Origin: a bacterium
GTDB lineage: Bacteria; Bacillota; Clostridia; Oscillospirales; Acutalibacteraceae
DNA: 64,000 nucleotides
Reading direction: 5' to 3'
NCBI GenBank assembly: GCA_022774755.1
Contig: JALFLK010000021.1
Coordinates: 1 to 64,000, forward strand
Made by a program: the position numbers and the translations under genes. Shown here piece by piece: positions 1-64,000 of the stretch. Below the pieces are notes generated by a model. It ran no database searches and was not told the DNA's origin. It saw only the letters and a list, made by a program, of their open reading frames with translations. Numbering within the stretch: position 1 is the stretch's first letter; the number at the start of each line of letters is the position of its first letter.

Positions 1-1
1 G

Positions 2-589
2 GGAATCTCGGATAGCAAATACCAAGCTATTTGCGATACGTTCACCGACTACACAGCGATAATAGAAGACTGGATTATTTGCGATGGCAGCGAACTGAAA
101 AAAATCGTTTCGTCCGGTGAATATGCTAAATTGGAAGAAAAACTTCGTAATCAATACGAAGAATTATTGGACAGGCAAGTTGAAAACAAAGTAAACATCT
201 ATTATCACGGGAAGCTATTGCGGCAACACTCGATTGGTCAACGAGCCTCGGCACTAATTCTGTTTATATTGACACAAGATGATAACGATGTCATTTTTAT
301 TGATCAACCAGAAGACGATCTTGACAATAAGGTAATCTACGATGAGGTTATTACTGCTATTGCGCGGAAGAAACCGCATATGCAGTTCATATTTGCTACG
401 CATAATGCGAACATCCCAGTGCTTGGCGATTCTGAAAGGGTCTTAGTAGTTGAGTATCAAGAAACAAAAATTGATGTAGTACAAGGAAATATTGACCTGA
501 ATTCGACACATAAACAAATTGTTGATATTATGGAAGGTGGCAAAGAGGCTTTTGATAAGCGACAACTTATTTATGCTTCTTGGCATTAA
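2..589 (+). CDS. AAA ATPase C-terminal part (TrlF/RecF-SMC-like), 5' truncated by window edge
   Basis: Frame is open from base 2 to the stop at 589, so the listed TTG at 131 is not a real start. Walker B/D-loop-like 'VIFIDQPEDDLDN' and 'FIFATHNANIPVLGDSERVLVVEY' are typical of SMC/RecF-like and TrlF-like ATPases. Confidence 0.75.
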   Translation, partial: GISDSKYQAICDTFTDYTAIIEDWIICDGSELKKIVSSGEYAKLEEKLRNQYEELLDRQVENKVNIYYHGKLLRQHSIGQRASALILFILTQDDNDVIFIDQPEDDLDNKVIYDEVITAIARKKPHMQFIFATHNANIPVLGDSERVLVVEYQETKIDVVQGNIDLNSTHKQIVDIMEGGKEAFDKRQLIYASWH

Positions 590-603
590 TATTTCTTATA
601 TAT

Positions 604-621
604 TGGCAACGAAATGGCAAC
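604..621 (+). repeat. Arm-type direct repeat TGGCAAC-gaaa-TGGCAAC (right end of the upstream element)
   Basis: Two 7-nt repeats 4 nt apart, 118 nt before the core at 722. Confidence 0.6.
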
Positions 622-721
622 AAAAAATCGGATAGCGTATGCTTTACTGATAATACAAATAATGTAGATACTCTCTGCTAAATCTCATAAACAAATGCGT
701 TTAAGATTGATTTACAGAGAG

Positions 722-735
722 CGAGTGGGAATAAT
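722..735 (+). repeat. Putative att core, left junction (cgagtgggaataat)
   Basis: 13/14 match to 13526-13539. Confidence 0.65.
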
Positions 736-793
736 CACAGAAAGTCTAAAAACCCAGTAATATCAAGGATTTTCGGACTTTGCCGACCCCTTT

Positions 794-811
794 TGATAAC
801 GATTTGATAAC
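794..811 (+). repeat. Arm-type direct repeat TGATAAC-gatt-TGATAAC (left end of the element)
   Basis: 72 nt after the core; matches the pair at 13408-13425. Confidence 0.6.
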
Positions 812-971
812 ATCATTTGAAGTGACTATTATTCTATACCCCAAGTGGCTTGTAGGTTATCAGAATAATTCTCAAATGGCTGTTACCAAGAAATAAATCT
901 GTATTATACGATTAAAAAGCCTTTAACTGTGGATTTGTACCGCAGTTAAGGGCTTTTTGTCGTCTTTTTTC

Positions 972-1502
972 TTAGTCGGGTTTCAGGCGATCTTTGAAGG
1001 TGTCTAACATTACATCGTTCAGTTCCCCCGAAGGAACCTTTACCCAACCGCCCGTCGTGTCGAACTTAGGATAGTGGTAACGCCATTGGTCGTAGGTATC
1101 TTTATCAATCTCACCTACATCGAGTTTGGCTTTTTGCTCTTTCCAAGCGGTAAGCATATGAATAACCTCTGCGGCATCCTTGCCCTTCTCAGAGTTGACT
1201 TTAAGACAGACTTCCCCATCTGCTTCGCTGACGGTAATGCCGTAAATATCCTCAAGGGCAAACAGCGTGTGCATCAGACCTATGTAACTGTCAATATCGG
1301 GCACATTCAACGCTTCCGGTGCTACATCCAAAACTTGTGCCAACGCTGCGGTAATATCTGCTTTTGGAGTACGGGAACCTGTTTCATACTGTGCCATACG
1401 AACATCAGCAGATTTATCGGGAAAACCGAGTTGTAAACCGAGATATTTCTGTGTCATTCCACGCAGATTTCGGAAAAAGTGAATTCTTTCGCTAATAGCC
1501 AT
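972..1502 (-). CDS. XRE-family helix-turn-helix transcriptional regulator
   Basis: N-terminal HTH 'NLRGMTQKYLGLQLGFPDKSADVRMAQYETGSRTPKADITAALAQVLDV'. Confidence 0.85.
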   Translation of the reverse strand: MAISERIHFFRNLRGMTQKYLGLQLGFPDKSADVRMAQYETGSRTPKADITAALAQVLDVAPEALNVPDIDSYIGLMHTLFALEDIYGITVSEADGEVCLKVNSEKGKDAAEVIHMLTAWKEQKAKLDVGEIDKDTYDQWRYHYPKFDTTGGWVKVPSGELNDVMLDTFKDRLKPD

Positions 1503-1548
1503 AGTAATTACGCTCCTTGTTTACATACTGTGCAATCAGTATAAGAAC

Positions 1549-1605
1549 CTGTCAAGCATCGGGTAGTATTTTCTGCGAAAATCTCCACCCTAACTTGCTT
1601 GACAG
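1549..1605. other. Long hairpin in the 5' leader of the XRE gene
   Basis: CTGTCAAGCA (1549-1558) with TGCTTGACAG (1596-1605), perfect 10 bp; inner GGG/CCC and ATTTTC-TGC-GAAAAT (1568-1582). Confidence 0.6.
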
Positions 1606-1639
1606 AACCTTGTATTGGGTGCAATTTCATTGTACACCC

Positions 1640-1768
1640 AGTATAGCAGAAATGTTTAGTGGTGTCAAGAGAAATCAAAACAAAAAAGTTTAGTATTTTC
1701 TTGCAAGCCACTTGACAAAAGCAAATATGCTTAGTATAATGATATAAAACTAAGCATTTACGCTTAGT
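1640..1768. promoter_or_regulatory. Divergent promoter/operator region (XRE gene versus xis-int)
   Basis: Plus strand: TTGACA 1712-1717, 17 nt, TATAAT 1735-1740. Minus strand: TTGACA (1663-1668), 17 nt, TATACT (1640-1645). Repeats ATGCTTAGT 1728-1736, ACTAAGCAT 1749-1757, ACGCTTAGT 1760-1768, ATGTTTAGT 1652-1660. Confidence 0.75.
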
Positions 1769-1922
1769 AAAATTGAATGACCGTCCAAGTGTGATATGAT
1801 TTTGTCAAGACCTCCGAGTGGCGACGGAGCGAGCGAAACAACGCCGTTGAAACAGCAGGGGTAGGAACGGCACTTGGGTAAAACGGCACCCCATTATACT
1901 AACCGAAGAAAGGAGGAAACTT

Positions 1923-2123
1923 ATGGGACAACAGTTTATGCGAGTGGAAGAAGTCGCTGAGATTCTCGATGTTTCAACCTCGTATGCCTACAAAGTCATA
2001 CGAGAGCTGAACGAGGAACTGAAGCGTAAAGGCTTTATTACCATATCAGGAAGAGTCAACAGAGAGTATTTTAATGAAAGGCTGTACCAAGCCAGAAAGG
2101 AGAACAAAAATGCCTGTTTATAA
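1923..2123 (+). CDS. xis: Excisionase-like helix-turn-helix protein
   Basis: 66 aa, 'FMRVEEVAEILDVSTSYAYKVIRELNEELKRKG', immediately upstream of the integrase; good RBS aaaggaggaaactt. Confidence 0.75.
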   Translation: MGQQFMRVEEVAEILDVSTSYAYKVIRELNEELKRKGFITISGRVNREYFNERLYQARKENKNACL

Positions 2124-3198
2124 AAATGAAGATAACGGAACTTGGTATGTTTTAACACGATATGTAGATTGGAAAGGCGAGCGCAAACAGAAATGTAAGC
2201 GAGGTTTTGAAACCAAACGTGAGGCTCAGGAGTGGGAGCGAGTATTTAAGCAGCAAAGTGCTGCCGATATGGATATGAACTTTTCCGCCTTTGTTGAGCT
2301 TTATATAAAGGACATAAAACCTCGCTTAAAAGAAAACACTTGGCTGACCAAAAAGCATATCATTGAAACCAAGATTTTACCCTATTTTGAAAAGAAAAAT
2401 GTCAGTGAGATCACCACAAAGGATGTAATCGCTTGGCAGAATGAATTGCTCGCTTTTCGTGATGAAAAGAAGAAGCCGTATTCACAGACCTATCTCAAAA
2501 CCGTCCACAATCAGCTTAGTGCTATATTTAACCACGCTGTAAGACATTATGACCTTCGTTCCAATCCCGCCGCAAAAGCCGGTAATATGGGCACAGAGGA
2601 ACACAAGGAAATGAAGTTTTGGACAAAAGACGAGTACAAGAAGTTTGTCGATGAAATGATGGATAAGCCCGTTTCCTTTTATGCATTTGAAATGCTGTAT
2701 TGGTGCGGTATCCGTGAGGGCGAATTACTCGCTCTGACTGCGGGAGACTTCGACTTTGAAAAAGGTACGGTAACAATCAGCAAGTCCTATCAGCGTTTGC
2801 ACGGTGAGGATGTAATTACCACACCGAAAACAAAGAAAAGTAACCGCACCATCAAAATGCCGCAATTCCTTTGCGAAGAAATGCAGGATTATATCGGTAT
2901 GCTTTACGGCTATAAAAAGAAAGACCGTATTTTCCCGATTTCGAAGAACTATCTGCACCGTGAAATGGATCGTGGCTCAAGAGCCGCAGGGGTGAAGCGT
3001 ATCCGCATTCACGACTTGCGTCACAGCCATATCTCCCTGCTCATTGATATGGGATTTTCTGCGGTGGCAATCGCTGACCGAGTAGGTCACGAAAGCATTG
3101 AAATCACTTACCGCTATGCACACCTATTCCCGTCAAAGCAGACGGAAATGGCAAAGAAACTTGAATATGAAAGGATGGATATTGAAAATGTCAGCTAA
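2110..3198 (+). CDS. int: Site-specific tyrosine recombinase (phage-type integrase)
   Basis: R..HxxR..H..Y pattern: 'GIREGELLALT', 'RIHDLRHSHISLLIDMG', 'VGHESIEITYRYAHL'; N-terminal SAM-like domain. Start MPVYKNEDNGTW. Confidence 0.93.
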   Translation: MPVYKNEDNGTWYVLTRYVDWKGERKQKCKRGFETKREAQEWERVFKQQSAADMDMNFSAFVELYIKDIKPRLKENTWLTKKHIIETKILPYFEKKNVSEITTKDVIAWQNELLAFRDEKKKPYSQTYLKTVHNQLSAIFNHAVRHYDLRSNPAAKAGNMGTEEHKEMKFWTKDEYKKFVDEMMDKPVSFYAFEMLYWCGIREGELLALTAGDFDFEKGTVTISKSYQRLHGEDVITTPKTKKSNRTIKMPQFLCEEMQDYIGMLYGYKKKDRIFPISKNYLHREMDRGSRAAGVKRIRIHDLRHSHISLLIDMGFSAVAIADRVGHESIEITYRYAHLFPSKQTEMAKKLEYERMDIENVS

Positions 3199-3520
3199 AA
3201 ATCTTGACCATCACAACCGTTGGAGAAGTAAAACAATCGCTTTTCGAATGTCGCCACAGGAAGCGGATATTTTGGATAGCAACGTTAGACTATCGGGACT
3301 CACAAAGCAGGATTATCTTTGCGCCCGTGCCATGCAGCAGCAAATTACGGTGGTAGGCAATCCGAGAGTTTATAAGGCTCTGCGAAACGAGCTTGCCACC
3401 GTCCTCGATGAACTTAAACGCATCGAAGCCGGCGCAAATGTTCACGATGACTTGCTCGACCGTATTGAGCAGATTAACACCACGCTATATGGAATGAAGG
3501 AGCGAAAGGATGGCATATAA
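3188..3520 (+). CDS. MobC-like plasmid mobilization relaxosome protein
   Basis: Start ATG 3188 overlaps the int stop. 'HHNRWRSKTIAFRMSPQEADILDSNVRLSGLTKQDYLCARAM' resembles ribbon-helix-helix MobC-like proteins. Confidence 0.65.
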   Translation: MSAKNLDHHNRWRSKTIAFRMSPQEADILDSNVRLSGLTKQDYLCARAMQQQITVVGNPRVYKALRNELATVLDELKRIEAGANVHDDLLDRIEQINTTLYGMKERKDGI

Positions 3521-3641
3521 AACCGAAAAGACTGTTCTCAATGTATCTGTTGGCGCAGATACGGAACAGTCTTCTCAAAAATGTACTGCAAATATTATAT
3601 CCTATGACTCCTCCAATTTCAATAGTTTTGAGAAAAATTGA
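3510..3641 (+). CDS. Small hypothetical protein (43 aa)
   Basis: MAYKTEKTVLNVSVGADTEQSSQKCTANIISYDSSNFNSFEKN; overlaps the mobC-like 3' end and precedes the rep-like gene; below the ORF-track length cutoff. Confidence 0.4.
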   Translation: MAYKTEKTVLNVSVGADTEQSSQKCTANIISYDSSNFNSFEKN

Positions 3642-3656
3642 AAGGAGGTAACGCCT

Positions 3657-4631
3657 ATGGCGGAATTAAAAATCATCAGTATGGATGAAGTAGCCGTTGA
3701 AAAAGTGGAATGGCTGTGGTATCCCTATATCCCATACGGTAAGTTGACAATCATTCACGGCGACGGCGGTGAAGGAAAGACAACACTGATACTGCGATTG
3801 GCGGCGCTGTTGTCAAGGGGAGAAAAGCTACCCTGCGACGACACCGAGCGAGAGCCGATCAAGGTAATATATCAAACTGCAGAGGATGGGCTTGGGGATA
3901 CCATCAAGCCCCGTCTTCTTTCCGGTAATGCAGATTGCTCACAAATCAAGGTGATCGACGAATCTGAGGCAGCATTGACGATGCTTGACGAGAGAGTAGA
4001 AAAGGCTATTGCAGAAACGGGCGCAAGGGTAATGATCTTAGATCCGATGCAAGCCTATATCGGTGCAAAGGTAGATATGAACCGAGCAAATGAAGTCCGT
4101 ACCATTCTCTCTCAGCTTGGCAGGATCGCCGAGAAATACCGTTGTGCGATTATACTTGTGGGACACTTAAACAAGGCACAGGGTAACAAATCCAATTACA
4201 GAGGTCTCGGCTCTATAGACTTTCAAGCAACTGCAAGAAGCGTGCTTGTGGTCGGCAGAGTAAAGGACAAGCCGGAGATACGAGTGGCGGCTCATCAAAA
4301 GTCCTCCCTTGCTCCGGAAGGCAAGCCTATCGCATTTGAACTGAGTGAAGCCAACGGATTTAAGTGGCTCGGTCATTATGATATTTCCATCGACGATCTT
4401 CTCAGCGGTGTCAGTCGTGAGAAGAAATCCGATATGGCTGAAAGCCTTATCGTTGACTGCCTATCCGGCGGGAAGTACCCGCAACAGACCTTGCTACAAA
4501 AAGCGCAGAGTTTGGGTATCTCCAAACGAGTGCTCGATGAAGCAAAGAAAACTCTGCGTGTGCGATCTGTTAAGGAAGGCAGTGTGTGGTATTGGCAACT
4601 ACCCGAAGAAAAAGAGAGCGGCGACCTGTAA
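3657..4631 (+). CDS. AAA family ATPase, RepA/DnaB-like (AAA_25)
   Basis: Walker A 'IIHGDGGEGKTTLILRLAALLSRG'; 'VMILDPMQAYIGAKVDMNRANEVR'. Confidence 0.8.
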   Translation: MAELKIISMDEVAVEKVEWLWYPYIPYGKLTIIHGDGGEGKTTLILRLAALLSRGEKLPCDDTEREPIKVIYQTAEDGLGDTIKPRLLSGNADCSQIKVIDESEAALTMLDERVEKAIAETGARVMILDPMQAYIGAKVDMNRANEVRTILSQLGRIAEKYRCAIILVGHLNKAQGNKSNYRGLGSIDFQATARSVLVVGRVKDKPEIRVAAHQKSSLAPEGKPIAFELSEANGFKWLGHYDISIDDLLSGVSREKKSDMAESLIVDCLSGGKYPQQTLLQKAQSLGISKRVLDEAKKTLRVRSVKEGSVWYWQLPEEKESGDL

Positions 4632-4637
4632 GGTTGC

Positions 4638-4888
4638 AACATTGCAAAGGTGCGGGACTTTCGCAATCTTGCAATGTTCTTTTTCGGCAGGTATGCCAAC
4701 ACGAAGTTTAGGCGGGGTGCAGGGTGCCCTTTTCAAAGGGCGGCTCTGCTGGGGAGTTGTCCGCAGACAACGGGGCAACGCCCCGCAACCCCCTCGGAGA
4801 GCGCAATAGCAGCTTTTGATGGCAGAAGGCTGTCAAAAGTGCTTTTGCGTTACTCTTGACAAGAGTAACAGAACCCCGGCTACGCCGG
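4638..4888. other. Hairpin cluster upstream of the relaxase: candidate oriT
   Basis: Perfect inverted repeats: 4638-4647/4669-4678; 4726-4732/4735-4741; 4757-4761/4766-4770; 4771-4776/4780-4785; 4813-4819/4833-4839; 4849-4857/4861-4869; 4876-4880/4884-4888. Confidence 0.4.
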
Positions 4889-4911
4889 ATAAGGAAAGGA
4901 TGTGAGATTTT

Positions 4912-6090
4912 ATGAAAAGAACGATAAGCGCAATGGTCGGTAAAGGCTCTGTCAATCATAACAGCCGCAAGTTCAAAGCGGAAAATGTTGACGGCAATCG
5001 AACATGTCTTAATATCGACTACTGCAATGAAAATATCAAAAAAGTCTATCACGAATTGTTTGACAAAGCACTTAAAAGGTACAACAATAAACAGACAAGA
5101 GCTGACCGCAGAATAGAAAATTATTATGAGAAAATCAGAAATTCAAAGCAGGAAAAGCCGTTCCACGAACTCATTTTGCAGATAGGCGATAAAGAAAACA
5201 TGAGCGCAGAAAGCGAAAACGGAACACTTGCAAGAGAGGTTTTGGACGAATATTATCGTGGGTTTCAGGAAAGAAATCCTCGGTTAAAGGTGTTCTCTGC
5301 TCATCTGCATATGGATGAAGCAACACCCCATTTGCACATTGACTTTGTTCCGTTCACCACGGGTAGTAAGCGTGGACTTGATACAAGAGTATCACTCAAG
5401 CAGGCTCTTGCCACCCAAGGTTTTAAGGGCGGGACCCGGGGAGATACCGAGTGGAACCAATGGGTAAGCGCAGAAAAATCCGCACTCGCATTTGTGATGG
5501 AACGCCACGGAATTGAGTGGGAACACAAGGGTACTCACGAAAAACACCTGTCTGTTTTGGATTACAAAAAACAGGAACGAGAAAAAGAAATCGCTGTATT
5601 GGACAATCAACTTGCCGAGAAAAAAGACGAGTTTCGTGTTATGGTTGACCGCATTGAAAACTTCGATAACGGAGAAAAATCTTTACAGAAACTTGATGAA
5701 AGTATAATGAATGAGCCTGAATATCAGTTGCCTGAACCGCCTGCAATGATGTCGGCGAGAAGTTATAAATCAAAGTTTATTGAGCCGCTTATAGCTCGAT
5801 TTAAGTCTTTAATCAGCACCTTATTTGCACGATATTTCAAGGCGATAGATAGTTATAATAGGTTAAATATTACGAATGCAAATCTGTACCGTGCTAACGA
5901 AAAGCTGGCAAAGGTTAATGAAAAATTATCACAAGAAAATGAAAATCTTCGTGCGGAAAACAGGGATTACAAACTTCTCCGCAAAGTATTTGGTCATAAA
6001 CAAATTTATGACTTGCTTGATAGAGCAAAGTTGGAAAAACAGTCTAAGCAGCGTGAAAAACGCTTTAGAAATAATAAAGATGAAAGGTAG
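4912..6090 (+). CDS. MobV/Pre-family relaxase (plasmid recombination/mobilization protein)
   Basis: Metal-binding motif 'FSAHLHMDEATPHLHIDFVPF'; N-terminal layout of Mob_Pre; C-terminal coiled coil. Confidence 0.88.
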   Translation: MKRTISAMVGKGSVNHNSRKFKAENVDGNRTCLNIDYCNENIKKVYHELFDKALKRYNNKQTRADRRIENYYEKIRNSKQEKPFHELILQIGDKENMSAESENGTLAREVLDEYYRGFQERNPRLKVFSAHLHMDEATPHLHIDFVPFTTGSKRGLDTRVSLKQALATQGFKGGTRGDTEWNQWVSAEKSALAFVMERHGIEWEHKGTHEKHLSVLDYKKQEREKEIAVLDNQLAEKKDEFRVMVDRIENFDNGEKSLQKLDESIMNEPEYQLPEPPAMMSARSYKSKFIEPLIARFKSLISTLFARYFKAIDSYNRLNITNANLYRANEKLAKVNEKLSQENENLRAENRDYKLLRKVFGHKQIYDLLDRAKLEKQSKQREKRFRNNKDER

Positions 6091-6099
6091 GACAACACA

Positions 6100-6477
6100 A
6101 TGAAACAGCATTTTACAGACGAAAAAACGGGGATCCGTTACACCTTGCAGGGAGATTATTATCTGCCTGACCTTGCGTTACCCGCTGAAGAACAACAGCC
6201 AATCGGTATATGGGGACAACGACACTTGCGACACATCAAGCAAAATCGAAGGGTGTTATACACCAATTTGCTGACCAGCGGCAAGTTAAACAGTTACCTT
6301 GCTGATATTGACAAACAGGCGGAAGAAATGTTTTCCCGGCTGGTGAAACAGATGGCAGAGCGTGAGGGTGTGACCGAACAACTCAAAGTCGATAATCAAA
6401 TGGCGTGGGTTGCTCGGATGAATAACATTCGTAGCAGAGGCACCGAGGTCGTGAATACAGATTTTATTTACACCTAA
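6100..6477 (+). CDS. TnpV-like transposon-encoded protein
   Basis: 'GIRYTLQGDYYLPDLALP...PIGIWGQRHLRHIKQNRRVLYTNLLTSGKLNSYLADIDKQAEEMFSRLVKQMAEREGVTEQLK'. Confidence 0.8.
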   Translation: MKQHFTDEKTGIRYTLQGDYYLPDLALPAEEQQPIGIWGQRHLRHIKQNRRVLYTNLLTSGKLNSYLADIDKQAEEMFSRLVKQMAEREGVTEQLKVDNQMAWVARMNNIRSRGTEVVNTDFIYT

Positions 6478-6487
6478 CCGGTAAAAA

Positions 6488-6521
6488 GCGGCAGGGATTT
6501 TGCTCTCTGCCGCCGTTTTTT
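6488..6521. terminator. Intrinsic terminator downstream of tnpV
   Basis: GCGGCAG...CTGCCGC followed by cgttttttt. Confidence 0.75.
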
Positions 6522-6668
6522 ATTGGTTGTTTTCTGTATCATCACAGGTGATTTTATTGTACGCTAAGACATCGTTAATCTCTTTGTCGTCGCATACAAA
6601 ATCGCCATCCTTAAACTTGTTTAAGGCAATGATGCTTTGGCTTTTTCAATAATAATATGGTCTTTCAT
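6520..6668 (-). pseudogene. Small ORF downstream of the helicase, apparently frameshifted (about 49 aa if intact)
   Basis: RBS ggagaatagttATG; MKDHIIIEKAKAS then a shift into IIALNKFKDGDFVCDDKEINDVLAYNKITCDDTENNQ*. Length 149 nt = 3n+2, consistent with a 1-nt deletion. Confidence 0.5.
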
Positions 6669-6670
6669 AA

Positions 6671-9600
6671 CTATTCTCCTTTTATTTTTAGCTTTCCTTC
6701 AATTTCTTCAACTCTGCCTGTAGAAATTAAAGCATTTACTGCATTGGACATTGCTGACGAAATATTTTGACCTGCTCTGTTAAAACCGTAAACACGTGTG
6801 GTTTCCGAGCAAAGCGCTTCTCTTGTAGTTCCGACGCAAGTTTGCAAAACTCTAAACATTGCTTCAGATAGTTCTTCAATACAGATGTGTTGAATTTTTC
6901 TACTGTTTGGCATACGAACAGGAATTGTTTCATAACCATTCGGGAAAATAAAATCGCCTTTACGAACAATTCTTGTTCCCAATCGTGCCAAGCCTATATC
7001 GGCTTCTCGACGAATCTTGACTGTCGCCTTTTCATTTCCGAACAGAGGAGCTAATCGTTGACAAAGCAATTCGTAATGTACAGGATATTCTGTATTAACC
7101 ACTTCCATAATACAATCTGTTAATTCTAAATATCCATATCTGTTACGAGGTAAAGATGAGAAATTCGGCAATTCTGCTTCCTCAAATCCATAAGGGTTTT
7201 CCGTGGATTGAACCGACAATTCTTTTTCTTCAACGCTTACAAAATCATCAGCACTTGTATTTTGAGTATTGTTTGTTAAATTCAACTTAATAGCATCTTC
7301 ATCTATACCATAATTGGCAATAGCATTTTCAATGGCTTCAACAAGTTTTTGTCCTTCGGTTATGGGATCTTTTATCCAATCGGTAGACCATATACGATAG
7401 ATTTTCCAACCCATATTTTCAAGGACATCTTGTCTTAAACGGTCACGTTCTCTGGCAGTTTTTGCAGAGTGATAAGCGGCACCATCGCATTCTATACCTA
7501 AAACATAGATTCCGCTCAATGTAGGATGCTTTACAGCCATATCAATTCTATAACCCGAACATCCTACTTGTGTTGCAAGTTTATAGCCTTTTCTATCGAG
7601 GAAATTATACACCGCTTCCTCAAAAGGTGAATCATGCTCTACAATATCGCTTTCGGTTATTTCTCTTTCAAGCACCTGTGTACCATTTATTGCAAAATCG
7701 ATATACGCTCTTAACAGCTTCGGACCCTCAGAACTAATTTTATCAATATCGATATCGGTAGGCATAATCGAGCCGACAAGTTTTACATTATATTTTGCTC
7801 GAGTAATTGCAACATTTAAGCGACGCTCACCACCTGATTTGCTAAGAGGTCCGAAATTCATCCTGAACACACCTGCGGCATCCTTAGCATATCCTATGCT
7901 GAAAATGATGGTATCTCTTTCGTCACCCTGAACATTTTCAAGATTTTTTATAAAGAATGCTTCCTCTTTATCTTCTGAAAAGAACGGCTCAAATTCTTGA
8001 TTTTGAATTCTTCTTTCTCTAATTACAGTTTCAATGGCTTGTTGTTGAACTTCACCAAATGCAATAACACCTAAAGAACGATAGGGTTGTTCTTTGAAAT
8101 GTTTAAATACAAGATCAGCTACTTTATTAGCCTCTATAACATTTCCTTTCTTACCGCCTCGATCATAATAGCCATCTGCTACATATATGTATTCGACACC
8201 ATTATTCTCTACTTTTTCTATGTTTGAGGGGAACGTAATGAGTTTGTTTTTGTAGATTTTGGCATTAGAAAAAGCAATCAAGCTTTCGTGCCTACTTCTG
8301 TAATGCCATCTTAAAGTCCTTTCCGGCAACATATTTGCTTCATCCAGAATGGATTCATAAGCATCTGAATCGTCAAATTCGTCGTCATCATCAGTGTCAA
8401 AATCACCTTCCGACACTGCTGCCTGAAAGAAATTTGTGGGAGGCAATTGTCTGCTATCTCCGGCAATGACAACTTGCTTCGCTCTTGAAATTGCACCAAT
8501 GGCATTTTCTGTGCACACTTGAGAAGCCTCATCGAAAATTACAATATCAAATTTGTATGTTTCAGCTTCCAAAAACAAACTAACCGAAAGTGGAGACATC
8601 ATTAAACAAGGCTTCAGCGTAAGCAACAAATTAGGGATAGCTTTAAATAAACGTCTGATTGGCATAATTCTGCGTTGCTTATTCAACTCTCTTTTCAATA
8701 TGCTTATTTCATCGACACCATTTGTAAAATGTTCAAGAGAAGGCAAGTCATTAATAAGCTTGCTTTTGATTCGAGCTTTTGCAATTTCAAATTGCATTTT
8801 ATCCAACGATGTGAATTCATCAATGGTCGCTTCCTGCATTTTTCTTCTGAAATTCAAAACAGCAGGATATTCAGGAAGTACAGCATCCAACCACAAGCGG
8901 AAGAAACGCTTCTTGAAAATCGGTATAATATCCTGTGACGGAATATTGTGCTGTTCAATAACCTCTATAAAACTGCTCAATCCGCCGGCTATACAGTTTG
9001 CTTTTGCGGAATTGAAATCGATCCACTCTTCCAATAAAAACAGTCCGTTAGCGCAAGCATTTAACCTATTATAAAGATCGGGAAGTTCTATTGTATCAAA
9101 TATTTCAGGATGAGCAAAATTTGATACAAACCACCTGTACTCGAAAGATATCGTACGCTTAAGTTCTTCCAAAGTATCATTTTCTTGTTTGCAGATGTCA
9201 ATGAATTCATTTCCATCACATACCGCTTTGACAAAATAATCTGAAACGTTTATTTTAGATATGCTGTCCTTAAATGATATTGCCCAATTTAAAGCACTAC
9301 GGATTGCCTCCCAGTCGGATAAAATTCCGTTATACAAGAATTGGTAATGTTCTTGCAATAATTGTTCCTTATCACTAATGTGATTGAAAATTTCAACCAT
9401 ATCGTTAATGATTTTAATTGCATTATTTATGGCGTTGAATGCTATAATACGTTTTTGATAAACAGTATAATCTGTGTTTTCATCGACAACATCTTCGCCA
9501 AAATATTCCCTCAATGATTTAGCGTTATCGGCATACCATTGCCTTGTTTCGTCTATTTTGCGAAGTTTCTCGACAAGAGACAGCATTTCTTCATCGCTGA

Positions 9601-11686
9601 TTTTCTTAACAATATTCTTATGATGAAGTTGTATTGCCTTTTTGTCCTGTTTGTATTCTTTCTTGAAAACCTTTGTAAACGAGGTGTATTCTGTTTTGAT
9701 TCGTCCTAATATTGCATTGTAATCCAATTCAAAAACCGTTGGTTCATATACCTCAAGGAGTTCATTCTTTAAGGCGTTTATTTCATTAGCCGTTTCAATA
9801 GCCTGTGACAACAGGGCTGTTACGCTATCAATTACATCTGTGTTCCAAGCAGAATAAGGCTTAGTAGAAGTAACTAATTCTTTTAAGTTTCGTTTCTCGC
9901 TTATTAAAGCAGAAGTATTATTTAAAGAATCAGCAGAAGAAAGCTCCGCTATTGATTCATTTGTGTGAATTGTTTTATATTTATCTGCTAAATTATCTGA
10001 CAATGAAATAAGTTCTTTTTTTAGTTTGATGCAATTTGTAATTTCATCAAACAAAGGCTGAATTCCATCAGTCAGTATCCATTCTGATGGGATTTTTTGT
10101 GCTGATTCAATAACATTTAGCACTTCAATTATTTGGTCCACATTTTGGAGAGTATGCGGTACATCCATATGTAGTGTAACAAATACTTCTGCTAGCTTTT
10201 CATCAAAATCTTTGAGTTTAGGCAAAAGATTATTAAGGCGGGAAGTTGCATCGTGTCTAAACTCGTTAGAAACAGATGTTAAGTGGCATTCTCGCCAAGG
10301 ATTGTTTTTAAAGTCATCTGTCATTTTTCCAATGGTGGTAGCAAATTGAGCTAACAGATAACTATATTTATTATATTGTTCTTTTGTCACATTGCGAATA
10401 TCGCTAATATCGAAGATATAATCATCGTAACTATCTAAGTTTGCTACAATACCGTTCACTTCATATATTGATTTACCAAGAGGTTCAATTTTTTCATATA
10501 CTTGCTCAGCATAAGCGTTTAATTTATCCTTGTCTGCTTGTAAAACATTTAATTTTTGGTATGCCTCATCAGTCAATTTAACTTTTTTCTGACTAAGATC
10601 CAATACTTTGCCGAGTTGGTCTAAAACGTTTCTTTTATTTGCCTTATGACTATGTAAAACAAGACAGAAATCAGCTAAGCCGGCACTTGATAATCTGCGG
10701 TGGACGACATCAAGAGCTGCCATCTTTTCAGAAACAAATAAAACCTTTTTACCGTCGGCAAGACTTTCGGCAATTATATTTGTAATCGTTTGGCTTTTAC
10801 CGGTGCCGGGAGGCCCCTGTAAAACAAAGCTAACGCCTTTTTTTGCCATCATGATAGCATCTTGTTGACTGGCATCGGCATCTACAACTTGAAACACATC
10901 AGTCGGTTTCATCTGCTTATCAAAATCGAAATCTGTCATTTCGTCAGGAATTCTGGTAATAGCAGACGCATCACCACTTATTGCTCTTACGATAGGATTA
11001 GCAACGATAGATTCTTTATGTTTGTTTAAATCTGAATACATATTGATTTTCAAAAAAGAAAGCAGACTCAGCCCAACATCCTTTGTAACTGACCAGTTCT
11101 TTAATGTAATACTTCTTTTGACTTCTTCAAGAAAGTCGTCAATATCCCCGTTTTCATCAAACGTAGGCAGAGTAATTCCAAAATCATTTTCAAGTTTATA
11201 AACAAGGGTGGGATTGACAACGATTTCATCTTCGTGAAGTGTTAAAGTATATGGAGATTTAATTGATTCGATTGTTAATGTAACCGGAACTAAAACTAAC
11301 GGAGATGTAAAACTCTGATTGGAGTTTTCTGATTCTGTCCATTTCAGAAAACCAAACGAAAGATACAAGACATTTACACCTTGTTCCTCAATAGCAGTCT
11401 TTGCCTTATTTCTTAAATTTCTAAGTGCTTTTTGCAAATCACTGGTATTTTTATTAGTTTCAACATTAGAAACATATTCGATTTCTGAATTTTCTTCGTC
11501 GTATTCAAAAGGAAAAACCAATGCGTTCTCTTCTTTTACAATCATATTATACAGAGTGCCGCACTCGGGGTATTCAATTTTAACATTTGAGCGTGCAGTA
11601 TCTTTATAATTCAACAATCTATTGCGTTTTCCTAAATCCAATAGTTTGTTTTTCCAAACATCATATTTAACGTCAATATTTGCCAT
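6671..11686 (-). CDS. DUF4011-type superfamily 1 helicase with Vsr-like (MTES_1575-type) nuclease and DUF3320-like C-terminus
   Basis: Walker A 'SFVLQGPPGTGKSQTITNIIAESL'; 'FDIVIFDEASQV'; 'VAITRAKYNVKLVGS'; nuclease 'GIECDGAAYHSAKTARERDRLRQDVLENMGWKIYRIWSTDW'. Start 11686 has RBS ggaggtagttATG, better than the ORF-track start at 11710. Confidence 0.88.
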   Translation of the reverse strand: MANIDVKYDVWKNKLLDLGKRNRLLNYKDTARSNVKIEYPECGTLYNMIVKEENALVFPFEYDEENSEIEYVSNVETNKNTSDLQKALRNLRNKAKTAIEEQGVNVLYLSFGFLKWTESENSNQSFTSPLVLVPVTLTIESIKSPYTLTLHEDEIVVNPTLVYKLENDFGITLPTFDENGDIDDFLEEVKRSITLKNWSVTKDVGLSLLSFLKINMYSDLNKHKESIVANPIVRAISGDASAITRIPDEMTDFDFDKQMKPTDVFQVVDADASQQDAIMMAKKGVSFVLQGPPGTGKSQTITNIIAESLADGKKVLFVSEKMAALDVVHRRLSSAGLADFCLVLHSHKANKRNVLDQLGKVLDLSQKKVKLTDEAYQKLNVLQADKDKLNAYAEQVYEKIEPLGKSIYEVNGIVANLDSYDDYIFDISDIRNVTKEQYNKYSYLLAQFATTIGKMTDDFKNNPWRECHLTSVSNEFRHDATSRLNNLLPKLKDFDEKLAEVFVTLHMDVPHTLQNVDQIIEVLNVIESAQKIPSEWILTDGIQPLFDEITNCIKLKKELISLSDNLADKYKTIHTNESIAELSSADSLNNTSALISEKRNLKELVTSTKPYSAWNTDVIDSVTALLSQAIETANEINALKNELLEVYEPTVFELDYNAILGRIKTEYTSFTKVFKKEYKQDKKAIQLHHKNIVKKISDEEMLSLVEKLRKIDETRQWYADNAKSLREYFGEDVVDENTDYTVYQKRIIAFNAINNAIKIINDMVEIFNHISDKEQLLQEHYQFLYNGILSDWEAIRSALNWAISFKDSISKINVSDYFVKAVCDGNEFIDICKQENDTLEELKRTISFEYRWFVSNFAHPEIFDTIELPDLYNRLNACANGLFLLEEWIDFNSAKANCIAGGLSSFIEVIEQHNIPSQDIIPIFKKRFFRLWLDAVLPEYPAVLNFRRKMQEATIDEFTSLDKMQFEIAKARIKSKLINDLPSLEHFTNGVDEISILKRELNKQRRIMPIRRLFKAIPNLLLTLKPCLMMSPLSVSLFLEAETYKFDIVIFDEASQVCTENAIGAISRAKQVVIAGDSRQLPPTNFFQAAVSEGDFDTDDDDEFDDSDAYESILDEANMLPERTLRWHYRSRHESLIAFSNAKIYKNKLITFPSNIEKVENNGVEYIYVADGYYDRGGKKGNVIEANKVADLVFKHFKEQPYRSLGVIAFGEVQQQAIETVIRERRIQNQEFEPFFSEDKEEAFFIKNLENVQGDERDTIIFSIGYAKDAAGVFRMNFGPLSKSGGERRLNVAITRAKYNVKLVGSIMPTDIDIDKISSEGPKLLRAYIDFAINGTQVLEREITESDIVEHDSPFEEAVYNFLDRKGYKLATQVGCSGYRIDMAVKHPTLSGIYVLGIECDGAAYHSAKTARERDRLRQDVLENMGWKIYRIWSTDWIKDPITEGQKLVEAIENAIANYGIDEDAIKLNLTNNTQNTSADDFVSVEEKELSVQSTENPYGFEEAELPNFSSLPRNRYGYLELTDCIMEVVNTEYPVHYELLCQRLAPLFGNEKATVKIRREADIGLARLGTRIVRKGDFIFPNGYETIPVRMPNSRKIQHICIEELSEAMFRVLQTCVGTTREALCSETTRVYGFNRAGQNISSAMSNAVNALISTGRVEEIEGKLKIKGE

Positions 11687-11700
11687 AACTACCTCCAAAA

Positions 11701-12597
11701 TTACATCCATTTCCCACTATAAGCAGACCATTTGTCAATAATCTCTTTACCTTTGACTGCCGCTACAAACGGTTCTGTAAGAAACTCTTTTATTGTTTTC
11801 AGCACAGTACCGTAATCATCGGTTTTTGTATCAATTTTTCGGACAAATGCTTTCCATTTCTTTTGCATTGCGCCGTCTCTGTCAAAGCCCATTACCTGTT
11901 CAAACTGTTCAACAGTAAAGGCGTGTCCACGATTTTCAAAAGTTTTCTTCAGTGCTTCGGTGAGCATCTTGCCGTCAAAATCAAATTTATTGGCAAGATA
12001 GTAAATATCGTAGTAATCTTTCATTCGGCTTGAAAATTCCATAAGACTGAGAATAGCGTCTATCTTCTCGGCAATGGTTGTTTCAAGGGAGTATGTATTT
12101 ACTGTCGGGGCGTCAAAGTCGGAAAGCTGTGTCGGAATTTTTCGTTTTTCCTGTTTCGGTACAATGACATCCCCTACACCGAAATCAATACTGAACGGTG
12201 TTTTGGTGTTTTTAATGCGAGCTACCACCGATGCACCGATTCCTGCATACTTTTTGGCAACAGCAATAGGGGCAACATCTTTAATTTCAAAAGTGATAAA
12301 GTCGTTTCCGGTAGGTGTTGCAATAATTTCCTCCAACACCGCTTTTAACTGCTCCGGTGTATTTGGTATTTGGCGGAGCAAAAAGTCTACATCAACCGTT
12401 ACTCGGCTGTCAAAGTCGGTAAGTGAATAGATAAACAATCCGCCTTTCAGCACAAGATTTTCTGCATATTTGGATTTTTCCAAATGGCGCAGAAATTCCT
12501 CTTGGCAAAAGAGCTGCAGACAAAGCTGATAACTTCTTCCGCTTTCGGCAGCCTTATTTCTCAGTCGTGCAAGCACGGATGCAGCAATATCAGCCAT
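11701..12597 (-). CDS. AbiEii/AbiGii-type nucleotidyltransferase toxin
   Basis: 'LVLKGGLFIYSLTDFDSRVTVDVDFLLRQIPNT', 'PFSIDFGVGDVIVP', 'TIAEKIDAILSLMEFSSRMKDYYDIYYLAN'. Confidence 0.9.
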   Translation of the reverse strand: MADIAASVLARLRNKAAESGRSYQLCLQLFCQEEFLRHLEKSKYAENLVLKGGLFIYSLTDFDSRVTVDVDFLLRQIPNTPEQLKAVLEEIIATPTGNDFITFEIKDVAPIAVAKKYAGIGASVVARIKNTKTPFSIDFGVGDVIVPKQEKRKIPTQLSDFDAPTVNTYSLETTIAEKIDAILSLMEFSSRMKDYYDIYYLANKFDFDGKMLTEALKKTFENRGHAFTVEQFEQVMGFDRDGAMQKKWKAFVRKIDTKTDDYGTVLKTIKEFLTEPFVAAVKGKEIIDKWSAYSGKWM

Positions 12598-13219
12598 TAA
12601 GCAGTACCTCCATTACATTCATCATTTTTTTATAAACGCCCATTTCTTTTGCATATTTGGAAAGGGTGGCAAGGTTTTTCTTTTCGTCTGATACATAGGC
12701 GTTGATTGCTTTATTAAATATCTCATTATCCAGCTTCGTACGGTATTTGAAACAGTCACAGATAGTGCGTTCACGGTCATATACGGGAAGTGTGACACCG
12801 TTAAAAGTACCTGTTGTTTCACCGAGGTGGTACATATCGTTCTGAACATAATACGCCTTTACCGGTACTTTTTCCTGTATGGCTTTTACGGTTCTGGAAT
12901 AGGAACGGGGAACGGCAATCGTCCACTCACGGGGCGCAAAATCGCTGTAACCGTAATAAAACAGCGCCGATTCAACACAAACGATGCCTTGTGTCATCAA
13001 TTTGGAAAGGAGAACTTCTTCTTTGAGTTCATCCCCAACAGACAGTTTATAATAACCATACCTGACACGTTCAATATATCCCTGCTTAAAAAGTGTATAA
13101 ATATCTTGTTCTTTCAGTCCGGCAGAAATGAAATCAGATTTCTTTGCAACTTCACCGACTGTATTAAATACTTCGTTTACGATATCGTTCTTACTCAAAC
13201 TGCCACCAACTTTCTGCAT
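12590..13219 (-). CDS. AbiEi-family antitoxin / transcriptional regulator
   Basis: 'FISAGLKEQDIYTLFKQGYIERVRYGYYKL...ESALFYYGYSDFAPREWTIAVPRSYSR...YDRERTICDCFKYRTKLDNEIFNKAINAY'; 8-nt overlap with the AbiEii gene. Confidence 0.88.
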   Translation of the reverse strand: MQKVGGSLSKNDIVNEVFNTVGEVAKKSDFISAGLKEQDIYTLFKQGYIERVRYGYYKLSVGDELKEEVLLSKLMTQGIVCVESALFYYGYSDFAPREWTIAVPRSYSRTVKAIQEKVPVKAYYVQNDMYHLGETTGTFNGVTLPVYDRERTICDCFKYRTKLDNEIFNKAINAYVSDEKKNLATLSKYAKEMGVYKKMMNVMEVLLNG

Positions 13220-13407
13220 GCAGTATTCTCATTATGCGTGTTTATATTATAATAGATTGTTTCCTAAATCGCAAGAGGTTTGCACGCTTTTTGTCAATCT
13301 TGCGTGTAAATTTTGAAAAACATATTGCAATTTGAGGTCAAGTACGCTATAATACAAACATAACACTTCCATATTATCCACGGTGAAATTATTCTTGTTA
13401 TCAACCA

Positions 13408-13425
13408 CGATAACAAAATGATAAC
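13408..13425 (+). repeat. Arm-type direct repeat cGATAAC-aaaa-TGATAAC (right end of the element)
   Basis: 118 nt before the core at 13526. Confidence 0.6.
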
Positions 13426-13525
13426 AAGGGCATTTTAGCAAAGGATAATACAGATACATCGTAAAATCAAAACAGAGAGACTAACGAAAAGCAAAATTGC
13501 ATAAACAGAATTGTTTAGTCCTCGT

Positions 13526-13539
13526 CGAGTGGGAATGAT
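13526..13539 (+). repeat. Putative att core, right junction (cgagtgggaatgat)
   Basis: 13/14 match to 722-735. Confidence 0.65.
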
Positions 13540-13596
13540 TTCATACCCTTAAAAAAGCCCACAAATAAAGGCATTTTGCCGCTTTGTTACCCTCTG

Positions 13597-13614
13597 TGGC
13601 AACAAAATGGCAAC
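13597..13614 (+). repeat. Arm-type direct repeat TGGCAAC-aaaa-TGGCAAC (vestigial left end of another element)
   Basis: 71 nt after the core; same repeat type as 604-621. Confidence 0.55.
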
Positions 13615-13764
13615 ATTATTTGAATTATTGTAAAGTGAACTTTTTTATAAATTACAATAGCGAGATTCGGAAATGATTTTTGTAAAATGTTATAAAAATA
13701 TATTGATTTATTATCAGAAAGTATTATAATATCCTTATAAGAAAATTTAAGGAGGTTTACTCAA

Positions 13765-14565
13765 ATGGACAGATTAAAAGATAAGGTAGCTATTGTAACA
13801 GGCTCTACAAGCGGAATCGGCGTAGGAATTGCTCAGCTTTTTGCCGCTGAAGGCGCTAAAGTTGTAATTTGCGGACGCCGTGAAGCTAAAGGACAGGCAG
13901 TAGTTGACAGCATTACAAAAGAGGGCGGAGAGGCAAGTTATCACTTTATGGATATTACCGCAACCGACAGCATTGAAGCTTTGATTAAGGATACTGTTGA
14001 GAAATACGGTAAGGTTGATATTCTTGTAAATAACGCTGCAAATGTTGCTCTTAAAGACGGTCGTGTTGACGAGCTCACACTTGATATGTGGGACGGCATT
14101 TTCCAGAGCGATGTCAGAGGCACTTTCTATGCAATTAAATGCGTTCTGCCTTATATGACAGAAAACGGCGGCGGTTCTATTATCAATATCGGCTCTATGG
14201 CTTCCTGCGGTGGCGACTTAGGTTCAACAGCTTATGCTTGTGCAAAAGCCGGTGTTGATATGCTTACGAAGTCAACTGCTTTACAGTACGGCAAAAGCAA
14301 CATTCGCTGCAACTGCGTTCGTCCCGGCTTAATCGTTACTCCTGAGAATGAGGCTAACGTACCTCAGGTATTAAAGGATATTTTCCTTAACAACATTATG
14401 GTTAATCGTTACGGTTGTCCTAAGGATATTGCCAATATGTGCGTTTACCTGGCTTCTGATGAGAGCGAGTACTTTACAGGTCAGGTTGTTACCGTTGACG
14501 GCGGCTTGAACGCTCACGTTTCAACCGTTGGACAGTTCAAAGAAATGAAGTCACGTACTTGGTAA
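13765..14565 (+). CDS. SDR family NAD(P)-dependent oxidoreductase
   Basis: 'VAIVTGSTSGIGVGIAQLFAAEGAKVVICGRR', 'NNAAN', 'YACAKAG'. Confidence 0.93.
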   Translation: MDRLKDKVAIVTGSTSGIGVGIAQLFAAEGAKVVICGRREAKGQAVVDSITKEGGEASYHFMDITATDSIEALIKDTVEKYGKVDILVNNAANVALKDGRVDELTLDMWDGIFQSDVRGTFYAIKCVLPYMTENGGGSIINIGSMASCGGDLGSTAYACAKAGVDMLTKSTALQYGKSNIRCNCVRPGLIVTPENEANVPQVLKDIFLNNIMVNRYGCPKDIANMCVYLASDESEYFTGQVVTVDGGLNAHVSTVGQFKEMKSRTW

Positions 14566-14609
14566 TTGACTTTTGTGATTTTTGTTTTCGTAACAGTCAT
14601 TAAATAATA

Positions 14610-14645
14610 ATCAGGCGTCATCGGCTTTTTACTGATGACGCCTTT
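14610..14645 (+). terminator. Intrinsic terminator after the SDR gene
   Basis: ggcgtcat...atgacgcc followed by tttta. Confidence 0.7.
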
Positions 14646-14733
14646 TAAACTGCGCAGAATTTGCCCGAAAAATTTCAGATTTGTATTATGGCAGAATTTG
14701 TGGTAAAATGTTTTGGAATCAGAGGCGGTATAG

Positions 14734-16005
14734 ATGGAAAATTTTAAGAAACTAATAATTCACAAGGCAACTTCTGCGTGGCAATACATCAAAACATTTT
14801 TAAAGTGGCTGTTTATAGCCACGGTCACGGGACTTTTAGGCGGTGCCATAGGCTCAGTCTTCAGCATATGTATAAGTTACGCCAATAAATTTAACCAAAA
14901 TGTTTGGTATTTGATTTTTTTGCTTCCTCTTGGCGGAGTTGTAATCACAGCGCTATACAGACTGTGCAAAATAGACAATGACCCCGGAACAAATTGTGTT
15001 TTGGAGTCAATCCGTAATAAAAACAAAGTTCCCTTTGTAATTGCTCCTTTGATTTTTATCAGCACTGTTATTACTCATCTGCTCGGCGGTTCGGCAGGCA
15101 GAGAGGGAGCTGCTCTTCAGCTGGGCGGAAGCTTGGGCACGGCTGTGGGCAGGATTCTTCATCTGAAAGACAGCGATATACATATTGCCGTTATGTGCGG
15201 AATGAGCGGGCTTTTTTCCTCGCTTTTCTGTACACCCATTACGGCGGCATTTTTTGCCCTTGAAGTAATCAGCGTGGGCGTTGCGTATTATTCCGCATTG
15301 GTACCGTGCTTTACTTCTGCGGTTGTGGCTTATTTTGTTTCAATTCATTTTGGTGTTACAACTCTGAGATTTAATATTAGCGGTGTAATTCCCAATCTTG
15401 ACATTATGTCACTTCTGCGTGTTACCGGGCTTGCGGCCGCATGTGCCGTTGTCAGTATCGTTTTCTGTGTGGCAATGCGCAAAACGCAAAAATGGGCAAG
15501 AAGGTTTATAAAAAATGAATATCTGCGAGTTATCGCAGGCGGTTTGATTATAGTTGCCCTCACATTTGCCGTGGGATGCCGTGACTATAACGGCGCAGGT
15601 TCACAAATAATTATGAATGCCGTTGAGGGCAATGCAAAACCCGAGGCATTTGTTTTGAAAATTATTTTTACCGCTGTTACTATCGGATGCGGTTATAAAG
15701 GCGGAGAAATTGTTCCTACGCTGTTTATCGGTTCAACCTTCGGATGTGTTTTCGGAAGTCTTTTGGGCCTTGATCCATCTTTCGGCGCCGCCGTCGGCTT
15801 GGTATGCCTGTTCTGCGGAGTTATAAATTGTCCTATTGCGTCCATACTTCTCAGCGTTGAGGTTTTCGGAGCCGGCGGAATAGTGTTTTTCGGAATTGCC
15901 TGCGCAGTAAGCTATATGCTCAGCGGTTATTACGGACTTTACAGCAGTCAAAAAATTCTCTATTCAAAATTAAAGGCGGAGTACATTAACATAAACGCAA
16001 AGTAA
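14734..16005 (+). CDS. CLC-family anion channel/antiporter, possibly CLC-F-like
   Basis: 'GGSAGREGAALQLGGSLGTAVGR', 'KGGEIVPTLFIGSTFGCVFGSLLG'. Confidence 0.85.
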   Translation: MENFKKLIIHKATSAWQYIKTFLKWLFIATVTGLLGGAIGSVFSICISYANKFNQNVWYLIFLLPLGGVVITALYRLCKIDNDPGTNCVLESIRNKNKVPFVIAPLIFISTVITHLLGGSAGREGAALQLGGSLGTAVGRILHLKDSDIHIAVMCGMSGLFSSLFCTPITAAFFALEVISVGVAYYSALVPCFTSAVVAYFVSIHFGVTTLRFNISGVIPNLDIMSLLRVTGLAAACAVVSIVFCVAMRKTQKWARRFIKNEYLRVIAGGLIIVALTFAVGCRDYNGAGSQIIMNAVEGNAKPEAFVLKIIFTAVTIGCGYKGGEIVPTLFIGSTFGCVFGSLLGLDPSFGAAVGLVCLFCGVINCPIASILLSVEVFGAGGIVFFGIACAVSYMLSGYYGLYSSQKILYSKLKAEYININAK

Positions 16006-16070
16006 AGTGCTTCTGTGTACCCGTATTTGTTATACTGTATTCCGTAAACACTGAAACAAAAAAGATTTTA

Positions 16071-17240
16071 TCAGGCTTTTATCAGAGCTTTGCAGTAATC
16101 GTCACCGCATTTTTGCGGTGATTTTTTTGCTAAATTCAGAATATCGCTTGCAAGAATGTCTTTTTCAAGAATTGTACGGCTTATGCCGTCAAGCTGTCTG
16201 AGTCCGTTTGCAGTCCTTGTTATAATAGGAAGTCGGCAATTTTCAGCGGCGGATTTTAAGGCAATTTCCCCGGGTTTATTAAAACCTAAAATACGAACAT
16301 AGGGAACAGGGAAGCATTGCATTTCCTTTGTGATGCCCAACAGGGCATAAATCATAATCCTGCGCAGACGGGCGTGAGTGTATCTTTTTGTTTTAACAGC
16401 GTCAATTATTTCTGGAATAGAATTATAATTTTTCACAGCCTGAAAAATCCGGTTTTCCAACCCCTCCGTTACATCAGGAAGAACAGCAAAGTCACCGGGG
16501 GTCATTGTACGGAGCTTATAGAGCAATGCGCCTTCGATGTTTTTTACGGAGCAAAGGCTGTCAGGGTCACTAAGATAGGAATAATCAGGCAAATAGTCAA
16601 ATGAGTGTAAATCGTTGTTTAAAAGCATATTTCTTATTTGCGATGCGCTTGCAAAATCGCCGTTTGTCCTATGGCTGTCGTGATGTACTCCTGTTCTTTT
16701 TATGGGAAGAATATCAATTCCCAATGGCTTTGCTGCCTTAATATATTCAATACCCAAAATATTATTCGGCCCGCTGAGTACCTCTGCGTTTTCCTTTCCC
16801 CATAACTCAACTAGGGATTTTTCAACTGCTGCGGGGTAACTCAGTCCATTTGTAAGCTGTTTTTTCAGTTGATTTTTGAATTGTTCCGTTGACTGAATTT
16901 CTGCTGTTTTGATTAGAGATTCCCTGTCGCCCTCAATACCGAAAGCCATTACATTACAGCCAAGGTTATGGGCAATACAAACACCTGATTTTGCAAAAAT
17001 TTCTCCGCTTGAAACTGCGTAAACCGTGGGAAGCTCCGCTATCAGGTCAACGCCGTTGTTTAATGCGGCATTTGCTCTGCTGAATTTATCCGCAATGGCA
17101 ACATCACCACGCTGAACAAAACTTCCGCTCATTATTCCTACAATACAACATCCACCCAACTGCTTTCTGATGCTTTCAATCAGATATTTATGACCGTTGT
17201 GAAAGGGGTTGAATTCGCAAATTACACCCACAGTTTTCAA
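16071..17240 (-). CDS. tmcAL: tRNA(Met) cytidine acetate ligase (YlbM family)
   Basis: 'GVICEFNPFHNGHKYLIESIRKQLG', 'GIMSGSFVQRGDVAIADKFSRA'. Confidence 0.93.
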   Translation of the reverse strand: MKTVGVICEFNPFHNGHKYLIESIRKQLGGCCIVGIMSGSFVQRGDVAIADKFSRANAALNNGVDLIAELPTVYAVSSGEIFAKSGVCIAHNLGCNVMAFGIEGDRESLIKTAEIQSTEQFKNQLKKQLTNGLSYPAAVEKSLVELWGKENAEVLSGPNNILGIEYIKAAKPLGIDILPIKRTGVHHDSHRTNGDFASASQIRNMLLNNDLHSFDYLPDYSYLSDPDSLCSVKNIEGALLYKLRTMTPGDFAVLPDVTEGLENRIFQAVKNYNSIPEIIDAVKTKRYTHARLRRIMIYALLGITKEMQCFPVPYVRILGFNKPGEIALKSAAENCRLPIITRTANGLRQLDGISRTILEKDILASDILNLAKKSPQKCGDDYCKALIKA

Positions 17241-17336
17241 ATTAACTCCACCTTAAAAAAATACTTGAAAATACGCATATTTTGTTATATTATATTATAT
17301 GTTATTAAGTAAAACTTATCAAGAGGAGACGAAAAA

Positions 17337-18542
17337 ATGAAAATACTTGTTATCAACGCAGGAAGCTCTTCGCTTAAATTTCAATTAATTGATATGGAAG
17401 ACGAAAAAGTTCTTGCAAAAGGAAACTGCGAAAGAATCGGTACGGACGGCTCATTTATAGGCTATAAGAACGCCAACGGAAAAAACAAAAAAGAGAATGT
17501 ACCTATGCCTGACCATAAGGCGGCGTTTATGCAGGTTAAGGACGCCCTTACAGACTCCGAAATCGGCGTAATCAAAGAGCTCTCCGAGGTTTCCGCAATC
17601 GGACACAGAGTTGTGCAGGGCGGTTCCATTTTTAAAAAATCGGTTATTATTGACGATGGTGTAATCAACAAAATTGAGGAACTCAGCGCACTTGCACCTT
17701 TACATAATATTGCTCATGCTCAGGCTATGAGAGCCTGCGTTGAGGTTTTCGGCAAGGAAACTCCGATGGTTGCTGTTTTTGATACTGCTTTCCATTCCAC
17801 AATGCCTCCAAAAGCATTTATGTACGCTGTTCCTTATGAGTATTACGAAAAATACCAGGTTAGACGCTACGGCTTCCACGGCACATCTCACAGGTATGTC
17901 AGCGCAGAAATGGCAAAGCTTATGGGCAGAAACCCCGAGGACGGACTTAAGCTTATTACCTGTCATATCGGCAACGGTTCTTCCATTTCTGCTGTTAAAA
18001 ACGGCAAATGCGTGGATACAACAATGGGACTTACTCCTCTTGACGGCTTTATGATGGGCACCCGTTCAGGCTCTCTCGACCCGTCGGTTGTAACGTTTAT
18101 CGCAGAAAAAGAGCATTTAACGGCTGAACAAATGACTGAAATGCTCAACAAAAAATCCGGACTTTTAGGAATTTCCGGCATTTCCAGCGACGACAGAGAT
18201 GTTTCTGAGGCAGAAGAACACGGCAACAAGAGAGCACACCTTGCTCACGAAATGCTTTATTATCAGATTGCAAAGAATGTTGCGGCTTTTTACGCTGTTC
18301 TCGGCGGATGCGACGGAATTGTGTTCACCGCAGGCTTAGGCGAAAATCAGCCTCAGCTCAGAGAGATGGTTTGCGAGTATCTTTCCTGCTTCGGCGTTGA
18401 TATTGATAAAGATTTAAATAACAAAACGTGGCACGGAGTTACAGGCACAATTTCCACAGAAAAATCTTCTGCAAGGGTAGAAGTAATCGCAACCAACGAA
18501 GAGCTTGTTATTGCAAGAGATACAAAAGCACTTATAGGCTGA
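17337..18542 (+). CDS. ackA: Acetate kinase
   Basis: 'MKILVINAGSSSLKFQLID', 'GHRVVQGG', 'CHIGNGSSISAVKNGK'. Confidence 0.98.
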   Translation: MKILVINAGSSSLKFQLIDMEDEKVLAKGNCERIGTDGSFIGYKNANGKNKKENVPMPDHKAAFMQVKDALTDSEIGVIKELSEVSAIGHRVVQGGSIFKKSVIIDDGVINKIEELSALAPLHNIAHAQAMRACVEVFGKETPMVAVFDTAFHSTMPPKAFMYAVPYEYYEKYQVRRYGFHGTSHRYVSAEMAKLMGRNPEDGLKLITCHIGNGSSISAVKNGKCVDTTMGLTPLDGFMMGTRSGSLDPSVVTFIAEKEHLTAEQMTEMLNKKSGLLGISGISSDDRDVSEAEEHGNKRAHLAHEMLYYQIAKNVAAFYAVLGGCDGIVFTAGLGENQPQLREMVCEYLSCFGVDIDKDLNNKTWHGVTGTISTEKSSARVEVIATNEELVIARDTKALIG

Positions 18543-18623
18543 TTTCTTGCGGCTTGTTTAAATTTATAATAATTCATTGTGGGGAATACAGCTTAGTATT
18601 TCCCACGTTTTTTAGGGGTAATA

Positions 18624-19370
18624 ATGAAAAACGAAAAATCATCTGCAAATAAAACCATATCCGACGAAGAATATCTTGCCTGTGAAAGACAATGGGTGTT
18701 CCTAATACTAATGCTTGTAGCGGGATTTTACGGTGCCTATACTTTTTCTGTAAGGGGCGGAGTCTTTTGCAACGCACAAACAGCCAACTTTGTTATGATG
18801 GCAATGTCTCTGGGAAAGGGTGAGTGGTTACATGCTCTGTACTATTTCATACCAATGTCGGCTTATCTGCTGGGAACAATGGTATCAGAGGGTATTTCCG
18901 GCAAAATCAAACGCACGGGGTTTATCAGATGGGATACATTGCTTATACTTATCGAAATCATTGCAGTAGTGATTTTGGGCTTTATACCCGAGTCAGCGCC
19001 CTATCAGATTTCTCAGGTGACTATAAACTTTATTTGCTCTATGCAGTATAACACCTTCAGGCAAGCCAACGGAATCCCCATGGCGACTACATTCTGCACC
19101 AACCATCTCCGCCAGGTGGGAGTAGCAATAGTTAAGCTGATAAAAAAAGACGGGGATATGGGTTTTCAAAAGACCAAACTGATTAACCACAGCCTTATGA
19201 TAGGCGTATTTGTATTAGGCGGAATTTTTTCATCATTTTTGTGTATGTTCTTTTTAGGAAAGGCAATATGGGGCGCACTTATTCCTTTGGGATTTGTGTT
19301 TTTCAAGCTTTTGTATGCCGATTTAAAAAAGGAACATGATTATATTGACCGCACTCCCCACGGTCATTGA
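18624..19370 (+). CDS. YoaK family (DUF1275) membrane protein
   Basis: 'GFYGAYTFSVRGGVFCNAQTANFVMMAMSLGKGEW' plus transmembrane segments. Confidence 0.85.
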   Translation: MKNEKSSANKTISDEEYLACERQWVFLILMLVAGFYGAYTFSVRGGVFCNAQTANFVMMAMSLGKGEWLHALYYFIPMSAYLLGTMVSEGISGKIKRTGFIRWDTLLILIEIIAVVILGFIPESAPYQISQVTINFICSMQYNTFRQANGIPMATTFCTNHLRQVGVAIVKLIKKDGDMGFQKTKLINHSLMIGVFVLGGIFSSFLCMFFLGKAIWGALIPLGFVFFKLLYADLKKEHDYIDRTPHGH

Positions 19371-19387
19371 TACAACTTTTATAAAAA

Positions 19388-19414
19388 GCTCCGACGGCAT
19401 TTTGCCCTCGGAGC
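19388..19414. terminator. Terminator hairpin between convergent genes
   Basis: GCTCCGA...TCGGAGC. Confidence 0.65.
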
Positions 19415-19444
19415 CTTTAAAATCTAAGTCTTATTCTGTAAGTC

Positions 19445-19696
19445 TCATCCTGCGGAATGATGAACGGTGGTTTCGTCTGTTTCGTCGTCTCTGAACAAAA
19501 TTGAAATGCACCATATGGCGGCAAGTCCCACAAGTACAAAGATTATTCGGCTTAATACCGAGTCTGTACCGCCAAACAGCCAGGATACAACGTCAAACTG
19601 AAAAATACCGATGCATCCCCAGTTAAGACCGCCGATAATTAAAATCGTCAATGCAATTTTATCAAGCATACTAAACCTCCTTATAGTTTGCTTCAA
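19445..19696 (-). CDS. DUF378 domain-containing protein
   Basis: 'MLDKIALTILIIGGLNWGCIGIFQFDVVSWLFGG'. Confidence 0.88.
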   Translation of the reverse strand: MKQTIRRFSMLDKIALTILIIGGLNWGCIGIFQFDVVSWLFGGTDSVLSRIIFVLVGLAAIWCISILFRDDETDETTVHHSAG

Positions 19697-19726
19697 TAAA
19701 AGTGTTGACGATTTTCAAGATATTAT

Positions 19727-20104
19727 TCACATAAAAAATAAACTGAAAATAAGGAAAATTATTCCAAAACCGAGTACAACATAAGATATAATTCTTGTTT
19801 GTTTGACTGCTTTTTCAATTTTTTGTTTTTCAATCATTCCTTCCGTGGGAAACGGAAGAAAGAACAGAAGCAGCGCAAGTATCAGACAGCTTGTAACAAC
19901 AGCTATTGTTCCGGCTGTTTTTAAAAACGAAAAAACAAATATACCTATTCCTATTGCCAAAACGCACACGGCGCACAGCACGGAAAACACACCGGTAAAT
20001 CGTTCTCTTTTCTCATAAAACTGATTTGCCTTATATTGACATTCCTCACTGCAGTATTGCTCAAAATAAGATATTTCCTTTCCGCAGTAATTGCATTTTT
20101 TCAT
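19727..20104 (-). CDS. Zinc-ribbon membrane protein
   Basis: 'MKKCNYCGKEISYFEQYCSEECQYKANQFYEK' then transmembrane segments. Confidence 0.65.
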   Translation of the reverse strand: MKKCNYCGKEISYFEQYCSEECQYKANQFYEKRERFTGVFSVLCAVCVLAIGIGIFVFSFLKTAGTIAVVTSCLILALLLFFLPFPTEGMIEKQKIEKAVKQTRIISYVVLGFGIIFLIFSLFFM

Positions 20105-20318
20105 CTAATATCACCGTACATTCTGAATATTTTTAACATATAATATACCATATGTTTTTTTATGTCAATAAACAAAAAATCGCTGTTGTAATAAATTAAC
20201 AAATTGCATTGTCTGCTTTTGTAATAATTATAGAATTGGTAATAATTTATCATAAATAATTGACAGAGTTTCTAATATATGGTAAAATCAAATTACCAAA
20301 TAAACAGGGGGTTTTATA

Positions 20319-20675
20319 ATGACAAACAGAAATATTGGATTGTGCATAGTGCTGTCCATCATAACCTGCGGTATTTACGGCCTTTATTGGTTTGTTGTGC
20401 TGACAAATGAAGCTAATAATGCTTCCGGCCATTCACAGGACGGAACATCAGGCGGTATGGCTTTACTGCTCACCATTGTCACCTGCGGTGTTTACGGTAT
20501 CTATTGGGCTTATAAAATGGGCGAGAAAGTTTCCGAAGCAAAAGCCGCCAGAGGACTTGTTGCTGACTCTAATATGTCCGTGATTTTCCTTGTCCTCAGC
20601 ATTTTCGGCCTTAGTATTATCGTTGAGGCTCTTGTTCAGAATGAGCTTAATAAAATGGTTGACACTCAGGCTTAA
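20319..20675 (+). CDS. DUF4234 domain-containing membrane protein
   Basis: 'MTNRNIGLCIVLSIITCGIYGLYWFVVLTNEAN', repeated 'TCGVYGIYW'. Confidence 0.85.
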   Translation: MTNRNIGLCIVLSIITCGIYGLYWFVVLTNEANNASGHSQDGTSGGMALLLTIVTCGVYGIYWAYKMGEKVSEAKAARGLVADSNMSVIFLVLSIFGLSIIVEALVQNELNKMVDTQA

Positions 20676-20678
20676 TTT

Positions 20679-21074
20679 ATGAAATTAAGAATAAAGAAAC
20701 TTACCTTGGCTGCGGTTATTTTAATCGCAGCCGGTCTTTTATATTTAGCAGTAAATAAGTTAACAGGTTTTGCAATTCCCTGCGTTTTTCATCTTGTAAC
20801 CGGACTGTATTGTCCGGGGTGCGGAGTTACGGGAATGATTATTTCATTACTGCATTTTGATTTTCTCGGTGCGTTTAAGCACAATGTTGCAATTATAACT
20901 GCGCTTCCTGCTTTGCTTTATTTGTTCATAGCTGCCCTTGTGCGATATATTAAAACAGGACAAACTACCCTTACAAGATTTCAGAATATTTTGCTTTATA
21001 TATTGATTGGATATTTTATTGTATTTGCGGTTTTGCGCAATATTCCTTACTTTGATTTTCTTGCACCTTACTGA
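20679..21074 (+). CDS. DUF2752 domain-containing membrane protein
   Basis: 'FAIPCVFHLVTGLYCPGCGVTGMIISLLHFDFLGAFKHNVAI'. Confidence 0.88.
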   Translation: MKLRIKKLTLAAVILIAAGLLYLAVNKLTGFAIPCVFHLVTGLYCPGCGVTGMIISLLHFDFLGAFKHNVAIITALPALLYLFIAALVRYIKTGQTTLTRFQNILLYILIGYFIVFAVLRNIPYFDFLAPY

Positions 21075-21186
21075 TTACACTAAAATCCAATTAAAATTCA
21101 GGCAGATTTGTTGCCTGCAATAGCTGATAATAAATATTACGGACATAATTATATATTATAAAAAACTGATATAATAACTATTATAA

Positions 21187-21220
21187 AAACTCCGAAAGAC
21201 TGCGCTTTCGGAGTTTTTTA
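21187..21220. terminator. Intrinsic terminator
   Basis: AAACTCCGAAAG...CTTTCGGAGTTT plus T tract. Confidence 0.8.
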
Positions 21221-21259
21221 TCGTTTAGTAAGAAATAAATCTTGCTTATGGGAAAAGCA

Positions 21260-23260
21260 TTATCTGTAACCCTTTTTCTCCATTACCGATACAATCGTAT
21301 CTTTATTAGCTCGTTCATATTTATTGAAAACACTCTCGTCAAAATCGGAGGGGCTTACAGTTCCGCTGTACCAGGTCTTTGAGTTGAAATAATCTGCAAT
21401 ATACGGTGTAGTAAAGATTCTTCCGTGTCTTGCGTACAACTCGTTGACTGCCAAAGTCAAAGTCCTTTCATCCATATCTTCAAGCTCGCTTGAATCAATA
21501 TATCTTGAGTCTGTACCGTCAATTACGTAGTCAGATGATTTTTCCGAGGAATTACTTGACGAATAGTTGCTCTCTGCGCTTGTTTCGTCAGGTCTTGAGC
21601 CAAGCGAAATAACAACCGAAACAGTTGAGCCCGGCTGTACCGATTCGCCCTCGGAGGGAGTAACGCTTATTACCGTGTTGTAATCGTAATAGTCACTGTA
21701 AGCGTAATAATCAATGCTTACCGAAAGCCCCGCATAGGCAAATTCATCCATAGCTCGTGAGTAATCCATACCTGCTACATTGGGAACAATTACGATTTCC
21801 GGCGCTTTTGTGGGAGCCTCCGTAGGCGGAGCCGTTGTCAAAGGAGCCGGAGTAGGCGCCTGGGTTGTTTCTTCTGTTGTTTCTTCGGTGGTTTCCTGAT
21901 TTGCTCCGGGGAGTATTCCGCCGAACATATCGTTATTGATGGCAAAAAATACTGCGCCGCCGATAATTCCCAAAACAAGAATAATTGCAATAATTATCAG
22001 GGCGGTTTTGCCTTTTCCTTTAGATTTTATTTCTTCATCTTCTGAGTAGTATTCTTCGCCGCTGTCTAAAATCTCTTTGCCGGGAGTAAATGCAACGGTA
22101 GCCTGACTGTTAATATCCTGGCTGTCTTCCGTAATGTCAAAATTGTCTTCATCATCTTCAAAGGCGTCAATGTCCTTGCCTTTAAGTGCGTCATCGTCTG
22201 AAATAACATTGTAATCATCAGCGATAATGTCTGAATTTCCGTCTGTGAATATGTCGCCGTTATTGCTGTCGGCTTCTGAACTATGGTTTGATTTACCGGG
22301 AAATACTGCGCCGGTGCCTGAGCCCGGCTTACAGGATAATACGGCGTTTTTAAATGAAGATGCGTCCATCCACCTTGATTCGGGAGAAAACTGACAGGCA
22401 ATAAGTATTACTTTGGATATTTCGCCGTCTGCGTCGCTTGGAGCAGGGAACGGCACGCCTTTAATTCTTTTAAGGATAGCCTCATTCTTCTCTTCTGGGG
22501 TTGAATCCTCTTTTACAAAAGGCTCTCTGTTGCCGTTAAACAGCGTGTAAAGCAACAATCCCAGGGAATAGATGTCGGCGGTTTTTTCGGCTTTTTTGTT
22601 TTCCTGAAGCTCGGGCGCCATAAAAGCAACCGTTTCTTTTACAGCCCTTTTGTTTACAACGCTGTCGGGCTTTTTTGAAATGCCGAAGTCGGCGAGGAGA
22701 TAGTTGCCCTTATCGTCTTTAAAAATATTGTTAGGCTTAATATCGCCGTGGAAAATTCCTCTTTTTTCCAAGTCTTCAAGACCCGAACAAATATCGGAGG
22801 CAAGTTTTAGCTTTTCTTCTGTATTAAGCTCACCCTTGCTTAAAATATCGGAAAGGCTTTCCAAATAAGGCATACGAATAAATATGTCGTAGCCCTGTTT
22901 GTCGTCCTTTTCATAAACAACGTGTTCCTCATAAATCAAAAGGTTCTTAGACCTTGTAAAGGAGTAGTTTGTTTCAATTTCATCAAGAATTTGATTGAGA
23001 GCTTTTTCTTTCGGAGATACCTCATCGTCACTTTCGGTTTCAGTAACCTCTGAATTTTCCGTTAAATTCCCCTCAAAAACATCTTCAATTTTTTTGGTGT
23101 TGTCGGGAACTTCAACTTCAATGTATTTTACGGCACCGAAAACTTCTTTTCCGTTTTCAACAGACCTGATTTTGTAAACAGTTCCGTAAAGACCGGAGCC
23201 GATTTCTTCTAAAATTTCCCACTTGTCCCAAAGGGGAGAAAAGCTTTTTATATTGAACAA
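21260..23260 (-). CDS. Membrane Ser/Thr protein kinase with one PASTA domain and a C-terminal YARHG domain
   Basis: 'LEEIGSGLYGTVYKI', 'HGDIKPNNIFKDDKGNYLLADFGIS', TM 'TALIIIAIILVLGIIGGAVFF', PASTA 'VPNVAGMDYSRAMDEFAYAGL', 'NELYARHGRIF'. TTG start at 23260 preceded by ggaggtaag. Confidence 0.88.
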   Translation of the reverse strand: MFNIKSFSPLWDKWEILEEIGSGLYGTVYKIRSVENGKEVFGAVKYIEVEVPDNTKKIEDVFEGNLTENSEVTETESDDEVSPKEKALNQILDEIETNYSFTRSKNLLIYEEHVVYEKDDKQGYDIFIRMPYLESLSDILSKGELNTEEKLKLASDICSGLEDLEKRGIFHGDIKPNNIFKDDKGNYLLADFGISKKPDSVVNKRAVKETVAFMAPELQENKKAEKTADIYSLGLLLYTLFNGNREPFVKEDSTPEEKNEAILKRIKGVPFPAPSDADGEISKVILIACQFSPESRWMDASSFKNAVLSCKPGSGTGAVFPGKSNHSSEADSNNGDIFTDGNSDIIADDYNVISDDDALKGKDIDAFEDDEDNFDITEDSQDINSQATVAFTPGKEILDSGEEYYSEDEEIKSKGKGKTALIIIAIILVLGIIGGAVFFAINNDMFGGILPGANQETTEETTEETTQAPTPAPLTTAPPTEAPTKAPEIVIVPNVAGMDYSRAMDEFAYAGLSVSIDYYAYSDYYDYNTVISVTPSEGESVQPGSTVSVVISLGSRPDETSAESNYSSSNSSEKSSDYVIDGTDSRYIDSSELEDMDERTLTLAVNELYARHGRIFTTPYIADYFNSKTWYSGTVSPSDFDESVFNKYERANKDTIVSVMEKKGYR

Positions 23261-23567
23261 TGTACTTACCTCCTGTGTGATGATAATCGGCTGTAATAAC
23301 AACAGCGTCACTTATGTTTACATTAAATACCATTATGTACATTATATCATAAATTGTCAATTATACAATATATATGTCAAAACCGTTACGGAAATTACGC
23401 ATTTTTAAGTTTTGCATTAAGGGCAACAAACCTTTTAATACAGGTGTATTTTTCGTGAGAGGTAAAGGTTCAATTTTGTATATATCATAAATGGTTTTTT
23501 ATTGTGCTGTTTTTATGATACTCTCAAAATATTCTCAAAAAATTTTTTGTAAAAGTTAAAATAACTG

Positions 23568-23627
23568 TTGACAATTAAATATCATATGCGTATAATTGTG
23601 CTGTAGTTAATTAGTTGACTAACTAAC
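23568..23627 (+). promoter_or_regulatory. Promoter and GntR-type operator of the ABC operon
   Basis: TTGACA 23568-23573, 17 nt, TATAAT 23591-23596; near-perfect palindrome gttaattagt-tg-actaactaac 23606-23627. Confidence 0.75.
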
Positions 23628-23650
23628 CAAATGACAAAGGAGGTATATCA

Positions 23651-24025
23651 TTGAATATAAATGCAGACATTGATAAACCGATTTTTCAGCAAATAAGAGA
23701 AGGGATAGAAGACGCCATAATTTTGGGAGCTTTTCCCGAGGGTAGTCAGATACCTTCCATTACTGAAATATCGGTAAATTACAAAATAAATCCTGCAACT
23801 GCTCTTAAGGGTGTTAACCTTCTTGTGGAAGAAAATATTGTTTATAAAAAACGGGGTGTAGGTATGTTTGTGTGCGACGGCGCAGTTGACAGACTGATGG
23901 AAAACCGAAGAAAGGAATTTTATGATAAATATGTTTCTTCACTAATCAGCGAGGCAAAAAAGCTTAAATTATCAGAACAGGATATTAAACAAATGATTGA
24001 AAGGGGTTTTGGCAGTGAGTATTGA
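23651..24025 (+). CDS. GntR family transcriptional regulator (YtrA-like)
   Basis: 'DKPIFQQIREGIEDAIILGAFPEGSQIPSITEISVNYKINPATALKGVNLLVEENIVYKKRGVGMFV'. Confidence 0.92.
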   Translation: MNINADIDKPIFQQIREGIEDAIILGAFPEGSQIPSITEISVNYKINPATALKGVNLLVEENIVYKKRGVGMFVCDGAVDRLMENRRKEFYDKYVSSLISEAKKLKLSEQDIKQMIERGFGSEY

Positions 24026-24872
24026 GATAAAAGGCTTAACTAAACAGTACGGCGAAACGACTGCTCTTGACAATGTAACGCTTAAATTTGAAAACAACAA
24101 AATATACGGTCTTTTGGGCAGAAACGGAGCAGGAAAATCTACTCTGCTTAATATTATTACAAACAGAATTTTTACAACCTCCGGCGAGGTTTTAGTAGAT
24201 GGCGAAAATGTACGGGAGAACGACAGGGCGATTTCAAAAATCTATTTAATGAGCGAAAAAACTCTTTATCCGGGCGATATGAGAATAAATAATGTTTTCA
24301 AGTGGAGTAAAAAGTTTTATCCCGATTTTGACGAAAAAAGAGCATTTGAGCTTGCAGAGCTTTTTGAGCTTAACACAAACAAAAAGGTTAAACAGCTTTC
24401 GACGGGCTTTACTTCAATTTTTAAGTTGATAGTTGCACTTTGCGTTAATACTCCATATATTTTCCTTGATGAGCCTGTGCTGGGGCTTGATGCAAACAAT
24501 CGTGAGCTCTTCTATAAACTTCTGATTGAAAAATATTCCGAGGAGCCCTTCACGGTTGTAATTTCAACTCATCTGATTGAAGAAATTTCGACATTAATCG
24601 AGCAGGCAATAATTATTGAAAGCGGTAAAATCCTTGTAAATACCTCGAGAGAAGAGCTTTTACAGTCCGGCTATTCCGTGTCCGGCAAAGCCGTCTATGT
24701 AGATAATTATATTTCCGGAAAAGAAATTATCGGCGAGGATACTTTAGGCGGACTTAAAACGGCGTATGTTATGGGTAAGCCCCAGGCAGATATGCCGGAA
24801 AGTCTTGAGGTAACTGCTCTTGATTTACAAAAGCTGTTTGTTAAGCTTACAAATGCAAAGGAGGGAAAATAA
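24015..24872 (+). CDS. ABC transporter ATP-binding protein
   Basis: 'GLLGRNGAGKSTLLNIITN', 'LSTGFTSIFKLIVALCVNTPYIFLDEPVLGLDAN'; GTG start at 24015. Confidence 0.92.
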   Translation: MSIEIKGLTKQYGETTALDNVTLKFENNKIYGLLGRNGAGKSTLLNIITNRIFTTSGEVLVDGENVRENDRAISKIYLMSEKTLYPGDMRINNVFKWSKKFYPDFDEKRAFELAELFELNTNKKVKQLSTGFTSIFKLIVALCVNTPYIFLDEPVLGLDANNRELFYKLLIEKYSEEPFTVVISTHLIEEISTLIEQAIIIESGKILVNTSREELLQSGYSVSGKAVYVDNYISGKEIIGEDTLGGLKTAYVMGKPQADMPESLEVTALDLQKLFVKLTNAKEGK

Positions 24873-25633
24873 TGAGACTTAGAAACTCTTATTTATATCA
24901 GTTAAAAGGAAGCTTAAAACCAATTACTATTTTTTATTCAATTTTTATATTGCTGACAGTTGTGTCTTCAATATCCGCTTTTTTTGCTAAAGATTCGATT
25001 TTTCAAATGTCAGGTTGGGATTTTGGGATTTTAATTTTTATGTTTATAATGGGATGTGCTTGTTTTAACGAAGATTTTCCGATGCATCTGCAAAATTCCG
25101 TTTCAAGAAAAACGTATTTTACCGCAAAGCTGTTATCCGTATTCAGCAGTTCAGCAATTATGACGGCGCTTTATGCGGCGTTTACACTGTTGATTCATTG
25201 GATTTTTCAATATTTACTTAGCAATTTTACAGTGTTTGAAATAACTTCCGTATTTGAAATGCTGTATTTCGGCGGTGAGGGGATTTTCAGCTTTTCTATG
25301 TATTTATGGACCGCTTTGCTTATATTTACTTCGGCTGTGTTTGTTAATATGCTGGGAATGTTTATATCGGGTGTGTTTTACAGAACAGGAAAACTTACGA
25401 GAATACTGTTAGCCGCAGGTATTCCACTGTTCTTTATTATGATTTTTCCCATGGTTGATTACACATTCTTCGGGAGAACATTGTATGCAGAGGTATTTAA
25501 GTTTATAGGAAATGTATTCGGAATTTTCGAGAAGACTCCATGGAAAGCCACAGTTTCTTTCGGCGTTTTGTTTGCTGTTTCAACTGTTGCAGCTTGGCTT
25601 GTAATCAGAAAAGCCCCGATAAAAAATAAATAA
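24872..25633 (+). CDS. ABC transporter permease
   Basis: Multi-TM protein translationally adjacent to the ABC ATPase. Confidence 0.75.
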   Translation: MRLRNSYLYQLKGSLKPITIFYSIFILLTVVSSISAFFAKDSIFQMSGWDFGILIFMFIMGCACFNEDFPMHLQNSVSRKTYFTAKLLSVFSSSAIMTALYAAFTLLIHWIFQYLLSNFTVFEITSVFEMLYFGGEGIFSFSMYLWTALLIFTSAVFVNMLGMFISGVFYRTGKLTRILLAAGIPLFFIMIFPMVDYTFFGRTLYAEVFKFIGNVFGIFEKTPWKATVSFGVLFAVSTVAAWLVIRKAPIKNK

Positions 25634-25649
25634 TCCGACGCTGAACATT

Positions 25650-25688
25650 AAGAAAGGGCGGTCTTGCGTGACTGTCCTTTCTTTTTTG
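25650..25688 (+). terminator. Intrinsic terminator of the ABC operon
   Basis: AAGAAAGG...CCTTTCTT plus T tract. Confidence 0.65.
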
Positions 25689-25878
25689 TAAAAATCCTTT
25701 TATATATGCAATTAGGCTGATGAATTTTAAGAAAAGAATTTTATATCAGAAGTAAAAACACTTGTTTATTAGAAAATATTGCCTTTTTCCTTAAATGTTG
25801 TTATAATCATCTTATTGCAAAGGACAATAATAAAAGATATTGTCTTCTTTTTTAGTCAATCTGAAAGGATATGAAAAT

Positions 25879-27147
25879 ATGGAACCTCTGAAAAGAGAAA
25901 AAATCGGCGACGGAGCGCATTTTAATTCAGTCAGCGTCAGTCGGTTTAAGACTATGAAAATTACTGTTTCGGCGTATGTTCCGGCAAGCAAAGACACCGC
26001 TTCAGAGTATGCTCTGCTTAGCGATATTTTAACACGCAGTACAAAAGATTATCCGACCCTCTCGCTGCTTGAAAAAAAGCTTTTGTCGCTGTATGGCGCA
26101 GAGCTTTCCTCCGAAGTTAAAATTTTCGGAGATATGCAGGTTATCAGCCTTACTGCGTCAGGGCTTGACGAAAGATATGCTTTTGACAATACGGCAATAG
26201 CCTCGGAATTGTCGGCGATATTATGCGGCGCCCTGTTTGAGCCAAACGTAAACAACGGCGCATTTGATTCTGAAGAGCTTAATCAGAGCAAAAGGCAGAT
26301 TTATGATTCAATAGACGCAGAGTTCAGCGATAAAAGGACCTATTCGGTGTCTAAATGCGTAGAAATTATGTGCAGTGATTCTCCGGCCGGGGTGAATCGC
26401 CTGGGTGATAAAGAAAGTATAAAAAAGGTTACGGAAAAGAGTCTTTACAGCGCTTGGTGCAGATTGCTGAAAACAGCCCGTTTTGAGATTATGTATGTGG
26501 CTGATACAGATTCTGAAAATGCAAAGAAGATTTTTTTCGAGCATTTTAATTCCGTGGAGCGCAAGCCTGCTGAATTAAAAACCCGGCTGTTTACAGCAGA
26601 GGGAAATATAAAAGAGGTAACGGAAGAAATGGAGCTTGCCCAGTCAAAGCTTGTTATGGGATTTGAAACGGGCTTAAACTCCGAGTACGAAAATTATCCG
26701 CAGATGATGCTTTTGTCAGCGGTTTTAGGCGGAACGCCCAGCTCAAAGCTGTTTATGAATGTGAGAGAAAAGCAGAGCCTGTGCTATTATTGCATCTCAA
26801 GATATAACAGAATAAAAGGCTATATGATTATTGAAAGCGGCGTAGAAACAGCTAATCTTGAAAAAGCCCGCTGTTCAATATTGGAACAGCTTCAGCAGTT
26901 AAAGGACGGCAATATTACTGATTTCGAAATAAGCGCCGCAAAGCTTGCCATGACAAACAGTTTTAGGTCTGTGGGCGATACGGTTTCCGGAATAGAGTCC
27001 TGGTATCTTTCAAGGATAACTGAGGACAAAATTTCAACTCCGGAAGAAACTGCAAAGCAGATTAACGCAGTTACAAAGGAACAGCTTGTTTCTCTTGCAC
27101 AAAGAATTAAGCTTGACACCGTTTACACCCTAAAAAGTAAGGAATGA
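25879..27147 (+). CDS. M16 family peptidase-like protein without HxxEH (YfmF-like)
   Basis: M16 fold segments, no HxxEH, paired with an active M16 gene; ATG 25879 has RBS gaaagga. Confidence 0.82.
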   Translation: MEPLKREKIGDGAHFNSVSVSRFKTMKITVSAYVPASKDTASEYALLSDILTRSTKDYPTLSLLEKKLLSLYGAELSSEVKIFGDMQVISLTASGLDERYAFDNTAIASELSAILCGALFEPNVNNGAFDSEELNQSKRQIYDSIDAEFSDKRTYSVSKCVEIMCSDSPAGVNRLGDKESIKKVTEKSLYSAWCRLLKTARFEIMYVADTDSENAKKIFFEHFNSVERKPAELKTRLFTAEGNIKEVTEEMELAQSKLVMGFETGLNSEYENYPQMMLLSAVLGGTPSSKLFMNVREKQSLCYYCISRYNRIKGYMIIESGVETANLEKARCSILEQLQQLKDGNITDFEISAAKLAMTNSFRSVGDTVSGIESWYLSRITEDKISTPEETAKQINAVTKEQLVSLAQRIKLDTVYTLKSKE

Positions 27148-27151
27148 TATT

Positions 27152-28426
27152 ATGAGTACAATTCAAGAGATTAACAGCGCCCGTACAGGCGATAAATACT
27201 ATAAAATTAACCATGATTCCGGGCTGACGATTTATGTTTATCCCAAAGACGGCTACACATCCTCCTATGGAATCTTCGGCACAAACTACGGCAGTATAAA
27301 CACAAGGTTTTCTGTAGACGGCGGACAGGAGATAACCGTTCCCGACGGAATTGCTCACTATTTGGAGCATAAACTTTTTGAAAGCGAAGACGGCGACGCA
27401 TTTACAAGGTTTGCAAAAACCGGAGCAAGCGCAAACGCCTATACGAGCTTTGAAAAAACCTGCTACCTGTTTTCCTGCTCAGATAAATTTGAAGAAAATC
27501 TTGAAATCCTGCTCGATTTTGTAAGAACTCCGTATTTTACGGCTGAAACAGTTGCTAAAGAGCAGGGGATAATCGGTCAGGAAATAAAAATGTACGACGA
27601 CGCTCCCGACTGGAAAGTGATGTTTAATCTGCTTGAGTGCCTCTATCATAATCACCCTGTTAAGATTGATATTGCCGGCACCGTTGAAACTATTGCTCAG
27701 ATTACAGCAGAAAAGCTTTATCAGGTTTACGATGTGTTTTACAGCCTTGAAAATATGGCGCTGTGCGTTGCGGGAAACGTAAATCCCCGGCAGGTAATCA
27801 GTATTGCAGACAAGGTGCTGAAGAAAGGAAAAGAAAAGAAGATTACAAACGATTTTGAGGACGAGCCCTATAATATTGTTTCGACCTACCGTGAACAAAT
27901 TATGCCGGTTACGGTTCCGGTGTTTAACCTTGGCTTTAAAGAGAGAGCCGACAGCCGTATGATGTCCGCCTCTGTTTCTGCGGAAACAGATGTACTTCTT
28001 ACAATGCTTTTTTCACCGTCTTCAGAGCTTTACAGCAGACTGCTTAAAGAGAATCTAATCAATTCAACATTCAGCTTTGAGGTTTTCGAGGGCCCCGGTT
28101 ATCTGTCCGTAATCCTTGGGGGAGAATCGAGAAATCCAAAAAAAGCCGCCGATATAATAAAAGAATACATCAATTCCGTCAGGGAAAACGGCATTTCAAG
28201 GGGAGATTTTGAGTCTTCCAAGAAAGCGTGCTACGGTGACGCTGTTTCCTCACTGAATAATATCCAAAATATCGGAAACGCCCTTATTGCAAGCCATTTT
28301 ACAAACAGGGAGTTTTTCAAAAACATTGACGCCCTTGCAGAAGTAAAGTTTGAAGATGTAGAGAGAAGATTCGGCGAAATACTGAACACATCAAACTGCG
28401 CCTTATCGGTTGTGAAAGGAGAGTAA
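27152..28426 (+). CDS. M16 family metallopeptidase (YfmH-like)
   Basis: 'GIAHYLEHKLFE' zinc motif. Confidence 0.88.
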   Translation: MSTIQEINSARTGDKYYKINHDSGLTIYVYPKDGYTSSYGIFGTNYGSINTRFSVDGGQEITVPDGIAHYLEHKLFESEDGDAFTRFAKTGASANAYTSFEKTCYLFSCSDKFEENLEILLDFVRTPYFTAETVAKEQGIIGQEIKMYDDAPDWKVMFNLLECLYHNHPVKIDIAGTVETIAQITAEKLYQVYDVFYSLENMALCVAGNVNPRQVISIADKVLKKGKEKKITNDFEDEPYNIVSTYREQIMPVTVPVFNLGFKERADSRMMSASVSAETDVLLTMLFSPSSELYSRLLKENLINSTFSFEVFEGPGYLSVILGGESRNPKKAADIIKEYINSVRENGISRGDFESSKKACYGDAVSSLNNIQNIGNALIASHFTNREFFKNIDALAEVKFEDVERRFGEILNTSNCALSVVKGE

Positions 28427-28427
28427 T

Positions 28428-29270
28428 ATGTATAATGTTTCCTTTCCCGGCTTGGGAATAAACGGATTATCTGTAAATCCGGTTGCGTTGTCCGTAGGAA
28501 ATTTTCAGATTTTTTGGTACGGAATAATAATCGCTTCAGGATTGGTGCTTGCCTTTATATACGCCTGGTTTTCCTCAAGCCGTTTTAACGTTGACCGTAA
28601 CAAGCTTATAAATTGCGTTTTGGTTGGAATTATCACGGGAATAATCGGCGCACGGCTGTACTATGTTTTGTTTTCTCTTGACTACTATCTTGCTCACCCT
28701 GTTGAAATTTTCTATATTCACCGGGGCGGACTTGCTATTTACGGCGGAATTATCGGTGCGCTTTTAGGCGGATGTATTGTAGCAAAAATTCAAAATATGA
28801 AAGTTATGCCTGTGCTTGATATAGCCTCATTGGGATTTTTAATCGGGCAGGGTATCGGCAGATGGGGCAACTTTGCAAACCAGGAGGCATTCGGCACACC
28901 TACCGATTTGCCATGGGGAATGATAAGCGAAAATACAGGCGGAGTAACCGTACATCCCTGCTTTTTGTATGAATCCATTTGGTGTCTGCTCGGTTTTGTA
29001 ATCATTCATTTCCTCAGCAAAAAATTCCAGAAGTATTCAGGTCAGGTGTTTTATATGTACCTTGTGTGGTACGGCTTTGAGCGTATGCTTGTAGAGGGAC
29101 TTCGCACAGACAGCCTGTATCTGCCCTTTACTATGTTCGGAGCAGAAATAAGAGTATCACAGCTTTTGTCATTACTTTTAGTAATTTTCGGCGTAGTGAT
29201 GCTTATTATAAACAGAAAGAAGGAGGATCCATTCTATGCAGATTATAGACGGAAAAAAAGTGTCGGCTGA
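28428..29270 (+). CDS. lgt: Prolipoprotein diacylglyceryl transferase
   Basis: 'GIIGARLYYVLF', 'HRGGLAIYGGIIGALLGG', 'GRWGNFANQEAFG'. Confidence 0.95.
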   Translation: MYNVSFPGLGINGLSVNPVALSVGNFQIFWYGIIIASGLVLAFIYAWFSSSRFNVDRNKLINCVLVGIITGIIGARLYYVLFSLDYYLAHPVEIFYIHRGGLAIYGGIIGALLGGCIVAKIQNMKVMPVLDIASLGFLIGQGIGRWGNFANQEAFGTPTDLPWGMISENTGGVTVHPCFLYESIWCLLGFVIIHFLSKKFQKYSGQVFYMYLVWYGFERMLVEGLRTDSLYLPFTMFGAEIRVSQLLSLLLVIFGVVMLIINRKKEDPFYADYRRKKSVG

Positions 29271-30084
29271 GGTTAAGGCTCAGGTGGCAAAAGAAACGGA
29301 ACTGCTTAAAAGCAAAGGCATTGTTCCGGGACTTGCGGTGGTTATTGTGGGCGATGACCCGGCTTCGAGAGTTTATGTAAACAACAAAAAGAAAGCCTGT
29401 GAGCTTGTGGGCTTTAAGTCGGAGGAATACGCACTTCCAGCACAAACAACTCAGCAGGAGCTTTTGGATTTGGTAGAGACTCTTAATGATAAAAAAGACA
29501 TAAACGGAATTTTGGTTCAGCTTCCTTTGCCTGAGCATCTTGACGAAAAGCAAATAATCGAGGCAATAAATTCCATCAAGGATGTTGACGCCTTTAATGC
29601 GGTGAATGTAGGAAAAATTATGATTGGCGACTATGACTTTTTGCCCTGTACTCCCGCAGGCGTTATGGAAATGCTTTCATACTATAACATACCTGTCAGC
29701 GGCAAGAACTGCGTTGTAATAGGCAGAAGCAACATAGTAGGCAAGCCTATGGCTATGCTTCTGCTCCACCAGAACGGTACTGTTACCATATGCCACAGCA
29801 AAACCCGAAACCTGAACGAAATCTGCGCCGGTGCAGATATTCTTGTTGCAGCGGTAGGTATTCCCAAATTCGTTAAGGCGGATATGGTCAAAGAGGGGGC
29901 TGTCGTTATAGATGTGGGAATGGACAGAGATGAAAACGGCAAGCTTTGCGGTGATGTTGATTTTGACGATGTAAAAGAAAAAACCTCCTATATTACGCCT
30001 GTTCCGGGAGGAGTAGGCCCTATGACTATCGCAACTTTGATGAAAAATACTCTTAAAGCCTGCAAATTGCAAAATAATTGTTGA
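29236..30084 (+). CDS. folD: Bifunctional methylenetetrahydrofolate dehydrogenase/cyclohydrolase
   Basis: 'GILVQLPLPEHLDE', 'GRSNIVGKPMAMLLL', 'TPVPGGVGPMTIATLMKNT'. Confidence 0.97.
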   Translation: MQIIDGKKVSAEVKAQVAKETELLKSKGIVPGLAVVIVGDDPASRVYVNNKKKACELVGFKSEEYALPAQTTQQELLDLVETLNDKKDINGILVQLPLPEHLDEKQIIEAINSIKDVDAFNAVNVGKIMIGDYDFLPCTPAGVMEMLSYYNIPVSGKNCVVIGRSNIVGKPMAMLLLHQNGTVTICHSKTRNLNEICAGADILVAAVGIPKFVKADMVKEGAVVIDVGMDRDENGKLCGDVDFDDVKEKTSYITPVPGGVGPMTIATLMKNTLKACKLQNNC

Positions 30085-30109
30085 CATTGAATTATCGTTG
30101 TGATATATT
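30081..30109 (+). promoter_or_regulatory. Sigma-A-type promoter of rplU overlapping the folD stop
   Basis: TTGACA 30081-30086, 17-nt spacer, TATATT 30104-30109. Confidence 0.65.
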
Positions 30110-30114
30110 ATATA

Positions 30115-30190
30115 AGCCGCTTATTGTAGGTTAGCAAGTGAACTTGTGTTCCGCCTGACAATAGCGAGTCTGAATAAAGGAATGGTACTT
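30115..30190 (+). ncRNA. Probable ribosomal protein L21 leader
   Basis: Transcribed structured-looking leader 'gccgcttattgtaggttagcaagtgaacttgtgttccgcctgacaatagcgagtctg' directly upstream of rplU. Confidence 0.5.
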
Positions 30191-30193
30191 AGA

Positions 30194-30502
30194 ATGTACG
30201 CTATTATCGAAACAGGCGGCAAGCAGTACAAGGTAACTAATGACGAAGTTATTTTTGTTGAAAAGCTTGACGCTGAAGCAAATGCAACGGTTTCCTTTAA
30301 TGTAGTGGCATTGGGAACAGACGACGGAATTAAGGTCGGCACTCCTTATGTTGACGGCGCAAAGGTAACAGGCGAAGTTTTAAAGAACGGAAAAGGCAAA
30401 AAAATCAGAGTTGCTACTTATAAGCCTAAAAAGGGCGAAAAGAGAGCTCTCGGTCACAGACAGCCTTACACAAAGGTTCAGATTAAGACCATCGAAGCTT
30501 AA
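30194..30502 (+). CDS. rplU: 50S ribosomal protein L21
   Basis: 'MYAIIETGGKQYKVTNDEVIFVEKL...YKPKKGEKRALGHRQPYTKVQI'. Confidence 0.97.
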   Translation: MYAIIETGGKQYKVTNDEVIFVEKLDAEANATVSFNVVALGTDDGIKVGTPYVDGAKVTGEVLKNGKGKKIRVATYKPKKGEKRALGHRQPYTKVQIKTIEA

Positions 30503-30504
30503 TT

Positions 30505-30825
30505 ATGATTGATGTTAAGTTTTTTAAATCCGATTATGAGCTTGTCGGATTTGAGGTGTCCGGTCATTCTGATTACAGCGAAAGCGGTTCGGACATCGTT
30601 TGCGCTGCCGTTAGCTCGGCGGCATTTATGACGGCTAACACTTTGACCGAGATTTTGAATGTTAAGGTGGATTTACAGTACAGCGACGACGGTCTGATAA
30701 GGCTTATGCTGTGCACTGCCGACGCAAAAGCGTGCAAAGTTGTTATGCAGGGGTTCAAGCTCCACATAGTTGCTCTTCAGGAGCAGTACAAAAATCACAT
30801 TAAGGTTGATATTTTGGAGGTGTAA
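30505..30825 (+). CDS. prp: Ribosomal-processing cysteine protease Prp
   Basis: '[26 protein letters not shown]' between L21 and L27. Confidence 0.94.
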
Positions 30826-30829
30826 GGTA

Positions 30830-31114
30830 ATGCTTAAAATAAACATTCAGTTATTCGCACATAAAAAGGGACAGGGTAGTTCTAACAACGGCCGTGACAG
30901 TGAGTCAAAACGTCTCGGCGTAAAGCGTGCCGACGGACAGGCTGTTTTGGCAGGAAACATTCTTGTTAAGCAGAGAGGTACTCATATTCATCCCGGCAAT
31001 AATGTAGGTATCGGTTCTGATGATACTCTTTATGCTAAGATTGACGGTATTCTCCGTTTCGAGCGTGTCGGCAAGGACAGAAAGCGTGCAAGCGTTTATC
31101 CTGTTCAGCAGTAA
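30830..31114 (+). CDS. rpmA: 50S ribosomal protein L27 with Prp-cleavable N-terminus
   Basis: '[37 protein letters not shown]'. Confidence 0.97.
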
Positions 31115-31130
31115 TTTTATCAGATGTCTT

Positions 31131-31160
31131 GGGCGGATTTTTATCCGCCCTTATTTATTT
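31131..31160 (+). terminator. Intrinsic terminator after rpmA
   Basis: GGGCGGAT-TTTT-ATCCGCCC perfect hairpin. Confidence 0.8.
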
Positions 31161-31234
31161 TCCTTGATTTTTATAATACTTTATAACACTAAAACAAAAA
31201 ATAAAATTCAAATTTTAATTCACCGTGGTGGCAT

Positions 31235-31606
31235 ATGCTTGAAAACGATTACATTATTAAACAAATAGATATTTTAATTAACTTTCTTGCCAAGGTGCTA
31301 TTTAAGAAAGATTCGGCGCAGTTTCATAATATTAAGGATGAAAACGGGAATATTACGGATACGGGACAACTGTATCTTAAGCTCCACGGTTTGACCGATA
31401 ACGGTCAAATAAATGATGCCGAGGACTTGCTGTTTTCTGAAATTGAAAAAGAGCAAAGATTGGACTACCTTGAGCTGGCTGTGGATTTTTACAATTATTT
31501 AAACGAAAAAGATGACAATTTCTTGGAAGAATACGATTTTTCAAGACAGGAAATATTTGACGGTATGAAGGATATTCAGAAAATATACGGACTTAACGAT
31601 GTTTAA
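31235..31606 (+). CDS. DUF6483-like protein
   Basis: 'DYIIKQIDILINFLAKVLFKKDS' and acidic helical C-terminus. Confidence 0.6.
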   Translation: MLENDYIIKQIDILINFLAKVLFKKDSAQFHNIKDENGNITDTGQLYLKLHGLTDNGQINDAEDLLFSEIEKEQRLDYLELAVDFYNYLNEKDDNFLEEYDFSRQEIFDGMKDIQKIYGLNDV

Positions 31607-32908
<1,302 letters not shown>

Positions 32909-32911
32909 ACT

Positions 32912-33319
32912 ATGAATAATACCGATAATAACACCGCAAATTATAATTTTGAACCCAAAAATTATTCCCCACTTACATTGGCTTTTATAGGCGATGGGGT
33001 ATATGATTTGATGGTGCGGACTTATCTTGCTTCCTGCGCAAACCGCCCTGTTGGAGAGCTGAACAAAATGAAGGTTTCTTTGGTTAATTGCAAGGCTCAG
33101 GCAGACTTTGCTCAAAAGCTTATGCCCTTGCTTACCGAAAGCGAGCTTGCCGTGTATAAACGCGGCAGAAACGCCCACACCGCCAACACCCCGAAAAATT
33201 CATCCTCAGCCGATTATCACAGCGCCACAGGCTTTGAAGCACTGTTCGGATATTTATACATATCAAAAGAATATGAAAGGCTCAGCGAAATATTTAATAC
33301 TATATTAGAATTAAAATAG
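32912..33319 (+). CDS. mrnC: Mini-ribonuclease 3
   Basis: 'LAFIGDGVYDLMVRTYL', 'YHSATGFEALFGYLYI'. Confidence 0.92.
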   Translation: MNNTDNNTANYNFEPKNYSPLTLAFIGDGVYDLMVRTYLASCANRPVGELNKMKVSLVNCKAQADFAQKLMPLLTESELAVYKRGRNAHTANTPKNSSSADYHSATGFEALFGYLYISKEYERLSEIFNTILELK

Positions 33320-33337
33320 CTTTTAGGGGGATGCACT

Positions 33338-34216
33338 TTGGATAAAAGCAAAAATTTCAGTTTTAAGGAATCCTTTATCGATTATTCAATAATCCTTTTA
33401 GGCTCCGTGATTTACGCCGTGTCGGTAGTAGTTTTCACTGCTCCCAATAATATTGCCCCCGGAGGACTGACAGGTATAGGAACGGTGCTTAACTACATGT
33501 TTAGTATTCCCATAGGCGTTACCATAATTATCCTAAATATCCCCCTGTTTATATGGGGAGCGGTGGAAAACGGAGTATCTTTTTTGGCTAAGACGATTAC
33601 CGCCACCCTTTTTTCGTCGGTTTTAATTGATATTTTAGGAGTTTTTATTCCTGTATATACCGGTGATACTATGTTGGCGGCAGTATTCGGAGGAATTTTA
33701 AACGGCACAGGACTGGGACTTATCTTTTACAGAGGTGGTTCTACCGGCGGAACGGATATAATTTCTCTTAATATACACAAGCATCTGCCCTTTATTTCAA
33801 CGGGTACGGTCATACTCGCCGCCGATGCTGTGATAATTGCACTTGCCGCCTTCGCCTACGGCACTCTGGAGAGCATCCTGTACGCTGTGATAGCTATATT
33901 TATTAGCGTAAAGGTTATTGACGCTTTGATTTACGGATTTGCGGGAAATAACGGAAAGACAATGTTCATAGTTACAGCAAAGTACGAAGAAATTACAAAG
34001 GCGCTGTTTAAATCCGTTGACAGGGGCGTTACGCTCCTTGATGCCGAGGGTGGTTACAGCAAAGAAAAGAAAAAGGTTATAATGTGCGCTTTGCGTCCTC
34101 AGCAGGTATATAAGGTGAATAATATAGTTAAAAAAATCGACGACAATGCCTTTACGGTTGTAACAACAGCAGGCGCAATCAGCGGAAAGGGTTTTAAAGC
34201 GAACCACATTTCCTGA
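33338..34216 (+). CDS. YitT family membrane protein
   Basis: 'APNNIAPGGLTGIGTVLNY', 'YRGGSTGGTDIIS', C-terminal DUF2179-like. Confidence 0.9.
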   Translation: MDKSKNFSFKESFIDYSIILLGSVIYAVSVVVFTAPNNIAPGGLTGIGTVLNYMFSIPIGVTIIILNIPLFIWGAVENGVSFLAKTITATLFSSVLIDILGVFIPVYTGDTMLAAVFGGILNGTGLGLIFYRGGSTGGTDIISLNIHKHLPFISTGTVILAADAVIIALAAFAYGTLESILYAVIAIFISVKVIDALIYGFAGNNGKTMFIVTAKYEEITKALFKSVDRGVTLLDAEGGYSKEKKKVIMCALRPQQVYKVNNIVKKIDDNAFTVVTTAGAISGKGFKANHIS

Positions 34217-34280
34217 TAATACAGCCTGAGTGAAAAGCAAAGTACTTTACCGATGAATTGAAAAACCCCGTGATAAACGC

Positions 34281-34308
34281 TTGACAAAAAGGTGATTTGT
34301 GCTATAAT
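34281..34308 (+). promoter_or_regulatory. Promoter of the rpsF-ssb-rpsR operon
   Basis: TTGACA 34281-34286, TATAAT 34303-34308 (16-nt spacer). Confidence 0.65.
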
Positions 34309-34378
34309 GACTCTGTTATATTTGTATAACAATCCTTGCGGCGTCAGCCGCCATAATGTCCAGAAGGAGGTGCAGAAA

Positions 34379-34675
34379 ATGGCAGTAACAGCAAATTACG
34401 AGGCTGTAATGATCATTTCAATGAAGCAGGGCGAAGAAGGTATCCAGTCTATCATTGAAAAGTTCAAGGCTTTGATTGAAAAGCACGCCACTTTAAAGAA
34501 TGTTGACGAATGGGGCAAGAGAAAGCTTGCTTACCTTATCAACAAAGAGAGCGAAGGCTACTATGTTCTTATGAACTTTGAAAGTACAGCCGAGTTCCCG
34601 GCAGAGCTTGACCGCAGATTTAAAATTACTGACGGTGTTATACGCTCGCTTATTATTAAGAAAGACAGCGAATAA
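34379..34675 (+). CDS. rpsF: 30S ribosomal protein S6
   Basis: 'NYEAVMIISMKQGEEGIQSIIEKFKALIEK...DEWGKRKLAYLINKESEGYYVLMNFES'. Confidence 0.96.
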   Translation: MAVTANYEAVMIISMKQGEEGIQSIIEKFKALIEKHATLKNVDEWGKRKLAYLINKESEGYYVLMNFESTAEFPAELDRRFKITDGVIRSLIIKKDSE

Positions 34676-34715
34676 TTAAATTGTAGGATTATTTCCGAAC
34701 ACGAAAGGACAAGTT

Positions 34716-35174
34716 ATGTTAAACAGGGTAATTTTGATGGGCAGATTAGTTTCTGACCCGGAGCTTAAAACAACGGCTTCAGGTATCAGCGTTACATCTT
34801 TTCGTATCGCCGTTGACCGCAGCTATGTTAAGTCCGGAGAAGAACGCAAGGCTGACTTTATTGATATTGTTTGTTGGAGAAGTACTGCTGAGTTTGTTTG
34901 CCGTTATTTCGGCAAAGGCTCGCTTATTGCCGTTGAAGGTCAGCTTCAGAGCAGAACCTATCAGGCAAAGGACGGCACTAACCGCTATGTTGTAGAGGTG
35001 GTTGCTGATAATGTTTCCTTTACCGGCGAACGCAGAGATAACTCATCTTCATCATATAATCAGGGCTATTCCCAGCCTTATGCAGAACAGCCGGCTCAGC
35101 CTGCACCGTCGTATCAGAGCGGCAGTGCTGATTCCTTCCAGGAAATGCCCGTTGATGACGACTTGCCTTTCTGA
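34716..35174 (+). CDS. ssb: Single-stranded DNA-binding protein
   Basis: 'MLNRVILMGRLVSDPELKTTASGISVTSFRIAVDR'; acidic tail DDDLPF. Confidence 0.97.
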   Translation: MLNRVILMGRLVSDPELKTTASGISVTSFRIAVDRSYVKSGEERKADFIDIVCWRSTAEFVCRYFGKGSLIAVEGQLQSRTYQAKDGTNRYVVEVVADNVSFTGERRDNSSSSYNQGYSQPYAEQPAQPAPSYQSGSADSFQEMPVDDDLPF

Positions 35175-35224
35175 TTTAATTTATATCTCGGTTTTTTCAA
35201 TTATGTTTGAAAGGAGTTATAAAA

Positions 35225-35464
35225 ATGGCTGACAGACCAATGAACAGAGGCAGAAAAGCTCGCAGAAAAGTTTGCAGCTTCTGCGTTGATAAAGTAGAGA
35301 ATATTGATTACAAGGACATTGCAAGACTTCGCAGATTTATGTCAGAGCGTGGAAAAATCCTTCCCCGCCGTGTAACAGGAACCTGCGCTGCTCATCAGAG
35401 AGCATTGACAACAGCTATCAAGCGTGCTCGTCACCTTGCTTTGTTGCCTTATACCACAGACTGA
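35225..35464 (+). CDS. rpsR: 30S ribosomal protein S18
   Basis: '[60 protein letters not shown]'. Confidence 0.97.
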
Positions 35465-35480
35465 TAATACAAGTACTTAT

Positions 35481-35510
35481 GCGGACGGTTTTATACCGTC
35501 CGCTTTTTGC
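35481..35510 (+). terminator. Intrinsic terminator after rpsR
   Basis: GCGGACGG...CCGTCCGC plus T tract. Confidence 0.8.
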
Positions 35511-35614
35511 TGTTTTATGCTGTTCACTTTTTTGCTTGCTTGATTTATTTTGTTTTATAATTTATAATATAAGAACAGCGGTCATTTTATAAGCTTGCTT
35601 TTTGCTCCGCTGAA

Positions 35615-35722
35615 TACAGGGCGCCCATTGTGGGCTGATATATTCGTTCAACGGTGAACGCCCGGATTATAAATGAAACTGTTTTTTCATATTATTTGGG
35701 CGTGAACACTTGGCAACGCCTG
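35615..35722 (+). ncRNA. Candidate structured 5' leader upstream of a YitT gene (class unknown)
   Basis: CCCA-TTG-TGGG 35624-35634; GTTCA-ACGG-TGAAC 35646-35659; GCCC...ATGAAA...TTTCAT...GGGC; GGCGT...ACGCC. Confidence 0.4.
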
Positions 35723-35735
35723 AAAGGATGATTTT

Positions 35736-36626
35736 ATGAAAAAACTGAAAACGGACTTAAGAGAAATTAAAATTTTCAATATTTTTATGCTGACGCTTGC
35801 TGGTATTATTAACGCGTTCGGAATTACCGTGTTTTTGGGACCTGTTAAGCTTTACGATTCGGGAATTTCGGGTACATCAATGCTTTTGGCACAGGTAACG
35901 CCGGAATTTATGACGTTGTCTTTGTTTCTGCTGATTCTCAACATACCGCTTTTTATTTACGGCTTTAAAAAGCAGGGAACGGTTTTTACTGTTTATGCCG
36001 TATATACTGTAATAATTTATTCGCTTACAGCTTGGCTGATAACAGATGTACTTCCGATAGATGTCAGCATAGCATCTCCGCTTGCCGGAACCGACTTGTT
36101 GCTTTGCGCTTTGTTCGGAGGTCTGATTTCCGGCGTGGGAAGCGGTTTGGCTATACGCTGTGGGGGAGCAATGGACGGAATTGAGGTAATGGCGGTTATT
36201 TTTGCAAAACCTCTGGGAATTTCCGTAGGAAGCTTTGTTATGATTTACAATGTAATTCTGTATATAGTCTGCGGAATCGTGATGAACAGCTGGATTCTGC
36301 CTCTTTATTCAATCGTTACCTACGGTGCGGCTCTTAAAACCATAGACTTTATTGTTGAGGGCTTAGACAGGTCAAAAGCGGCTGTAATAATAACCGCTAA
36401 GCCCGACGAAGTAAGATGCGCTTTGTCCGAGGAATTTGAGAAAGGTATGACAATTCTTGATGCAAAGGGAGGTTATTCCGACAGCCCTATGACTATGATA
36501 TATTTTGTCCTTAACAGGTTTCAGGTTACGAAGATGAAAGGGATTGTTCATAACATCGACCCGTCGGCTTACATAACTCTGAATGATGTTGCCGATGTGT
36601 TTTCCGTAAATCAGGATAAAAAATAA
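35736..36626 (+). CDS. YitT family membrane protein (second copy)
   Basis: Same layout as 33338..34216: 'LGPVKLYDSGISGTSMLLAQ', 'CGGAMDGIEVMAVIFAK'. Confidence 0.9.
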   Translation: MKKLKTDLREIKIFNIFMLTLAGIINAFGITVFLGPVKLYDSGISGTSMLLAQVTPEFMTLSLFLLILNIPLFIYGFKKQGTVFTVYAVYTVIIYSLTAWLITDVLPIDVSIASPLAGTDLLLCALFGGLISGVGSGLAIRCGGAMDGIEVMAVIFAKPLGISVGSFVMIYNVILYIVCGIVMNSWILPLYSIVTYGAALKTIDFIVEGLDRSKAAVIITAKPDEVRCALSEEFEKGMTILDAKGGYSDSPMTMIYFVLNRFQVTKMKGIVHNIDPSAYITLNDVADVFSVNQDKK

Positions 36627-36645
36627 ATAAGATATTTTAAGACAT

Positions 36646-36688
36646 GGGCAGCCGATGAATCCTTTGATTCACGGCAGCCCCTTTTTTA
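36646..36688 (+). terminator. Intrinsic terminator after the second YitT gene
   Basis: GGGCaGCC..TGAATC-cttt-GATTCA..GGCaGCCC then Ts. Confidence 0.7.
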
Positions 36689-36690
36689 TG

Positions 36691-36785
36691 TTATAGGAAA
36701 TTGCTCGGCTGCGCTCGGGCAAAAAAGGCTGTTTTCAGCAAAAGCTGTCTGCACGAATTGCGTGTCGAGGTACTCGACTTTTTTA
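36691..36785. repeat. Interspersed intergenic repeat, copy A
   Basis: 'ttataggaaattgctcggctgcgctcggg...gctgttttcagc...gtctgcacgaattgcgtgtcgaggtactcgac'; matches 47472-47560 and partly 47570-47660. Confidence 0.75.
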
Positions 36786-36893
36786 TCAGCTTGGGTTTTA
36801 TCAGTTACATTGGTGTAACCGTCATTTACAAATACCATATATTGTGGTATATTTATAATGTTAAGTTATGCAAAAAATCAGCAGGAGGACATT

Positions 36894-37568
36894 ATGGAGA
36901 ATTATAAAAAAGAATTTATCGAATTTATGGTTGATTGTCAGGTGCTAAAATTCGGAGATTTTGTAACCAAAAGCGGAAGAAAAACTCCGTTTTTCGTAAA
37001 TACGGGATTTTACAGGACAGGCTCTCAATTAAGAAGATTGGGACAGTATTATGCAGAGGCAATAAATAATAGATTCGGTTTGGATTTTGACGTTTTGTTC
37101 GGACCTGCATATAAGGGAATCCCCCTTTCCGTTGCGGCTGCTATTGCAATAAGCGAAAAATACGGTGCAGATATAAAATACTGCTCTAACAGAAAAGAAA
37201 TCAAAGACCACGGCGATAAGGGCATTTTACTCGGAAGCCCAATCACAGACGGCGACAGGGTTGTAATTATCGAGGATGTAACCACAGCAGGCACATCTAT
37301 TGAAGAAACCCTGCCTATTATAAAGGCGCAGGCAGATGTTTCACCTGTAGGACTTGTCGTTTCCGTTGACAGAATGGAAAGAGGCAAGGGCGAAAAGAGC
37401 GCTTTGGCTGAGATTGAAGAAAAGTATGGCTTAAAAACTACGGCTATTGTAACAATGGCTGAGGTTGTTGAGCATTTGTATAACAAAGAATACAAGGGCA
37501 AAGTGATAATTGACGACAAATTAAAGGCGTCAATAGACGCTTATTACGAGAAATACGGTGTGAAATAA
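36894..37568 (+). CDS. pyrE: Orotate phosphoribosyltransferase
   Basis: 'FVTKSGRKTPFFVNTGFY', PRPP motif 'RVVIIEDVTTAGTSIEE'. Confidence 0.95.
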   Translation: MENYKKEFIEFMVDCQVLKFGDFVTKSGRKTPFFVNTGFYRTGSQLRRLGQYYAEAINNRFGLDFDVLFGPAYKGIPLSVAAAIAISEKYGADIKYCSNRKEIKDHGDKGILLGSPITDGDRVVIIEDVTTAGTSIEETLPIIKAQADVSPVGLVVSVDRMERGKGEKSALAEIEEKYGLKTTAIVTMAEVVEHLYNKEYKGKVIIDDKLKASIDAYYEKYGVK

Positions 37569-37600
37569 TAAACAAAAATTATTCTGAGAGGAGGATTAGT

Positions 37601-38299
37601 ATGGCTGATGATAATGTTCATAAGGGACACCGACAGCGTATGAAAAGTAAATTTCTGCTGAACGGACTGGACGCTTTTGAACAGCACGAGGCGCTGGAAA
37701 TGCTTTTGTATTACGCAGTACCCAGGTGTGATACTAATCCTTTGGCTCACCGCCTGCTGGAAAGATTCGGCTCAATTTCTGCAGTGTTTGATGCGTCGGT
37801 GGATATGCTCCGTGACGCAGGCGTTTCGGAATCTACTGCGGCATTGCTGAAAATGATACCTGAGTTTTCCCGTTTGTATCTTGACGACAAATACAACAAT
37901 AAAAATAAAAAAATAGATTTTGATAACCTTACAGATTATTTTGTTAAGAAGTTTATCGGCAGAAATGAAGAAGCGGTGATTTTACTTTTAGCCGACGCTA
38001 AGGGAAAAGAGATTTTCAGCGGAGTTATTGCAAAAGGCTCTATTAACTCCTCTGATGTGCCTATAAGAAAAATTGTTGACCTTTCCCTGCGGTATAACGC
38101 CAAAACAGCCTGTATTGCTCACAATCACCCCAGCGGTGCGGCTATTCCGTCGTTGGAGGATATAGAAACGACCAGAAGTGTTTATCAGGCGCTTATGCAT
38201 ATTAACGTAATTCTTGCTGACCATATTATAGTAGCTGACGGCGACGCCGTTTCTTTGATGCAATGCGGAGTCTTTGACAGCGAGTTTACTTTCGAATAA
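37601..38299 (+). CDS. radC: RadC/JAB-domain DNA repair-like protein
   Basis: 'HRQRMKSKFLLNGLDAFEQHEALEMLLY', JAB 'AHNHPSGAAIPSLED'. Confidence 0.92.
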   Translation: MADDNVHKGHRQRMKSKFLLNGLDAFEQHEALEMLLYYAVPRCDTNPLAHRLLERFGSISAVFDASVDMLRDAGVSESTAALLKMIPEFSRLYLDDKYNNKNKKIDFDNLTDYFVKKFIGRNEEAVILLLADAKGKEIFSGVIAKGSINSSDVPIRKIVDLSLRYNAKTACIAHNHPSGAAIPSLEDIETTRSVYQALMHINVILADHIIVADGDAVSLMQCGVFDSEFTFE

Positions 38300-38341
38300 G
38301 AAATATAAAACTTAATTGTAAAATAGGGTTACGGAGGCAGA

Positions 38342-40306
38342 ATGTTTAAGCTTCATTCAGAATATAAACCCACAGGCGACCAGCCTGCGGCAATAGAACA
38401 ATTAGCAGAAAGTATTGAAAAAGGGAATAAGGAACAAACTCTGCTGGGCGTAACAGGTTCGGGCAAAACCTTTACGATGGCTAATGTTATAGCAAGGCTT
38501 AACCGACCGACCCTTGTGCTTGCACACAATAAAACCCTTGCGGCTCAGCTTTGCAGTGAGTTTAAGGAGTTTTTTCCCGAAAACGCAGTTGAATATTTTG
38601 TTTCGTACTACGATTATTATCAGCCGGAGGCGTATGTTCCCCAGACCGATACATATATTGAGAAGGACAGCTCAATTAACGATGAAATAGACAAGCTCCG
38701 CCACAGCGCAACCCTTGCACTTTCTGAAAGGCGAGATGTTATTATAGTGGCGTCAGTTTCGTGCATTTACAGCTTGGGCAATCCGATTGATTACCGAAAT
38801 ATGGTTATTTCACTGCGCCCCGGGATGGAGAAATCAAGAGATGAGCTGATTGCAAAGCTTGTTGAACTGCAGTATGAGAGAAATGATATAAACTTTATAC
38901 GAAATAAATTCCGTGTAAGGGGAGATGTAGTAGAGATTTTCCCTGCGGCGTCTTCGGATAATATAATAAGGGTTGAATTTTTCGGCGACGAAATTGACAG
39001 AATTTCCGAGATTAACCCCCTCACCGGTGAGCTTATCGCAATTTTAAAGCACGCCGCCGTTTATCCTGCTTCTCACTATATTGTTTCAAAGGATAAAATG
39101 GACAGAGCTATTGCCGAAATTAACTCAGAGCTTGAACAAAGGCTTGCTTATTTCAGAGAAAAAGGAATGCTCCTTGAGGCGCAGAGAATCGAACAGCGCA
39201 CTCGTTATGATATAGAAATGCTCCAAGAAATCGGCTTCTGCACAGGTATAGAGAATTACTCACGGGTTTTGTCAGGCAGAAAGCCCGGCTCTGCTCCATA
39301 TACGCTTCTTGACTATTTTCCAAAGGATTTTTTGCTTTTTGTTGACGAGTCCCATGTAACTCTTCCGCAGGTTCGGGGTATGTACGCAGGCGACCACGCA
39401 AGAAAAAAGACTTTGATTGACTTTGGCTTCCGTCTGCCGTCGGCTTATGACAATAGACCTCTTAATTTTGACGAGTTTTACGACAGAATCAATCAGGTGG
39501 TTTTCGTCAGTGCAACGCCCGGTGATTTCGAAAAGGGAAAAAGCGCCGTTACGGCTCAGCAGATTATTCGCCCCACCGGCTTGCTCGATCCTGAAATTTC
39601 CGTAAGACCTACCGACGGACAGCTGGACGACCTTATTTCCGAAATAAATATCCGTGTTGAGAAAAAACAGCGTGTCTTAGTTACAACCCTCACTAAAAAA
39701 ATGGCAGAGGACTTAACGGAATATTTTGAGAATATGGGAATCAAGGTTCGCTATATGCACCACGATGTTGACACCGTTGAGCGTATGGAAATTGTCCGTG
39801 ACCTTCGCTTGGGAGAGTTTGATGTTCTCGTGGGAATTAACCTTCTGCGAGAGGGTCTGGATATTCCCGAGGTTTCTTTGGTTGCTATTCTGGACGCCGA
39901 CAAGGAGGGCTTTTTAAGAAGCGAGCGCTCTTTGATTCAGACTATCGGCAGAGCGGCGAGAAACGCCGAGGGTGCAGTCATAATGTACGCCGATTCGGTA
40001 ACTCCTTCAATGAAAAACGCCATTGTAGAAACTAACCGACGCAGAGAAATTCAGCAGAAATACAATAAAGAACACGGAATTATTCCGAAAACCATTACTA
40101 AAAAGGTAAATGAAATTCTGGAAATATCCACCCATTCTTCAGACGATTCCAAAGATATTAAAAAGCTTACAAAACAGCAAAAGCAACAGCTTATAGAATC
40201 CCTTACTAAAGAAATGAAGGCAGCGGCAAAGCTTCTTGAGTTTGAACACGCCGCATATCTCCGTGATAAAATAAATCAGCTTAAAGGCAAGGATAAGAAG
40301 AGGTAA
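38342..40306 (+). CDS. uvrB: Excinuclease ABC subunit B
   Basis: '[16 protein letters not shown]', '[27 protein letters not shown]', C-terminal UVR motif. Confidence 0.98.
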
Positions 40307-40308
40307 AA

Positions 40309-42294
40309 ATGGCAAGAAAAAAGACCAACGACTACGGCAACGACAGTATTTCCTCCCTTAAGGGAGCAGACAGAGTAAGAAAACGCCCTGCGGTTATTTT
40401 CGGATCTGACGGAATCGAGGGCTGTCAGCACTCGGTTTTTGAGATTCTGTCAAACTCCATCGATGAGGCAAGAGAGGGCTTCGGTAAGAAAATAACCGTT
40501 ACAAAGTACTCCGACGGCTCCTTTGAGGTCGAGGACCACGGCAGAGGAATCCCCGTGGATTACAACAAAAACGAGGAAAAATATAACTGGGAGCTTGTTT
40601 TCTGCGAAATGTACGCAGGAGGCAAGTATAATAACAACGAGGGCGAAAACTACGAGTTTTCCTTAGGACTTAACGGCCTGGGACTTTGCTCTACCCAGTA
40701 TTCCTCAGAATATATGGATGTTGATATTCGCCGTGACGGTTTTCGATATACTCTTCATTTTGAAAAAGGCGAAAATATCGGCGGATTGAAAAAAGAGCCT
40801 TATTCAAAAAAGGATACCGGTACAAAGATTCATTGGAAACCCGATTTGGATGTTTTTACGGATATCGACGTAAGTACGGAGTATTTTCTCGATACAATAA
40901 AACGGCAGGCGATTGTCAATGCCGGGGTTGAATTTATCTTCCGCAACCAAAACGGAAGAACCTTTGACATAACTACATTTAATTATCTAAACGGAATTTC
41001 CGACCACGTTAAGGAGATTGTGGGCGACGACGCCTTGTCCTCTATACAAACATGGGAAACAGAGAGAAAAGTCAGAGACCGTGATGACAAGCCTGAATAT
41101 AAATGTAAAATCAATGTATCCTTTGCCTTTTCAAACAAGGTAAGCGTTGCCGAATACTACCATAATTCCAGCTGGCTTGAATACGGAGGCGCTCCCGAGG
41201 CGGCTGTGAAAAATGCCTTTGTTTATCAGATTGATAGCTTTTTAAAGCAGAATAACAAGTACAACAAAACCGATAAAAAAATCAGCTTTGCCGATGTTGA
41301 GGATTGCCTTGTAATCGTTATTTCGTCTTTTTCAAGCGTAACATCATACGAAAACCAGACGAAAAAGGCTATAAATAATAAGGGAATCCAAGAGGCTATG
41401 ACAGAATTTTTCCGTCATCAGCTTGAGGTTTATTTTATAGAAAACCCCATTGAGGCTGAAAAAATTGCTGCACAGGTTCTGATAAATAAGCGCAGCCGAG
41501 AGGATGCCGAAAAGACAAGACTTAATATTAAGAAAAAACTTTCGGGCAATCTTGACGTTACAAACAGGGTAGCAAAGTTTGTTGACTGCAGAAGCAAGGA
41601 CATTTCTAAAAGAGAATTATTTATAGTAGAGGGCGACTCTGCTCTGGGCGCCTGCAAACAGGCGAGAGACCCTGATTTTCAGGCTTTGATGCCTATAAGA
41701 GGTAAAATTCTTAATTGCCTAAAGGTCGGTTACGACAAGATTTTTAAATCTGAGATTATAACCGATTTGCTTAAAGTAATGGGATGCGGAGTTGAGGTTA
41801 AGTCCAAGGCAAATAAAAATCTTTCTAACTTTGACCTTGACCAGCTGCGTTGGAGCAAGATAATACTTTGTACCGATGCAGATGTTGACGGCTTCCAAAT
41901 CAGGGCGCTTTTGCTCACAATGATTTACCGCCTTACGCCTACATTGATAAAAGAGGGCAAGGTGTTTATAGCAGAATCGCCTCTTTATGAAATCACTACT
42001 AAAAAGCAGGTTTATTTTGCTTACGATGAATCAGAGAAAGATAAATTCCTTAAGGAAATCGGAGACGAAAAATTCACAATACAGCGAAGCAAAGGTCTCG
42101 GCGAAAATGAGGCTGATATGATGAATTTTACAACAATGAATCCCTCAACACGCAGACTTATTAAGGTTATGACCGACGACGCTGAGAAAACTGCCGAGAT
42201 TTTCGACATACTTTTGGGCGAAAACCTCCAGGGCAGAAAGGACTATATCGTCCAACACGGCGCAGAGTACATTGATAATCTTGACGTAAGCTGA
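40309..42294 (+). CDS. Type IIA topoisomerase subunit B (GyrB/ParE family)
   Basis: GHKL 'EILSNSIDEAREG', 'EDHGRGIPVDY', TOPRIM 'LFIVEGDSALGACKQARD', 'CTDADVDGFQIR'. Confidence 0.93.
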   Translation: MARKKTNDYGNDSISSLKGADRVRKRPAVIFGSDGIEGCQHSVFEILSNSIDEAREGFGKKITVTKYSDGSFEVEDHGRGIPVDYNKNEEKYNWELVFCEMYAGGKYNNNEGENYEFSLGLNGLGLCSTQYSSEYMDVDIRRDGFRYTLHFEKGENIGGLKKEPYSKKDTGTKIHWKPDLDVFTDIDVSTEYFLDTIKRQAIVNAGVEFIFRNQNGRTFDITTFNYLNGISDHVKEIVGDDALSSIQTWETERKVRDRDDKPEYKCKINVSFAFSNKVSVAEYYHNSSWLEYGGAPEAAVKNAFVYQIDSFLKQNNKYNKTDKKISFADVEDCLVIVISSFSSVTSYENQTKKAINNKGIQEAMTEFFRHQLEVYFIENPIEAEKIAAQVLINKRSREDAEKTRLNIKKKLSGNLDVTNRVAKFVDCRSKDISKRELFIVEGDSALGACKQARDPDFQALMPIRGKILNCLKVGYDKIFKSEIITDLLKVMGCGVEVKSKANKNLSNFDLDQLRWSKIILCTDADVDGFQIRALLLTMIYRLTPTLIKEGKVFIAESPLYEITTKKQVYFAYDESEKDKFLKEIGDEKFTIQRSKGLGENEADMMNFTTMNPSTRRLIKVMTDDAEKTAEIFDILLGENLQGRKDYIVQHGAEYIDNLDVS

Positions 42295-42365
42295 TTATGT
42301 ACAGAGTGCCCGTGCCTTGATTGTGTATATTGATAGAATAAGATTATTTATTGGGAGGTATTTGT

Positions 42366-44606
42366 TTGTCACCTAAAAAACAGACCCCAAAAGAAAATAA
42401 AACTCCTGCTAAAGTTAAAGGTATAATTGACGGTGCAGGAGAAGTAGTAGAGCAAAAAATAGTCAGCACAATAAAAGAGAATTATATGCCCTATGTAATG
42501 AGCGTTATTCTCTCCCGTGCAATTCCTGAGATTGACGGCTTTAAGCCTTCTCACCGAAAGCTCCTATATACTATGTATAAAATGGGCCTTTTAACCGGCG
42601 CAAGAACGAAGTCTGCAAATATCGTCGGCGCAACGATGAAGCTTAATCCCCACGGCGACAGCGCAATTTACGATACAATGGTAAGACTGTCCAGAGGCTA
42701 CGAGGCGTTACTGCACCCGTATGTGGACTCAAAGGGTAACTTCGGTAAATTTTACAGCAGAGATATGGCTTGGGCGGCTTCAAGATATACTGAGGCAAAG
42801 CTTGCGCCGATTTGCAGCGAGTTGTTCAGAGATATTGATAAAGACACGGTAGATTTTGTAGATAACTACGACAACACCCAAAAAGAGCCTACCTTGCTTC
42901 CTGCTACATTTCCGTCAGTGCTTGTAAATGCAAATACGGGTATAGCAGTTGGTATGGCTTCAAATATTTGCTCCTTTAATTTGCGTGAGGTGTGCGAAAC
43001 TACCGTTGCGCTGATTCGTGACCGTAACCATGATATAAAGTCAACTATGCCGGCTCCCGATTTTGCAGGGGGATGCCCAATCGTATATGATGAATCGGCT
43101 ATTGATAAGGTTTACGAAACAGGAAAGGGCAGTATAAAACTAAGGTCAAAATATCTATACGATAAAAAAGAAAACTGTATTGATATTCTGAGTATTCCTG
43201 CAACAACTACCTGCGAAGCGATTATAGAAAAAATAATAGAACTGATTAAAACAGGAAAAATCAAAGAAATATCCGATGTCCGTGACGAAACAGGACTTGA
43301 CGGATTAAAAATTACAATAGACTTAAAGCGAAATACCGACCCGGACAAACTTATGGCAAAGCTGTTTAAGATGACTCCCCTTGAGGACAGCTTTTCCTGT
43401 AATTTTAACGTTCTTATTGCAGGAACCCCAAAGGTTATGGGCGTAAGAGAAATTCTTGAGGAATGGACGGCTTTCAGAATTGAGTGCGTAAGGCGCAGAA
43501 CATACAATGATTTGCAGAAAAAATCCGAAAAGCTTCATTTGCTTAAAGGCCTTGAAGCAATACTTTTGGATATTGATAAGGCAATAAAAATTGTTCGTGA
43601 AACAGAGGAAGAGGCAGAAGTTGTTCCGAACCTTATGATTGGCTTCGGAATTGACGAAATACAGGCTGAATATGTTGCCGAAATCAAACTCCGCCATCTT
43701 AACAGGGAATATATTTTAAGGCGCACAGATGAAATCTCAAGGCTCGAAGAAGAAATCAAGGATTTAAAAGCAATTCTTGAAAGTAAATCCAGAGTGAAAA
43801 CCATAATCATCAACGAGCTTAAAGAAGTTGCGAAAAAATACGGCGAGCCGAGAAAGAGTATTCTGCTCTATCTGTCGGACAGCGATTTTGAGGAAGCAGA
43901 GGAAGAAATTCCCGATTATGCCGTTAATCTGTTTTTTACAAAGGACGGATACTTCAAAAAAATCACCCCGTTGTCTTATAGAATGGGAAGTACCCATAAG
44001 CTTAAAGAGGGCGATGAAATCACAGAACATATTGATTTTACCAATAACTGCGACTTGCTGTTCTTCACCAATAAATGTCAGGTTTATAAAACAAAAGCTT
44101 CTGATTTTGAAGACACAAAGGCAAGCGCAATGGGAGATTATATTCCTGCAAAGCTTTCTATGGACGAGGGCGAGTCTGTTGTAAAAATGATTGCGACAAA
44201 GGATTATAAGGGCTTTTTGCTTTTTGCTTTTGAAAACGGAAAGATTGCCAAAGTACCTCTTTCGGCATACGAAACCAAATCCAACAGAAAAAAACTTACG
44301 GGAGCATACAGCGATAAGTCGCCTGTTGCAGGAATTGCCTTTGCACAGGAAGAGGGCGAATTTTTGCTTACCGCCACCTCCGGCAGAATGTTGCTTCTTC
44401 ACTCTGCTTCGGTCAACATAAAAACCACAAGAAATACTCAGGGTGTTGCAGTTATGAAGCTGAAAAAAGGGCAAAGACTCTTTAGCATCAAGCCTTATAC
44501 AGAGGGAACATTCTCAAAACCTGCAAGGTACAGAACCCGTTCTCTGCCTGCTTTGGGCGCACTTCCGTCAGAAGAAGACTCAGAGGCACAGATGTCGTTG
44601 TTGTAA
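42366..44606 (+). CDS. Type IIA topoisomerase subunit A (GyrA/ParC family)
   Basis: 'YVMSVILSRAIPEIDGFKPSHRKLLYTMYKMG', catalytic Tyr region 'AASRYTEAKLAPI'. Confidence 0.92.
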   Translation: MSPKKQTPKENKTPAKVKGIIDGAGEVVEQKIVSTIKENYMPYVMSVILSRAIPEIDGFKPSHRKLLYTMYKMGLLTGARTKSANIVGATMKLNPHGDSAIYDTMVRLSRGYEALLHPYVDSKGNFGKFYSRDMAWAASRYTEAKLAPICSELFRDIDKDTVDFVDNYDNTQKEPTLLPATFPSVLVNANTGIAVGMASNICSFNLREVCETTVALIRDRNHDIKSTMPAPDFAGGCPIVYDESAIDKVYETGKGSIKLRSKYLYDKKENCIDILSIPATTTCEAIIEKIIELIKTGKIKEISDVRDETGLDGLKITIDLKRNTDPDKLMAKLFKMTPLEDSFSCNFNVLIAGTPKVMGVREILEEWTAFRIECVRRRTYNDLQKKSEKLHLLKGLEAILLDIDKAIKIVRETEEEAEVVPNLMIGFGIDEIQAEYVAEIKLRHLNREYILRRTDEISRLEEEIKDLKAILESKSRVKTIIINELKEVAKKYGEPRKSILLYLSDSDFEEAEEEIPDYAVNLFFTKDGYFKKITPLSYRMGSTHKLKEGDEITEHIDFTNNCDLLFFTNKCQVYKTKASDFEDTKASAMGDYIPAKLSMDEGESVVKMIATKDYKGFLLFAFENGKIAKVPLSAYETKSNRKKLTGAYSDKSPVAGIAFAQEEGEFLLTATSGRMLLLHSASVNIKTTRNTQGVAVMKLKKGQRLFSIKPYTEGTFSKPARYRTRSLPALGALPSEEDSEAQMSLL

Positions 44607-44728
44607 ATCATAAAATCTTGCAATATCTTCTAATATATTAAAAAAATACTTGCATTATATATAAATTTATGATATTATAAATAGGCTAATTTGAAATAAA
44701 ATTATTTCTCTTTGAAAGGACGATAAAA

Positions 44729-44977
44729 ATGGGAATTGTTGAATATATTTTGGGCGGACTTTTGGCTGTCTTTTCCGTGCTGATTATTATTGTAATCATT
44801 CTTCAGGAAGGTAACCAAAAGGACTTAGGCGTAGTTTCAGGCGGTGCAGATACTTTCTTCTCTAAGCACAAGGCTCGTTCAATAGACGCAAAGCTTGCAA
44901 GACTTACAAAATTCTTTGCCGCTGGCTTTGTACTGTTTGTAATTGCACTTAATGTTTTGGCTCATTTCTTAGGCTGA
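44729..44977 (+). CDS. secG: Preprotein translocase subunit SecG
   Basis: 'IVEYILGGLLAVFSVLIIIVIILQEGNQKDLGVVSGGADTFFSKHKARSIDAKLARLTKFFA'. Confidence 0.94.
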   Translation: MGIVEYILGGLLAVFSVLIIIVIILQEGNQKDLGVVSGGADTFFSKHKARSIDAKLARLTKFFAAGFVLFVIALNVLAHFLG

Positions 44978-45084
44978 TTGGGCTAAATCATAATTGTGTC
45001 CCCCAATAATCTGAATATTTAAAATAATGCAAGCATATTATAGACCGTCATAGTTTGGCGGTCTATTTTGTTTGGAGTGATAAA

Positions 45085-45345
45085 ATGTCTGTTTGGATTA
45101 TTTTGGGAGCATTATTTGCGGTATTTATTGTTTTTGCCGTAATACATAAAATTGACAAATTTAAAAAGCCCGCAAGAATGGCTTTAATTTCCATGCTTAC
45201 GGGTCTTCTGACTTTAATATTAGTAAATGTCACCGGATATTTTACGGGAATACATCTTCCCATAAGCCTGCTTTCCGTATCTGCGTCTGTTGTAGGGGGG
45301 ATCCCGGGAGTTACGGCTATGCTTGCTCTTAACCTTTTTTTTTAG
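45085..45345 (+). CDS. BofA-like pro-sigma-K processing inhibitor family protein
   Basis: Small membrane protein with 'NVTGYFTGIHLPISLLSVSASVVGGIPGVTAMLALNLFF'. Confidence 0.65.
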   Translation: MSVWIILGALFAVFIVFAVIHKIDKFKKPARMALISMLTGLLTLILVNVTGYFTGIHLPISLLSVSASVVGGIPGVTAMLALNLFF

Positions 45346-45951
45346 CTATAATATGCCGTACAACTCCTCTAATGCCTCGCCGACAAATTCCTTGTTTGAC
45401 GTAAGCAGAGCGATTGTAACCTTATAAAATAGCTCGGGGTTTTTATGAAAATTGCTTTTGATAATTTTTGCCTGATTTTTATCGGGAGCAAATATGTCAA
45501 AGCTTAATAAGTCTATATTACCGCCTGAAATTGAGCATTTAACCCTGTAACCGCTGTCTGCCTTGCTTATTTCAACCTTATTTTCTTTTTCGATTTTTTT
45601 CTGTTTCAGCAGTGATATAGCGCATGTGTATGCCTTTTCTTTAACAGTGTAGGAAAGGGTGCTTTCCAGCTGGCTTGCAATCAGTCTTCCGTTTTCCGTA
45701 ACAAAATATAATTCTTCTTTCGGACTGTCGGTTTCAACCCGATAAATATTATTGTGTTTAATTAAATCATCAAAGCAGGAGCTTACTTCAAAGTAATTTG
45801 CAAGTCCTTGTTTTTGTACAGCTTCAATAACTGTGTTTTTACTCATAGGCTCATTTACGGAATTGAGCAGATAACAGATAAGAGTACGTATTTCGTTTTT
45901 GCTTCTTATTCCACCGGGTGATATGCCCTCGTCAAATGTATCAAATGCCAT
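45346..45951 (-). CDS. DUF4364 family protein
   Basis: 'IRTLICYLLNSVNEPMSKNTVIEAVQKQGLANYFEVSSCFDDLIKHNNIYR'. Confidence 0.85.
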   Translation of the reverse strand: MAFDTFDEGISPGGIRSKNEIRTLICYLLNSVNEPMSKNTVIEAVQKQGLANYFEVSSCFDDLIKHNNIYRVETDSPKEELYFVTENGRLIASQLESTLSYTVKEKAYTCAISLLKQKKIEKENKVEISKADSGYRVKCSISGGNIDLLSFDIFAPDKNQAKIIKSNFHKNPELFYKVTIALLTSNKEFVGEALEELYGIL

Positions 45952-46071
45952 ACTTTCACCTTCAGTAATAAAATAATATTTTCCGAACTTTAGTATAACA
46001 TAAATAATATAATTTGTGTATATTTTTATTGACTAATTATTGTATAAATGATATGATTTTCGGGAGGAGGT

Positions 46072-46530
46072 ATGGAGATGGAGCAATATTTGCCTTATAT
46101 TTGGATAGGTGGTGCGATAGTATTTGCTGTTTTAGAGGCAACTACCGCCCAGCTTGTTTCAATATGGTTTGTTGTAGGCGCCGTTGCAGCGGCAATTACA
46201 ACTATCTTTACCGATAATGTGTTTATACAGATTGCTGTTTTTGTTGCGGTATCGGCTTTGGCTTTGGTTTTAACAAGACCGATTTCAAAAAAACTGACTT
46301 CCGCAAAGAAGGTCAAAACCAATGCAGACAGCCTAATCGGTAAGGTTGGTATTGTCAGAACAGAGATAAACAATACGCTTTCCCAAGGTCAAATCACCGT
46401 GAACGGCCAGATATGGTCTGCAAAAACAGCAGATGATTCGGTGACGGTAGAAGTAAATAAAAAAGTTAAGGTTTTAGAAATTTCGGGTGTAAAGCTTGTA
46501 GTTGCACCCGTTGAAACAGGAGAGGATTAA
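46072..46530 (+). CDS. NfeD family protein
   Basis: 'QLVSIWFVVGAVAAAITT' TM region and OB-fold 'SLIGKVGIVRTEINNTLSQGQITVNGQIWSAKT'; upstream of an SPFH gene. Confidence 0.9.
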   Translation: MEMEQYLPYIWIGGAIVFAVLEATTAQLVSIWFVVGAVAAAITTIFTDNVFIQIAVFVAVSALALVLTRPISKKLTSAKKVKTNADSLIGKVGIVRTEINNTLSQGQITVNGQIWSAKTADDSVTVEVNKKVKVLEISGVKLVVAPVETGED

Positions 46531-46532
46531 AT

Positions 46533-47438
46533 ATGGTAGGATTGATTATCGGACTTGTTATAGCAATTCTTGTTATTATTGCCGTTGTACGCAATATCAA
46601 GGTTGTACCTCAGGCACACGCTTATGTTATTGAAAGATTAGGAACGTACAACGCTACATGGGGAACGGGACTTCACCTTAAAATCCCTTTTATCGATAAA
46701 ATTGCAAAGAAAGTGTCCCTAAAAGAGCAGGTGGTGGATTTTCCTCCTCAGCCTGTAATCACAAGGGATAATGTTACTATGCAGATTGATACGGTGGTTT
46801 ATTTTGAAATCACAGACCCAAAACTCTACACCTACGGCGTAGAAAGACCATTAAGCGCTATTGAAAATCTTACCGCTACTACTCTGAGGAATATAATCGG
46901 CGACTTAGAGCTTGACAGCACTCTGACTTCAAGAGATACTATAAATGATAAAATCAGAATAATTCTCGATGACGCTACCGACGCATGGGGAATTAAGGTT
47001 ATCCGTGTTGAGCTCAAAAATATCCTTCCTCCAAAAGAAATCCAGGACGCTATGGAAAAGCAGATGAAGGCTGAGCGTGAGCGCCGTGCCAGAATTTTGG
47101 ACGCAGAGGGCGAAAAGCGCAGTCAGATTCTCGTTGCAGAGGGCATGAAAGAAAGTGCGATTCTTAAAGCCGATGCGGTAAAAGAGTCAAAAATCAGAGA
47201 AGCTGCCGGTGAAGCCGAGGCAATCCGCCAGGTTCAGCAGGCATACGCCGATTCTCTTAAAATGCTCAACGAGGCTGCGCCCAGCGACAGGGTTATAGCA
47301 ATCAAAAGTCTTGAGACATTCCAAAAAGTTGCCGACGGCAAGGCGACAAAAATCATTATTCCCTCCGATATTCAAAATATGGCAGGACTTGTTACTTCCG
47401 CAAAAGAATTATGGAACGATAATGTGAATAATAGTTAA
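46533..47438 (+). CDS. SPFH/Band 7 domain protein (QmcA-like)
   Basis: 'VVPQAHAYVIERLGTYNATWGTGLHLKIPFIDKIAKKVSLKEQVVDFPPQPVITRDNVTMQID'. Confidence 0.95.
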   Translation: MVGLIIGLVIAILVIIAVVRNIKVVPQAHAYVIERLGTYNATWGTGLHLKIPFIDKIAKKVSLKEQVVDFPPQPVITRDNVTMQIDTVVYFEITDPKLYTYGVERPLSAIENLTATTLRNIIGDLELDSTLTSRDTINDKIRIILDDATDAWGIKVIRVELKNILPPKEIQDAMEKQMKAERERRARILDAEGEKRSQILVAEGMKESAILKADAVKESKIREAAGEAEAIRQVQQAYADSLKMLNEAAPSDRVIAIKSLETFQKVADGKATKIIIPSDIQNMAGLVTSAKELWNDNVNNS

Positions 47439-47439
47439 T

Positions 47440-47468
47440 AAAAAGGCTGTGGCATACACAGCCTTTTT
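47440..47468 (+). terminator. Intrinsic terminator after the SPFH gene
   Basis: AAAAAGGCTGTG-gcata-CACAGCCTTTTT. Confidence 0.8.
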
Positions 47469-47471
47469 ACA

Positions 47472-47560
47472 TTATAGGAAAATGCTCTGCTGCGCTCGGG
47501 AATAAAAGGCTGTTGTCAGCAAAAGCAGTCTGCACGGATTGCGTGTTGAGGTACCCGAAT
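47472..47560. repeat. Interspersed intergenic repeat, copy B
   Basis: Near-identical to copy A at 36691-36785. Confidence 0.75.
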
Positions 47561-47569
47561 TGTTTTACT

Positions 47570-47660
47570 TTATCGGAAACTGCTTTTAACGGTCGGGCAA
47601 CTTAGTGTTTTGCAAAATCAATCTGTCTGCCCGGATTGCGTGTCGAGGCACTCGACAATT
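47570..47660. repeat. Interspersed intergenic repeat, copy C (diverged)
   Basis: Shares the start 'ttatcggaaactgct' and the end 'gtctgcccggattgcgtgtcgaggcactcgac'. Confidence 0.65.
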
Positions 47661-47774
47661 TTAAAATAATGTATATATTTCTTTATTGATATTAAAAATC
47701 ACCTTTTTTCAAATATAATATTCAATGTATATTGGGTTCTAATATTTATTTTTTATGGTTTAAGGAGAAAGAAT

Positions 47775-48272
47775 ATGAAAAAAGTTGCAGTAATTATGGG
47801 TTCGGACAGCGATTTTCCCGTAGTTAAAAAAGCAGTAAATAAATTAAAGGATTTCGGTGTTCCATACGAGGTGCATGTTATGAGCGCTCACAGAACTCCT
47901 GATGAAGCCTGCAATTTTGCTAAAAACGCCCGTAAAAACGGTTTTGGCGTAATCATTGCCGCAGCCGGTATGGCGGCTCACCTTGCAGGGGTGCTTGCCG
48001 CTAACACCACTTTGCCGGTTATCGGTATTCCCATAAAGTCGGCTGCATTTGACGGTATGGATGCATTGCTTGCAACGGTTATGATGCCCACGGGAATCCC
48101 CGTTGCCACTGTTGCAGTTGACGGAGCAGGCAACGCAGGCGTACTTGCTGTTGAAATGCTTGCCCTTTCTGACGACGCTTTGGCGGAAAAACTCGAAGAT
48201 GTGAAAGCTAAAATGGCTCAGGAAGTAGCAAAAAAAGACAAAGATATTCAATCAAAGGTGGCAGAGCTTTGA
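47775..48272 (+). CDS. purE: 5-(carboxyamino)imidazole ribonucleotide mutase
   Basis: '[17 protein letters not shown]', '[11 protein letters not shown]'. Confidence 0.96.
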
Positions 48273-49711
48273 GTAGTGTAATAATCGGTAACAAAGATAA
48301 ATTTCACGAGGAATGCGGCGTTTTCGGACTGTATTGCAGCGACAGCTCAGTTGATACTGTTGAGCTTACCAGAGGGGCATTGTTTTCTCTTCAGCACAGA
48401 GGTCAGGAGAGCGCAGGTGTTTCTGTTAATAATAACGGTGAATTTTCAACCGTTAAGGACATCGGTATGGTTTCAACCGTTTTATGCAAGCAGGCTGTTT
48501 CCAAATTACCAAACGGCAAAATCACCGTAGGTCATGTAAGGTATTCAGCAGTTGAAGGTTATTCAAGAGCCGCCGCTCAGCCTTTGGTGATGAGGTACAT
48601 TCAGGGCAGTATGGCGCTTGCAAATAACGGTGCGATTACAAATTTCGCAGAACTGAGAAAGGAACTGGAAAACGGCGGAGCTATTTTTCAGTCTAATTCA
48701 AACGCAGAGCTTATTTCTTATGTAATTGCTTCCAGCAGAATTGATACAGATTCTATTGAGGACGCTGTTATCAGAGGCGTTAAAAGGCTTAAAGGAGCAT
48801 TTTCCATAGTGTTAAGCTCGCCGAACAAGCTTATCGGCGTTCGTGACGGTCACGGATTCAGACCTCTTGCAATCGGCAAACTGGGCGACAGCTATATGCT
48901 TGCGTCTGAAAGCTGTGTGTTTGACAGTCTGGGCGCGGAGCTTGTACGTGATGTTATGCCCGGCGAAATGGTGGTTATTGATGAAGACGGACTCCACAGC
49001 TACAAAAATTTGATGAATAAAACACCGTCCTTTTGCCTTTTTGAATATGTGTATATCGCACGGCCTGACAGCGTAATCAACGGCGTAAGCGTGTATTCTG
49101 TCAGAAATAAGGCGGGTCAGATACTTTATAGGGAACACCCTGTTGATGCAGATGTGGTGTGCGGAGTTCCGGATTCCGGAATACCTGCCGCACAGGGATT
49201 TTCTCAGGCTTCGGGAATCCCTTTCACTATGGGCTTTGTTAAGAATAAATATATCGGCAGATATTTGCCGGGCAATTCTAAGGACAAGCGTGAAAGATTG
49301 CTAATGACTAAGCTTACGGCGCTTAAATCTAATGTAAAGGACAAGCGTGTTGTTATTATCGACGACTCCATAGTTAAAGGTGAAACCAGCGCCCATATTG
49401 TCAATCTTCTTCGTGAGGCCGGGGCAAAGGAAGTCCATATGCGTGTTTCGTCGCCGCCGTTTTTACATTCCTGCTATTTCGGAACAGATATAAGCAATGA
49501 GGAAGACCTGATTGCAAATAAAATGACTGTTGATGAAATCTGTAAATCAATCGGCGCAGATTCGCTTGGCTATTTAAGCCTAGAGGGACTTCACGAAATT
49601 GCTCGTGATTCCGATATAGCTTGCTGTGACGGCTGTTTCAGCGGAAATTATTCCGCCGATTTGCCAAAATCTATATTTGTTGATAAATTTGCTAAAAAAA
49701 TAGAAAAATAA
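48269..49711 (+). CDS. purF: Amidophosphoribosyltransferase
   Basis: '[13 protein letters not shown]', '[13 protein letters not shown]', '[15 protein letters not shown]'. Confidence 0.97.
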
Positions 49712-49727
49712 CGGAGAGTGGAAAAGT

Positions 49728-50762
49728 ATGAACAGTTTTTCAGAAAGCTACAAGGCGGCAGGCGTTGATGTTACAGCCGGATACAAGTCGGTTGAACTGA
49801 TGAAAAAGCATGTTGCAAGAACAAAAACCGACGGCGTAGTTTCGGGAATCGGCGGTTTCGGCGGTTTGTTTGCACCTGACCTTAAGGGGATCAAAGAGCC
49901 GGTGTTGGTAAGCGGAACAGACGGTGTAGGAACGAAGCTTAAACTTGCTTTTTTGCTTGATAAGCACGACACAATCGGCATTGATGCAGTAGCAATGTGC
50001 GTAAACGACATAATCTGTTGCGGAGCAAAACCGCTTTTCTTCCTGGATTATATAGCAATAGGCAAAAATTACCCCGAAAAGGTTGCAGAAATTGTATCGG
50101 GAATCGCCGAAGGCTGTGTTCGGTCCGGATGCGCTCTTGTAGGCGGAGAAACAGCCGAGCATCCGGGGCTTATGCCTATTGATGAATATGATGTTGCAGG
50201 TTTTTCCGTTGGTATTGCCGATAAGGCTGATATGATTGATTCATCCAAGCTTGCAAGCGGTGATGTTCTTATCGGACTGCGCTCGTCGGGCGTTCATTCA
50301 AACGGCTTTTCACTTGTCAGAAAGGTTTTCAGCATTGATGAAAACACAATAAATAATACATATCCCGAGCTTTCAAAGCCCTTGGGAGAAACTCTTTTAA
50401 CTCCTACAAAAATTTATGTTAAGCCTGTTCTCTCACTTATTAAAAGCGTGGAGGTTAAGGCGGTTTCTCATATTACAGGCGGCGGATTCTACGAGAATGT
50501 TCCAAGAATGTTAAAAGACGGCTTCTGTGCGGAAATAAAGAAAGACGCTGTTCCCGTTCTACCGATTTTCAATGTTATTCAGCGTGTGGGTAATATTTCC
50601 GAACACGATATGTTTAACACATTCAATATGGGCGTGGGAATGATTTGCGCAGTAGCAGAACAGGACGCTGACAAAGCTCTTGAAGTACTGAAAGAAAACG
50701 GTGAAGACGCCGTTGTTTTGGGAAGAATTAAAGAGGGCGAAAAGGGAGTAGAATTTGTATAA
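49728..50762 (+). CDS. purM: Phosphoribosylformylglycinamidine cyclo-ligase
   Basis: '[16 protein letters not shown]', '[14 protein letters not shown]', '[16 protein letters not shown]'. Confidence 0.97.
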
Positions 50763-51388
50763 TGAAAAACATTGTTGTTCTTGTTTCGGGAGGCGGAACT
50801 AATCTTCAGGCTCTTATTGACGCCGAGAAAAGCGAAATTATCAAAAACGGAAAAATAACCTGTGTTATTTCTTCAAACCCCAACGCTTACGCCCTTGAAC
50901 GGGCAAAAAATAATTCCATTGAAACTGCCGTAATCCGAAAAAAGGATTATCATTCCTTTGATGAATATGACAAGGCCTTAGCCGAGCTTTTGTTGGAGAA
51001 AAAAGCGGATTTGGTTGTTTTGGCGGGCTTTATGACAGTTTTGGGGGAAAAAGTAATCAGCGCTTTTTCAAACAGAATTATCAACATTCATCCGGCGTTG
51101 ATTCCCAGCTTTTGCGGGAAGGGCTACTACGGTCTTTATGTTCACGAAGCCGTACTTGCAAGGGGTGTCAAGGTCACAGGTGCGACGGCGCATTTTGTAA
51201 ACGAAATATGTGACGGCGGACCCATAATAATGCAAAAAGCAGTTGAGGTTAAAAACGGAGATACTCCCGAAATCTTGCAAAGGCGTGTTATGGAGCAGGC
51301 AGAATGGAGGATACTTCCCGAAGCAGTTTCACTGTTTTGTCAGGGGAAGATAAAAATAATAAATAATATTGCAGTAGTGGAGGAGTAA
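50762..51388 (+). CDS. purN: Phosphoribosylglycinamide formyltransferase
   Basis: 'VVLVSGGGTNLQALID', 'AGFMTVL', 'IINIHPALIPSFCGKGYYG'. Confidence 0.96.
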   Translation: MKNIVVLVSGGGTNLQALIDAEKSEIIKNGKITCVISSNPNAYALERAKNNSIETAVIRKKDYHSFDEYDKALAELLLEKKADLVVLAGFMTVLGEKVISAFSNRIINIHPALIPSFCGKGYYGLYVHEAVLARGVKVTGATAHFVNEICDGGPIIMQKAVEVKNGDTPEILQRRVMEQAEWRILPEAVSLFCQGKIKIINNIAVVEE

Positions 51389-51392
51389 GGCA

Positions 51393-52109
51393 ATGACACC
51401 GATTTCTATTGAAAAAGATTTATGCTCAAACGTTTATCCCGGCAGAGGAATTCTTCTGGGTAAGTCGGCAGACGGCAAAAACGCAGTAATTGCCTATTTT
51501 ATTATGGGCAGAAGCGAAAACAGCCGTAACAGAGTTTTTGTTGAGGACGGCGACGGTATCCGCACTCAAGCTTTTGATGAAAGCAAGCTTGAAGATCCGT
51601 CACTTATTATTTATGCTCCCGTAAGAGTTCTGGGCAATAAAACAATCGTTACAAACGGCGATCAGACTAATACAATATATCATTTAATGAATCAACAGCA
51701 GACCTTTGAACAGTCTTTGAGAACAAGAGAGTTTGAGCCTGACGCTCCCAACTACACACCGAGAATTTCAGGTATTGTAAAGATAACGGACGGTGAGATG
51801 AATTATGCGCTTTCAATTTTAAAAAGCGCAGACGGTAACCCCGATTGCTGTCAGCGGTTTACCTTTACTTATTCTAATCCCGTTAACGGAACAGGCCATT
51901 TTATTCATACCTATATGACAGACGGCAACCCGTTACCCAGCTTTGAGGGTGAGCCTAAGCTTGTAGAAATCGGAAACGATGATATTGATGCATTTGCAGA
52001 CAAGCTTTGGAATTCGCTGAATAAAGATAACAAGGTTTCCCTGTTTGTAAGGTACATTGACCTTGCAAGCGGAAAAGCAACATCAAAAATTATAAATAAA
52101 AATAAATAA
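51393..52109 (+). CDS. IMP cyclohydrolase, PurO-type
   Basis: 'NVYPGRGILLGKSADGKNAVIAYFIMGRSENSRNRVF' (PurO-family IMP cyclohydrolase signature, from memory). Confidence 0.85.
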   Translation: MTPISIEKDLCSNVYPGRGILLGKSADGKNAVIAYFIMGRSENSRNRVFVEDGDGIRTQAFDESKLEDPSLIIYAPVRVLGNKTIVTNGDQTNTIYHLMNQQQTFEQSLRTREFEPDAPNYTPRISGIVKITDGEMNYALSILKSADGNPDCCQRFTFTYSNPVNGTGHFIHTYMTDGNPLPSFEGEPKLVEIGNDDIDAFADKLWNSLNKDNKVSLFVRYIDLASGKATSKIINKNK

Positions 52110-52122
52110 CGGAGGCTTAACT

Positions 52123-53301
52123 GTGAACGAATTGGAACTTAAATACGGTTGTAACCCTAATCAGAAACCCTCAAGAATTTTTATGAAAAACGGCAAAGAT
52201 TTACCCATTAAGGTTCTTAACGGCAAGCCGGGTTACATTAACTTTTTAGACGCTTTCAACAGCTTTCAGCTTGTAAAAGAACTTAATGAAGCAACGGGTC
52301 TTGTTGCCGCAGCTTCTTTTAAGCATGTAAGCCCTGCAGGTGCGGCAGTTGCAACAGAGCTTTCGGACACCCTGAAAAAGATTTATTTTGTTGACGATTT
52401 AGAGCTTTCACCCCTTGCCAGCGCATACGCAAAGGCAAGGGGAGCAGACAGAATGTCCTCCTACGGCGACTGGGCGGCTCTTTCGGATATTTGCGATGTT
52501 CAGACTGCAAATGTGCTTAAAAGAGAGGTTTCAGACGGCGTTATTGCTCCCGGTTATACCGACGAGGCGCTCGAAATTTTAAAAACCAAGAAAAAGGGCA
52601 ACTACAATATTGTTCAGATTGACCCCGATTATGTTCCCGAGAAAATTGAACACAAGGATGTTTACGGCGTAACCTTTGAGCAGGGAAGAAACAACCTGAA
52701 AATTGATAGGGACTTCCTGATGCAGAATATCGTTACCGACAACAAAAATCTCACAGAGGAAGCCAAAAACGATTTGCTGCTTGCCCTCATTACATTAAAA
52801 TATACACAGTCCAATTCTGTTTGCTACGCAAAAGACGGACAGGCTATCGGCGTTGGCGCAGGTCAGCAGTCGAGAATCCACTGCACCCGACTTGCAGGAA
52901 ATAAGGCTGATATTTGGTATTTAAGACAGCATCCGAAGGTTATGAACCTGCCTTTTGTGGATAATATCAGGCGTCCTGACCGTGACAATACTATTGACGT
53001 ATATATTTCCGACGACTATGAGGACGTTTTGGCTGACGGAGTATGGCAGCAGTTCTTTAAAACAAAGCCCGAGCCTCTTACAAGAGAAGAGAAGAAAGAA
53101 TGGATTAAAACTCTTTCGGGCGTTTCCTTAGGTTCTGATGCATTTTTTCCATTTGGAGATAATATTGAAAGAGCAAAGAGAAGCGGAGTGGAGTTTATCG
53201 CTCAGCCCGGCGGCTCAATTCGTGACGATAATGTAATTGAAACCTGCAACAAGTACAATATGACAATGTGCTTTACGGGAATCAGGCTTTTCCACCATTG
53301 A
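52123..53301 (+). CDS. Stand-alone AICAR formyltransferase (PurH C-domain type)
   Basis: 'LKYGCNPNQKPSRIF', 'AASFKHVSPAGAAVA', 'GVGAGQQSRIHCTRLAGNKAD', 'FFPFGDNIERAKRSGVEFIAQPGGSIRDD'. Confidence 0.92.
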   Translation: MNELELKYGCNPNQKPSRIFMKNGKDLPIKVLNGKPGYINFLDAFNSFQLVKELNEATGLVAAASFKHVSPAGAAVATELSDTLKKIYFVDDLELSPLASAYAKARGADRMSSYGDWAALSDICDVQTANVLKREVSDGVIAPGYTDEALEILKTKKKGNYNIVQIDPDYVPEKIEHKDVYGVTFEQGRNNLKIDRDFLMQNIVTDNKNLTEEAKNDLLLALITLKYTQSNSVCYAKDGQAIGVGAGQQSRIHCTRLAGNKADIWYLRQHPKVMNLPFVDNIRRPDRDNTIDVYISDDYEDVLADGVWQQFFKTKPEPLTREEKKEWIKTLSGVSLGSDAFFPFGDNIERAKRSGVEFIAQPGGSIRDDNVIETCNKYNMTMCFTGIRLFHH

Positions 53302-53317
53302 TAACGAGGTTGATAAT

Positions 53318-54583
53318 ATGAATATTTTAATGATAGGCTCAGGCGGACGAGAGCATGCTTTAATTAAAAAACTTTTGGAAAGCCCGAAATGCACGAAGCT
53401 TTACTGTGCGCCCGGCAATGGCGGAATTTCAAGGGATGCGGAGATTGTAAACATTCCTGTTATGGATAAGGAAAAGATGGTTGAATTTGCCAAAAATAAT
53501 GCAATCGACCTTGTTTTTGTCGCTCCCGACGACCCTCTGGCAGACGGTATGATAGATGCCTTTGAGGATGCAGGCATCCGTGCGTTTGGTCCCAATAAAA
53601 ATGCCGCAATAATTGAGGCTTCAAAGGTGTTTTCAAAGGATTTAATGAAAAAGTATAATATTCCCACAGCTATGTACGAAACCTTTGATAATTCAAAGTC
53701 CGCCGTTGAATTTATTAAAATTAACGATACATATCCCATTGTAATCAAGGCGGACGGTCTTGCTTTGGGCAAAGGCGTTATTATTGCAGAAAATTTCAAA
53801 GAGGCTGAGGACGCTGTTAATTCCATTATGGAAGATAAAAAATTCGGTGAGTCGGGCAACCATATTGTCGTAGAAGAATTTTTAACCGGCCCCGAGGTTT
53901 CGGTTCTTGCGTTTACCGACGGCAAGTGCGTTAAGCCTATGGTCAGCTCAAAAGACCACAAGCGAGCTTACGATAACGATAAGGGCCTTAATACAGGCGG
54001 TATGGGTACGATAAGCCCCAATCCCTATTACACAGACGAAATAGCAAAAGAGTGTATGGATAAAATTTTTGTTCCAACTATTAAAGCTATGAATCAAGAG
54101 GGAAGAACCTTTAAGGGTTGTCTTTATTTCGGCTTAATGCTTACTCCGACAGGACCTAAGGTTATTGAATACAACGCTCGTTTCGGCGATCCCGAGGCAC
54201 AGGTTGTATTGCCAAGGCTTGACACGGATTTAGTTGATATTTGCCAGGCTGTAATTGATGAAAAGCTGTCGGATATTGACATAAAATGGAAAAAAGGCGC
54301 TGCAGCATGCGTGGTAATTGCCAGCGGAGGATATCCTGTTGATTACGAAAAGGGAAAAGAAATCAGCGGACTTGATGAGAACGGTCAGGTTGAGGGCACA
54401 ATCGTTTACCATGCAGGTACAAAGTACGAAAACGGTAAGTTTTACACTAACGGCGGCCGTGTGCTGGGCGTTACCGCCGTTGCAGATGATTTGGATTCTG
54501 CTCTTGAAAAAGCATACGGTGCTGTTTCAAAAATCAGCTTTGAAGATATGCATTACAGAACGGATATCGGCAGAACAAAATAA
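53318..54583 (+). CDS. purD: Phosphoribosylamine--glycine ligase
   Basis: 'MNILMIGSGGREHALIKKLLESP', 'VIKADGLALGKGVI', 'NTGGMGTISP'. Confidence 0.97.
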   Translation: MNILMIGSGGREHALIKKLLESPKCTKLYCAPGNGGISRDAEIVNIPVMDKEKMVEFAKNNAIDLVFVAPDDPLADGMIDAFEDAGIRAFGPNKNAAIIEASKVFSKDLMKKYNIPTAMYETFDNSKSAVEFIKINDTYPIVIKADGLALGKGVIIAENFKEAEDAVNSIMEDKKFGESGNHIVVEEFLTGPEVSVLAFTDGKCVKPMVSSKDHKRAYDNDKGLNTGGMGTISPNPYYTDEIAKECMDKIFVPTIKAMNQEGRTFKGCLYFGLMLTPTGPKVIEYNARFGDPEAQVVLPRLDTDLVDICQAVIDEKLSDIDIKWKKGAAACVVIASGGYPVDYEKGKEISGLDENGQVEGTIVYHAGTKYENGKFYTNGGRVLGVTAVADDLDSALEKAYGAVSKISFEDMHYRTDIGRTK

Positions 54584-54612
54584 TCTGTGCTAGATCTTCT
54601 TTGCTAAATAAT

Positions 54613-54653
54613 TAAAGGCTTTATCAGGATTTCACCTGGTAAAGCCTTTTCAT
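54613..54653. terminator. Intrinsic terminator after purD
   Basis: AAAGGCTTTA...TAAAGCCTTTT. Confidence 0.75.
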
Positions 54654-54692
54654 TATAATAGATTATCCCTTTTGTTTTCAGAGAACAGTTGG

Positions 54693-54899
54693 TTATTCCC
54701 TGATATCAACCAGTTCATATCCGGCGTCAGTAACTGCCTTTTTAATCGCTTCGTTGTCTGCTTCTCCGGTTATAGTTGCTGTTTTGTTTTCAAGGTCAAC
54801 GACCACAGAGCTAACACCCTCAATGCCGTTTAACGCTTTCTCAACAGAAGCTTTGCAGTGGTTACACATCATACCTTCAATAATTGCTTTTTTTATCAT
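54693..54899 (-). CDS. Possible internally initiated CopZ-like copper chaperone (68 aa) nested in-frame in copA
   Basis: AAGGAGG-aaaaa-ATG in frame inside copA; product MIKKAIIEGMMCNHCKASVEKALNGIEG...YELVDIRE is a complete HMA domain. Confidence 0.45.
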   Translation of the reverse strand: MIKKAIIEGMMCNHCKASVEKALNGIEGVSSVVVDLENKTATITGEADNEAIKKAVTDAGYELVDIRE

Positions 54900-57218
54900 T
54901 TTTTCCTCCTTGTTTACGGCAACTGTGTCGTAATCTATATGTTTTTTATCAGCGGTTTTTTTAAATTTCGGCTTAAATTTCCTTAGCCTCAGCGCATTAG
55001 AAACAACGCAGATAGAACTAAGACTCATAGCTATTGTACCATACATTGGATTTAACTGCCAGCCTAAAATGTTATAAAACAAACCTGCGGCGGTTGGAAT
55101 ACAAACTACATTGTAGATAAGCGCCCAAAATAGGTTTTCTTTTATATTTCTCATAACTGCTTTACCAAGCAAAAGTGCCTTGGCAACATCGTTTAAATCT
55201 GATTTAATCAGCACAATATCGGCGGATTCTATGGCTATGTCAGTGCCTGCACCGACGGCAATTCCCACATCTGTGCTTACAAGGGCAGGGGCGTCGTTAA
55301 TGCCGTCGCCTACCATAGCCGTCTTGCCTTTTTCTTTGTATTCCCTTATGATTCTTTCTTTATCGGAGGGAAGAACCTGTGCGTATGCTTTAGCAATTCC
55401 TGACTGTTCCTGAATAGCCCTGGCAGTTTTTTCTGTATCGCCTGTGAGCATAACGGCTTCGATTCCCATTTCACGAAGATGCTCAACCGCCTCTTTGCTT
55501 GTTGCTTTTATTTTATCGGAAACTGCAATAATTCCCAAAACTCTGTTGTCATCAGAAAAAATCAGCGGAGTTTTTCCGCAGCTCGACAATTTGTCTGCTT
55601 CATTTGATATTGTATCAGTATTCACTCCAACGGCTTTTATATAGCTCAAATTGCCTGCGTATATAGCTTTTTCGTTTATTTCCCCGGAAATACCCTTGCC
55701 GGTAATTGATTTGAATTTGTCTGCTTTTTTAAGTTTTACTCCTTGACTTTCTGCGTATTCCACAACAGCAGTTGACAGAGGATGCTCAGAGAGTTTCTCC
55801 ACTGCGTAGGCGTATTCAAGAAGTTCCGATTCTGTGCAGTTTTCACAGGGTATAACGTCCGTCACTCCGGGCTTGCCCTCTGTAATAGTACCTGTTTTGT
55901 CCATAATAACGGTTTTAATACCGCTGAGAGTTTCAAGAGCAGAAGCGGATTTTACAAGAATACCCATTTGCGCCGCTTTGCCTGTACCAACCATAACAGC
56001 AGTGGGGGTAGCAAGGCCTAATGCACAGGGACAGGAGATAACCAGCACGCAAATTCCGAAATTCAGCGCAAAGGCAACTGTTGAGCCGGTAAAAAGCCAA
56101 ACGGCTGTTGTAGCAACTGCAATGAGAATAACCGCCGGTACAAAGTACTTCGCTACCTTGTCGGCAATTCTAGCAATAGGCGGCTTGCTTGCGGTTGCGT
56201 TTTCCACAAGCTGTATTATTTTTGAAAGGGTCGTTTCATTGCCGACATTTTCGGCTGTAATTTTAATATATCCGCTTGTAATAATTGTTCCGGAAATCAC
56301 CTTATCTCCGATAATCCTGTCAACAGGCGTGCTTTCGCCTGTGATTGCAGATTGGTCGGCAGAGCATTCGCCCGAGATAATTGCTCCGTCAACAGGCACG
56401 GTCATACCGTTTTTCACGATTACCGTGTCGCCCTGCTGTATTTTTTGGGCATCAATTTCATATTCCGTTCCGTCTTTTTCAATAATCGCTTTTTGCGGAG
56501 CAAGCTCCATAAGCATCTTAATTGCGCCCGAGGTTTTACTTTTGCTTTTAGCCTCAAGATATTTTCCAATGGTGATAAAGGTTAGTATCATACCCGCCGC
56601 TTCAAAGTAGTAATCTGGCATAAAGTGATGTGCGTCGTAGGGGATAGAGCCGACTATGTGAAGGTATGCTGTGTTGCCGAGATGATATAGGGAATAGAGA
56701 CTGTAAATTACAGATACTCCTGCGCCTATTGCAATCAGCGAATCCATATTTGGACTTAGTCTGATTAAAGCCCTAAATCCGTTTTTAAAGTATGAGCAGT
56801 TAAGTGACAAAATAGGAATAAGCAGAATGAACTGGGTAAGCCCCAAGGCGAAAATATTATTTTCAAACAAATTTATGCCGAACATATGGCTCATAGATAC
56901 AAACATAAGAGGAATCAGGAATACCACGGACCATATGAGTCTTTTCTTTTCTTTTATTGCTTCATCATCAGTTATTTGGCGTTTTTCATCGTTATCATCA
57001 CGATTACCGTGGACAGTCGCTTTGTATCCTATGCTGTCAATCTTTGATATAATTTCCCGGGGAGAGGTTTTTGTTTCATCAAAGCTTGCAATCATAGTGT
57101 TTGTAAGTAAATTAACCTCTGCATCAATTACACCGTCTATTCTTTCAACCGCTTGCTGAACTTTTGCACTGCAGGCAGAACAGGTCATTCCCTTTACATC
57201 AAATCTGATTTTTTTCAT
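54693..57218 (-). CDS. copA: Cu(+)-translocating P1B-type ATPase with N- and C-terminal HMA domains
   Basis: N-terminal 'GMTCSACSAKV', 'SCPCALGLATPTAVMVGTGKAA', 'DKTGTITEGKP', C-terminal 'GMMCNHCKASVEKAL'. Confidence 0.95.
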   Translation of the reverse strand: MKKIRFDVKGMTCSACSAKVQQAVERIDGVIDAEVNLLTNTMIASFDETKTSPREIISKIDSIGYKATVHGNRDDNDEKRQITDDEAIKEKKRLIWSVVFLIPLMFVSMSHMFGINLFENNIFALGLTQFILLIPILSLNCSYFKNGFRALIRLSPNMDSLIAIGAGVSVIYSLYSLYHLGNTAYLHIVGSIPYDAHHFMPDYYFEAAGMILTFITIGKYLEAKSKSKTSGAIKMLMELAPQKAIIEKDGTEYEIDAQKIQQGDTVIVKNGMTVPVDGAIISGECSADQSAITGESTPVDRIIGDKVISGTIITSGYIKITAENVGNETTLSKIIQLVENATASKPPIARIADKVAKYFVPAVILIAVATTAVWLFTGSTVAFALNFGICVLVISCPCALGLATPTAVMVGTGKAAQMGILVKSASALETLSGIKTVIMDKTGTITEGKPGVTDVIPCENCTESELLEYAYAVEKLSEHPLSTAVVEYAESQGVKLKKADKFKSITGKGISGEINEKAIYAGNLSYIKAVGVNTDTISNEADKLSSCGKTPLIFSDDNRVLGIIAVSDKIKATSKEAVEHLREMGIEAVMLTGDTEKTARAIQEQSGIAKAYAQVLPSDKERIIREYKEKGKTAMVGDGINDAPALVSTDVGIAVGAGTDIAIESADIVLIKSDLNDVAKALLLGKAVMRNIKENLFWALIYNVVCIPTAAGLFYNILGWQLNPMYGTIAMSLSSICVVSNALRLRKFKPKFKKTADKKHIDYDTVAVNKEEKMIKKAIIEGMMCNHCKASVEKALNGIEGVSSVVVDLENKTATITGEADNEAIKKAVTDAGYELVDIRE

Positions 57219-57373
57219 ATTTCCCTCCCAAAAGGATTAGCATTAACTAATCTATCTATAAATATATAACTAAATTATTTTTTGTCAATATTATTTGTCA
57301 ATTATTAACTGAATATAGGTGTAATTAGAAAAAAACATATATGTATTATAACCCTCAATTTTTACAAAATAAA

Positions 57374-57408
57374 AACAAGCGACTGCAAAAGATACAGCCG
57401 CTTGCACA
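57374..57408 (-). terminator. Terminator after spo0A
   Basis: Minus strand CAAGCGGCTG...CAGTCGCTTG then T-rich. Confidence 0.55.
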
Positions 57409-57419
57409 AATTTTTGGAT

Positions 57420-58187
57420 TTAGCTTGCGTTTTTAATTTCTAATCTCATTTTATCGGAAATCATAGCAATAAATTCACTGTTTGTAGGCTTGCCTCTGTC
57501 GTTGTGAATCGTATATCCGAAGTATGAGTTCAGTACTTCAACATCGCCTCTGTCCCAGGCAACCTCTATTGCGTGTCGTATAGCTCTTTCAACACGGGAA
57601 GAGGTGGTGTCGTACTTTTTAGCAACGGAAGGGTAAAGCTGTTTTGTTACTGCGTTAATAATTTCGGGCTTTTCAACCGACATAATAATGGAATCTCTGA
57701 GATAATGATAACCCTTAATATGGGCAGGAACGCCGATTTCATGCAAAATTTCGGTGACCTTAAGCTCAAGTCCGAAGGAGTCGATTTTTGCAGCTTGATT
57801 ATTAATTTCGGAGGGTTTATTTACCATAGCCGCGAATTTTTCTGCCAGTTCCTTAACGCTGTAAGGCTTCAGAACAAAATAGGACGCTCCTTTAGTCATA
57901 ACCTCTTTTTCAAGAACCGGACTGTGAAACGATGAAAAAACCACAAATATCGGTGCTTTTACGCAAGCCTGCTGAATATATCTCATAACGCCCGTTGCGT
58001 CCAAATGGGTCATAAACATATCCATCAGTACGATATCGGGTTTTTGCGAAATAATTTTTTGGCAAAGCGATTCACCGTCTCTTTCGCAAAAAGTAGGAAA
58101 GATATTAAATTCTTGTAATATCTTAATGCGGTTTTGCGAAAATTCTACTGAATCCTCTGTAATAATTAGATTGATTTTGTTATCCAT
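57420..58187 (-). CDS. spo0A: Sporulation transcription factor Spo0A
   Basis: Receiver domain '[10 protein letters not shown]' and effector '[67 protein letters not shown]'. Confidence 0.96.
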
Positions 58188-58334
58188 TGTAACATCCCCC
58201 AAATTTATTTTGTTGAAATAATACTACCATATAATCTCAAAAATGGCAATACTTTCCAATAATTTTTTTAATAAAATTTGGGAAAATATTTTTGCACAAA
58301 AAATCCGACAAACAAAATTCTACAATATATTGTG

Positions 58335-59357
58335 TTAATTACTAATGTTTGACACCATATTTTGAGCAAATACGCAATAGCCCTTTTCAGGGGTGTTTAC
58401 GAACACGTGATTAAGCACCCCTACAAGTTTGCCCTCTTGTGTTATGGGGCTTCCGCTCATACCCTGGACAATTCCGCCGGTTACATTTAGTAACCGATTA
58501 TCGGTGATTTTTATAACAAAATTTTTATTGGTGTTACAAGATTTGTCACCAATACTTTCTATTTCAACGCTGAAATCCTGAACCCCGGTATCGTCTATGG
58601 TTGTATGCAAAACAGCCTCGCCGCATTTTACCTCTTTAATGTCTGCAATCATTATTTTATCTTTTTGCGGTATAAAATTAACACATCCGAATATTCCTAA
58701 GGGAGTGTTTTCCTTAATACTTCCTATTTCATCTTTTTCAAAATATCCGTTTAAGCTTCCGGCAGTTCCCGGCATAGCCTTGTTTATTCCGTTAATCTTT
58801 GCCTTCACGGTAGTACCGCCCGATATTTCCATAAGCTGACCTGTGTCGCTGTCGCAGATGCCGTGGCCTAATGCAGCAAATTCTCCGTTATCGTTGTAAA
58901 AAGAAATTGTGCCTATGCCTGCACAACTGTCTCTTATCCAGGCGCCGATTTTATAAATTCCGTTTTTATCTTCTTTGGGAGTTACCGGAATTTCCACTGT
59001 GTCGCCGGATCTTAGAACAGTCATGGTGATTTCCTGCCCGTTTGAATGTGTGATTATATTTTCAAGCTGTTCGTTATTTTCTATAGAATAGCCATCTGCT
59101 TTAATTATATTGTCGTTTGTTTTAATTCCTGAGGATTTCGCAGGACAAACACTGCGGTTTTGGCACATAAAATCTTCAAATTTTACTACAACCGCGCCTT
59201 TTGTGAACATTTTTATTCCAAAGGATTCACCTCCCAGATAAACGCTGTCACCGCTATTGTTTTCTGATGCGCAGACATTGGTTACCATTGACGGAAATAA
59301 TAAAATAATCATTAAAAACCCAAGCATTGAAAATTTTAATTTATTAAATTTATTCAA
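58335..59357 (-). CDS. spoIVB: SpoIVB peptidase
   Basis: PDZ region and 'AALGHGICDSDTGQLMEI', 'GGIVQGMSGSPITQEGKLVGVLNHVFVN'; upstream of spo0A. Confidence 0.94.
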   Translation of the reverse strand: MNKFNKLKFSMLGFLMIILLFPSMVTNVCASENNSGDSVYLGGESFGIKMFTKGAVVVKFEDFMCQNRSVCPAKSSGIKTNDNIIKADGYSIENNEQLENIITHSNGQEITMTVLRSGDTVEIPVTPKEDKNGIYKIGAWIRDSCAGIGTISFYNDNGEFAALGHGICDSDTGQLMEISGGTTVKAKINGINKAMPGTAGSLNGYFEKDEIGSIKENTPLGIFGCVNFIPQKDKIMIADIKEVKCGEAVLHTTIDDTGVQDFSVEIESIGDKSCNTNKNFVIKITDNRLLNVTGGIVQGMSGSPITQEGKLVGVLNHVFVNTPEKGYCVFAQNMVSNISN

Positions 59358-59515
59358 AAATTCACCTTCTTTCGGTTGCCACTATTATTTTGCGGAGTTT
59401 AGGTGTATAATATAGTGGTAATATATTTTTCTGTCTAATTTTGTTTGTGAATTGCATTTGATTTAAGACTTTATGATTTTTTTTCATTTATTTTACTCAT
59501 TTGTATGGAGGAAGT

Positions 59516-61858
59516 ATGGATAAGGAAAAAATTTTGCAAATGGGCTTAACATACCGGCAGGTCAGGGAAAGAATTGATTCCGGTAAGGTGAATGTTGACG
59601 CTACTGTACCCACAAAATCCGTTAAAAGAATTTGCTATGAAAATATCGTTACTCTGTTTAACATTATAAATATTATTTTGTTTGTGTTGCTAATCCTTGT
59701 TGGCTCATACAAAAATATGCTTTTTATGGGTGTAGTCGTTTGTAATACTGCAATCGGAATAATTCAGGAGATTCGCTCCAAACGCTCGGTAGATAAGCTT
59801 TCTATCCTTGTTTCTAAAAAAGTAACCGCCGTTCGTGAAGGTGATGAAACAAATATAGATGTTGAAGATATTGTTTTAGACGATATAATTTTGCTGAAAA
59901 GAGGTAGTCAGATTCCCTCGGACTGTGTAGTTGTTTCCGGCGAGTGCAATATAAATGAAAGCTTGCTGACCGGAGAATCCGATTTGATTTTAAAAAAATG
60001 CGGTGACCAACTTTATTCGGGCAGTTTCGTTTCTTCGGGAGAATGTTACGCAAGGGTAAACAGAGTGGGCAACGACAATTTTGCATCAAAGATTAACCGT
60101 GAAGCTAAATACATAAAAAAAGTAAATTCCGAAATTATGACAACCCTGAAAAAAATTATCAAGGTTTGTTCAATTATTATTTTCCCTGTGGGCGGTTTGC
60201 TGTTTTCCGCAAAATTCTTTTTCTTTAAAAACGGCCTTTACGATTCGGTTGTCAGCACAGTTGGCGCACTTATCGGAATGATTCCCGAGGGACTTGTGCT
60301 TTTAACAAGCTCCGTGCTTGCTGTATCGGTAATAAGGCTTTCAAGGAGCAAGGTGCTTGTTCAGGAGCTGTATTGCATAGAAACTCTTGCAAGGGTTGAT
60401 GTTCTGTGTCTTGATAAAACAGGAACAATTACCTGTGACGAGATGGAAGTGACAAAGGTTATTCCATTTGTTGACGATAATGAAAAGATTGAAATTGCGC
60501 TTTCGTCGGTTTCTAAGTATTCCGAGGATGATAATTCCACCATTAAGTCAATCAGAGAATATTGCAGGGATTTTAAAAGCATTAAGCCCCAATACTCAAT
60601 TCCTTTTTCCTCCGAGAAAAAATGGTCAGGCGCTGTTTTTGAAGATGGCTTTTCATATATAATAGGTGCGGCGGAGTTTATTTTAAAAGACAGAGAGCGG
60701 TTTGCTGACGTATTCAATACTATTTCGGCTGTTGATGAGCCTGTAAGAATTTTGCTTCTTGCCGGAATAGACAGTAAAATAAATGGAGATTTTGACAGTA
60801 ACGAGGTTAAGCCTCTTGCGCTTGTGCTTATTCGGGATAAAATCAGAAGCAATGCAAAACAAACCATCAGCTATTTTAGCGAGCAGGGAGTAAACCTTAA
60901 GGTTATTTCCGGTGACGGTGTAAATACCGTGTGCAATATAGCAAAAGAGGCGGGGATTCCCGGCGCCGAAAAAGCGGTTGACGCTACAACTCTTAAAACT
61001 GACGAAAGCATTGAAGACGCCTGCGATAAATATAATGTTTTCGGTCGTGTTACCCCTAATCAAAAGAAACAGCTAATACTTGCCCTTAAGAAAAAGGGAC
61101 ATACCGTTGCGATGACAGGTGACGGAGTGAATGATGTTCTTGCACTAAAAGAAGCAGACTGCTCCGTTGCAATGGCGGCAGGAAGCGAGGCCGCAAGGAA
61201 TGTATCACAACTTGTCCTTATAAATAACGATTTTTCTTCAATGCCCAAGGTTGTAGCCGAGGGACGGCGAACAATCAATAACATCCAGCGCAGTGCGTCA
61301 CTGTTTTTGGTTAAGACAATATATTCTATTGTGTTGGCAGTTATTTTTATATTCCTTAGCTCGTCTTATCCGTTCCAGCCTATACAGCTTTCGTTTTTGG
61401 GCGGACTTACGATAGGATTACCGTCATTTGTGCTTGCTCTTCAGCCTAATAAAGACAGAATAAAGGGCAGATTTTTTGTTAATGTAATTTCAAGGTCAAT
61501 TCCGGGAGCCTTGTGCACTATCGGCTCAATACTTGCCGTAACATTTATTGGCGGGTCTTTGGGCTTTTCGTCAGAAGAAGTTTCAACAATGGCTGTTTAT
61601 ATGACTGCTGTAATCGGTGTTATGATGGTAATAAGGCTTTCGATTCCGTATAACGGCTTACGAACAGCCTTGCTATGCGTTATAATCAGCGGTCTTTTAC
61701 TGGGATTTGTCCTTCTCGATAATCTTTTGTCCATTGTTCCGCTGGATGCTTTCCAATATATATTTTTGGGAATTCTGACCATTATATCGGTAGTGGTGTT
61801 TAATGTGCTTTATACGGTAATCGAAAAGAACGCTTTTGTTAAATACGGAAACAGGTGA
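59516..61858 (+). CDS. HAD-IC family P-type ATPase (cation-translocating)
   Basis: 'LTGESDLILKK', 'VDVLCLDKTGTITCDEM', 'VAMTGDGVNDVLALKEADCSVAM'; ATG 59516 with RBS ggaggaag. Confidence 0.92.
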   Translation: MDKEKILQMGLTYRQVRERIDSGKVNVDATVPTKSVKRICYENIVTLFNIINIILFVLLILVGSYKNMLFMGVVVCNTAIGIIQEIRSKRSVDKLSILVSKKVTAVREGDETNIDVEDIVLDDIILLKRGSQIPSDCVVVSGECNINESLLTGESDLILKKCGDQLYSGSFVSSGECYARVNRVGNDNFASKINREAKYIKKVNSEIMTTLKKIIKVCSIIIFPVGGLLFSAKFFFFKNGLYDSVVSTVGALIGMIPEGLVLLTSSVLAVSVIRLSRSKVLVQELYCIETLARVDVLCLDKTGTITCDEMEVTKVIPFVDDNEKIEIALSSVSKYSEDDNSTIKSIREYCRDFKSIKPQYSIPFSSEKKWSGAVFEDGFSYIIGAAEFILKDRERFADVFNTISAVDEPVRILLLAGIDSKINGDFDSNEVKPLALVLIRDKIRSNAKQTISYFSEQGVNLKVISGDGVNTVCNIAKEAGIPGAEKAVDATTLKTDESIEDACDKYNVFGRVTPNQKKQLILALKKKGHTVAMTGDGVNDVLALKEADCSVAMAAGSEAARNVSQLVLINNDFSSMPKVVAEGRRTINNIQRSASLFLVKTIYSIVLAVIFIFLSSSYPFQPIQLSFLGGLTIGLPSFVLALQPNKDRIKGRFFVNVISRSIPGALCTIGSILAVTFIGGSLGFSSEEVSTMAVYMTAVIGVMMVIRLSIPYNGLRTALLCVIISGLLLGFVLLDNLLSIVPLDAFQYIFLGILTIISVVVFNVLYTVIEKNAFVKYGNR

Positions 61859-61862
61859 TTTT

Positions 61863-62306
61863 ATGGTAATTATGTATGATTGCACTCTGGATGAATTTAA
61901 GAGTAAATTCAGCAAAGAAGCTAAAAATTATAAATCGGATAAATACGATATTTGCGGTGAAATCCAAGACGACGAAATCAGCCTGAAAGCTGTGAGAAAA
62001 ATTCCGGTAAGCTACAGTACGTTCATCAAATGGCGTTTTGAGGGAACTGTTTGTCAGGAGAACGGCTCAGTAAAGGTTGAAGGTGCTTTTAAGCCTGATG
62101 TTTTAAGGACTCTGCTTTTAATAGCGTTGTTTATTGCGGCGGCGGTAACCCTTGCGTTTTATATCGTCACCGGCAAAAGCCTTGGCATTATGTTGCCTCC
62201 GATAATAATAATCTCTGCGTTAGCCGTACTGTTTACAATGTACTGTGTTATAGGAAAAAAGGAAAAAACATTGCTTACTGATTTTATGTATGATATTCAA
62301 CAGTAG
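61863..62306 (+). CDS. Hypothetical membrane protein
   Basis: Open frame with two TM segments, adjacent to the P-type ATPase; no family recognised. Confidence 0.65.
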   Translation: MVIMYDCTLDEFKSKFSKEAKNYKSDKYDICGEIQDDEISLKAVRKIPVSYSTFIKWRFEGTVCQENGSVKVEGAFKPDVLRTLLLIALFIAAAVTLAFYIVTGKSLGIMLPPIIIISALAVLFTMYCVIGKKEKTLLTDFMYDIQQ

Positions 62307-62327
62307 TTTTATACAATATATAGTTTT

Positions 62328-62360
62328 ACTCCGTTCGATTCAGATTGAACGGAGTTTTGC
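62328..62360 (+). terminator. Intrinsic terminator
   Basis: ACTCCGTTC...GAACGGAGT plus tttt. Confidence 0.75.
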
Positions 62361-62756
62361 TTTTAATGCCAGTATTTAAGGAGTTTTTTTGGCTGTTTTA
62401 TTAAAAGTTACAATTTGTAATCAATATAATTCTTGCAGTAGAAAAATACAAATTTTGGATTTTTTATGAATTGTACAAATTCGGGGGTGCTTCTTTAGTC
62501 AAAACGAAAATGCAATAGTAAAAGTGAACAAATAATAAGCATTTTGCTTATACATATTGACGAAATTATTTTCTGATACAGAAAAAACAAAAGATATTTA
62601 ATTCTAAATTGGAAGTTACGATTTTGTAAAATAAATATAAAAATTGAATTATAATTGACGAAAAGTTATTCCAATGATATAATTATCACAAATTAAATTT
62701 GTTTGATTTAAGTTTTATGTACAAATAGACAGACATACAGATTTGGAGTTCTCACT

Positions 62757-63581
62757 ATGACGGATGATAAAATTACCGAGTTCAACAGCGAATATGAAGA
62801 CGCAGGGGTAATCGAAAAGCTAAAGAAGAAAATGAAGCTGAAAGCAAGCGTAATGATTTTGATTATTGCGCTTCTTGCGCTTGGAACAGGTACTTTGGCT
62901 TGGTTTACCCTTAATAGCTTTTCTGCTGTTGACAGTCTTGAAATGACAATCGGTACCGGCGCTGAGCTTCGAGTTTCAACCGAAAATCATGGCACGGATT
63001 TGGAACTGTATACAAAAGAGATTACAAATGAAATGATAAATGAGTATCTGAAAAACTACGATACTTCTCTTGATAAGATAGAGCTTGATCCTCTCACATC
63101 GGACAAGGGTATTGAGTTTTTCACCCAGGCAGGAACAAAGAGAACTGCAAACACAGGCGGATATCTTGAGTTTCCTATATGGTTTATTGCTACTAAAGAA
63201 ATGTATGTTCACCTTACTTCCGATAATACTGCAAACGATAAGGACGACGGAACTAAGGTTACTACAACAGAAACAGGAGCAAAGGCAGACGTTGTTAATT
63301 GCCCCCGAGTTTCATTTGAAGAAGAAGGAACAACAAGGATTTATGAGCCTAATATAAGTACTCCCGTGGCGGGGCAAACAACCTTTGATATTCCTACGCC
63401 TATGAAGTACACAGACAATACCCGTCTTTTCCATTTAGACAAGCTGACGCCTAAAAAGATTATGGTAAGGCTTTGGGTTGAGGGTGAAGATCCACAGTGC
63501 GATGATGATGTTCAGAACGCACAACTCACAGTTGCTCTTTGCTTTATGGGTACAGACGAAAATAACGAAGCAATAGCTTAA
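62757..63581 (+). CDS. SipW-dependent-type signal peptide-containing surface/secreted protein
   Basis: 'KASVMILIIALLALGTGTLAWFTLNSFSAVDSLEMTIGTG' resembles TasA/SipW-type signal region. Confidence 0.65.
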   Translation: MTDDKITEFNSEYEDAGVIEKLKKKMKLKASVMILIIALLALGTGTLAWFTLNSFSAVDSLEMTIGTGAELRVSTENHGTDLELYTKEITNEMINEYLKNYDTSLDKIELDPLTSDKGIEFFTQAGTKRTANTGGYLEFPIWFIATKEMYVHLTSDNTANDKDDGTKVTTTETGAKADVVNCPRVSFEEEGTTRIYEPNISTPVAGQTTFDIPTPMKYTDNTRLFHLDKLTPKKIMVRLWVEGEDPQCDDDVQNAQLTVALCFMGTDENNEAIA

Positions 63582-63632
63582 TTATAAACATAGTATTAAA
63601 AACGTGAAAGATGAATTCAGGAGGGATTAAAA

Positions 63633-64000
63633 TTGTTTAATAAAAAGGCAAAAAAAGAAGAACAGTTTACTCCTAATGATTTAACCAAGCTTAATAATAA
63701 AGAAAACAAAGAAGCGTTAAAGGGAAAAGGAATCTTTCAGCGTTTTTCTGCAAGAAGAAGCTCTGAAGAACTAACAACCGTACAAAAATGGAAACGGCGC
63801 AGTTTTTGGACATTGGTTGCTCTTGTTATCATTCTTTTAATTATGTTTATTATTTCTATGCTTATTTCTCAGTACGGCGACCTGGTAATCAGCATTGAAA
63901 GAGGAGCCAGAGGAAAAGGCATAACCGTAAGCGAAACAGAAAATTTAGCTGACGGTGTTACTATTCTGAGCGCACCTAAAGCTCCTGAGGTAACGAATAT
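63633..64000 (+). CDS. Hypothetical single-TM protein, 3' truncated by window edge
   Basis: RBS caggagggattaaaa TTG; frame open to window end: MFNKKAKKEEQFTPNDLTKLNNKENKEALKGKGIFQRFSARRSSEELTTVQKWKRRSFWTLVALVIILLIMFIISMLISQYGDLVISIERGARGKG...; absent from the ORF track. Confidence 0.7.
   Translation, partial: MFNKKAKKEEQFTPNDLTKLNNKENKEALKGKGIFQRFSARRSSEELTTVQKWKRRSFWTLVALVIILLIMFIISMLISQYGDLVISIERGARGKGITVSETENLADGVTILSAPKAPEVTN

Follow-up and report, generated by a model that had tools for sequence, protein, structure and literature searches.

AbiE modules have been described in S. agalactiae and in ICESsuHN105. In both, the AbiEi and AbiEii genes overlap, the toxin belongs to the nucleotidyltransferase family, and a promoter with a 17-bp spacer is associated with two inverted repeats (PMC3985639, PMC11062541). 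That the antitoxin AbiEi controls its own operon by way of these repeats is established both for S. agalactiae (PMC3985639) and for ICESsuHN105, where AbiE also stabilizes the element (PMC11062541). Two other kinds of system are relevant here: the DUF4011 helicase-nucleases Hhe, ProA, and PDC-S37, and the WYL repressors BrxR and CapW, which precede diverse defence systems (PMC9122601).

In the window (the whole stretch of 64,000 nucleotides analysed), genes of the first two kinds stand together on the minus strand in the order AbiEi, AbiEii, helicase-nuclease. As in the known pairs, the AbiEi gene (12590..13219) overlaps the AbiEii gene (11701..12597), here by 8 nt, and the helicase-nuclease gene (6671..11686, within an ORF reaching to 11710) begins 14 nt past the AbiEii stop. 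The junctions of -8 and about +14 nt given in the preliminary description are thereby confirmed by the ORF coordinates and by the RBS-supported helicase start, the latter being the probable ATG at 11686 preceded by the predicted RBS GGAGGTAGTTATG. The annotated AbiEi start at 13219 should probably be corrected to the TTG at 13198, because the RBS ahead of this TTG, GAAAGTTGGTG, is conserved among relatives. AbiEi, the antitoxin and regulator, matches the PADLOC AbiEi profile (E=1.2e-59, 199 bits) and had no match in the Pfam profile search of the window ORFs. AbiEii carries the AbiEii/DUF1814 nucleotidyltransferase domain (PF08843, E=1.2e-47, 163 bits against a cut-off of 22.5; PADLOC AbiEii, 2.9e-92). 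Known AbiE is described as bicistronic, whereas here a 5-kb helicase-nuclease gene follows with no evident promoter in the gap.

A fourth small ORF had been described after the helicase. It does begin 2 nt past the helicase stop and is preceded by an AAGGAG-like RBS, but three-frame translation of 6520..6668 on the minus strand gives merely 15 codons (6668-6621); the stretch beyond, up to 6520, encodes 35-36 residues (ALNKFKDGDFVCDDKEINDVLAYNKITCDDTENNQ*) in a different frame. Neither piece has a relative among the compared loci, and the ORF is treated as a putative remnant. A terminator-like hairpin (6488..6513; a 10-pair stem with a T tract, listed for the plus strand) lies between this operon and the convergent one.

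The Pfam domains of the large protein are DUF4011, an SF1 helicase core (AAA_11/AAA_12), and an MTES_1575 nuclease, with a DUF3320-like region that scores below threshold. The DUF4011, helicase, and nuclease parts of the earlier domain assignment thus stand, but the nuclease profile is MTES_1575 (3e-38) and not Vsr. MTES_1575 and Vsr belong to one broad nuclease fold group. Across 11 relatives the helicase Walker A (GPPGTGKS) and Walker B (DEAS) motifs are invariant, as are D1390 and ECDG 1407-1410 of the nuclease. Solved structures that match the protein are solely SEN1/SMUBP-2-like helicase cores. The protein aligns at length to all three described DUF4011 helicase-nucleases and is ~100-230 residues shorter than the ProA and Hhe models. 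It scores 899 bits with Hhe (NF042953), below the NCBI equivalog cut-off of 2000, and 1340 bits with ProA (NF058533) over residues 13-1645, below the NCBI equivalog cut-off of 1500. The PADLOC profile PDC-S37 covers most of its length in three stretches (1475 bits, E=0). It would therefore best be filed as a PDC-S37-type relative, with the caveat that PDC-S37 is a candidate family, so that membership is no proof of anti-phage activity. On the Pfam, PADLOC, and NCBI profiles, the earlier placement of both AbiE and the helicase among known or candidate defence genes is supported.

Among the promoter-like sites in the operon the best is TTGCGA-17-TATAAT (13246..13274, minus strand; sigma-70 type, 10/12 matches), which lies immediately ahead of abiEi and whose -10 position is kept in 6 relatives. 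There is no promoter-like site in the 14-nt gap before the helicase. Inside the operon genes promoter-like matches occur at the frequency predicted by chance, and the helicase could be transcribed separately from an internal promoter. The abiEi promoter is flanked by two dyads of 26 bp each, also on the minus strand: IR1 (ACACGCA-N13-GCGTGC, 13282..13307), upstream of the -35 box, and IR2 (ACACGCA-N13-GCATGC, 13216..13241), downstream of the -10 box. Since a count of repeated words in abiE promoters was not significant, the promoters were instead tested for dyads against shuffled sequences and control windows; for this, six loci (the window and five relatives) were aligned on the -10 box. All six have inverted repeats at matching positions; the letters vary between relatives while the arms stay largely complementary, that is, they co-vary. 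The six-sequence score was reached by 0/300 shuffles for IR1 and by 4/300 for IR2, whose statistical support is moderate, and the test gave no signal at two control placements. Within the element that carries the operon, the ACACGCA-N13-GC(G/A)TGC dyad occurs solely at these two sites.

Conserved dyads at the promoter, together with the paired repeats bound by AbiEi elsewhere, make it likely that AbiEi represses the whole operon, including the helicase. The sequence therefore fits the earlier suggestion of possible autoregulation. In this context, the DNA-binding half of AbiEi diverges faster across relatives (35-63% identity) than the C-terminal half (65-84%).

The setting of the operon is best read as the variable cargo slot of an integrative mobilizable element of ~12.8 kb (723-13536) at the guaA 3′ end. 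The predicted boundaries are two plus-strand copies of the guaA-end sequence GAGTGGGAAT, at 723..732 and 13527..13536. The same 10-mer ends guaA on another contig of the same genome (C9) and recurs at every element junction, two of them on C9; its chance expectation in the window is 0.07. Between the repeats lie a minus-strand gene for an HTH repressor typical of this guaA-element family (972..1502; PF01381, E=1e-4, just under the cut-off; homologs in the C9 elements) and, on the plus strand, a small ORF (1923..2123) whose equivalents lie beside the C9 integrases and whose function is presumably that of an excisionase, a tyrosine integrase (2074..3198; PF00589 1.7e-20, PF14659, PF14657), a NikA-like mobilization protein (3098..3520; PF21983 1.2e-13), a RepA-like AAA_25 ATPase (3657..4631; PF13481 8.6e-28), a Mob_Pre relaxase (4912..6090; PF01076 1.7e-19), and TnpV (6100..6477; PF14198 1.5e-47). 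Integrase and relaxase are thus enclosed by site repeats, and no mating-pair genes are found among the ORFs of 723-13536.

On contig C9 (L069/L070, G000 C9:1-25130), guaA is succeeded by two entire elements of this family in tandem and by the beginning of another. The window contig (C29) opens within the last part of an element, and the AbiE-helicase element comes next. We infer that the ends of C9 and C29 join; the Mob gene of a third element is absent from the assembly. At the contig start, positions 131-589 encode the C-terminal part of a Ppl-like ATPase, which probably represents the end of the cargo of the tandem element before this one. The C9 elements carry other defence cargo: in the first, two genes for Mrr-type nucleases, of which one includes a RuvB-like ATPase region, and in the second, two C5-methyltransferase genes plus further genes of unassigned family. 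Of the examined genomes of the genus, at least 5 have this integrase family at guaA or close to it. An SDR gene at 13765, on the right flank of the element, has an 82% relative within the genus; that relative was not seen beside guaA, and no empty insertion site was found.

The reading that we favor, and consider probable, is that AbiE regulates itself, heads and maintains the defence cargo of the element as an exchangeable module, and is not one half of a dedicated composite system. In this model the type IV toxin-antitoxin pair forms the 5′ leader of the cargo operon. AbiEi would most likely bind both dyads that flank the one strong promoter and so repress a transcript that extends through the helicase-nuclease gene. 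AbiEii, as the predicted toxin, would keep the element in the population through addiction and may also act in abortive infection. The helicase-nuclease would be a defence protein in its own right, similar to PDC-S37, ProA, and Hhe and able to act without AbiE, which presumably loads on and cuts invading DNA. The two would be linked by transcription and common mobility and not by a dedicated biochemical partnership, with the downstream defence gene being swapped between elements.

The exchange of partners is seen when close relatives of the AbiE pair are compared. Relatives of the window's AbiEii occur in 34/394 order genomes, and of the 13 close AbiE loci with intact AbiEii, only the window's own has the helicase next. 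Eight of the 13 have a tight same-strand gene after AbiEii, and five have none. Among relatives with at least 50% AbiEii identity, the cargo is diverse: AbiE is followed by a small ORF and then a type III RM system (L210), by an LmuA-like gene (L172), by a PDC-M50-like gene (L218), or by a set of Hsp70/UvrD-like genes (L219). At L171 and L220 the next gene is unassigned (340 residues in L171). L213 in genome G669 shares with the window the element family and the AbiE lineage (AbiEii 80%, AbiEi 64% identity) and likewise has a tight junction to the next gene (-8 nt in L213), but carries different downstream defence genes, a type IIG RM system and Gabija. Two more distant AbiE pairs also stand ahead of defence genes (PDC-S56 and a methyltransferase).

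Freely exchanged partners and a variable cargo slot would also be expected if AbiE and the helicase were two independent cargo genes, neighbors by chance in a mobile element with no regulatory or functional link, and an AbiEii gene is present anywhere in just 13 of 63 helicase genomes. We nevertheless regard such an accident as unlikely: tight same-strand junctions between AbiE and the next gene recur, in the eight close loci mentioned above, and the sole strong promoter, with its putative operator dyads, lies ahead of abiEi.

Viewed from the helicase, the association is loose. We searched ~1,180 genomes sampled at class, order, and phylum level as well as 150 from the family; PDC-S37-family helicases occur in 48/391 class genomes and 26/394 order genomes. 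AbiE precedes the helicase in two genomes, that of the window and G016, corresponding to 2/~17 close helicase loci, and the AbiE subfamilies differ. The G016 pair, 35 nt ahead of the helicase, consists of an AbiEi of DUF6088 type and an AbiEii from a different subfamily, and a protein kinase gene follows the helicase. Thus, the neighborhood is not literally unique to the window's genome, but the pairing recurs only once. By our own estimate, random scatter (18 AbiEii genes, 63 genomes of ~2,300 genes each, ~75 helicases) would give ~0.01 AbiEii-helicase neighbors; the excess over this value does not prove an AbiE-helicase link because mobile defence genes cluster. Other close helicases are preceded by HipA-like and HTH genes (G089), by an XRE gene (L035, L037, L042, L039), or by nothing comparable. 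In the plasmid and phage collections, one related helicase was found on an Aristaeella plasmid, with no AbiE adjoining, and one in a weak phage record; on viral contigs the relatives are mostly distant.

The preliminary description proposed that AbiE and the helicase-nuclease act as one composite anti-phage module. In a dedicated system of this kind the two would share a pathway: a phage that interferes with AbiEi might both derepress the helicase and free the toxin, or the helicase might sense infection with AbiEii executing the shutdown. The tight operon junctions agree with this idea, as do the G016 locus, with a different AbiE subfamily directly ahead of the same helicase clade, the HipA-like/HTH pair ahead of a third helicase (G089), and the XRE genes ahead of others. 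The G016 and G089 pairs hint at a possible preference of these helicases for toxin-antitoxin or HTH genes in the leading position. However, the toxin-antitoxin pair is absent from most close helicase loci, and most close AbiE loci carry other cargo or none, the window's own AbiE lineage preceding other defence genes. Moreover, the G016 locus has a 98% identical counterpart in genome G275 (L258, C27), where the helicase is cut at residue 250 and most of it is gone together with the following genes, while AbiE is intact. Collectively, these data make a composite module improbable. A related idea, to which we also give little credence, is that AbiE is a sensing switch, in which infection disturbs AbiEi, with simultaneous release of the toxin and derepression of the nuclease encoded downstream. 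If this were true, any defence gene inserted behind AbiE would become infection-inducible and addictive. Finally, that AbiEi chiefly regulates excision or transfer of the element, with the helicase as a bystander, has a precedent in ICESsuHN105, where AbiEi binds oriT and controls excision (PMC11062541), and is very unlikely here, given that the element has no operator-type dyad elsewhere, including near oriT or att.

The exchangeable leader that we favor resembles BrxR/CapW in that a small autorepressor with inverted-repeat operators (an operator role that is predicted here) stands ahead of exchangeable defence genes. AbiEi differs in that it belongs to a separate family, is an antitoxin, and comes with a toxin of its own; a penalty is therefore expected when the leader is lost. 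The components are of known kinds, and the part of interest is the conserved operator ahead of varied defence genes; our literature search found no paper that describes AbiE at the head of defence operons. The arrangement bears on the question of why toxin-antitoxin genes accumulate in defence islands. With one antitoxin repressor and a conserved putative operator ahead of different defence genes in one mobile-element family, three possible roles of the pair become directly testable: protection of the element, control of defence-gene dosage, and induction of the defence gene by infection. The loci that combine AbiE with a helicase, RM, Gabija, or an LmuA-like gene provide a natural swap set for such comparisons.

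Some further observations concern the relatives of the helicase. Three loci (L035, L037, L042) contain near-identical helicase and XRE blocks in records named Angelakisella, Clostridium polynesiense, and Oscillibacter, reflecting either recent transfer or contamination. In L039, L040, and L169 the helicase ORF is split, which suggests frequent inactivation or assembly errors. In G089 (L076:7878-14785), the HTH and HipA-like kinase genes lie directly ahead of the helicase-nuclease gene and form another toxin-antitoxin-like leader. A related helicase in L074 (7871-18000) adjoins a CBASS-like set (CD-NTase-like, E1/E2-like, and JAB-like, as judged by eye) that includes a metallophosphatase-SAVED protein (Pfam). 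A Ser/Thr kinase gene follows the helicase in L077 (5386-14804), L072, and L146; in G016 and G755 a conserved MSGPK-type protein is encoded further downstream of helicase and kinase, and on the Aristaeella plasmid FHA, AAA ATPase, and phosphatase genes come after the two. The helicase-kinase loci possibly represent a phosphorylation-linked defence operon.
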